Source: Actinomycetes bacterium
GTDB lineage: Bacteria > Actinomycetota > Acidimicrobiia > Acidimicrobiales > SZUA-35
Length of the DNA: 35,350 nucleotides
Direction: 5' to 3'
NCBI GenBank assembly: GCA_024276425.1
Contig: JAJRXF010000162.1
Span: forward strand, 1 to 35,350
The notes beneath the pieces are model-generated. The model saw only the letters and a list, made by a program, of their open reading frames with translations, was not told the origin of the DNA and ran no database searches. The translations under genes and the position numbers were made by a program. Position 1 is the stretch's first letter. The number at the start of each line of letters is the position of its first letter. Of the stretch, positions 1-35,350 are shown piece after piece.

Positions 1-194
1 CATTAGGAGAACTCGGTCCCCAGTCAACAGCCATATTGGCCATGGCACTGAGGCGCATCGGCACCAATCAGGTTGCAAACGAGGTTCTTCTTCAGCGACC
101 CGAACTTGGATCCGTGACCATAGCAACCGAGGAACTTCCACCTCTGGTGGTGCTCGAAAGTCAGCGACCATCCGGCGGCCTCGACCTCAACTAG
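1..194 (+). CDS. C-terminal end of an unidentified protein (5' truncated)
   Basis: The frame is open from the left edge, with the first full codon at base 3, and ends at TAG 192-194, giving about 63 residues. The tail is leucine- and alanine-rich and ends in PSGGLDLN. There is no membrane segment or recognisable motif, so no family is assigned. It lies directly upstream of a small membrane protein on the same strand (start 204), so the two may be co-transcribed. It is called coding because the frame is open and continues with a plausible composition up to a tight junction with the next gene. Confidence 0.55.
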   Translation, partial: LGELGPQSTAILAMALRRIGTNQVANEVLLQRPELGSVTIATEELPPLVVLESQRPSGGLDLN

Positions 195-203
195 TATTTG
201 GCC

Positions 204-404
204 ATGTCCAGTTTGCCCGAGCGTCCCACAACGCCAGTATCAATGGTGATTGGCATGTGGATAGTTGGCCTCATTGTTGGTCTGGTTGTGCTCTGGTGGC
301 TGATTGGTGTCTTGACCGCCTTGTTGAAAACCGTGGTCCTAGTCACCCTCGTTGGCGGGGCTATCTATGCTGTCACCAAACTCGGCCGCACGCCCAATCC
401 CTAA
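204..404 (+). CDS. Small membrane protein, 66 aa
   Basis: ATG at 204 is preferred over an in-frame TTG at 198; no clear Shine-Dalgarno is visible for either. The protein has a short polar N-terminus (MSSLPERPTT) and one long or two closely spaced hydrophobic segments at about residues 14-38 and 42-58. It ends in a short basic tail (KLGRTPNP). Function is unknown. It starts 9 bases after the stop of the preceding gene and converges with the LytR_C-domain gene, leaving only 20 bases between the stops. The hydrophobic pattern and the compact fit between neighbours support it as a real gene. Confidence 0.6.
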   Translation: MSSLPERPTTPVSMVIGMWIVGLIVGLVVLWWLIGVLTALLKTVVLVTLVGGAIYAVTKLGRTPNP

Positions 405-424
405 GGCCATCTAACCTCGCCTCA

Positions 425-1015
425 CTAGATCTGAATGAGCTGATCGTTTCCGATTCGGACAATGACATTGGCTGCCTGGGTGTCTTCGATCGGTGAGTTG
501 GCTGGGTCAAAGGGAGCGACCGTCTCGACCGGAACACCAAAGACTGCGGCAACGGCTTGAGCATCAAGTTCGAAACCTTCGGTGTAGAGAATCACCGTGG
601 GGCCAGGAGCCCGAGCATCATCTGGGGTTGCGACGGCGTAACCGGACTCTTGGAGCTTGGCCGATCCCCTACCTGCCACCCCAGCGATGCCACCAGAGCC
701 GTTCAAGACAAGCACCTTCACCTCGGCTGGGGCTCGTGGCTCTGTGGGAGCTGCGGGAACGGTTTCCTCGGAGGTCTCCGGCTGTTGATCAGCGGCCACC
801 GAGGACGTTTCGACCGCTTCATCCGCCTGAACTGTCGTTGTAGTGGTTGTGCTATCTCCACTGATGGCAGCTACCGAGTCAGTCTTGTTTAATCCCTTTG
901 CCATAAGCAAAACGCCAACCAGTACAGCAATGGCAACCACGGCCACACCGCGGGCGGCATTGACTCCCGCTGACTTCCCGAACCCTCCACCAGCCTCATG
1001 GGCTCCAGCTGTCAT
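425..1015 (-). CDS. Membrane-anchored LytR C-terminal-domain protein
   Basis: This 196-aa protein has a short cytoplasmic N-terminus and one membrane segment at about residues 22-39 (VAVVAIAVLVGVLLMAKG). A Ser/Thr/Glu/Pro-rich linker runs to about residue 97, followed by a C-terminal domain beginning VKVLVLNGSG. That start and the later VxTVAPFDP-like stretch are typical of the LytR_C family (PF13399), found at the end of LytR-CpsA-Psr ligases and as stand-alone proteins in actinomycetes. The LCP catalytic domain itself is absent. ATG 1015 is preceded by GGAG at a normal distance. It is expected to act at the outer face of the membrane on the cell wall; the exact role is unknown. Confidence 0.8.
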   Translation of the reverse strand: MTAGAHEAGGGFGKSAGVNAARGVAVVAIAVLVGVLLMAKGLNKTDSVAAISGDSTTTTTTVQADEAVETSSVAADQQPETSEETVPAAPTEPRAPAEVKVLVLNGSGGIAGVAGRGSAKLQESGYAVATPDDARAPGPTVILYTEGFELDAQAVAAVFGVPVETVAPFDPANSPIEDTQAANVIVRIGNDQLIQI

Positions 1016-1187
1016 CGTGCGTTCTCCACTCTAGGACTGCGACATCTACCTCGATTCATACCCCAGACCGTAGCCGTTGAGAAGACCATCGAGCGGGCTA
1101 GGTATCAATCGTCCCCTCCGATTCTGTCTGGCCAGCACCAAGACGTTCTAGACTTGTGCCGACTCTCCCAGAGAAACCAGTCCCCGT

Positions 1188-1264
1188 GCCCGAATAGCTC
1201 AGTTGGCCAGAGCGCTGCTCTTGTAAAGCAGATGTCGTCGGTTCGAATCCGACTTCGGGCCCCA
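1188..1264 (+). tRNA. tRNA-Thr, anticodon TGT
   Basis: A full cloverleaf is visible. The acceptor GCCCGAA (1188-1194) pairs with TTCGGGC (1254-1260). The D stem is GCTC/GAGC and the anticodon stem CTGCT/AGCAG with loop CTTGTAA, giving anticodon TGT (1222-1224). The T stem is GTCGG/CCGAC around TTCGAAT. Base 1261 (C) falls at the discriminator position, followed by an encoded CCA at 1262-1264 and then by another CCA-like run. It reads ACA (and probably other ACN) codons. Confidence 0.95.
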
Positions 1265-1305
1265 CCAATTTTCCCGTCACACCAGCCCGGCCCGCGGCAA
1301 ATCAA

Positions 1306-2424
1306 CTACCGCGTCACGTCGATATAGACAGCACCTTGGGCGGCCGAAACCTCAACTATCAGCTTCAGATCAGGCAAATCCTCGGCCGGGACAGACCAGC
1401 AAACGTTGCCCTGAAGGACCTCACCTGGTGTGACCTGACCAGTGTTGTCAAAATCGTTTGGTACTACTCCACAGTAGTTGTCAGATTCGGTGAGTAACTG
1501 GCCCGAAGGCCCAATGGCCTCGAATTGCAGAACCGAACTACTTACCGCGTCCGGCCCAGACTTGTACGTCACCTCTATAGGCACCAGGACAAATACTTGG
1601 CCCGCCGGCGGAGGGTCGTTGAACTCGTTCTCAGCCAGAACTTGGGCGGTGCCATCAACTGCTGGGCCTGCCACTTTCACGGTCCAACGAATCTCTTGCC
1701 CGTCACCGTCCAGGTCAGGGTAAAAGATGGCAACCGAATCATCGATGGCCCACGGTTCGCTGAGGCTGCCCGGACCAACACCCTCGGGCGGAGCTGGTCT
1801 TTTGACCAGCGTTGTCTCGGCTTGCGGTTGGGCAGCGGTGGTGGTGGTGCCCGCATCGGTGTCCGTTGGGACACCAACGGCAAAGAGAACGACCGGCACG
1901 GCAACAAGGAGGACAACAAACCCGATTCCAAGCATGATCAATAGGACCTTGAGACCGGATTTTCCTCCCTTCGCCGGCTCCTGACTACCGGGCGCTCCCG
2001 GAGCGGCTGCTCCATAGCCCGGCGGTGTCGACACTGCTGGCGCTACCTCGGCCACAGGCATTCCCGGGGGCGGGGCTGCTACTGGAGGGGCAACGGATAC
2101 TGGTGGTGTGTAGGTTTCTGGGGCCGGTTCCGGAGCCGTTGGAGGTTGACTGATCGATCCAAGCGGCTCTGCGGCCAGACCAGAGTTGGCAGCCGCAGGA
2201 GGTGTCCCGGCCACGGTTGGGAGAGTCTGGGTGGGATCGGCGGCCGCTTCGGTCACAGTCGGAAGCACCTGAGTCGGAGCGGTCTCAACGCCAGCTGGTC
2301 CCGGGCCATAACCCTCAGGCCACCACAGCCCGTCTGGGGCCTGATACCAACCCTCGGGCGGTGGCCAGGGATAATCCTTGTTGTCCCAGGCCTTGTAGCT
2401 GCCACTAGCTGTGTGCTCGCTCAT
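1306..2424 (-). CDS. Proline-rich membrane protein with DUF2510-like header and DUF4352-like domain
   Basis: ATG 2424 is chosen because GAGGAG lies just upstream and this start avoids overlapping rlmB; an upstream ATG at 2436 would overlap. The 372-aa product opens with a WPPPEGWYQAPDGLWWPEG block resembling DUF2510, followed by a long Pro/Ala/Thr-rich linker. One membrane helix follows at about residues 155-180 (LKVLLIMLGIGFVVLLVAVP). The roughly 150-residue exported C-terminal domain has the beta-rich, hydrophobic-alternating look of DUF4352 proteins, with two cysteines (near YCGVV and NVCWSV) that could pair. It starts 8 bases after rlmB and may be the last gene of the ispD-ispF-rlmB transcript. 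Function is unknown. Confidence 0.75.
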   Translation of the reverse strand: MSEHTASGSYKAWDNKDYPWPPPEGWYQAPDGLWWPEGYGPGPAGVETAPTQVLPTVTEAAADPTQTLPTVAGTPPAAANSGLAAEPLGSISQPPTAPEPAPETYTPPVSVAPPVAAPPPGMPVAEVAPAVSTPPGYGAAAPGAPGSQEPAKGGKSGLKVLLIMLGIGFVVLLVAVPVVLFAVGVPTDTDAGTTTTAAQPQAETTLVKRPAPPEGVGPGSLSEPWAIDDSVAIFYPDLDGDGQEIRWTVKVAGPAVDGTAQVLAENEFNDPPPAGQVFVLVPIEVTYKSGPDAVSSSVLQFEAIGPSGQLLTESDNYCGVVPNDFDNTGQVTPGEVLQGNVCWSVPAEDLPDLKLIVEVSAAQGAVYIDVTR

Positions 2425-2432
2425 CGCTCTCC

Positions 2433-3470
2433 TCACCCAAGCCCTCTACCCCGCGCCCGACTCGCTGAGTCCTCAGCAAGTCGGGCCTGTCGGATTCGAA
2501 CGATCTCAAAGCAAGCGACGGCACCGGCCATGGCGACGTTCAAACTGTTCAATCGGCCGACCAAAGGTATAGATGCAACCGTATCCGCCCGCTCGGCCAC
2601 AAGGCGGGACAGTCCCGATCCTTCGGCCCCAAGAATGAGAGCCACCGCCCGGCCATCGTTGAGCGGCAAGCTGAAGATAGACGAGTCGCCACCGGCGTCA
2701 AGACCAATGGTGTAAACCCCCAACTCTTGCAGACGTAACAGGGCCGCTGGAATTCCCCCAACCAAAGCCATTGGGAGATGCTCAACCGCACCGGCCGCTG
2801 CTTTTGTCACCGTCGGCGAAATATGCACCGACCGATGGCGAGGAAGGACGATCCCTGTCACGCCGGCACATTCGGCCGTACGAAGGATGGCACCCAGATT
2901 CCCTGGATCCGTTACCCCATCAAGAATCAGGAGAAACGCGCCTTTCTTCTTCGCCAACGTCTCAAGGTCGGTCTCGGGCACCGGCTGGGCCCGAGCAATC
3001 ACTCCCTGGTGTGAATCGGTGAGGGCCTCCACGCTCATACGCTTGCGATTGATTGGCCGAAAGGCCACCTTCATCTCGTTGGCCAACTCTCGAATGTCAT
3101 CCAGCACCTCAGCATGGTCCATGTCGTCGATCATCAAGACTTCGTGGATCCTTCGGTTGCCAGCCAAAAGAAGCTCCCTGACGGCCTGCCGTCCTTCGAT
3201 CTGATCGCCACCAAGTCCCTTCTTTTTCGTCTGGCGACGCCGCCCATCTGAACCCGATCCAGCAGCGCCCTTTCGTCGTCGGCGAGAAGGAGGGGGTCCC
3301 TGTTCATTCGGGGACTTAGCACCAGCGTGGCGGGCTCGACCCTTCGTGCCCTTTTTCGGCCCCGCCCGGCCTGAACGACCACTGTTGCGTCCGCCAGCAG
3401 GCCGGTCTTGAGAGCCGCGACGCCCACTTCCTGAGCGACTGCCCGAACCCGATGATTTTGACCGGCTCAT
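2433..3470 (-). CDS. rlmB: 23S rRNA (guanosine 2'-O) methyltransferase, SpoU/RlmB type
   Basis: This 345-aa protein begins with about 85 residues of Ser/Gly/Arg/Lys-rich low complexity. The substrate-binding domain then starts at IEGRQAVRELLL. The SPOUT methyltransferase domain has all three SpoU motifs: DPGNLGAILRTAECAG, ILGAEGSGLS and IPLVGRLNSLNVAMAGAV. Members methylate a ribose in 23S rRNA using S-adenosylmethionine through a trefoil-knot fold. ATG 3470 overlaps the ispF stop as ATGA, implying translational coupling; ispF-rlmB neighbours are common in Actinobacteria. The basic N-terminal extension is common in the actinobacterial branch and may bind RNA. The exact target nucleotide cannot be read from the sequence. 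Confidence 0.93.
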   Translation of the reverse strand: MSRSKSSGSGSRSGSGRRGSQDRPAGGRNSGRSGRAGPKKGTKGRARHAGAKSPNEQGPPPSRRRRKGAAGSGSDGRRRQTKKKGLGGDQIEGRQAVRELLLAGNRRIHEVLMIDDMDHAEVLDDIRELANEMKVAFRPINRKRMSVEALTDSHQGVIARAQPVPETDLETLAKKKGAFLLILDGVTDPGNLGAILRTAECAGVTGIVLPRHRSVHISPTVTKAAAGAVEHLPMALVGGIPAALLRLQELGVYTIGLDAGGDSSIFSLPLNDGRAVALILGAEGSGLSRLVAERADTVASIPLVGRLNSLNVAMAGAVACFEIVRIRQARLAEDSASRARGRGLG

Positions 3471-3970
3471 TTCTCAACCACCAAGGCAACGGCATGACAC
3501 TGAACGCCGCCAGCAAGACCCGCGATTCCCTCGGTACGTTTTCCCTTCATGCTCACGGGTGCTCCTATTGCTGCGGAAAGATTCAGCTCCATCTCGGCCC
3601 GACGAGGCGCGAGCTTCGGAACGTCCAAGATGACTGTGCAATCGACATTTACCACTCTCCAACCCTTCTCAGCCATGAACTCGGAAGCTTGGCGTAGAAG
3701 TGCAATACTGTCGACTCCGGACAGGGAAGGGTCCGTGTCCGGGAACAGCGTCCCAATGTCACCGAGGCCTGCTGCCCCCAGGATGGCATCGATACACGCG
3801 TGGGCTGCCACATCGGCGTCACTATGCCCAACGAGGCCGACCGCCTCGGAGAACTCGACCCCGCCCAACACAAAAACCCGATCGGTGTCCTCAGAGAACG
3901 GGTGGACATCGAAGCCTTGACCAACCCGAAACGGGACCGGCTCTCGCTGGTTGGTGAGGTGTTTAGACAT
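3467..3970 (-). CDS. ispF: 2-C-methyl-D-erythritol 2,4-cyclodiphosphate synthase
   Basis: IspF closes CDP-methylerythritol 2-phosphate to the cyclic diphosphate in the non-mevalonate isoprenoid pathway. The 167-aa length fits the family. Visible motifs are GFDVHPF (metal-binding Asp and His), the HSDADV stretch with the third ligand, and LFPDTDPSLSGVDS. The usual KATTTEG stretch near the end reads KGKRTEG, keeping TEG but losing two threonines. ATG 3970 overlaps the ispD stop by 8 bases and the stop overlaps rlmB as ATGA, so the three genes form one coupled unit. Confidence 0.95.
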   Translation of the reverse strand: MSKHLTNQREPVPFRVGQGFDVHPFSEDTDRVFVLGGVEFSEAVGLVGHSDADVAAHACIDAILGAAGLGDIGTLFPDTDPSLSGVDSIALLRQASEFMAEKGWRVVNVDCTVILDVPKLAPRRAEMELNLSAAIGAPVSMKGKRTEGIAGLAGGVQCHAVALVVEK

Positions 3971-4601
3971 GAGATCCTCGCTGTTCTCTTTCGGTGAGGA
4001 TGACTTCGGCCAGACGCAGATCGGTGGGAACCGTGATCTTCAAGTTCTCAAAATCACCATCAACGTGAACGACTGTCCCTCCAGATCCAGTAACCAGGGC
4101 CGCGTCATCCGTTGCATCGTCACCCATGGCGTGCCCGGCCAACAGGGCAGAAAGGGCGAAACCTTGGGGGGTCTGCACGGCCACCAGTTCGTCGCGGTCA
4201 ACCGGGGAGCCATCATGGCGACGAAGAGTATCGGTGACGGGAACAACAGGCACGGCCCCATCAGCGCTAGACAAGGCGGCTACGACACGGGCCACGACCG
4301 ATGGGGGGGCGAGCGGGCGAGCGCCATCGTGGACCAACACATGTGTCGCCGATTCTGGTAGGGCGTCCAACCCCGCTCGGACAGACTCCGAGCGGGTTTC
4401 TCCGCCCGCCACAACTCGATGGTCGTCCAACCCAAGAGATCCAACGTGTTCCCTCGGTACAACAACCACTGTCCGCCCGGGGCAATTCATTGCCTCAATC
4501 GACCAATCGAGCACGCGTTTGGGCCCAAGTCGATCAAGCTGCTTGAGGCGCCCAAATCGGGTTCCCAAGCCAGCGGCAACAACGATGGCCCAAAGCTCCA
4601 T
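3963..4601 (-). CDS. ispD: 2-C-methyl-D-erythritol 4-phosphate cytidylyltransferase
   Basis: IspD joins CTP and methylerythritol 4-phosphate, two steps before IspF. The 212-aa product opens with the nucleotide-binding VVAAGLGTRFG loop and a downstream PKR. It has the VLVHDGARPL and VAVQTPQGF motifs of the family and a C-terminal VHVDGDFENLKITVPTDL block. All are at the expected spacing. ATG 4601 is the first gene of the minus-strand ispD-ispF-rlmB unit and diverges from crp across a 112-base gap. Confidence 0.95.
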   Translation of the reverse strand: MELWAIVVAAGLGTRFGRLKQLDRLGPKRVLDWSIEAMNCPGRTVVVVPREHVGSLGLDDHRVVAGGETRSESVRAGLDALPESATHVLVHDGARPLAPPSVVARVVAALSSADGAVPVVPVTDTLRRHDGSPVDRDELVAVQTPQGFALSALLAGHAMGDDATDDAALVTGSGGTVVHVDGDFENLKITVPTDLRLAEVILTEREQRGSHV

Positions 4602-4675
4602 TGCCCCCGACGCTATCCCCCTTGGGCCTAACGTCGCTTCCTCGTATCCACTTCGTAATCACGCTCTTGGGGTGA

Positions 4676-4691
4676 TGTGACATCCAGCACC
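4676..4691. promoter_or_regulatory. Possible Crp-type operator upstream of crp
   Basis: TGTGA-N6-GCACC matches the left half of the TGTGA-N6-TCACA Crp consensus exactly and the right half in three of five bases. It lies in the ispD-crp divergent gap, 22 bases before the crp start. It overlaps a small perfect inverted repeat, GATGT-G-ACATC. Autoregulation of crp would fit, but the match is partial. Confidence 0.3.
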
Positions 4692-4713
4692 ATTTGCGGG
4701 CTAGCGTGGCCGA

Positions 4714-5373
4714 ATGGTTTCGACCGAACTTCTTCGTGAAATTGTACTGTTTTCGGGCTTCGACGATGCGACGATCGATTCCCTGGCTGAGACGGCAGAA
4801 GTGCGTGTACTCAAGCGAGGCGACGTGTTGTTTGCCGAAAATGATGCCCCGGCTGACCTGTTTGTGACTGTGTCGGGCCGGATTGCGATGGTCAATCGTT
4901 CAATCGATGGCCGAGAGAGCGTCGTCGCCCTCATGGAGGAAGGGGATCTCTTCGGGGAAATGCCCCTCTTTGACGGACACAATCGCTCGACCGATGGGAG
5001 AGCCCTGGAGGCTTCCGAAGTCTTAGTTATCCCCTATGAGCCCCTCCGAGGGATCTATTCCAATGATCCGGCACAGTTGTGGCGAGTGGTTGAGCTGCTG
5101 GCGAGCAGGCTCCGAACCATGGATGGGGTCCTGGCCGATTCGGTCTTTCTTGATGTAACCGGACGCACCGCCAAGCGGCTGTTAGAAATTGCGGGCGACT
5201 CCGACGACTTCTCGTTGCCTGTTACCCAAGAAGAACTCGCCGGCATGGTAGGCGCTAGCCGGGAACGGGTAAACAAGGCAATCGCCAGCTTCGTACGGCT
5301 TGGCTGGATCGATCAGCGTGAGCGTCGCTACCACATTCTCAATCGAGATCAGTTGGAACTGCGAGCACGTTAA
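4714..5373 (+). CDS. crp: Crp/Fnr-family transcriptional regulator
   Basis: This 219-aa protein has an N-terminal cyclic-nucleotide-binding fold (about residues 10-120), including GDLFGEMPLFDG and an Arg-containing turn (RSTDGRALEAS). A dimerisation helix follows, then a winged helix-turn-helix (about 165-215) with TQEELAGMVGASRERVNKAI. The HTH and the preceding GRTAKRLLEIA strongly resemble mycobacterial Crp (Rv3676) and GlxR. It probably binds cAMP, although the phosphate-binding loop is not the textbook version. ATG 4714 is the first start. It diverges from ispD and converges with disA. A weak Crp-like site precedes it. Confidence 0.88.
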   Translation: MVSTELLREIVLFSGFDDATIDSLAETAEVRVLKRGDVLFAENDAPADLFVTVSGRIAMVNRSIDGRESVVALMEEGDLFGEMPLFDGHNRSTDGRALEASEVLVIPYEPLRGIYSNDPAQLWRVVELLASRLRTMDGVLADSVFLDVTGRTAKRLLEIAGDSDDFSLPVTQEELAGMVGASRERVNKAIASFVRLGWIDQRERRYHILNRDQLELRAR

Positions 5374-5425
5374 CGCGCTCCTAAGCAGCCCCGCCCTACA
5401 CCAGACCTCCTACCAGCGCGCTCTG

Positions 5426-5462
5426 CTCTTCACCTACACGGCCTACTCTTCACCTACACGGC
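5426..5462. repeat. 20-base-period direct repeat across the disA stop codon
   Basis: CTCTTCACCTACACGGC occurs at 5426-5442 and again at 5446-5462, a period of 20. The second copy encodes the last DisA residues (RRVGEE), and the disA stop (5443-5445) lies between the copies. It looks like a recent short tandem duplication. Confidence 0.85.
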
Positions 5463-6495
5463 GGAGCCAGTCTTGAATGCCTTTGGCCTTGCGAATGCCA
5501 ATTCCCTCAACCTCGGTCAGTTGCTCTGTCGTGGCCTCAACGACCGCACTAAGCGTTCCGAAATGATCGACCACGTTCGTGACTGCTGCCTCGGTGATTC
5601 GAGGCAGGTGGGTCAGAAGCCGGTAGCCGCGAGAGGCCAAATTGGAGCCGCCATCGTCATCCCCCGTTGGTAGTCGTACGGTCTTGGCCAGGATCGTGGC
5701 ATCGAACAGGGCATCGTCATCAAGGCCAGCAAGGGCATCCATGGCCTCATCAATGCCGAAACTTGCCGACGGACGAAAATAGTCACGAATCAGTAGGGCC
5801 CGGTCATCGGCGACACCAGCCATGAGTTCGTCAAGCTGAAGACGCACCAGACGGCCATCTGAGCCAAGCTCGACCAGGTTACGTTCTATCTCCGTAGCAA
5901 TTCTGACTACCATCTCGGACCGCTGGAGGACCTCAATGACATGGTGGAGTGAGACGAGGTTGACAATTTCCAGGGCCGATAGTTCCTTGGTGACCGTATC
6001 CAGCCTGATTCGATAACGCTCCAGAGTCTGCAGCGCCTGATTCGAACGCTCTAACAAACGGCTAACCGACTCGATTGAGTGCCGAGAACCACCGTCGTAC
6101 ACCTGAATTTCCTTGCGAGATTCCGATACGGCGATGACGGGAACATTAAGGGACCGCGCCACTCGTTCAGCCGTTCGATGTCTGGTCCCGGTTTCCGATG
6201 TCGGCACGTTGGGATTCGGGACAAGGTGAACATTAGCCCTGGCTATCCGGCTCGCATCCTCAGCCAGAATTATGGCCCCATCCATTTTGGCCAATTCCGA
6301 CAGCCTCTGGGGCGTGTATGCCGCATCAAGCAAGAACCCGCCGGAGCAAATGTTCAAAACCTCGGGGCCATCACCCACGATGATCAGGCCACCCCGACCG
6401 GATTGCAAAACTCGGTCAAGGCCATCACGAAGCGGCGAACCCGGCGCGATCTGAGCCAACGCGCGAAGCATTGATCTATCAGAACGAGTAGCCAT
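5443..6495 (-). CDS. disA: DNA integrity scanning protein DisA, diadenylate cyclase
   Basis: DisA makes cyclic di-AMP from two ATP and scans DNA for branched structures. The 350-aa length is normal. The N-terminal DAC domain carries both catalytic motifs: the DGA motif (KMDGAIIL) and the RHR motif (GTRHRTAERVA). A helical spine follows, and a C-terminal helix-hairpin-helix DNA-binding domain has TEVEGIGIRKAKGIQDWL. radA lies just upstream in the same direction (80-base gap), the usual pairing, and RadA is a known modulator of DisA in other bacteria. The last residues and stop sit in a short tandem duplication. Confidence 0.96.
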   Translation of the reverse strand: MATRSDRSMLRALAQIAPGSPLRDGLDRVLQSGRGGLIIVGDGPEVLNICSGGFLLDAAYTPQRLSELAKMDGAIILAEDASRIARANVHLVPNPNVPTSETGTRHRTAERVARSLNVPVIAVSESRKEIQVYDGGSRHSIESVSRLLERSNQALQTLERYRIRLDTVTKELSALEIVNLVSLHHVIEVLQRSEMVVRIATEIERNLVELGSDGRLVRLQLDELMAGVADDRALLIRDYFRPSASFGIDEAMDALAGLDDDALFDATILAKTVRLPTGDDDGGSNLASRGYRLLTHLPRITEAAVTNVVDHFGTLSAVVEATTEQLTEVEGIGIRKAKGIQDWLRRVGEE

Positions 6496-6575
6496 CGGAC
6501 CATCCTAGTGCAACCGCCACCAGCCACCGACCAAGCAGAGGACCGCCCGGTGGATTCACTGTCGCATGTCTGGTC

Positions 6576-7916
6576 TCAGACTGAGGCAAGATTGACAGCG
6601 GCCAGTGCCTCTCCAAGAGTCGAGACCCGAACCAGCCTCAGCCCCAAGGGTCCATCCGGCGCCGAGGATGGAACGATGGCTCGCCGAAAACCAAGACGAT
6701 GAGCTTCTTGCAACCGCCGATCGAGTTGGGCGACCGACCGCACCTCGCCCGCCAGCCCGATCTCACCGCAGGCCACCACCTCAGAACCATGTGCTCGCCC
6801 TGTGACGGCCGAAGCAATGGCCAAGGCAAGGCCGAGGTCTGCCCCCGGATCTTTGACCTCGGCCCCACCAGCGGCAGAGGCAAAGACGTCGTTCCCCCAA
6901 AGCTTGACACCGGCGCGCTGCTCTAACACGGCTGCGACCAACTTGAGCCGGCTCGCTCCAACCCCTTGATTGGACAAGATTGGCGGACGGTCACCGTTGG
7001 GGGATGTCAACGCCTGAATTTCAGCCAAGACGGGGCGGCGCTCATCAAGCGCTGGCACGACGATCGAACCAGGCGCCCCAACACAGCGATCGGCCAGGAA
7101 CCGAGCGCTCGGGTCCTCAACTCCACGGAGCCCCGTGCTGGTCATTTCAAAGAGCCCAACATCATTCGTCGGGCCAAAGCGATGCTTGGAAGTCCGCAAA
7201 AACCGAAGGTCGTGATGGCGATCTCCAGAGAAAGAGATGACCGTATCGACCACATGTTCGAGCAATCGAGGGCCAGCCAACGTCCCGTCCTTGGTTACAT
7301 GGCCGATGAAGACCACGGAGATGTTGGTTGACTTTGCCAGGTCGGTCAGGCGATGAGCGGCGGCCCGAACCTGCACCACCGAGCCCGGCGTGCCATCAAT
7401 ATCGGGAACCACCAAAGTCTGAATCGAATCGATAACAACCAGCTGAGGCCTGGCCTGATGCAACGTTGCCTCGATAACCTCGATCGAAGTGTCATCGATT
7501 ACGCAAAGCGTTGGCGGAACCGTACCGAGACGGCTGGCACGGGCGGCCACTTGACTGGGAGCCTCTTCTCCAGTCACAACCACAACCGAAGCCCCTGAGG
7601 CGGCCACAGAACGAGCCATCTGTAAGCTCAGGGTTGATTTTCCAATACCCGGTTCGCCGCTTAGGAGGGTTACCGATCCGGGGACGAGACCACCCCCCAA
7701 CACGCGGTCACACTCACCGATGCCGGTTGGTACTGGGATGGCCTGGGAGCCATCGAAGCTGCTCAGCGCTACCAGGTCGGTTGCCGCGGCTCCCGAAACC
7801 CCTGAAACCGTTGGCTCGATCGAGCCCCAAGTCGAGCAGCGACCACAGCTACCCGTCCACTTCACACTGGGCGCGCCGCACTCGGTACAGATGAATCCTG
7901 GGGGTTTCTTCGCCAT
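6576..7916 (-). CDS. radA: DNA repair protein RadA
   Basis: RadA is a RecA-like ATPase that drives branch migration during recombination. ATG 7916 gives 446 aa; an in-frame GTG at 7922 is possible. The N-terminal zinc finger is CTECG...CGRC, the Walker A is GEPGIGKST, and the RadA-specific motif reads KHRFG (usually KNRFG). The C-terminal Lon-protease-like domain includes DPGADLGLALAIASAVTGR and GEIGLAGEVRSV. It precedes disA on the same strand. Confidence 0.96.
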   Translation of the reverse strand: MAKKPPGFICTECGAPSVKWTGSCGRCSTWGSIEPTVSGVSGAAATDLVALSSFDGSQAIPVPTGIGECDRVLGGGLVPGSVTLLSGEPGIGKSTLSLQMARSVAASGASVVVVTGEEAPSQVAARASRLGTVPPTLCVIDDTSIEVIEATLHQARPQLVVIDSIQTLVVPDIDGTPGSVVQVRAAAHRLTDLAKSTNISVVFIGHVTKDGTLAGPRLLEHVVDTVISFSGDRHHDLRFLRTSKHRFGPTNDVGLFEMTSTGLRGVEDPSARFLADRCVGAPGSIVVPALDERRPVLAEIQALTSPNGDRPPILSNQGVGASRLKLVAAVLEQRAGVKLWGNDVFASAAGGAEVKDPGADLGLALAIASAVTGRAHGSEVVACGEIGLAGEVRSVAQLDRRLQEAHRLGFRRAIVPSSAPDGPLGLRLVRVSTLGEALAAVNLASV

Positions 7917-8069
7917 CGCCACAACCTAATAAGCACCTATGACAGCCGCGAACGAAGGCCTCCATAGGGATCCCACGAATTGGGTGTCAATAGCGACAGA
8001 TTCGATGGCACAATGGCTGGACTACGGTGCCCGTAACTTCGCCAAAACGCTTCAAAAGAAGGATCTCGA

Positions 8070-8567
8070 ATGAGCCAAATCACCCTCCACGGCAATCCCG
8101 TCAACACCAACGGCGAACTGCCAGCCCTAGGATCGGACGCGCCAGACTTCACCCTCACCAAGGCCGACCTCAGTTCGGTGTCTAAGGCCGACCTTGCCGG
8201 TCAAAATGTGGTCCTCAACATCTTTCCCAGTGTTGATACCCCGACATGTGCGTCGAGTGTTCGTGCGTTCAATGAGCGAGCCGCCTCCCTGGACAACACC
8301 ACCGTTGTTTGTGTCTCCGCCGACCTTCCCTTTGCCTTCAGCCGATTTTGTGGAGCCGAGGGAATCGAGAATGTCACCACCGCTTCAACCTTCAAGAACC
8401 CCGGGTTCATGGACGACTTTGGCGTCAGAATCGTCGATGGTGTGCTCGCCGGACTTTGCGCCAGAGCCGTTGTCGTGCTTGATGCGAACGGAAAGGTTGC
8501 CTACACCGAACTCGTTGGCGAGATTGGCGACGAGCCGGACTACGACAGCGCCCTGGCTGCGCTCTAA
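8070..8567 (+). CDS. tpx: Thiol peroxidase (atypical 2-Cys peroxiredoxin)
   Basis: Tpx reduces hydrogen and organic peroxides with thioredoxin as donor. The 165-aa protein has the Tpx signature FPSVDTPTCASSVRAFNE with the peroxidatic Cys (about residue 60) and the conserved Thr-Pro before it. The resolving Cys is in SRFCGAEG (about residue 94). ATG 8070 has a GAAGGA ribosome site upstream. A weak promoter-like pair (TGTCAA, 18 bases, CACAAT) lies about 80 bases upstream but is not convincing alone. It is flanked by minus-strand genes on both sides and so is probably monocistronic. Confidence 0.95.
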   Translation: MSQITLHGNPVNTNGELPALGSDAPDFTLTKADLSSVSKADLAGQNVVLNIFPSVDTPTCASSVRAFNERAASLDNTTVVCVSADLPFAFSRFCGAEGIENVTTASTFKNPGFMDDFGVRIVDGVLAGLCARAVVVLDANGKVAYTELVGEIGDEPDYDSALAAL

Positions 8568-8621
8568 CACCACCCAGCGAGCTGGCGTCCATCGGGAGGG
8601 CCCGGGCTAGTTCGCTCCAAC

Positions 8622-10145
8622 CTAAGATTCTGAGGCATCGAGAGAAAAACTCCGAAGAATAGCGTGCCCCCTCGCGCCCGCACGGTCCCCCGATGGGGCG
8701 AACCAAGCAGTGCGGAAGCCAAGCTGGCGGGCCGCGTCGAGATTGTCCAACTCGTCATCAACCACCAGGATCGAGGCAGCAGGCTCGGCGGTCACTCGGC
8801 GTAAGACCTCATAAATGGGGGCATCAGGCTTGCGAACACCGACGGTCCCGCTCACGATCCAGGGATCAATGAGCCCATCGAGACTGTGACGAATGATGAG
8901 CTTGTTGGCCCACGCGGTCGAGTCGTTCGTGATGCAAGCCACACGAATGCCCCGGCCCCGTAGCTCTCGCAGAAACTTCACCACCCCGGGGTTGAGCTGA
9001 TGCCGAGACAGATACAGATCGTCCAGTTCATCGGCATTGCCCTCGATGCCGATGGATTTCCAGAACTCCACGGGAGCCAAACGCCCCAAACTCATTGCCC
9101 TGGCCTTGGCCTTGATGGCCTCCTCGCTTGTGGTCGAGCCCATCTCCCGGGCAAACGGAATCAGTATTTCCGCAATGTCAAAACCTTCGCGATAGAGGAC
9201 CCCCATTCCATCAAGGGCGACCACGGCGGGACCATCATCTTCTTCTGCGACGTCTTCAGCTTCTCCAATCACTGATGAAGGCACCGCGACGTTCACTGAT
9301 GAAGGCACCGCGACGTCCGCTAAATATCCATCGCTAGGCGATTGCCGAGCGGAAGGACGGGGCTTTTTGGATGAGCGACTGCGGCGACCAGCCGGTCGTA
9401 GAACTCTCAAGAGATGCCCCAACGCAACCAGGAGAGCGACAATGGCGGTAATCACCGCGAAGCCACGCCACGCCAGGGCTGCGACTGCTGTAGTCGTAGA
9501 ACCTATGAGTACCCGAGTGTCAGACTCGTCAGCCAGGTTGAGAGTCCAGATTCGTGAAACTCCATCGACACCCAATCGAACATCGCCGGTCGGCTCGACC
9601 GTCTCGTCTAGGTGACCGGGCAGATGAACCAGGAAGTCGATCTCGAAACTTGTGGGGTCACCACCATATTGAAGAATCATGTCCTCAACGGTTCTGCCCA
9701 GGGCGGCAACCAGGGCATCGTCGCCCAAGGCCTCAATCCCCGCTGGACGCAACGATCCATCCACCACATATCGGACTCGCGCAAACTCCTTCGTTCTTGT
9801 CAGCTCGAACCCCGAAAACACATCCGCGTCTCCGGTCAACTCCTCAAGTAGAGATGTGAGTTGAGCCGGATTTCCGAACTCCTTTGATGCACCAACTCGA
9901 GTGATCTTGTCCTCACCCAAGGTTGGGGGCGCAATATCCCAGCCAGCATCACTGAGATCCAGCAGCAAGAGTCCGTCCTCGCCCTGCAAGTCCAGGATTC
10001 CAGCTACTGCCTCCTCGTCCAAGGCAAGCTCAATCCCAACGGTGCCCGATCCATCTTCGTTTACCGAAACCTCAACCGTGGTATCGACACGACAACCGGC
10101 CACAACGAGGGCCACAACGCAGAACACGACCAGCCGGAACGGCAT
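8622..10145 (-). CDS. Lipoprotein (LppM-like) domain fused through a membrane helix to a HAD-family domain
   Basis: ATG 10145 gives 507 aa; GTG 10175 is an alternative. A lipoprotein signal ends at LVVAGC (Cys18). Residues about 19-215 form a beta-rich domain beginning VDTTVEVSVNEDGSGTV, typical of LppM-like actinobacterial proteins. A membrane helix follows at about 221-247, then an Arg/Lys-rich and Pro/Ser linker. Residues about 306-500 are a HAD-like fold: motif I LDGMGVLY (Asp312), motif II ITND, motif III K439 (GVRKPD) and motif IV VVDDELD. Motif I has Met314 where phosphatases have the general-acid Asp. By topology, the first domain is outside the cell and the HAD domain inside. It lies 119 bases downstream of clpC. 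The join could in principle be an assembly error, but the frame is continuous. Confidence 0.8.
   Translation of the reverse strand: MPFRLVVFCVVALVVAGCRVDTTVEVSVNEDGSGTVGIELALDEEAVAGILDLQGEDGLLLLDLSDAGWDIAPPTLGEDKITRVGASKEFGNPAQLTSLLEELTGDADVFSGFELTRTKEFARVRYVVDGSLRPAGIEALGDDALVAALGRTVEDMILQYGGDPTSFEIDFLVHLPGHLDETVEPTGDVRLGVDGVSRIWTLNLADESDTRVLIGSTTTAVAALAWRGFAVITAIVALLVALGHLLRVLRPAGRRSRSSKKPRPSARQSPSDGYLADVAVPSSVNVAVPSSVIGEAEDVAEEDDGPAVVALDGMGVLYREGFDIAEILIPFAREMGSTTSEEAIKAKARAMSLGRLAPVEFWKSIGIEGNADELDDLYLSRHQLNPGVVKFLRELRGRGIRVACITNDSTAWANKLIIRHSLDGLIDPWIVSGTVGVRKPDAPIYEVLRRVTAEPAASILVVDDELDNLDAARQLGFRTAWFAPSGDRAGARGHAILRSFSLDASES
9268..9315. repeat. Perfect 24-base tandem duplication in the linker of the lipoprotein-HAD gene
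   Basis: Two identical 24-base copies (9268-9291 and 9292-9315) sit head to tail and keep the frame. They encode two copies of VAVPSSV in the cytoplasmic linker between membrane helix and HAD domain, so the linker length is probably variable between strains. Confidence 0.85.
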
Positions 10146-10264
10146 GGTCGTGTTCTTCAGGACTGGCCAAGGCACTCGCCGAGGTTACCGGACGTCGAAC
10201 CTCAACCCCCGGACACACACACTTGTGTGGACCTCGAAGTCGACTTGCGGGCACGAAACACGAT

Positions 10265-12793
10265 TTAATCGCCCGCTTCAGCCAGCTCGGGAGTGGACGG
10301 AGGTTGGAACCCCTCATGAGCAGTAAAGGTAAGCTGTCGATCGCCATCTTCGCCTTCGCCGACATCCACAACAATGATCTGTCCGGCCCGGAACTCCTTG
10401 TAAAGGAGCTTTTCGGACAAGACGTCTTCGATGAGGCGTTGGATGGCACGACGAAGCGGGCGAGCGCCCATGGTGGGGTCATAGCCAGAGTCGGCCAAGA
10501 AGCTCTTCGCTTCATCGGTTAACTCGATGCCGATGCCCTGATCTTCCAGTTGATCCACGGTACGAGAAATCAAGAGATCGACGATCTCGGTGACCTCGGC
10601 CTTAGACAGTTCGTGAAACACAATGGTCTCATCGATTCGGTTCAGGAATTCGGGCCGAAAGTGCACCTTGAGTGCATCATCAACCTTCTCCTTCATTCGC
10701 TCATAGGTCACAGCTTCATCGTTTTTGGAGAAGCCGAGGGTGGCCTTGCGAAGGTCCTGGGTTCCTAGGTTGGAGGTCATGATGAGCACGGTGTTGCGGA
10801 AATCCACCGAGCGGCCCTGGCTGTCGGTGAGGCGCCCCTCCTCCAGAATCTGTAGCAGGGTGTTAAAGACATCGGGGTGGGCTTTTTCGATCTCGTCGAA
10901 AAGCACAACCGAGAAGGGTTTGCGACGAACGGCTTCGGTAAGTTGACCACCCTCGTCGTAGCCGACATAACCGGGGGGCGAGCCAACCAGGCGGCTAACC
11001 GTGTGCTTCTCCATGTATTCGGACATGTCGAGGGTAATGAGAGCCTTATCCTCGCCGAAGAGGAACTGAGACAGTGTCTTGGCTAGTTCGGTCTTGCCAA
11101 CACCAGTGGGGCCCAAGAAGATGAAAGAGCCTGAGGGACGCTTGGGGTCCTTGAGCCCTGCTCGGGTGCGGCGAATTGAGCGAGAAACCGCCTTGATGGC
11201 GTCCTTTTGGCCGATGACCCGCTTGTGGAGTTCGTCCTCCATGCGTAGGAGCTTTTCGGTCTCCTCTTCGGTGAGCTTGTAGACCGGGATCCCGGTCCAA
11301 ATTGAGAGCACCTCGGCGATTGACTCTTCGTCTACCTCGTCAAAGAGGTCGACACCCGAGGCTTTGATCTCGGTTTCCATTTCCTCCCTCTTGGCCAACA
11401 ATTCCTTCTCGCTGTCGCGCAAGCGACCGGCCTCTTCGAAGTTCTGATTTTCGACCGCTTCCTTCTTCTGGCGAACAACTTCGGCCAGTTCGTTCTCAAT
11501 TTCCTTAAAGGCGGGCGGCGTTTTCATCCGCTTAATTCGTAGCCGCGACCCAGCCTCGTCGATGAGGTCGATAGCCTTGTCCGGAAGGTGACGATCGGCG
11601 ATGTAACGATCCGCCAGGTTGGCAGCGGCAACGAGTGCCTGATCGGTGATGGTTACTCGATGGTGGCTCTCATAGCGGTCACGAAGACCCTTGAGAATCT
11701 CGATCGTGTGCTCAACCGTTGGTTCCTCAACCTTGATCGGCTGGAAGCGGCGCTCCAAGGCGGCATCTTTTTCAAGGTGTTTTCGATACTCATCGATCGT
11801 GGTGGCACCGATAGTTTGAAGCTCGCCGCGAGCGAGCATCGGCTTGAGAATGCTGGCGGCATCGATGGCGCCCTCAGCCGCACCGGCTCCGACCAGAGTA
11901 TGAATCTCGTCGATAAACAAGATGATGTCACCGCGAGTTTTGATCTCCTTGAGAATCTTCTTTAGTCGTTCCTCGAAATCGCCCCGATAGCGACTACCGG
12001 CAACGAGCGAACCGAGGTCCAGCGTGTAGAGCTGCTTACCAGTGAGGGTTTCGGGGACATCATCTTCCGCAATCATCTGGGCCAGGCCTTCTACGATTGC
12101 TGTCTTGCCAACACCGGGCTCGCCGATCAGAACAGGATTGTTCTTGGTACGGCGGCTAAGGACCTGCATGAGACGCTCGGCCTCGCGTCCTCGGCCGATG
12201 ACTGGATCGAGCTTCTTGTCACGGGCCGCCTGGGTCATGTTGGTGCCGAACTGATCAAGAATCAGCGAACCCGAGGCACTATCTCCCCCACTTCCACCAG
12301 CGGTAGCGCTGGCCTTTCCAGCATCCCCGCTGGATCCGGTCTGACCAGCTGGTCCGGAGTACCCGCTAAGCAACTGGATGACCTGTTGGCGAACGCGGCT
12401 CAAGTCAGCGCCAAGCTTAACCAAAACCTGAGCGGCTACCCCTTCGCCTTCTCGAATCAGACCGAGCAAGATGTGCTCGGTCCCGATGTAATTGTGGCCC
12501 AATTGGAGGGCCTCACGAAGAGAAAGCTCGAGGACCTTCTTGGCCCGCGGGGTGAACGGGATGTGACCGCTGGGAGAGGATCCACCCTGGCCAATGATGT
12601 CCTCGACCTGGCTTCGAACAGCCTCGAGCGAGATCGACAACGACTCCAGCGCCTTAGCGGCAACCCCCTCACCTTCGTGGATCAGACCGAGCAAGATGTG
12701 CTCGGTGCCGATGTAGTTGTGGTTGAGGAGCCGAGCTTCCTCTTGCGCGAGAACGACTACTCGTCTTGCTCGGTCGGTAAAGCGTTCAAACAT
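10265..12793 (-). CDS. clpC: Clp protease ATP-binding subunit ClpC
   Basis: ClpC is the AAA+ unfoldase that feeds substrates to ClpP. ATG 12793 ([13 protein letters not shown]) is preceded by GGGAGG at the right distance, so an upstream in-frame start at 12844 is rejected. The 842 aa contain two Clp N repeats ([12 protein letters not shown] occurs twice) and a first AAA+ domain with GEPGVGKT and the acidic [11 protein letters not shown] central coiled-coil/UVR region ([19 protein letters not shown]) and a second AAA+ domain with [12 protein letters not shown] follow. The usual C-terminal Clp D2-small domain has [15 protein letters not shown]. No clear CtsR, HspR or ClgR operator was seen upstream. 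Confidence 0.97.
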
Positions 12794-13008
12794 TCTTGCC
12801 TCCCCTGGAGACGTCTGGGCGGGGTTACTACTTAGGGCGAACAACCAAAGCGGAACTGAAATCTGGAACTGATTGTACAGCTGTCACACCCTCAAAGTCG
12901 GCGGCACGCCTTTGAAGGTAAGGACTCCGCCATTCCAATCTGAGTTTCGAGCAAGGCCGATTCGGCGTAATTGAGCCGCCAAGGACCCCTTCGGCCTACG
13001 CTGAGGGG

Positions 13009-14013
13009 GTGGCAATTAATCCACTCGCCCTTCTACCCCATGCAACCTCCGATAAGGAGCGAGTCGAATCGACCCTTCTTGAGGTTGTTCACCTTGATGG
13101 GGATGACTACCTGACAGAGATCTCCTCTCACCTGATTAAGGCAGGGGGAAAGCGACTACGTCCTCTCTTTGCCATTGCCTCGGCTGGCTGTGCCTTGCCG
13201 GACGGGGAGGCCGTTGACAACAATGCCGTCCTTGGGGGTGTGGCCGTCGAGCTTGTTCACATTGGCTCGCTCTACCACGATGATGTGATGGACGAGGCTG
13301 CGATGCGTCGCCAAGTCATTAGTGTTAATGCCCGTTGGGGAAATCTCCGAGCCATTCTTTCCGGGGATTACTTATTGGCGAAGGCCTCAGAAATTGCGGC
13401 CGGACTTGGCGTAGAAGTTGCTGGATTGCTGGCCGCAACCATCGCCGAGCTCTGCCAGGGCCAGGTTGGTGAACTCCAAACCATGTACAGCGTCGACCGC
13501 ACCGAAGACCAGTACTTTCCTTCCATTTCGGGCAAGACGGCCTCGTTGTACTCCGCTGCTTGTCGGATCGGTGCCATCGTTTCCGGTCAGGGTCGCAGCT
13601 CGGTTGAGGCCCTGAGTGAGTTTGGGCGCCTCTATGGCATGGCCTTCCAAGTGGTCGACGACGTTCTTGACATCATCGCCACCGATGAACAACTGGGCAA
13701 GCCAGCCGGAAACGACATGATCGAGGGGGTCTATAGCCTCCCGGTTATCCACACTCTGGCCTGGCCGGAGGGTAAACTGCTGCGAGAACTTCTAACCGAC
13801 GGACTCGATCTGGAGGATCGTGAGCTGGCCATCAACATTGTTCGTCGTGGCCCGGGGATTGATTCGTCCCTGCAGGTCGCAGCGGGGTTTGTTCGTCAAG
13901 CAAAGGACGTGCTGGCAACGGTCAGTACCAACGAGGTGGCGACAGCGCTGGCCGGATCGGCCGACCATCTCCTCGACACCGCAACCGCCTCGGTGAACCA
14001 GACGACTGGCTAA
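13009..14013 (+). CDS. Polyprenyl diphosphate synthase (trans-isoprenyl chain elongation)
   Basis: This 334-aa protein belongs to the GrcC/HepT/IspB group that builds the polyprenyl tail of menaquinone or similar lipids. It has the first Asp-rich motif YHDDVMDEA, GKRLRP near the N-terminus, the GDYLLAKA stretch and the second Asp-rich motif VVDDVLDI. GTG 13009 is the only good start; a G-rich stretch (GAGGGGG) abuts it, closer than an ideal Shine-Dalgarno. Product chain length cannot be told with confidence. It diverges from clpC across 215 bases and consumes precursors supplied by IspD/IspF encoded elsewhere in the window. Confidence 0.92.
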   Translation: MAINPLALLPHATSDKERVESTLLEVVHLDGDDYLTEISSHLIKAGGKRLRPLFAIASAGCALPDGEAVDNNAVLGGVAVELVHIGSLYHDDVMDEAAMRRQVISVNARWGNLRAILSGDYLLAKASEIAAGLGVEVAGLLAATIAELCQGQVGELQTMYSVDRTEDQYFPSISGKTASLYSAACRIGAIVSGQGRSSVEALSEFGRLYGMAFQVVDDVLDIIATDEQLGKPAGNDMIEGVYSLPVIHTLAWPEGKLLRELLTDGLDLEDRELAINIVRRGPGIDSSLQVAAGFVRQAKDVLATVSTNEVATALAGSADHLLDTATASVNQTTG

Positions 14014-14161
14014 ATAGGTCATCTCACCTGGTGGCTTGCCCAACCCTGGCCAAACGTCACTCTATGTGAGTAATCTGCACGTTCCGTGGGATCTTTCCTC
14101 AGTTGACCAAAAGCTACTGCTGAGCGAGATTGTTGGAACCGAGCACGATTAGGGGCAGTGG

Positions 14162-15979
14162 ATGATCGCAGACGTTTCGGGAGGGACACCTAGCAAGCAT
14201 GGAGCTGCCAAGGTTGTCGAACTCAGGCATGAGGCGGGGCTGACTGCTGGCGCCACCATGAGGCTGCGAGTCGGCCGGTATCAGTTTGGTCCTGCCGTTG
14301 GCAGCAACGGCGGGTTGCAGGCGGGTACACCGACAACCGTTGGTTTTGAATTGGAAATCCTGGGGCCCGACAATGTCATTATCGTCCCCAAAGAGGCGGA
14401 GATTCGGATCGATGGCCGACCCATTCTGGCACCCGAGGCCGTTACACAAGGCCAGATGATTCAGGCTGGTGCCGACCATTTCAGCATTGGGCCGCGCCCA
14501 AGGTTTGTGGATCTAGCCACGCGTGAGCAGCAACGGATTCAGGTTCGTCGCGTGACGGATCCAGTTCTCGGACCAGCCCTACCCCTTTGGTGGCTCTGGC
14601 TTGCCCTCATTCTGCTTGGCCTTGTTCTGACCGCTTTGGTAGCCAAGGCCTGGATCGTACTTTCACTTGCAGCCCTCCTGGTAGCCGGGGGGACTTGGTG
14701 GCTACAACGCAAGCGAGACAACAAGGAACTCCAAAACCGACAGGCCGAAGTAAACCGCGCCACCGAGCAACTCACCAACGATATTCTCACAGTTCGGGAC
14801 TTGATCGCCCGCCAATGCCGAGTTGCCCATCCATCATCGGCATCCCTCACCAGCGGGATGGGCGCGGAAATCCCGGCACTGCAAGGTTTTTCGGCCACGG
14901 AAGTCCCCGTCCGAACAGGACGCATTCGCGTTGCTTTAGGACTCGGGGATGTCACCTGGGAACCACCGGTAGACCCAAAGGACAACGCTGGCTGGGACTA
15001 CCAAGCCACGGTAGCCAGGTACGCCAGCCTCTCTGCTGTTCCATACCTTTTGGACCTCAATGCCGGGCCCATCGCCATCGTCGGACCACTACCTGCCACC
15101 GCCGCCATCGCCCGCTATCTGACCAAGGCTGCGGCCGCGATCTCCGACCAGGAGTTCAACATCATCTCCTTACACGGGCCAAACAACCGGGTTCCCGATC
15201 AGACCACGACAACAAGTCTCGTACCCAGCGATCACGCCATCATTCAGTGTCCAAGTGTCGATGTTGTCCCCAAGGCATGTTCCACCGTCGTGACGGTAGA
15301 TGCCGCCGGGTACGCCACCGTTATGGCAGCCAACGGCGACGTGCTGGCCACCGACCTGGTACCCCACGGCCTTCCCGAGGAGGGCCAACGTGTCCCAAGC
15401 AGGCTTATTACCCTCGACGATCAACAAAGCCCCGAGGGGAACCAAGGCGCGACCCCGATCCAATCGCTGGCTACCGCCGACGTCACCCGCTTCCCCGGTG
15501 TTCACTTATACACCTGCGATTCGAAGATGGAGTCCAAGGAACTCTTAGCTGGCATCGGCTTGGAACTAGCCGAAAGGCGAGAGCCTGAACAGTTGTCTCT
15601 CACCATCCTCGACTCGGGTGACCGGGGCCTGATTCGGCTTTGGCAACTACCTCACTGTGTTACCTACACCACCATCGACAATGACAACGGCATCAAGATA
15701 GCTCTTGAGAATCTTCAGACAGCCCTAGGTGATCAGCCGGACGCCATGCACGTGATGCTTGCCAGTGAATTCCCTCATCTGATCGAGTTTCTGAACCGAA
15801 GTGGCCGAGATGAACTAGCCCAGCAATTACAAGACTTGGCCTCACAAACAGACCAAGTCCAGCTTGCGCTTGTTGCTTCGGAGACCACTCACTCACCGAG
15901 CGATGGCCCCTCAGTTGCTTCATCTCGAGACATTTCTCGTTCAGTCCATCATCTCCAAAAGGCAGCCCAGGAACGATGA
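14162..15979 (+). CDS. Membrane pseudo-ATPase resembling FtsK/EssC/EccC-type proteins, lacking a Walker A motif
   Basis: The 605-aa product starts at ATG 14162, with AGGGG upstream. Residues about 20-115 look like a degraded FHA-type beta sandwich (RIDGRPI...GADHFSIGP). Two membrane helices lie at about 141-160 and 163-180 (PLWWLWLALILLGLVLTALV). A charged helix and a block around VAHPSSASL then RVALGLGDVTWEPPV follow the order seen after the helices in EssC/EccC. Residues about 440-575 can be laid over an FtsK/SpoIIIE ATPase domain. The Walker A position reads TCDSKMESKELL instead of GTTGSGKSELL. The following TILDSGDRG...WQLPHCV matches the usual VDYKGG...LPH, and the Walker B region reads VMLASEFPHL. 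It overlaps the OmpA-like gene as ATGA. Similarity is by eye; function is unknown. Confidence 0.65.
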   Translation: MIADVSGGTPSKHGAAKVVELRHEAGLTAGATMRLRVGRYQFGPAVGSNGGLQAGTPTTVGFELEILGPDNVIIVPKEAEIRIDGRPILAPEAVTQGQMIQAGADHFSIGPRPRFVDLATREQQRIQVRRVTDPVLGPALPLWWLWLALILLGLVLTALVAKAWIVLSLAALLVAGGTWWLQRKRDNKELQNRQAEVNRATEQLTNDILTVRDLIARQCRVAHPSSASLTSGMGAEIPALQGFSATEVPVRTGRIRVALGLGDVTWEPPVDPKDNAGWDYQATVARYASLSAVPYLLDLNAGPIAIVGPLPATAAIARYLTKAAAAISDQEFNIISLHGPNNRVPDQTTTTSLVPSDHAIIQCPSVDVVPKACSTVVTVDAAGYATVMAANGDVLATDLVPHGLPEEGQRVPSRLITLDDQQSPEGNQGATPIQSLATADVTRFPGVHLYTCDSKMESKELLAGIGLELAERREPEQLSLTILDSGDRGLIRLWQLPHCVTYTTIDNDNGIKIALENLQTALGDQPDAMHVMLASEFPHLIEFLNRSGRDELAQQLQDLASQTDQVQLALVASETTHSPSDGPSVASSRDISRSVHHLQKAAQER

Positions 15980-16947
15980 CATCACCAGAGTGGTCCAACC
16001 ACCCCCTTCCGGCCTTCGTTGCCCCGTCCGCTCCAGACCCCTCACCTCGGCGACCGAAAAAGAAAACCGTAGCCCTCGCCACCCTCGGCACACTTGCGTT
16101 GCTCGGTGCTGGGTTTGCTGCGCTCAACTATGACCCGGACTCCTCAAGCGTCGACAGCGCTCAGGGCGAGACTGCCCAAGTCGCCGGGGCGACCCAGACA
16201 TCGATAACAACACCTATCGCGACGAGCGCCACCTCCGACTCAGGGGACACTGCATCCCCAACCACGTCCCCAACCACTGCATCCCCGACAACCACTGCAG
16301 CACCGACAACCACTGCAGCACCGACAACCACTGCAGCACCGACAACCACGTCCCCGACAACCGAAGACGACCAGGCGGCAACCGCTGAGCCCACAACAGT
16401 CGGAGCCAACGAACAGTCCAAAGAGGTTGACCCAACTCGCCGGGCCGTACTGTCTGGGGGCATTGTCTATCTGCGCGGATCGGTACCAAGCCAGGACATT
16501 GCCGACCAGATCGAAGCCAAGGCAGCAGCCGTTCTGGGCCAAGACAGGGTCGTGGTTGAGTATGTGATCGACCCCAGCGTCGAACTCGCCCCCTCGGCCC
16601 CGCTGGTGGTCGAAGATGTTGTGCTCTTTGCCTTCGGATCGACCGAAATCAACCCGGCGTTCGAACCACTGCTTGATCTAGGCACGGCCCTCATGCAGCA
16701 GAATGAAAACGTGGTCATCACCGTTATTGGCCACACCGACTCGGTCGGTAGCGCGGAGTTCAACCGCCGGCTCGCTAGCGAGCGCACCGCCATGGTGGCC
16801 CAATATTGGTTGGATCGCGGGATCCCCATGGAGCAAATCGAAACGATTAGCAAGGGTGAGGAAGAACCCGTTGCCGATGAGTCAACGCCCGAAGGGGCCC
16901 AAGCCAACCGGCGGGCCGAGTTCATCATCACGGGCCTGTTGGAGTAA
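15976..16947 (+). CDS. Membrane-anchored BON-OmpA family protein
   Basis: This 323-aa protein has a Pro/Lys-rich N-terminus and one membrane helix at about residues 31-50 (TVALATLGTLALLGAGFAAL). A Thr/Pro/Ala-rich stalk with short repeats covers about 75-145. A BON-like segment (about 155-205, VYLRGSVPSQDIADQIE) precedes an OmpA C-terminal domain (about 213-320). The OmpA domain keeps GHTDSVGSAEFNRRLASER and ANRRAEF, the peptidoglycan-contacting stretches. The layout resembles mycobacterial ArfA/OmpATb. ATG 15976 overlaps the stop of the pseudo-ATPase gene by four bases, so the two are almost surely co-translated and may act together at the envelope. Confidence 0.85.
   Translation: MTSPEWSNHPLPAFVAPSAPDPSPRRPKKKTVALATLGTLALLGAGFAALNYDPDSSSVDSAQGETAQVAGATQTSITTPIATSATSDSGDTASPTTSPTTASPTTTAAPTTTAAPTTTAAPTTTSPTTEDDQAATAEPTTVGANEQSKEVDPTRRAVLSGGIVYLRGSVPSQDIADQIEAKAAAVLGQDRVVVEYVIDPSVELAPSAPLVVEDVVLFAFGSTEINPAFEPLLDLGTALMQQNENVVITVIGHTDSVGSAEFNRRLASERTAMVAQYWLDRGIPMEQIETISKGEEEPVADESTPEGAQANRRAEFIITGLLE
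16285..16350. repeat. 18-base tandem repeat in the stalk of the OmpA-like gene
   Basis: Three perfect copies of CCGACAACCACTGCAGCA start at 16285, 16303 and 16321, followed by a partial fourth. They encode PTTTAA units. This is a coding low-complexity stalk, probably length-variable. Confidence 0.9.
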
Positions 16948-16964
16948 CGAACCTGATCGGCCTG

Positions 16965-18362
16965 CTACTCGGGTCGTAGGGTTGGGAACAAAACAACGTC
17001 ACGGATGGTCTGGACGTTGGCCAACAACATGACCAGGCGGTCCATGCCAATGCCAAGGCCACCGGTTGGTGGAAGCCCGTATTCCATTGCCCGAAGATAA
17101 TCCTCGTCAACGACCATGGCCTCGTCGTCGCCCTCGGCTTTTTGTTTGGCCTGGTCCTCGAACCGGGCCCGCTGCTCGGCCGGATCGATTAGCTCGGAGA
17201 ACGCATTGCACAACTCGCGGCCAGCGACAATCCCTTCGAATCGCTCGGTGAAGCCGGGCTTGGATCGGTGATCCCGAGAAAGAGGTGAGACCTCTTTGGG
17301 GTAGTCGGTGACAAACACCGGGTCCCACATCTTTCCCTCAACGGTCCTTTCATAGATCTCCAGAATGATCTTGCCCGGCCCGTAGGACTCCTTCAGCTCG
17401 ACCCCAAACCCCTTCGCCACCGATCCCAGCTCGGCCATGTCCATGTCCAAGGCCACCGACTTACCCGTCTGTTCGGCAATGAGCTCCACCATGGTCGCCC
17501 GACGCCACGGCGCACTAAGATCGAGTTCACGGTCGCCGTAGCCAAGCGTGGTGGTGCCGTGGAGCTCCAAGCAGAGGTATTGGACCAGATCTTCCACCAG
17601 CACCATAATGTCGCTGTAATCGGCATAAGCCTGGTACAGCTCCAACATGGTGAACTCGGGGTTGTGGCGGGTACTCATCCCCTCGTTTCGAAATACTCGG
17701 CCGATCTCGAACACCCGCTCGAACCCACCGGCAACGAGACGCTTGAGATACAGCTCGGGGGCGATCCGAAGGAACAACTCGCTGTCAAGCGCATTGTGGT
17801 GGGTAGAGAACGGTTTAGCCAAAGCCCCACCGGGAATCGGATGCAGGATGGGGGTCTCCACTTCCATGAAACCGCGATCTTCCAGCCAATGCCGGGTGAG
17901 CGACATGATCTTGGATCGCAGAATGAAAGTTTCTCGACTCTCTTGGGTGACCCAGAGGTCGACATAGCGTTGGCGGTAACGCATGTCCGGATCAGCCAGA
18001 CCATGGAACTTGTCGGGGAATTGGCGCTCGGCCTTAGCCAGAACCGTCCACTCCTCAACCCTGATTGAAAGCTCACCCTTGCGAGTTTTCATGACCTCAC
18101 CCGTGACCCCAATCCAGTCACCAAGATGCAAGCTCGTGAACTCGTCGAAGTCTGGTGTCACCTTGGCAGGAGCAAACAATTGAATACGGCCGGTCGAATC
18201 CGCCAGGGTGCCAAAGGCCAACTTGCCTTGAACCCGACGAAGCATCAGCCGTCCAGCGACCGAGGTTTTGGTGCCGGTCTCGGTTCCATCCTCGATCTCT
18301 CCGTACTGAGATCGTAGTGACTCGGTCGAGACCGAGTTGTCGAATCGATACGGAATGGGCAT
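16965..18362 (-). CDS. lysS: Lysyl-tRNA synthetase, class II
   Basis: LysS charges tRNA-Lys with lysine. The 465 aa contain an N-terminal OB-fold anticodon-binding domain ([17 protein letters not shown]) and a class II catalytic core. Motif 2 is [20 protein letters not shown] and motif 3 is [13 protein letters not shown]. Its ATG (18360-18362) shares a base with the stop of the upstream scramblase-like gene (TAATG), so the two are coupled. It is the last gene of the minus-strand run and converges with the OmpA-like gene over 17 bases. Confidence 0.97.
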
Positions 18363-19279
18363 TAACTCAAGCCTCGACTGTCTTGTTTGAGGGCCGTGTC
18401 GATGCTGAGTGCCGAGGCGACAACCATGCTTCGAAGTGGCTCAGTAAGGGGGGCATGGACCTTGACCACATAGTTGTCAGCCGTGGTAAACATGGTCTTG
18501 GCCAGACCCTCCCACGTCTTGGTGATGGAGGCCACTTCATTTCCGGCCTGATCCTGAATCGAGAAGTTCCAGGCTCGCCAGTTCTGGGCGTTGATCGATC
18601 CAATCTCTTCTCCATTGACCATGAAGCCAAATCGGATCTTGCCAATCATATTCTTCTGCACCACCTGACCAATGACTCCCCCGGTGGGCCCGGACACCTC
18701 AAACTTTGACTTAAAGAACTTGGCTGGCCGTCGAACATGCAACACGCGGCGACCGTTGAGATCGACAATTTCGAACTGGTGGGTCAGGAACTGATCGACG
18801 TCGCCCACAACCCGGACGAACTTCTTGAACGCACTCTGACCGATTTGGCGCACTCCACCGATCTGGACGCCAGCCGCGTTGTAGATGGCAAACTCGGTGT
18901 TGACCTCAATCAACTTGGCCTTCTGATTGACGACGAGAATCGGCTCGCTCAACAAATCAAAGCCGGCCTCCTGACCAGCACCAGGGCCAGCCTTGGCTGC
19001 CTGAGCCTGGACTCTTTCCGGTTCCACGTTGCCGACCGGAACATAACCGGTCTGATCAGTGGCCACCGGCGGCGGTGGACTGGACTGCGGCAATGGAGTC
19101 GACTGTTGCGCTGGCTGAACCGGTGCAGCATTCTCCAGCCGATCCTCTTGAACCAACCCGTCGGTCGAAACCGAAGAAGTCCATGCTGTGCCGTCCCACC
19201 AACGGTGCTCAAACCGCCCGACGGGGTCGGCATACCAACCGGGGGGTGTTGCCTGGGGATTCGTTGGAGTATCGCTCAC
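18362..19279 (-). CDS. DUF2510 plus scramblase/LURP-one-like protein
   Basis: The 305-aa product opens with a DUF2510 block ([19 protein letters not shown]), then a Pro/Gln-rich linker. From about residue 107 it has a beta-barrel-type domain with [38 protein letters not shown] and [19 protein letters not shown]. This repeated strand pattern and the buried-helix-like C-terminus (about 280-298) are those of the phospholipid scramblase/LURP-one (tubby-like) superfamily. The biochemical role in bacteria is unsettled; lipid or membrane binding is a guess. Its ATG overlaps the folK stop as ATGA, and its stop overlaps the lysS start. Confidence 0.8.
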
Positions 19280-19761
19280 TCGTCCGAGGATAGTGCTCGG
19301 TCAAGCGCACCGAGCCGTTCGACGCTCCCAAAAGCGGTCTCTGGGTCGTAGTTCTCCACCACAAATCCGGGATCAAGGTCCAAGAGCGGGCGAACGACAA
19401 AGTTCCGAAGATGCATCCGCGGGTGAGGAATAGTCAGGTCGTCCTCGGCCATCTCGACCCCGTCGACCCACAAGACGTCAACATCAAGCGTGCGTGGACC
19501 CCAGCGAACTCGTCGCTCACGGCCAGCTGATCGTTCAAGCCTCATACACAGCGCCAACAACTCATAGGGCCCAAGTTCGGTGTGGAGTTCGATCACGATA
19601 TTGAGGAATGCCCCTTGCTCTGGGCCCCCAACGGGTTCAGTTTCATAGACGGGTGAAACGGCGACAAGGTCTGGCACAGCCTTCACTGCCTCCCGCAAAT
19701 AGCGCCATCGATCTCCAAGATTGGTTCCCAACCCAAGAAAGGCTCGGCGCCGATGGCTCAC
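19276..19761 (-). CDS. folK: 6-hydroxymethyl-7,8-dihydropterin pyrophosphokinase (HPPK)
   Basis: FolK transfers pyrophosphate from ATP to hydroxymethyl-dihydropterin, giving the substrate of FolP. GTG 19761 starts the protein just before FLGLGTNLGDR, as usual for HPPK, and leaves 28 bases after the preceding gene. GTG 19833 is an alternative that would add 24 residues and overlap that gene. Visible motifs are VYETEPVGGPEQGAFLN, RRVRWGPRTLDVDVLW and PHPRMHLRNFVVRPL, with the metal-binding Asp pair in DVDVL. The length of 161 aa is normal. folP lies two genes upstream. Confidence 0.93.
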   Translation of the reverse strand: MSHRRRAFLGLGTNLGDRWRYLREAVKAVPDLVAVSPVYETEPVGGPEQGAFLNIVIELHTELGPYELLALCMRLERSAGRERRVRWGPRTLDVDVLWVDGVEMAEDDLTIPHPRMHLRNFVVRPLLDLDPGFVVENYDPETAFGSVERLGALDRALSSDE

Positions 19762-19789
19762 CGAAGCAGCCGACCGTACAGAGCCAGCG

Positions 19790-20359
19790 TCACGATGCGT
19801 CTTCGGGCTCGGCGTCGCTGGCCGGAACCTCACTCAGCTTGACCGGCTCAGCCACCAGGCCCGCGATCGAGGCTCCAGTCATAACCAACGAACGGCCCTC
19901 GGGACCCATCTGACGACCAAGAAGCCGTTCGACCACCATGATGGCCTTGGATGCTTCGCTTACCATCCCGCTCCATGCAATGTAGCCACCAATGAATCCC
20001 GCCAAGCGGTCGCTCACCTCATCAGCATGGACAATCGTCTTCTGACCCCCCTCCACCAGATTGCGCAGCTCCGGGTAAATCTGGCTCATTGAAATCTCTG
20101 GATCGAGCGAGGGAGAGAACGGCCAGTGTTTCCAAGGCAAACCGAGTTCGTCATAACTATGGAGGTTGTGATCGGAGGGAATCAGAGAAATCACAAAGGC
20201 AAAGCCGTTCTCCCGAATCCAAATAATCTCCTCCTGACGACGGACCCGACGATGGTTCGTGCCATATCCTCCCGGCCGTTCGCAAATCGCCAACTGCTCG
20301 CCAATGACCCACTGAAAGTGTCGTGGCTCGATTCCCTGAGCCCACTTACCTTTTGCCAT
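19790..20359 (-). CDS. Dual-specificity-phosphatase-like protein with the catalytic Cys replaced by Ala
   Basis: The 189-aa protein starts at ATG 20359. Its N-terminal half (FQWVIGEQLAICERPGGYG, then RRQEEIIWIRENGFAFVISL) follows the pattern of cysteine phosphatases of the PTP/DSP fold. The P-loop position reads IVHADEVSDRLAGFIGGY, with His111, Ala112 and Arg118. That keeps the HxX5R frame but with Ala in place of the catalytic Cys, so a Cys-based phosphatase reaction is not expected. A helical region follows, ending in a loose acidic tail. It sits between folP and folK, where actinobacteria often have folB; it does not resemble FolB. A pseudophosphatase binding a phosphorylated ligand or partner is possible. 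Fold assignment is by eye. Confidence 0.65.
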   Translation of the reverse strand: MAKGKWAQGIEPRHFQWVIGEQLAICERPGGYGTNHRRVRRQEEIIWIRENGFAFVISLIPSDHNLHSYDELGLPWKHWPFSPSLDPEISMSQIYPELRNLVEGGQKTIVHADEVSDRLAGFIGGYIAWSGMVSEASKAIMVVERLLGRQMGPEGRSLVMTGASIAGLVAEPVKLSEVPASDAEPEDAS

Positions 20360-20450
20360 CTGGATGCAGCCCTTCCACCGTCACGACCTACGCCTTGCAG
20401 GTTCACTCTTATCAATCCCAATTCGACTAATCACGATCCAACGAAATCTC

Positions 20451-21302
20451 TCACCAACCATGATTCGCGTCCCTGATGAACTGGTGACCATAGCCACCGT
20501 TTCGGCCTCCGGCGAACTGCGGGCCCGCAGCTGCGACCGTGAGGGCCTGACACGTTGCTTTCACATCGTGAGCCCGGATCAGGCTAGCCCCGAGCAGGCA
20601 GGCCAGAGCCGCTCCACCAACCGATCCCTCAAGCCGATCCCCAATGACCGCCGGATCATCATCACCATCGGAGCGGCCGAGCAATTTCCCCAACATGGCC
20701 TTGCGACTCAGACCAACAACCACCGGAAGGCCAGTATTGGTGAGCAGGTCAAGGTTCGACAATAATGCCATGTTCTGCTCAAACGTTTTTCCGAAACCAA
20801 ATCCAGGATCGATCCAGATCTCGCCAACGCCTGCTTCGGTGGCCACCCGAGCACGGTCGACCAAGAACTCCCGAACCTCAGCCACCACATCCTGATAGCA
20901 CGGCCGCTGTTGCATCGTTTCTGGTTCGCCCTGCATGTGAAGGGCGATCCAGCCGACCTGAAGCTCCGCCGCGACTGGCCATAAACTGGCCGAAACATCA
21001 TTGATGATCGATGCACCAGCCTCGACCGCGGCCCGAGCAACCTCGGCCTTTCTGGTATCGATAGACACGCGTGAGAAGCGAGCAACCCTCTCAACCACGG
21101 GAATGACCCGTCGAAGCTCTTCGTCGACGCTGACCTCGGTCGCGCCCGGACGAGTGGATTCTCCACCGACGTCAACAATTGATGCTCCTTCGGCCACCAT
21201 CTCCTCCGCGCGACGACAAGCCAAGGCATGATCAAGACTTTGGCCGCCATCGCTGAAGGAGTCCGGCGTAACGTTCAGAATGCCCAGGACCGAGGTTCGC
21301 AT
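20451..21302 (-). CDS. folP: Dihydropteroate synthase
   Basis: FolP joins dihydropterin pyrophosphate and p-aminobenzoate; it is the sulfonamide target. The 283-aa TIM barrel shows GILNVTPDSFSDGG, VDVGGESTRPGA, the SIDTRKAEVA block, INDVSA, DPGFGFGKT, VGLSRKAMLG and a terminal IRAHDVKATCQAL. All key loops are present. About 30 residues follow the barrel end (to NHGW), slightly longer than typical. It lies 52 bases after tilS on the same strand. Confidence 0.96.
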   Translation of the reverse strand: MRTSVLGILNVTPDSFSDGGQSLDHALACRRAEEMVAEGASIVDVGGESTRPGATEVSVDEELRRVIPVVERVARFSRVSIDTRKAEVARAAVEAGASIINDVSASLWPVAAELQVGWIALHMQGEPETMQQRPCYQDVVAEVREFLVDRARVATEAGVGEIWIDPGFGFGKTFEQNMALLSNLDLLTNTGLPVVVGLSRKAMLGKLLGRSDGDDDPAVIGDRLEGSVGGAALACLLGASLIRAHDVKATCQALTVAAAGPQFAGGRNGGYGHQFIRDANHGW

Positions 21303-21354
21303 GAGCCAGTCACTCTATCGAAGGCCACCCAGCTGGATGCATGGTGAGCACCGC

Positions 21355-22260
21355 TCATTCACGATGCTGAAGCCGAAGTACACCATTGCTACGGGCAACC
21401 CTGCGCCCCCCACTAAGTTCGCACCCTTTGGTTTTGTGCTCCACAACTTCCATGACTCGAATAAGTTCGGCCTCAGACGGCGGATGCCCCTTGGCATCAC
21501 GCAACCAGCGGCGCAGGGCCTCCGCAGCCAGGGCGATTGGGGTCGACTGCAACTCTCTCGTATCGGTCGGATCGAGATCACCGGCCAATATCTCAACCGC
21601 CCCCTGCAGGCTTCTCGCCCGCCCAGCAGTCCGATTCAGTAGGGGAACAACGTCCCGCTGGCTGATGTCATCCATGAGCGGAAGAAGTTCGTGACGAACC
21701 CGATTTCGAACGAACCGGGGATTTCGGTTACTCGGATCGTCGACCGGGCTTAGCCCTGCGAGAAGACAAAGGCGAGCGGTATCGTGGCGACGAATCCCCA
21801 AGAGTGGGTGGGTGCCACCGGGTCTCATACCTGCCAGTCCCGCCACCCCGGCGCCTCGCAAGAGATTGATGAGCAGGGTCTCGGCCTGGTCATCTGCGGT
21901 GTGGCCGGTCATCGCCCCAGATCCGAGCAGCGCCAAACGGGCTTTCCGGGCCCGAGCCTCGAGATCGGGTCCCTCGCCAACAGCGGCCCTTTCACTTCGG
22001 AACCGTGCCCCAACCTGCTTCGCTACCCGAGCGACAAATTGGGCCTCGGCTTCGCCGTCAGGGCGGAGTCCGTGATCGACATGTACGGCCTCTACCTCCA
22101 AGCCCCCAAGCCGGGCCAAGATCAATAGGGCCAGAGAATCCGCACCCCCTGATACTCCACAAGTGACCGCTGCTGGGGCCTCGGGGAACTGGCAGCGAGT
22201 CAGGACAAGCTGGCCGAACTCTCGGGCCTCGTCCCTAAGATCAAGCACTGGCCGCAGCAC
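21355..22260 (-). CDS. tilS: tRNA(Ile)-lysidine synthetase
   Basis: TilS adds lysine to C34 of tRNA-Ile(CAU), switching its reading to AUA. The ATP-PPi loop is SGGADSLALL (about residue 37 from the chosen start). Family blocks VDHGLRPDGEAEAQFV, GHTADDQAETLLINLLRGAG and NRFVRNRVRHELLP-like PRFVRNRVRHELLP are present. Several starts are possible: GTG 22260 and GTG 22248 both overlap the end of the upstream gene (22241), and TTG 22272 is a third. None has a strong ribosome site; 22260 is used, and the overlap suggests coupling. The usual downstream hpt and ftsH are absent; folP follows directly. Confidence 0.9.
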   Translation of the reverse strand: MLRPVLDLRDEAREFGQLVLTRCQFPEAPAAVTCGVSGGADSLALLILARLGGLEVEAVHVDHGLRPDGEAEAQFVARVAKQVGARFRSERAAVGEGPDLEARARKARLALLGSGAMTGHTADDQAETLLINLLRGAGVAGLAGMRPGGTHPLLGIRRHDTARLCLLAGLSPVDDPSNRNPRFVRNRVRHELLPLMDDISQRDVVPLLNRTAGRARSLQGAVEILAGDLDPTDTRELQSTPIALAAEALRRWLRDAKGHPPSEAELIRVMEVVEHKTKGCELSGGRRVARSNGVLRLQHRE

Positions 22261-23341
22261 CGGCGCGGGCAATCCACAATTCCGGTGAACGAATCTCGCT
22301 GATCGTCGGCAACATCTCCGGACCCGTCCACACCTGGTCAAACAGTTCACGCCCGCCGGAAGCCTCAAGCGCACGCACGAACCGCTCCCCCTCTTCATAT
22401 TGTGCCAGCTTGGCTTCGAACCCGAGTACCCGTTGAATAACCTTGTTCAAGCCCGAGGCCGACTTTCTACGCTCGCTCATGACTCGGGCAAACCGTGGCT
22501 GGCTCGGAATCCGGTCTGCACCGGCACGATCCATAGTGATGTCGCCGTGGCCCTCAAGCAAGCTCATCAGTCCGGTCATCTTGTCCAGCGTCGCCTTCTG
22601 CTCTGGCGAAGCCAGCAGGGTCGAGAAACCACCCTCCTTGAGCGAACCGGATCCAGACCGTCGCTTCTCCAGTAGCTGCTTGACGGTCTCGCCAAGGTGC
22701 TGAGGATCGGCATCGACGGTGTCCAATAGCTCATTCACCAAGGACAGGAAATACGGACGCAACCAGGGAACGCCGGTGAACTGAGCCCGGTGGGTGCATT
22801 CGTGCAGAGCAATCCAGAGCCTGAACTCCCGAGGTGGAAAGCCGTAACGTTTCTCCAAACCAAGAACATTCGGCCCGACATAGTACACCCAATCCTGATC
22901 CTCAGGGTTGTCGTCCTCCACAATCAAAAGGTCGTACTGTCCAATGACCCGGCCAGACATCCAACCCAGTAACGCCCCAAGTTCGACCCCAGCGATGCGA
23001 GGACCGGTCGCCTGTGCAACCGGCTCGGTTAGGCGAGAGAACCATCCCGGCTGGGCCGCATCGGCGGCATCATCCATCCTCCCCAACAGGGGGCGCATCA
23101 GTCGCTCGAAGCTAGCCAGATTGGCGTCGACCCAGCCCGCACGGTCAGAAACACGAGCCTTTGCCTCACCGGCCAGCATCGGAAGGCCAGTCTCGATGGC
23201 CACCAATTCTTCGGCCTGAGCCGTCAGATCAAGCAAATCCGGTTCGAGCGAATCAGCAAGATAGCTATCGGCGAAAGGGTCTTTCCCCCCGACTCGGGCG
23301 GCAACACGACGCGCCAGAGCCCAATCGACCGCCGTTCCCAC
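22241..23341 (-). CDS. Zincin-like metalloprotease family protein (DUF2342 / F420-associated type)
   Basis: GTG 23341 is chosen because it overlaps the stop of the small upstream gene as TAGTG and sits just before VDWALARRVA, the typical start of the family; product 366 aa. The zinc motif is LWIALHECTHRAQF (His180, Glu181, His184). Further family blocks are GQYDLLIVED, YVGPNVLGLEKRYGFPPREF and LLEGHGDITMD. The family is widespread in actinomycetes next to tilS, often annotated as a zinc-dependent metalloprotease or F420-biosynthesis-associated protein. No substrate is established. An upstream in-frame start at 23455 would overlap the small gene and lacks family similarity. Confidence 0.87.
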   Translation of the reverse strand: MGTAVDWALARRVAARVGGKDPFADSYLADSLEPDLLDLTAQAEELVAIETGLPMLAGEAKARVSDRAGWVDANLASFERLMRPLLGRMDDAADAAQPGWFSRLTEPVAQATGPRIAGVELGALLGWMSGRVIGQYDLLIVEDDNPEDQDWVYYVGPNVLGLEKRYGFPPREFRLWIALHECTHRAQFTGVPWLRPYFLSLVNELLDTVDADPQHLGETVKQLLEKRRSGSGSLKEGGFSTLLASPEQKATLDKMTGLMSLLEGHGDITMDRAGADRIPSQPRFARVMSERRKSASGLNKVIQRVLGFEAKLAQYEEGERFVRALEASGGRELFDQVWTGPEMLPTISEIRSPELWIARAGAAASA

Positions 23342-23469
23342 TAGGGCTTTCTCGGGTACTTCGGGTTTTGAACCTTCAGCAGGTAGCCGACGATCAGGCC
23401 CAAAACGAGGAAAACACTCCCGATCGATAGGAAAAAACCCACCCACCAATGCCAAATGACTGCGAACAT
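23341..23469 (-). CDS. 42-aa single-pass membrane peptide
   Basis: ATG 23469 to TAG 23341-23343 encodes 42 residues beginning MFAVIWHWWVGFFLSIGSV. One long hydrophobic helix runs to about residue 33, then a basic-proline tail, QNPKYPRKP. It begins 18 bases after rsrA and its stop overlaps the GTG of the metalloprotease gene, an architecture typical of coupled operon genes. It is below usual gene-calling size. Small proteins of similar appearance (WWVGFF... then NPKYPR) occur in actinomycetes as I recall, but no function is known. Confidence 0.72.
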   Translation of the reverse strand: MFAVIWHWWVGFFLSIGSVFLVLGLIVGYLLKVQNPKYPRKP

Positions 23470-23487
23470 GTCAAAGAGTGTAGGCCT

Positions 23488-23772
23488 CTATTCGAACTCT
23501 AGGTTCCTCAGAGCATCAAGGACTTTTTCGCGTAAACCATCCGGGAGTTCGCTTCGGCAGCGAGTTTGCACCAGGTCGTGGAGTTCTTGATGGAACTCAA
23601 AGGCATCGAGGCAGGGGGCACAGCCATCAAGATGCCCGGCAATTGTCTCCCGATCGACCGAGTCGCACTGCCCATCCAGGTAGCTGTACAACTGATCAAT
23701 CGCCGCGGAACAGTCGCCTTCGGAGCAGTTACTACGAAACGCAGGGAGAGAGTTGTCGGGAGGCTTGCTCAT
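23488..23772 (-). CDS. rsrA: Zinc-binding anti-sigma factor, RsrA type
   Basis: This 94-aa protein has the zinc-anti-sigma motif HLDGCAPC (His47, Cys51, Cys54) and an upstream Cys in [15 protein letters not shown] (Cys21). In RsrA a matching Cys can form the trigger disulfide on thiol oxidation, releasing the sigma factor. Near the C-terminus RCRS replaces the CC pair often seen. Its ATG overlaps the sigma-factor stop as ATGA, so sigma and anti-sigma are made together. It probably holds the preceding ECF sigma inactive in the reduced state; that mechanism is inferred from the family. Confidence 0.9.
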
Positions 23773-24407
23773 GGTGTGGTCGTCGCACTCGAGGGAGATT
23801 CGGATTTGCTGTCGGACGGACCCTCTACCTCTAGCGGATCCTCTACCTCTACCTTGGCGGTCAAGCCTCGGGAGACGGCAAAGTCGTATAACTCTTGCTG
23901 TAGACGTTTTCTTCCCCGGTGGAGCCTGCTCATCACGGTGCCAATAGGAATGTCGAGAATCTCGGCGATCTCTTTGTAGGCAAAGCCTTCCACATCGGCC
24001 AGAAGGACCGCAACGCGATAATTCTCGGGAAGCGACTCAACGGCAGAGACGACCTCGGCCTCGGAGAACAGGGCGAGTAGTTCCTCTTCCGCACTTCGTC
24101 CATAGTCGGACCGGTCGCGGAGCCTACGGTACAGATAGAACTCTTCGACGTCATCAAGATCGGTTTCTTCCGGGCGCCGCTGCTTTGATCGGTACCGATT
24201 GATATGAGTGTTGGTCAGTATTCGGAATAGCCAAGCCCGAAGATTCGTTCCCTCCGAATAGGGCTGGTAGCTCCGATAGGCCCGCAAGTAGGTTTCTTGA
24301 ACCAGGTCTTCGGCATCGGCCCGATTACCGGTTAGCCGAAGGGCAGTCGAAAACAGCGAAGCCATGAATGGCTCTGTGTCTTCTACAAAGGTTGCTCGGT
24401 CAGCCAC
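23769..24407 (-). CDS. sigR: ECF RNA polymerase sigma factor, SigR/SigH type
   Basis: The 212-aa product has region 2 ([20 protein letters not shown], then [20 protein letters not shown]) and region 4 ([20 protein letters not shown] and then [20 protein letters not shown]). These match the thiol-stress sigma factors SigR of Streptomyces and SigH of Mycobacterium. A Ser/Thr/Glu-rich tail follows. GTG 24407 is preferred because the next start (ATG 24365) would cut into region 2; no clear Shine-Dalgarno is seen. The gene heads a ten-gene minus-strand run. No obvious autoregulatory GGGAAT-GTT promoter was found in the 100 bases upstream. Confidence 0.92.
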
Positions 24408-24513
24408 GCTGGCACGCTATCAGGGCGCTTCGGCGCTGATGAGAGGTTGGCCACCGGGAAAGCTATTGGGACTGCTTGGATCGCTCTGCAATTTGGCGTT
24501 GACTTCACCTTTG

Positions 24514-24586
24514 GGCCCGGACCGAGAATTGAACTCGGGACCTTCTCATTACGAGTGAGACGCTCTGCCGACTGAGCTATCCGGGC
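24514..24586 (-). tRNA. tRNA-Thr, anticodon CGT
   Basis: On the minus strand, acceptor GCCCGGA pairs with TCCGGGC, the D stem is GCTC/GAGC, and the anticodon stem TCTCA/TGAGA encloses CTCGTAA (anticodon CGT). The T stem is CCGAG/CTCGG around TTCAATT. The base after the acceptor stem is C, followed by CAA rather than CCA, so the 3' CCA is not fully encoded. It reads ACG codons. Confidence 0.95.
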
Positions 24587-24647
24587 AATACCGGTATGAC
24601 CACCGGGTTCGATGATCCTAGCGGCGCTAGTCGAGCACAGGCGAGGA

Positions 24648-25715
24648 TTATCGACGGGTCCTCACCAATCCCAGGTTCAGCAGAAGGGCTTGAAGGATGA
24701 GGGCCTCATTGGGGTTGTGGACGAGGGCAGCAGATGTCTGCGATATGGCCAGTAACGCCCGTTCGGCCGCTGGGTCAGGTCGGTCAACCAACTGATCTCG
24801 ATAGAAACGCGCAAGGGTGCCCAAGCCGAACCTCATCTCTTCAACACGCTGACGACGAAGTTCTCGCTTTTGTTTCGCCACCAGGTCCGCTCGGCCAGCA
24901 CCCCGCTCCCCGGTTAGCTCAACCCGCTGTTGAAGGGCCTCCAATTCGGCACCATGGCGCGCTTCGAGTGGCCCCTGAGCTCCGTCCAGCACCTCCCTCA
25001 GTTGAGCGGTCAACTCGTGCACCATAGAACCGGTCCCATCGAGTCGCTCGGGGATGCTACGCCAAAGTTCGGCCCGAACGGCCAGTGCTTCGTCGGTGAC
25101 CAAGAGTCGGGCTCTATCAATATCGCCTCCAGAAGCACTGGCCGCCGCTTTGGCTCGCTTCGGGTCTACTCCTTCGGCAACGAGAACTGTTTCCAGTACT
25201 GGCACAGAGATTGGCCCGAATTCGACGGTAACGCAGCGGCTAGCAATGGTGACAATCTCGGGCAAAACCTTGTCGGCAAGAAGAACAAAGATGGTCGATG
25301 CTGGAGGTTCTTCGATGACCTTGAGCAACTTGCCAATGGCCGCTTGCTCAATGGCATCAACTCCCTGGACCAGGATGACCTTGCGTTTGCCTTCCACCGG
25401 GGAAATCGAGCCGTGGCGAATGATTGCTTCTGCCTCGCTAACCCGCAGAGTGGCTCCTTGGGCCTCAACAACGACCAGATCCGGATGTTTTTGGTCAAGT
25501 GCGAGACGTTGATGACGCTCGAGCGCTTGCCCCTCAGACTCATTGCTCAGGAGCAAGGCCGCAAATCCAAGTGCAGCCTGCAAGGAACCGCTGCCCCGTG
25601 GCCCCAACAATAGGTAGGCGTGGACTGGGGAGACCGAGGCACCAATCAGCCGGGAGACTGCCTCTTCCTGACCAACGACCCCAGCAAATGGGTTGTTCAC
25701 ACTCTCGTCATTCAC
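24648..25715 (-). CDS. holB: DNA polymerase III delta' subunit
   Basis: Delta' is part of the clamp loader. The 355-aa protein has an AAA+ fold beginning GVVGQEEAVSRL, HAYLLLGPRGSGSLQAA at the Walker A position, then KHPDLVVVEAQG and KVILVQGVDAIEQAA. The block KLLKVIEEPPASTIFVLLAD and the SRC motif (IASRCVTVEF) follow. The P-loop Lys is replaced (GSGSL), as in other non-hydrolysing delta' subunits. The cysteines that form a zinc site before HPDL in many homologues are missing. The GTG 25715 start overlaps the tmk stop by 8 bases; tmk-holB pairing is the normal order. Confidence 0.92.
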   Translation of the reverse strand: MNDESVNNPFAGVVGQEEAVSRLIGASVSPVHAYLLLGPRGSGSLQAALGFAALLLSNESEGQALERHQRLALDQKHPDLVVVEAQGATLRVSEAEAIIRHGSISPVEGKRKVILVQGVDAIEQAAIGKLLKVIEEPPASTIFVLLADKVLPEIVTIASRCVTVEFGPISVPVLETVLVAEGVDPKRAKAAASASGGDIDRARLLVTDEALAVRAELWRSIPERLDGTGSMVHELTAQLREVLDGAQGPLEARHGAELEALQQRVELTGERGAGRADLVAKQKRELRRQRVEEMRFGLGTLARFYRDQLVDRPDPAAERALLAISQTSAALVHNPNEALILQALLLNLGLVRTRR

Positions 25716-26331
25716 CTGTCACCCTGTCACCGATCTCAGCCCAGACAGCAGCTTCCACCTCATCAATGGCCCCATTGGAAGAAACCGTGACCCAAGAGGT
25801 CGGATTGTCATCATCCGAAACTGCATCCGCCAACATGAGGTAGGTTTGGCGGACACGGCGATGAAAGTCGACCCCCTCCTGCTCCAAACGATCCAGTGAC
25901 TTCCCAAGGCGTGCCCGTGAAGTTTGGAGGTCGCAATCAAGCAAAACCACGAGCTGAGGCCAACGCCCATCAAGAGCCCAGTCATTAACCACCCGGACGG
26001 ACTCAACCCCGAGTTCTCGTCCACCTCCCTGATAGGCCAGAGAGGAATAGGCTGACCGGTCCGAAACCACGGACCGACCCGACTTCAGGGCGGGTAAGAC
26101 AACATCGTCCAGATGCTGAGCTCTGTCGGCTGCCATCATCAGGGTCTCTGCTCGGGCTCCAATCGGAGCCTCCCCGGGGTTAAGAAGCAAATGGCGTAGG
26201 GCTTGCCCGAGTTCGGTACCCCCGGGCTCGCGGGTAACCAGGGCTCCTATCCGCTTGGCTAGGAGTGAAGCCTGGGTGCTCTTACCCGATCCTTCTCCAC
26301 CTTCGAAGGCAATGTAGACCGGTTTGCTCAT
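25708..26331 (-). CDS. tmk: Thymidylate kinase
   Basis: Tmk phosphorylates dTMP to dTDP. ATG 26331 gives 207 aa starting MSKPVYIAFEGGEGSGKST (P-loop). TREPGGTELGQALR, the DRS loop (VVSDRSAYSSLAYQGGGREL) and the lid region (SLDRLEQEGVDFHRRVRQTY) all match the family. A longer in-frame start (26358) would run into topA. It lies 4 bases after the topA stop and overlaps holB, forming a topA-tmk-holB unit. Confidence 0.95.
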   Translation of the reverse strand: MSKPVYIAFEGGEGSGKSTQASLLAKRIGALVTREPGGTELGQALRHLLLNPGEAPIGARAETLMMAADRAQHLDDVVLPALKSGRSVVSDRSAYSSLAYQGGGRELGVESVRVVNDWALDGRWPQLVVLLDCDLQTSRARLGKSLDRLEQEGVDFHRRVRQTYLMLADAVSDDDNPTSWVTVSSNGAIDEVEAAVWAEIGDRVTGE

Positions 26332-26335
26332 CGAG

Positions 26336-29077
26336 TTAAAAGGGGGTTTCTTCGTCAAGGTTGCTCTTGGGGGTGACCGGCTTGGCCGCCGCCTTCTTCT
26401 TGGTGGCCTTCTTCTTGGCCGCCTTCTTCTTGGCCGCCTTCTTCTTGGCCGCCTTCTTCTTGGTGGCCTTCTTCTTTTTCTTGGCCGGACCCTTGGCCCG
26501 TCGATCGGAGAGCAACTCCGACGATCGTTCCAGGGTTAGCGTCTCAACGTCGTCGCCCTTGCGCAGACTGGCATTGGTTTCGCCATCGGTCACATAGGGA
26601 CCAAAGCGGCCATCCTTGAGTTGGATTTCCTTGTCCGTTGCCGGGTCGATGCCCATGATCTTGAGCGGACCCTTGGTGCTCTGGCCGCGCCGGCGCTTTG
26701 GTTGAGCCATGACCTCAATAGCCCTCGCCAGATCGATGGTGAGCAACTCGGCCTCGGCTTCCAAGCTTCGGCTGTCGTTCTTGGGACCATCCTCGGTGAT
26801 GGTCGTCTTCACGATGTAGGGACCGAATTTGCCGTTGTGGGCCACGATCTCCCCGTTGTCTGCTGGGTCGATTCCAACAACCCGTGGAATGGACAAGAGT
26901 TTGACCGCGTCATCCAGGGTGAGCGTCTCCGGTTCCATGTCCTTGAAAAGTGAACTAGTCCGGGGCTTCTCCCCGGTTTCCTCGTCGAAGTCGCCCATCT
27001 GAACATAAGGACCAAAGCGACCAGCCTTAACCGAGATGGTGGCGCCAGTGACTGGGTGCTGGCCAAGTTCACGATCACCCTTTGGGGCCTCGATGAGTTC
27101 GAGTGCCTTTGTGACCGTCAACTCATCCGGTGCCAGGTCTTCGGGAATGGATGCTCGATCCTCGCCCCGTTCGAGGTACGGACCGTACTTCCCGACCCGG
27201 GCAACGATGGCCACACCGTCCTCGTCAGCCCCAATTGGAATCGAATTGACTGCGCGGGCATCAATGTCGCCCAGGCGATCGTTGACCTTGTCTTTGAGTC
27301 CTGGCTTACCATTGGATCCAAAGTAAAAATCAGTAAGCCAGGGCACCGTCTCCACCCCGGTTCCCTCAGCAATTGAATCGAGATCTCCCTCCATCCTGGC
27401 GGTAAAGGCATAGTCGACCAGATCAGGAAAGTGTTGCTCCAATAGGGTGATGACGGCGAAGGCCTTGAAGCTCGGGACAAGGGCCGTTCCCTTCTTCCAT
27501 ACGTATTCCCGAGCCTGGATGGTGGCAATGATGGAGGCAAAGGTGGATGGGCGGCCAACACCAAGTTCTTCTAACTTTGCCACCAGGGAAGCTTCGTTAA
27601 ATCGGGCTGGTGGTTGCGTGTCATGTCCTGCGGCCTCCAGTCCACTCAAGGTGGCGGGGTCGCCCTCGGTAAGAGGCGGCAGAGTCTGCTCCTTGGGGTC
27701 CTGCTTCGAGGAGTCTTCATCCTTCGATTCGCGGTAAACCTTGAGGAACCCCTGGTGTTTGATGACCGTACCCGAGGTCGAAAAGGTGGCGACACGGCCA
27801 TCTTCTGTTTCAACATCAAGGCGGAGAGTGACGGTTTCTCCGGTGGCGTCGGTCATCTGCGAGGCAACCGTACGTTGCCAAATCAGCTCATAAACCTGGA
27901 AATCCTGTCGAGAAAGCTCCCCGGATACCTCATCCGGAGTCCGGAATCGGTCACCGGCGGGCCGAATGGCCTCATGAGCCTCCTGAGCGTTTTTCGACTT
28001 TGACTTGTAGGTACGGGGAGCCTCAGGAAGGAAATCGTTTCCGAAACGATCCTGAATCTGGTTTCTGGCTGCGGCTACCGCTGTCTCGGAAAGGGCTACC
28101 GAGTCGGTGCGCATATAGGTGATGTAGCCACGCTCGTACAAACCTTGAGCAACCCGCATTGCCTGGGCCGACGAAAGCCGCAGCTTTCGCCCTGCGTCTT
28201 GTTGGTAGGACGACGTGATGAAGGGTGCCGCCGGTCGGCGACGATAAGGCTTGGCCTCACGACTCTTCACCTTCGCCGACCGACCTTCAAGATCTCCCAC
28301 CAAGGCCATGGCCTGGCCCTCATCAAGGTGGACGGCGTCCTCCTTGACCAACGTTGCCTCACGATTGAAATCTCGCCCAGCGGCAATCCGCTTGGAATCC
28401 AACTCCAACAATATGGCACTAAAGGGCTTACTGGCACCTGCCGCAGTAAAGGTGCCAGTAAGATCCCAATAGTTGGCCGACCGAAACGCCATGCGTTCAC
28501 GTTCGCGCTCCACCACGATTCTGGTGGCCACGCTCTGAACTCGTCCAGCTGAGAGTCCCCGCATCACCTTCTTCCAAAGGACCGGCGAAACCTCATAGCC
28601 AAAGAGCCGGTCGAGAAGACGACGGCACTCTTGTGCATCAACCAAGCGACGATCGAGTTCGGTTGGGTTCTCGATGGCACGCTTGATGGCCTCGGGAGTG
28701 ATCTCTGTGAAGATCATCCGCTTGACCGGTACCCGTGGGTTCAATTCCTCCAGCAAGTGCCAGGCAATGGCCTCACCCTCTCGGTCCTTGTCGGTTGCAA
28801 GAACAAGCTCGCTGGCATCCTTGAGCATGGTTTTGAGCATGCGAACGTGAGACTTCTTGTCTGGTGACACCACGTAGAGCGGCTTAAAGCCATTGTCAAC
28901 ATCAATACCGAGCCTGGCCCACTTTTCCCCCTTGAAAGCAGCGGGAACGTCACCAGCATTGCGAGGAAGGTCGCGGATATGTCCGATCGAAGATTCGACC
29001 ATGTAATCGTCACCCAAATACTCCGAAAGCTTGACCGCTTTGGCAGGGGACTCGACTATGACCAGGGGTTGAGGCAC
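26336..29077 (-). CDS. topA: DNA topoisomerase I
   Basis: TopA relaxes negative supercoils. The 913-aa protein starts at GTG 29077. The TOPRIM domain (about residues 3-130) has VESPAKA and the acidic ATDKDREGEAIAW. The catalytic Tyr is Tyr321 in YITYMRTDS. The C-terminal part holds several topoisomerase_C repeats ending in GRFGPYVQ/T-like blocks, without Cys4 zinc ribbons. It finishes with a lysine-rich tail of KKKAA units, as in other actinobacteria, where the tail aids DNA binding and processivity. tmk follows after 4 bases. Confidence 0.97.
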   Translation of the reverse strand: MPQPLVIVESPAKAVKLSEYLGDDYMVESSIGHIRDLPRNAGDVPAAFKGEKWARLGIDVDNGFKPLYVVSPDKKSHVRMLKTMLKDASELVLATDKDREGEAIAWHLLEELNPRVPVKRMIFTEITPEAIKRAIENPTELDRRLVDAQECRRLLDRLFGYEVSPVLWKKVMRGLSAGRVQSVATRIVVERERERMAFRSANYWDLTGTFTAAGASKPFSAILLELDSKRIAAGRDFNREATLVKEDAVHLDEGQAMALVGDLEGRSAKVKSREAKPYRRRPAAPFITSSYQQDAGRKLRLSSAQAMRVAQGLYERGYITYMRTDSVALSETAVAAARNQIQDRFGNDFLPEAPRTYKSKSKNAQEAHEAIRPAGDRFRTPDEVSGELSRQDFQVYELIWQRTVASQMTDATGETVTLRLDVETEDGRVATFSTSGTVIKHQGFLKVYRESKDEDSSKQDPKEQTLPPLTEGDPATLSGLEAAGHDTQPPARFNEASLVAKLEELGVGRPSTFASIIATIQAREYVWKKGTALVPSFKAFAVITLLEQHFPDLVDYAFTARMEGDLDSIAEGTGVETVPWLTDFYFGSNGKPGLKDKVNDRLGDIDARAVNSIPIGADEDGVAIVARVGKYGPYLERGEDRASIPEDLAPDELTVTKALELIEAPKGDRELGQHPVTGATISVKAGRFGPYVQMGDFDEETGEKPRTSSLFKDMEPETLTLDDAVKLLSIPRVVGIDPADNGEIVAHNGKFGPYIVKTTITEDGPKNDSRSLEAEAELLTIDLARAIEVMAQPKRRRGQSTKGPLKIMGIDPATDKEIQLKDGRFGPYVTDGETNASLRKGDDVETLTLERSSELLSDRRAKGPAKKKKKATKKKAAKKKAAKKKAAKKKATKKKAAAKPVTPKSNLDEETPF
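26388..26485. repeat. 15-base repeats encoding the lysine-alanine tail of TopA
   Basis: The stretch repeats GCCTTCTTCTTGGCC with small changes about six times. On the minus strand it encodes AKKKA/TKKKA pentads. It is coding, not a CRISPR or IS feature. Confidence 0.9.
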
Positions 29078-29191
29078 AGGCGCAGGCTAGGAACCCTGGA
29101 GGCTCTTTTGCCAACACCGTGCAAAAAAACAGGTGAAGCAGGGAGAAATCTTCCCGAAGCCGGGACCTAATTCATGATTATTCGACCGGCC

Positions 29192-29209
29192 GCACCATGC
29201 TAATGGTGC
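29192..29209. other. Stem-loop overlapping the nhaA stop codon
   Basis: GCACCAT-GCTA-ATGGTGC is a perfect 7-bp stem with a 4-base loop; the nhaA stop (29200-29202) lies in it. There is no T run directly after it on the minus strand, so it is not a standard terminator. It may protect the 3' end or slow readthrough into topA; that is inference. Confidence 0.4.
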
Positions 29210-30558
29210 TCGGAAGGTGAGTCTTTATCAGCGGGTGCGGTGAACAAAATCGCCGCTCCTAGACCGGTCGACACCAACGAAGCCACCAGAATTCCAATGA
29301 TGGACTCATCGATGAATCCGGGATCATCGAAGGCCAAACCGCTAATAAACAGGGCGACGGTGAATCCGATTCCCGCTACCGCTCCTGCTCCAAGCACATG
29401 ACGTAACGTTACGCCGCCTGGCAGATCGGCAACTCCAAATCGGACTGCCACATAGGTAAACAGAGCGATTCCGAGCGGTTTACCGAGAATCAGGCCAACA
29501 ATAACCCCAATGGTGATGGGGGAAGTGATGGCGTTGCGGACGGCCTCACCCGACAGCTCGACTCCAGCATTGGCTAGGGCGAAGAGGGGGATGACCAGGA
29601 AGCTGGTCCACGGGCTCAGAAATCCGATCAGTCGGACACAAATCGAGACCGATTCCTTGTTTTTCCAGTTGGCTTCACGGACCGATGCGGGATCAACATT
29701 GTCGCCGGACATGAAGTCCTCAAGGCCCTCCAGCAAACGGGGACCAAGCAGCGGTTTGGCGGGGGCTAACAGGCCAAGGACCACACCAGCGATGGTGGCG
29801 TGTACACCCGATCGATAGGTGGCGTACCAGACGAAGATACCAACCACCACATACATCGGGATGTACCAAACCCGAAATCGTTGCATGGCGATCACCGCGA
29901 GGAGCCCGACGATGGCCAGTGCCAACCAGCCAAAGCTCAGCCCATCACTGTAGAAAATGGCGATGACCGCTATGGCCCCGATGTCATCAACAATGGCCAG
30001 AGTCAAGAGGAATAGTTTGAGCCGATGGGGAACCCGGGAACCAAGCAGAGCCAGAACTCCTACGGCGAAGGCGATATCGGTCGCCATCGGAATGCCCCAG
30101 CCTCCAAAACCCTCGCCACCAAGGTTAATCAGTGCATACAAAGCGGCGGGAAGGATCATTCCACCCAGAGCGGCGATAGCGGGCAACGCTGCCACCCGGG
30201 GAGAAGAGAGGTCGCCAACAACAAGTTCGGCCTTGATTTCAAGACCAACCACGAAGAAAAACAGAACCATGAGGGCGTCATTGACCCAGTACTCAAGACT
30301 CCACGGGATTCCCCCATGGGTCAGCGGCACCCAGTCTCCAATCTGGATCAGGAGTTCTGTCTCCCACAGTTGACGGTAGGAATCCGCCCACGGAGAATTC
30401 ACCCAAATGAGGGCGATGGCGGTCGCCAGGAGGAGCAGGACACCCGACGCCGCCTCCTGGGCCAGAAATCGGACCATTGGACGGACAACGGTGCGGGCAA
30501 GACGAGTGTCTCCGCCGCTCCAGGCTTCTTTGCGAACCGGAAGTTCATTCTGTGACAT
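29200..30558 (-). CDS. nhaA: Na+/H+ antiporter NhaA
   Basis: NhaA exchanges external protons for internal sodium. The 452-aa protein has about 11-12 hydrophobic helices. Family hallmarks are LMVLFFFVVGLEIKAEL, GWGIPMATDIAFAVGVLALL and the ion-binding pair LAIVDDIGAIAVIA. Further ones are SGVHATIAGVVLGL and GAGAVAGIGFTVALFISGLAF. ATG 30558 is used. It lies 72 bases downstream of a GHKL-kinase-like gene and 122 bases upstream of topA, all on the minus strand. It fits a salt-exposed habitat but does not prove one. Confidence 0.96.
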   Translation of the reverse strand: MSQNELPVRKEAWSGGDTRLARTVVRPMVRFLAQEAASGVLLLLATAIALIWVNSPWADSYRQLWETELLIQIGDWVPLTHGGIPWSLEYWVNDALMVLFFFVVGLEIKAELVVGDLSSPRVAALPAIAALGGMILPAALYALINLGGEGFGGWGIPMATDIAFAVGVLALLGSRVPHRLKLFLLTLAIVDDIGAIAVIAIFYSDGLSFGWLALAIVGLLAVIAMQRFRVWYIPMYVVVGIFVWYATYRSGVHATIAGVVLGLLAPAKPLLGPRLLEGLEDFMSGDNVDPASVREANWKNKESVSICVRLIGFLSPWTSFLVIPLFALANAGVELSGEAVRNAITSPITIGVIVGLILGKPLGIALFTYVAVRFGVADLPGGVTLRHVLGAGAVAGIGFTVALFISGLAFDDPGFIDESIIGILVASLVSTGLGAAILFTAPADKDSPSEHH

Positions 30559-30630
30559 GGCCCGACCAGGCTATCGCCGCCACTGACCCAGAGGTTGCCA
30601 GTTAGCGGCTGTTGGCAAGAATCTTGACCA

Positions 30631-31125
30631 CTAGTCCTGGCGCAGTTCGAGACAGACCGTTGTTCCCTTGGCCGAGGAGTCAAATGTGATGTCTCCCCGG
30701 CTGAGGTGACGCATGAGGGGCACACCAAATCCACCCTCAATCTGCAATCGATCGGGGTGATCAATCGGTGGGACAATTACCTCCTCTGGCATGCCAGCTC
30801 CCTGATCGGTGACGGTTAGCTGGACAAAATCTTCTCCCACCACACAACGCGCCCGGACCCGGGCAGGCTTTTGGTCAGAATGTTCGGCCTTGGCGTGGTT
30901 GGCCTGAATGGCATTCGTTACGGCCTCGGAGGTGACCCAACGAAGATCATCCAGCCGGTCGCCATGCAGAGACCCGCTCGCGGTTGCTGCGGTCGCCACC
31001 AACATGCGAACGACCGTGACCAATTCGAAACTCGAGGGGATGTCGATTTCGACGACACCGCTGCCGCCCAAACCGGTACTGCTGGTTGTTCCGGGGGTCC
31101 AGCCCTCGGCGTCGGAGTCTTTCAT
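30631..31125 (-). CDS. Stand-alone GHKL ATP-binding protein (RsbW/anti-sigma-kinase-like)
   Basis: ATG 31125 gives 164 aa; a TTG at 31134 is possible. A low-complexity N-terminus (to about residue 25) precedes a HATPase domain. The N box is SEAVTNAIQAN (Glu67, Asn71), the G1 box DQGAGMP (Asp107) and the G2 box GGFGVPLMRHL. These match serine-kinase-like ATP-binding regulators of the RsbW/SpoIIAB group (HATPase_c_2). No anti-anti-sigma or sigma partner is adjacent, so its target is unknown. It begins 21 bases after the photolyase-like gene and precedes nhaA. Confidence 0.83.
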   Translation of the reverse strand: MKDSDAEGWTPGTTSSTGLGGSGVVEIDIPSSFELVTVVRMLVATAATASGSLHGDRLDDLRWVTSEAVTNAIQANHAKAEHSDQKPARVRARCVVGEDFVQLTVTDQGAGMPEEVIVPPIDHPDRLQIEGGFGVPLMRHLSRGDITFDSSAKGTTVCLELRQD

Positions 31126-31146
31126 CGACGCCAAAGTTAGTCCAGC

Positions 31147-32421
31147 TTAGAGTGGTGCCTGTGCCAACGGTGAAGAGGCTCCGACCGATCGCCGCCATGC
31201 TCGGAAGTTGGAAAGGTCTCCGGTTGTCGGTTCTATCATCCATGGCCAAGGATGAACTTCAGCCGGCGCGATCACCGATTTGCGTCGACGAAAGCCGGGC
31301 ACCGGGGCGTAGGTCACCGCAGGCTTGCGATGAGATAGGACATCGGTCGGCGAACCGAGCCAAACCTCAAGTCTTCGCTCAGTCGCCAACTCTGCCAGCG
31401 ACTCAACCAAGAAAATCAGTCGTTTTGGACTAACTCGAATTCGGGCTAGCAAGGGCTGATCGAACACAAACACGACGGGCAAGTCTGGGTTGGCCCTCAT
31501 AGCAGGATCACCTGGACCCAGCGACTCTGCCGTGATCCAAACGACCTCCGGGTGGCCGGTGCGCTCGGTTGTCGGCGGGCCTGCACTCCGGCGGATATCG
31601 GCAGCAACACGAGCCTCTAGCGGAGCAGTTGCTTGTTCAAAAGAACGCGGCGAAAGCGACGTCTCAATTGGGCAATCTCGAACCAGATCACACGATGCAC
31701 AAAGACCGGCCGCCCACTTCTCTACATGCCAACGGTTGAAGGCCAAGGGCTTAGCCCCGGTCAGACCGACCATGGTCTGCCATCCCAGCCGATTCGCTCC
31801 TCTCGATCCGTCCAGCAGGTGCCGGAAGAAAAACTCCTCACCCTCGCGCCAAGAGCCACCCGAAGCAGTCCAATGACTGGCCAGCCAACCCCGAGCTGTC
31901 CCAACAATCCAGCCCTCCTCCTCCAATTCTTCTCTCGCCGTTTCCAGGCAGGCCATCTCGCCCAACTGGGCTTGGTGGCCAATGGCATCGTGCTGGTTGG
32001 ACCATCCCTTCCCGGTGAGGATGGGGCCAAGTTCACGTTCTACTCCGGTCCGGCTCCCGGAGCCGAGGCGAGAATACCAATGGCGGGCGTATTCGCCCCA
32101 CAGAAGCTGCTCTCGAAATCGCTCAACATCTTGTGGTGGCCCCCCTTCGACGTGATTCCAGGCCTCCCGCTGGGAGAGGAGACCATGGCGTAGGTAGGGG
32201 GAAAGCCGACTGGCCCCCCGCTTGGGTTCGGGCAATACCTCCGGTATGCGGTCAGCAAAACCAGCAACATCAAACCGGGCCAGGGCTTCTCGCGCTGCCA
32301 GCGATCCACCAACAAAGGAAGGGGACCCAACAATCTCGCCATCGGTGAGGGCTCGAAGGTGTTCCGAAACAAATTGCGTCGCTGCCTGGCGACCCAAATC
32401 CGGAAGCAGAAGTTGTTTCAC
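31147..32421 (-). CDS. Photolyase/cryptochrome-like protein with FAD domain before the antenna domain
   Basis: The 424-aa product starts at GTG 32421, with GGAGG three bases upstream. Residues about 35-280 resemble the photolyase FAD-binding domain: SRLSPYLRHGLLSQREAWNH, FREQLLWGEYARHW and ANRLGWQTMVGLTG...FNRWHVEKW. Residues about 288-410 resemble the antenna-binding alpha/beta domain: VVWITAESLGPGDPAM, PVVFVFDQPLL and RLIFLVESLAELATERRLEV. In ordinary photolyases that domain comes first. Cys158, Cys241, Cys244 and Cys250 mirror the C-x87-C-x2-C-x12-C set that holds a 4Fe-4S cluster in PhrB-type (FeS-BCP) photolyases. DNA repair by light is likely but could be signalling. Annotation is by eye. 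Confidence 0.78.
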   Translation of the reverse strand: MKQLLLPDLGRQAATQFVSEHLRALTDGEIVGSPSFVGGSLAAREALARFDVAGFADRIPEVLPEPKRGASRLSPYLRHGLLSQREAWNHVEGGPPQDVERFREQLLWGEYARHWYSRLGSGSRTGVERELGPILTGKGWSNQHDAIGHQAQLGEMACLETAREELEEEGWIVGTARGWLASHWTASGGSWREGEEFFFRHLLDGSRGANRLGWQTMVGLTGAKPLAFNRWHVEKWAAGLCASCDLVRDCPIETSLSPRSFEQATAPLEARVAADIRRSAGPPTTERTGHPEVVWITAESLGPGDPAMRANPDLPVVFVFDQPLLARIRVSPKRLIFLVESLAELATERRLEVWLGSPTDVLSHRKPAVTYAPVPGFRRRKSVIAPAEVHPWPWMIEPTTGDLSNFRAWRRSVGASSPLAQAPL

Positions 32422-32563
32422 GGGCCTCCAATCAAGTTAGCCAAGGGTGACGCATACCAAGCCACCCTCGAGCGGATTGGACGGAGGTCGACGGTGACCA
32501 CAATCCATTCGACATTAGCGAATTCTTGCACCTGGACCGCCATCGTTGCAGCCCTGTAATCAA

Positions 32564-32577
32564 CTTGCTTAAGCAAG
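32564..32577. promoter_or_regulatory. 14-base perfect palindrome upstream of a proline-rich membrane protein gene
   Basis: CTTGCTTAAGCAAG is a perfect palindrome in the 214-base gap between the photolyase-like gene and the gene starting at 32636. It has operator-like symmetry for a dimeric regulator. No regulator is identified. Confidence 0.4.
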
Positions 32578-32586
32578 CCTAGTGAA

Positions 32587-32622
32587 CGGTCGATGAACCT
32601 TGCGGTCACAAACTATCGACCG
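32587..32622. promoter_or_regulatory. Inverted repeat in the leader before the 32636 start
   Basis: CGGTCGAT (32587-32594) and ATCGACCG (32615-32622) are perfect complements separated by 20 bases, ending just before the AGGCGG ribosome site. They could fold into a leader hairpin or be half-sites for a protein; sequence alone cannot decide. Confidence 0.35.
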
Positions 32623-32635
32623 AAAGGCGGAACAA

Positions 32636-33277
32636 ATGCCTGATCAAGGCTACGCGATATCCAGCCAGTTGCCGGCTCCTCCGGCGGCCCCGTCCTCGAT
32701 GACGCCTAAAGCGCCGGTTCGCCCGGGAGCCCTGGCCCCTACGTTTCCGACCCCAGCTCAACCACTGGCGGTTTCCGAGCCGGTTCAGGCGGCGCCTCAC
32801 CAGGCCATACCTACCCAGACCGTGGCCATTCCGAACCCCGTCCCCCAGACCAATGGGTGGCAACAACCTCAACCCCAACCATCCTACGCTCCACCTCAGG
32901 GAACTCCGCCCTTTCAACCGGTGGGCCCCAGCCTCGGTCAAGAGTTTGTTCCGCCCCAGAATCTCCATCAGGCACCGAGCCATCTTCAGGTCGGCCAACC
33001 GGAGTATTTTCCGCCTTCGGCCTACAGCCTGCCTGCCTACGCCACCGAAACTCAGACTGGTGACACCGGCAACAACATCGTCATGGCCTACGTGTTTGCC
33101 GCGATCTCGCTTCTGTTCTTTCCCATCGTCTTTGGCCCCTTGGCCATCTACTTCGCCAACAAGGCCAAGGCCGCTGGACACCCCAACGGTGGCACTGCCC
33201 GAGTCATCGCCATCGTCGCCATGCTGATCGGCCTTACCCTTGGGGCAGTCCTTGCCCTGTCTATGCGGGCCACGTAG
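32636..33277 (+). CDS. Proline-rich membrane protein with DUF4190-like C-terminus
   Basis: ATG 32636 has AGGCGG upstream and is preferred to ATG 32600, which lies in the leader inverted repeat; product 213 aa. About 140 residues of Pro/Gln/Ala-rich disorder precede two membrane helices (VMAYVFAAISLLFFPIVFGP and ARVIAIVAMLIGLTLGAVLA). They are joined by a basic loop (YFANKAKAAGHPNG). This is the common layout of actinobacterial DUF4190 proteins, of unknown function. Confidence 0.75.
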   Translation: MPDQGYAISSQLPAPPAAPSSMTPKAPVRPGALAPTFPTPAQPLAVSEPVQAAPHQAIPTQTVAIPNPVPQTNGWQQPQPQPSYAPPQGTPPFQPVGPSLGQEFVPPQNLHQAPSHLQVGQPEYFPPSAYSLPAYATETQTGDTGNNIVMAYVFAAISLLFFPIVFGPLAIYFANKAKAAGHPNGGTARVIAIVAMLIGLTLGAVLALSMRAT

Positions 33278-33329
33278 CGGCAACAACCAAAGGTGGTCCG
33301 CCGTCGGTCCTCGACACTAGCCTTGCCTT

Positions 33330-35350
33330 GTGGCCAAGGGGATGGACGAAATCGTTGAGGGCCTCCGCTCCTCCGGTCGACTCATCCATGCCGAGATCCT
33401 CCAAGAGCGCCCAACCCTCAGGGGCAAGCTCAACAAGCCTCTGCCCGAAGCGATAGAGCATTGTTTGCCAACTCACGGCTTGTATCAACATCAGGCCGAA
33501 GCCATCAATCTTGTTCGGGTTGGGCAATCAACGGTTATTGCGACGGGGACCGCATCGGGAAAGTCGCTCTGTTACCAGCTTCCCATCGCCGAATCCATAG
33601 TTAGTGGAGTCCGGCCAGGCACCGCCCTCCTGCTCTATCCGACAAAGGCTCTAGCCCAAGATCAGCTTCGCTCCTTCGGCCTGCTTGATGTCCCTGGAAT
33701 GAAGGCCACCACCTATGACGGGGACACCGATCGTGCTGTCCGCAGCTGGGCTCGATCCAATGCCAATGTGGTCCTAACCAATCCGGAAATGCTGCATAGC
33801 GGCATCATTCCCTATCACCAGAAGTGGGCCACCTTCCTCAGGCGCCTCGACTATGTGGTTGTTGATGAACTCCACGTTCTGCGGGGCATCTTTGGGAGCC
33901 ATATGGCCCACGTGTTGCGGCGCCTTAGACGAGTGTGTGCCATCTATGGCGCCGATCCAACCTTCATTTTCTCCTCGGCCACCATTGGACGCCCAGAGGA
34001 TCTGGCTTGCCAACTGAGCGGCAAGAAGGTCGTTTCGGTCAGCAACGACGGGTCTCCCCGAGCTCGGCGTCATATTGCCCTGGTCCAACCAGCCCTTCGC
34101 TGGTCTGACTCATCAAGTCAAGTCCGTCAATCTCCGGCCACCGAGACCATCCGAATCGTCGTCGACTTGGTCAAGTCGGGCCATCGCGTCCTGGCTTTTT
34201 GTGCCAGCCGATCTCTGACTGAACGAGTGGCCGACGGGGTGGCCCGCTCCCTTCCTCCCAACCTGGCCAACGCGGTCCGGCCGTATCGATCCGGGTACCT
34301 GGCCGCAGAACGACGCCAGATTGAAGAGGAGGTTCTTGGGGGATCTGTGCGGGCGATTGTGGCTACCAGCGCCCTCGAACTCGGCGTAGACATTGGGGGT
34401 CTGGATGCCACGGTGCTCTGCGGGTTCCCAAGCACCATCTCATCATTCTGGCAACAGATTGGGCGTGCGGGACGCGGTACCGAGGAGTCGTTGGCTGTTC
34501 TGGTGGCCGGTGAGGACCAACTAGACCAGTGGTTCATGAACCACCCGAAAGATCTGTTTGAGCGGCCCCCCGAGCCAGCGGTTATTAACGTCAACAACAA
34601 GTTCATTCTCGATCCCCATCTTGGGTGCGCCGCCTACGAGCAACCGCTGCTGCCAGCCGACGAGAAATGGTGGCCGAACATGGGTGAGGGAATCCATCGA
34701 TCGGTCATGGCTGACGAGATGCGAATTCGCCCGGACCGGCGTGGCATTCCCCGGGCAGTCTGGGACGGACGCGGAGTTCCGTTTTCACGAATTGGACTCC
34801 GCTCGGCTTCTGGGGGCCAGATCCGCATCGTCGACCACTCTGGGGGCCTCATTGGAACGGTCGAACAGGCAAGGGCCGGTAACCTTGTACATACCGGGGC
34901 CATCTATCTTCACCGTGGTAGGCCGTGGAAAATAACCAACCTTGACCTTGCCAGCCGCACCGCTCACGCCGCCAGTAGCGGCGGTGAAACCTGGACCCAG
35001 ACCCGGTCCAATATCTCCATCCGGGTGGACGATCCTGGCCAACACAAGATGGTGGGTGCGGCACGACTTCATCGCGGGGTGGTCACCGTGACGACCCAGA
35101 TAACCGGCTACCAGATCAAAGACTCTGCTAGCCGCAAGGTACTGGACTCGGTCGAACTCGACCTGCCACCGGATGAGCTGACCACCACGGCCATTTGGTA
35201 CCAATGGACACTGGATGCCATCGCCGATGCAGGAATTCAAGACTTCAACCTCCCTGGGGCCCTACACGCCGCCGAACACGCCGCCATTGGAATCCTTCCC
35301 CTCTTCGCCATCTGCGACCGCTGGGACGTCGGAGGTGTCTCCACCCCGGC
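33330..35350 (+). CDS. DEAD/DEAH-box helicase, YprA/MrfA-like (3' truncated by window)
   Basis: The frame is open from GTG 33330 (ATG 33342 alternative; an in-frame stop lies at 33318) to the right edge, 673 codons. It has a Q-motif-like YQHQAEAINLV, Walker A ATGTASGKS, YPTKALAQDQLRS, the DELH box (VVVDELHVLRG) and motif III SSATIG. Helicase C motifs ATSALELGVDIGGLD and WQQIGRAGRG follow. After the helicase core comes a region (RIRPDRRGIPRAVW...) typical of the DUF1998-containing YprA/MrfA family, whose C-terminal zinc-binding cysteines would lie beyond the edge. The Bacillus member repairs mitomycin-C damage. Neither start has a well-spaced ribosome site. Confidence 0.9.
   Translation, partial: MAKGMDEIVEGLRSSGRLIHAEILQERPTLRGKLNKPLPEAIEHCLPTHGLYQHQAEAINLVRVGQSTVIATGTASGKSLCYQLPIAESIVSGVRPGTALLLYPTKALAQDQLRSFGLLDVPGMKATTYDGDTDRAVRSWARSNANVVLTNPEMLHSGIIPYHQKWATFLRRLDYVVVDELHVLRGIFGSHMAHVLRRLRRVCAIYGADPTFIFSSATIGRPEDLACQLSGKKVVSVSNDGSPRARRHIALVQPALRWSDSSSQVRQSPATETIRIVVDLVKSGHRVLAFCASRSLTERVADGVARSLPPNLANAVRPYRSGYLAAERRQIEEEVLGGSVRAIVATSALELGVDIGGLDATVLCGFPSTISSFWQQIGRAGRGTEESLAVLVAGEDQLDQWFMNHPKDLFERPPEPAVINVNNKFILDPHLGCAAYEQPLLPADEKWWPNMGEGIHRSVMADEMRIRPDRRGIPRAVWDGRGVPFSRIGLRSASGGQIRIVDHSGGLIGTVEQARAGNLVHTGAIYLHRGRPWKITNLDLASRTAHAASSGGETWTQTRSNISIRVDDPGQHKMVGAARLHRGVVTVTTQITGYQIKDSASRKVLDSVELDLPPDELTTTAIWYQWTLDAIADAGIQDFNLPGALHAAEHAAIGILPLFAICDRWDVGGVSTP

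What the first reader, a model, noticed from the sequence alone, without database searches (positions are those of the whole stretch)
14162..16947. Two-gene operon of an FtsK/EssC-like pseudo-ATPase and a BON-OmpA envelope protein
The first protein keeps the FHA-like, twin-helix and post-helix layout of EssC/EccC-type secretion ATPases, and its C-terminal part can be aligned by eye with an FtsK/SpoIIIE domain. At the Walker A position it reads TCDSKMESKELL, and Walker B is degraded (VMLASEF). It overlaps an OmpA-type protein by four bases. No ATPase-competent partner or WXG100 gene is nearby. This looks like a repurposed, nucleotide-free scaffold tied to a peptidoglycan-binding protein.
Basis: partly seen in the sequence, partly recalled or inferred. 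Interest (0 to 1): 0.72.

Follow-up and report, generated by a model that had tools for sequence, protein, structure and literature searches.

The report
ATP-dead secretion-ATPase relative with wall anchor
In one family of Acidimicrobiia-type bacteria, a cut-down relative of the type VII secretion motor that has lost its working ATP domains is encoded together with a peptidoglycan-binding-type protein, probably as a wall-anchored, non-motor part of a secretion-like machine whose motor is encoded elsewhere in the genome.

Summary
The two genes and their four-base overlap are real. Protein 1 is an EssC/EccC-type paralogue ordered FHA, two membrane helices, D0 (DUF), D2; D1 and D3 are absent. Missing Walker A is a lineage trait: 10 of 10 aligned members (window included) lack it, and D2 had already lost it in 12 of 12 nearest full-length ATPases. 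Protein 2 has a clear OmpA domain and a sub-threshold BON match. An OmpA gene adjoins 6 of 10 assessable members and 9 of 34 examined shorter FHA-D0 paralogues. 'No ATPase-competent partner' holds only locally: the genome encodes an EccC-like ATPase with intact D1 and no detectable FHA. That type occurs in 8 of 12 pseudo-ATPase genomes and 0 of 27 others. A gene near it belongs to a family detected in 7 of 39 genomes, all with that ATPase. Best reading: an ATP-dead, peptidoglycan-tethered subunit of a lineage-specific T7SS-like machine. A stand-alone scaffold is a close rival, since D0-OmpA pairs occur without that motor. Architecture and ancestry are well supported; partnership and function are inferred.

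The parts
14162..15979 (+). pseudo-ATPase gene, 605 aa: FHA - TM - TM - D0 - D2
   Evidence: relatives
14204..14503 (+). FHA domain, residues 15-114; the 'GR' of phosphothreonine-binding FHA domains (recalled) reads FGP, invariant in 10 of 10 aligned members
   Evidence: fold match Z 11.4; alignments
14576..14704 (+). two membrane helices, residues 139-160 and 163-181, by inspection and AF2 helices
14909..15376 (+). D0 (DUF) degenerate RecA-like domain, about residues 250-405
   Evidence: family D0 profile hits full-length ATPases L048/L049/L053 at 6.7e-31 to 1.9e-20, but L038 only at E 2.3, L038 at 2.3e-28 with the iterated profile; fold: best 9qks_H E 5.2e-4, Z about 8
15497..15901 (+). D2-type FtsK/EssC domain, residues 446-580, no nucleotide site
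   Evidence: profile picks D2 not D1 in L048/L049/L053 and neither in L038; fold Z 13.9 to EssC 969-1227
15512..15547 (+). former Walker A position, TCDSKMESKELL; least conserved of the seven stretches compared (mean pairwise identity 0.21)
15608..15658 (+). conserved LDSGDRGLIRLWQLPHC motif (residues 481-506 mean pairwise identity 0.59)
15752..15772 (+). Walker B position VMLASEF; no DE/DD pair in any of 10 aligned members
15976..15979 (+). ATGA stop/start overlap
   Evidence: a 4-base overlap recurs in L043, L072, L073, L076, L077
15976..16947 (+). OmpA-type envelope protein, 323 aa: N-terminal TM (about residues 31-50, by inspection), Thr/Pro-rich linker, BON-like, OmpA
16450..16557 (+). 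BON-like stretch, residues 159-194, below the curated cut-off
   Evidence: E 5e-4, 20.7 bits against 27; the C16 paralogue gives the same weak match (21.1 bits)
16624..16911 (+). OmpA domain, residues 217-312, with GHTD (252-255) and R270 aligned to Rv0899 and others

Best explanation
Protein 1 is an ATP-dead paralogue of the EssC/EccC motor. Shown by sequence and model: FHA, membrane hairpin, stalk helix and D0 are kept, D1 and D3 are gone, and D2 is kept without a nucleotide site. Inferred: through its D0, stalk and D2 surfaces it joins an EssC-like ring at the membrane as a structural or regulatory subunit. The motor is the separate ATPase without detectable FHA (own genome contig C139, intact D1). 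The co-encoded OmpA protein, inserted in the membrane by its N-terminal helix with its OmpA domain outside, fixes the assembly to peptidoglycan. The FHA domain lacks the phosphothreonine-binding signature (recalled), so it would dock constitutively. The assembly would be a lineage-specific T7SS-like machine in which FHA docking is carried by a non-motor subunit.
For: Domain identity: profiles and folds. Monophyletic pseudo-ATPase clade over four genera, D0-tree support 0.978. dN below dS (75). ATPases without detectable FHA in 8 of 12 pseudo-ATPase genomes and 0 of 27 others (66, 67; Fisher 8e-6 by genome, 0.024 by genus, 87). They form one clade (split support 1.000, 59), and no other of 397 sampled genomes of the order scored above 182.5 bits with their profile. 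A neighbour-gene family of that ATPase was detected in 7 of 39 genomes, all carrying the ATPase. OmpA adjacent in 6 of 10 assessable loci. DUF domains reported as degenerate ATPases that may have retained hexamerisation (PMC11154593, abstract and passages).
Against: Pseudo-ATPase and motor genes are not linked. Four pseudo-ATPase genomes (G038, G021, G022, G023; 81-93% complete) lack the FHA-less ATPase. The association is three genera deep and partly shared ancestry. Seven of the eight ATPase hits helped build the profile; only G007 is independent. The first D0 and D2 profiles do not hit the own genome's ATPase L038 (E 2.3 and above). OmpA is not adjacent in G005, G006, G022, G023, exists at the same locus without an FHA gene in G014 and G015 (78), and pairs with D0-only forms that have no such motor, even in another family (G305). 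No WXG100 by PF06013 in the own genome (19). No physical interaction was tested; the model is low-confidence overall.
Confidence: 0.42

Rival explanations
1. Stand-alone envelope scaffold: FHA-TM-D0(-D2) plus OmpA form a wall-anchored membrane platform unrelated to secretion or to the FHA-less ATPase. This is closest to the first reader's idea.
For: Shorter FHA-D0 paralogues without D2 were examined at 34 loci in 27 of the 39 genomes; 9 of 34 carry an adjacent OmpA gene, including one in the own genome (L051). A D0 protein without P-loop, FHA or D2 match lies directly behind an OmpA gene in G305 of another family. Pseudo-ATPase without the FHA-less ATPase in G038, G021, G022, G023. No WXG100 in the own genome.
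Against: Does not explain why the FHA-less ATPase was found only in pseudo-ATPase genomes nor why a D2 fold is kept.
Confidence: 0.38
2. Regulatory or assembly factor of another membrane machine (for example FtsK and the divisome), with OmpA linkage incidental.
For: An FtsK-like gene is present in the genome, and the D2 part also matches FtsK folds (Z 10.6-11.5).
Against: EssC/EccC D2 matches rank first, and the FHA-TM-D0 part follows EssC-type ATPases. OmpA linkage recurs in two chromosomal contexts.
Confidence: 0.1
3. Decaying remnant of an EssC gene, or a sequence or assembly error.
For: The window and G036 forms lack part of the D2 end kept by the other aligned members. A remnant (FHA fragment plus OmpA tail) exists in G000 C195.
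Against: Open frames in all 10 aligned members, monophyly over four genera, dN/dS 0.04-0.54 in five pairs by region (dS saturated; two regions undefined), strongly conserved motif.
Confidence: 0.03

Closest known systems
EssC/TsbC (T7SSb) and TsdC/TseC/TsfC ATPases
   Same: FHA at the N terminus, membrane hairpin, D0, D2 fold; EssC FHA also lacks the phosphothreonine site (PMC11217815, passages)
   Different: D1 and D3 absent; one FHA, against two in EssC; linked to OmpA; whole-protein score 29.7 against a cut-off of 778.4
Split EccCa/EccCb of ESX systems
   Same: EccC functions divided over two chains (recalled; family names TIGR03924/TIGR03925)
   Different: There D1 stays with the membrane part and D2-D3 are soluble (recalled); here the membrane FHA-D0-D2 chain has no motor and the motor chain has its own membrane part, D0, D1, D2 and D3
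TsfJ/TseJ of T7SSf/T7SSe
   Same: A separate FHA-bearing subunit in a T7SS; TsfJ has two predicted TM helices (PMC11217815, passages)
   Different: DUF6382 plus FHA; no D0 or D2 mentioned in the passages seen
EccC5 DUF domain (8rin)
   Same: Degenerate ATPase-fold domain below the membrane, no nucleotide (PMC11154593, abstract and passages)
   Different: Part of a full motor
OmpATb/ArfA Rv0899 (2l26, 2lbt) and PAL/YiaD
   Same: OmpA domain with aligned GxTD and R; TM-BON-OmpA order of Rv0899 recalled
   Different: BON only weak here; long Thr/Pro linker; genomic partner is the pseudo-ATPase

Membership tests
EssC/EccC T7SS ATPase | N-terminal FHA (EssC type) | tested here: met
   fold Z 11.4 over about 15-114; family FHA profile hits L048 at 1.9e-17
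EssC/EccC T7SS ATPase | membrane hairpin followed by D0/DUF | tested here: met
   D0 profile hits three of four full-length ATPases, best 6.7e-31; fold best match 9qks_H, weak
EssC/EccC T7SS ATPase | D1 with intact Walker A and B | tested here: not met
   no GxxxxGK[ST] in any of 10 aligned members; C-terminal profile matches D2, not D1
EssC/EccC T7SS ATPase | D2 domain | tested here: met
   nucleotide site absent
EssC/EccC T7SS ATPase | D3 domain | tested here: not met
   protein ends after D2
EssC/EccC T7SS ATPase | NCBIfam whole-protein cut-off | tested here: not met
   29.7 against 778.4 bits
Type VII secretion system | WXG100 protein in the genome | tested here: inconclusive
   PF06013 0 matches in own genome, 18 of 39 family genomes match; a helical N-terminus near the FHA-less ATPase looks WXG/EspC-like by eye only; three of its relatives scanned (one without its N-terminus) gave no such Pfam match
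Type VII secretion system | catalytically intact-looking EccC/EssC in the genome | tested here: met
   C139, 1274 aa, GTTGSGKS at 547; activity not tested
Type VII secretion system (T7SSb) | EssB/YukC | tested here: not met
   PF10140 in 0 of 39 genomes
OmpA-like peptidoglycan-binding proteins | OmpA domain over curated cut-off | tested here: met
   PF00691 68.7 against 27.2 bits
OmpA-like peptidoglycan-binding proteins | D and R of the diaminopimelate site (recalled) | tested here: met
   D255 and R270 align with Rv0899, PA0833, YiaD; binding itself not tested
BON domain | Pfam BON over cut-off | tested here: inconclusive
   20.7 against 27 bits

The most novel reading that the evidence does not exclude
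A T7SS-like subtype of one Acidimicrobiia family in which the EssC motor has been divided by duplication. A motor without detectable FHA and an FHA-bearing, ATP-dead paralogue build one mixed ring, wall-anchored by a dedicated OmpA subunit, and serve a lineage-specific protein with a helical-hairpin N-terminus instead of canonical WXG100.
Probability: 0.28. Interest if true: 0.72.

Novelty: new variant of a known kind. Interest (0 to 1): 0.5.

Why it matters
If true, it would show that an EssC-type ring can mix motor and non-motor chains and be tied to peptidoglycan by an OmpA partner. T7SS models do not, to my knowledge (recalled), include such an anchor. It also offers a natural separation of FHA/D0/D2 functions from ATP hydrolysis, which makes the roles of these domains testable one by one.

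Tried and rejected
Rejected: local decay or sequence error. Rejected: a P-loop lost in this protein itself; D2 of the nearest full-length ATPases has already lost it. Rejected: one common operon for motor and pseudo-ATPase; they are unlinked. Followed and dropped: OmpA relatives 7-9 kb from FHA-D0 genes in several genomes turned out, in the loci listed, to sit elsewhere in a conserved region, often beside a gene that looks UvrD/PcrA-like by eye, not in one operon. Pfam reports neither FHA nor FtsK in the window protein; I put this down to divergence, since NCBIfam and folds do. Alignment A2 was set aside because L061 is cut by a contig end. Paper searches for T7SS with Acidimicrobi*, 'pseudoATPase' with T7SS, 'OmpA domain' with T7SS and Actinobacteria, and OmpA with 'FHA domain' and Acidimicrobiia gave 3, 1, 1 and 0 listings; I read none of those papers, and none looked to be about this pair from titles and abstract openings.

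Limits: loci are MAG contigs and several result lists were capped (as marked in those calls, for example 29, 38 and 53). The ATPases put in the tree are a sample: frames of about 1130-1300 aa from the list, plus others; four fetched loci (L162, L163, L168, L169) gave no frame by my P-loop pattern and are not in the tree. Gene starts in scripts are the first start codon, so small gaps are approximate. Adjacency counts leave out two pseudo-ATPase genes cut by contig ends (L041, L052), two fragments (L086, L098), and FHA-D0 loci not examined for this count (G022:C475, which does have an OmpA hit about 220 bases away on the same strand; G029:C284; G031:C3; G001:C325; G002:C14; G030:C10). Genomes share ancestry, so counts by genome overstate independence.
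Full report
What is there. The window is contig C145 of a 3.95 Mb draft genome (96.1% complete). Of eight named loci with relatives, seven are Acidimicrobiia/Acidimicrobiales MAGs and one is titled Actinomycetes bacterium. Two + strand genes, 14162-15979 (605 aa) and 15976-16947 (323 aa), overlap by ATGA. They sit between a polyprenyl synthetase gene and a class II (lysyl-type) tRNA synthetase gene. G+C is even across the window (0.56-0.61), so there is no sign of a foreign island.

Anatomy of protein 1. Pfam reports nothing over its cut-offs. NCBIfam gives EssC TIGR03928 at E 1.3e-7 over 461-523, and all 10 aligned members, window included, hit that model at E <= 0.01. A profile of the 10 finds only EssC/EccC among solved sequences at E <= 0.01 (5fv0, 4lya, about 8e-5). 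An AF2 model from eight sequences is poor overall (pLDDT 62.8, pTM 0.34), with 461-560 at 75-85. Its best structural matches are EssC/EccC D2 domains over 429-605 (5fv0 Z 13.9, 4lya 12.7, EccCb1-D2 9jv8 12.7) and FHA domains over about 15-114 (Z up to 11.4). A separate model of 184-410 (pLDDT 64.5, pTM 0.54) gives the T7SSb chain with DUF, 9qks_H, as the only Foldseek hit under 1e-3, with ESX chains next; Z is about 8 (best 8.8, to the last EssC ATPase domain), so this is weak on its own. By sequence the D0 assignment is firmer: the family D0 profile hits the post-membrane region of the full-length ATPases L048, L049 and L053 at 6.7e-31, 6.8e-26 and 1.9e-20, with the best of 1000 shuffled copies at 12.2 bits; the own genome's ATPase L038 is not hit (E 2.3) until the profile is iterated (2.3e-28). 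The C-terminal profile picks D2, not D1, in L049, L048 and L053 (54.8 against 1.4, 46.5 against 3.7, 29.3 against 4.0 bits) and hits neither in L038.

The missing ATP site. None of the 10 aligned members has GxxxxGK[ST]. The former Walker A stretch is the least conserved of seven stretches compared (mean pairwise identity 0.21), whereas the following strand-turn (LDSGDRxLIRLxQLPHC) is the most conserved (0.59). The Walker B position has no DE or DD pair in any of the 10. In the 12 nearest full-length ATPases (L038, L048, L049, L053, L152-L158, L166) D1 reads GTTGxGKS but D2 has no P-loop (for example YGIDAATTATT, IGSDGNEVEATT), while L160, L164, L165 and L167 keep GxGGxGKT and L170 GGPRSGKS in D2. 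So the protein did not lose its Walker A in place: it carries an already dead D2, and D1 and D3 are absent. The FHA domain reads FGP, invariant in 10 of 10, where phosphothreonine-binding FHA domains have GR (motif recalled). EssC FHA domains also lack that site and bind the EssB pseudokinase (PMC11217815, passages), but EssB/YukC was found in 0 of 39 genomes here.

Evolution. In a D0 tree the pseudo-ATPases of 12 genomes form one clade (support 0.978) that follows genera g9, g11, g1 and g4. Codon comparisons of five pairs give dN below dS (ratios 0.04-0.54 by region; dS saturated, two undefined). Shorter FHA-D0 paralogues without D2 were examined at 34 loci in 27 of the 39 genomes of the family. 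I examined the seven listed outside matches with frames under 1000 aa: none has a D2 match. L178, L180 and L181 carry a D1 P-loop (the last two cut by stretch or contig ends), L179 and L182 are cut, and L176 (G305) and L177 (G061) are short D0 proteins without P-loop. In G305 an OmpA gene (L176 1592-2536) directly precedes the D0 gene (2536-4431) on the same strand. The D2-bearing short form was thus seen only inside the family, but a D0-OmpA pair is not confined to it.

The OmpA partner. Protein 2 has an N-terminal membrane helix, a Thr/Pro-rich linker, a sub-threshold BON match and an OmpA domain (68.7 bits against a cut-off of 27.2), with GHTD and R270 aligned to Rv0899, PA0833 and YiaD. 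An OmpA gene on the same strand adjoins 6 of 10 assessable pseudo-ATPase genes (12 known, 2 cut by contig ends) and 9 of 34 examined FHA-D0 genes; a four-base overlap is seen in six loci (window, L043, L072, L073, L076, L077). In G036 the order is reversed. In G005, G006, G022 and G023 no OmpA gene adjoins. In G014 and G015 the OmpA gene sits between the same flanking genes without an FHA gene. The link is recurrent but not obligate.

A motor elsewhere. PF01580 finds an FtsK-like gene and a second ORF of 1274 aa in the own genome, with D1 GTTGSGKS and D3 GQPGSGRT. Similar ATPases of 1134-1279 aa in seven other genomes form one clade with it (split support 1.000), and none of the eight gives an FHA match under E 1, whereas L048, L049 and L166 do (L053 does not). 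A profile of their N-terminal half scores 440-655 bits in G000, G036, G004-G008 and G037 and at most 182.5 bits in the other 31 genomes; at order level the best other score is also 182.5 bits. Seven of these eight helped build the profile; G007 is independent. All eight carry the pseudo-ATPase; four more pseudo-ATPase genomes (G038, G021, G022, G023) do not have this ATPase. Fisher's test gives 8e-6 by genome and 0.024 by genus; relatedness makes the second figure the fairer one. Near this ATPase lies a gene whose N-terminal 75 residues (query from G006) were found in 7 of 39 genomes at E <= 0.001, all with this ATPase; G007 is the ATPase genome without it. It lies within about 2.2 kb of the ATPase in six of the seven, counting the C-terminal parts at contig starts in G000 and G005; in G037 it is on another contig. 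In G036 only the N-terminal part is similar. The N-terminus looks like a WXG100/EspC hairpin by eye only; Pfam reported none for the relatives scanned, and PF06013 finds none in the own genome.

Mechanism. Shown: domain order, absence of D1, D3 and any P-loop, conservation, and genomic association with OmpA. Inferred: the pseudo-ATPase is a membrane ring subunit using D0 and D2 as protein-protein surfaces, the OmpA protein ties it to peptidoglycan, and the FHA-less ATPase is the motor of the same assembly. [quoted passage not shown] The close rival is a stand-alone wall-anchored scaffold, favoured by the OmpA-paired D0-only forms, by G305, and by the four genomes without the motor.

Against known kinds. 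It is not an EssC/EccC: D1, D3 and the curated score were tested and not met. It is a derived, ATP-dead paralogue of that family, hence a new variant of a known kind. The nearest analogies are the EccCa/EccCb division (recalled) and the separate FHA subunits TseJ/TsfJ (PMC11217815, passages); as far as I saw neither has this architecture.

Noticed in passing
L038 3-1244 (own genome C139); L155 226-2094; L157 647-2509; L154 3-1739; L158 3-869; L152 9262-10260: Protein family, up to about 620 aa, near the FHA-less ATPase; the N-terminal stretch was found in 7 of 39 family genomes, all with that ATPase. Helical N-terminus WXG/EspC-like by eye, weak EF-hand-like matches; possible substrate.
   Followed up: partly
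L086 2833-3420 (own genome C195): FHA fragment of 155 aa followed by about 30 residues of an OmpA C-terminus: remnant of a further FHA-OmpA locus.
   Followed up: partly
L051 5349-7654 (own genome C16): Second intact FHA-D0 (450 aa) plus BON-like/OmpA pair in the same genome, downstream of a methyladenine glycosylase gene; a similar-looking upstream gene precedes FHA-D0 genes in several other family genomes (by eye).
   Followed up: partly
L176 1592-4431 (G305, another family): OmpA gene directly followed by a 631-aa D0 protein without P-loop, FHA or D2 match: the pair exists outside the window's family.
   Followed up: partly
window 8622-10175, strand -: 517-aa ORF with a HAD hydrolase at its C-terminus behind a lipoprotein- or membrane-like N-terminal half (by eye); conserved in G036 and G037 (65% and 53%).
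   Followed up: partly
L045, L047, L050, directly upstream of the pseudo-ATPase: Membrane-rich-looking protein of about 720-830 aa ending in ATWAEF-like motifs, upstream of the pseudo-ATPase in three genomes (G006, G022, G023) that lack the adjacent OmpA gene.
   Followed up: no
window 18362-19279, strand -: 305-aa protein: DUF2510 plus Scramblase/LURP-like domain, next to lysS in both g1 genomes.
   Followed up: partly
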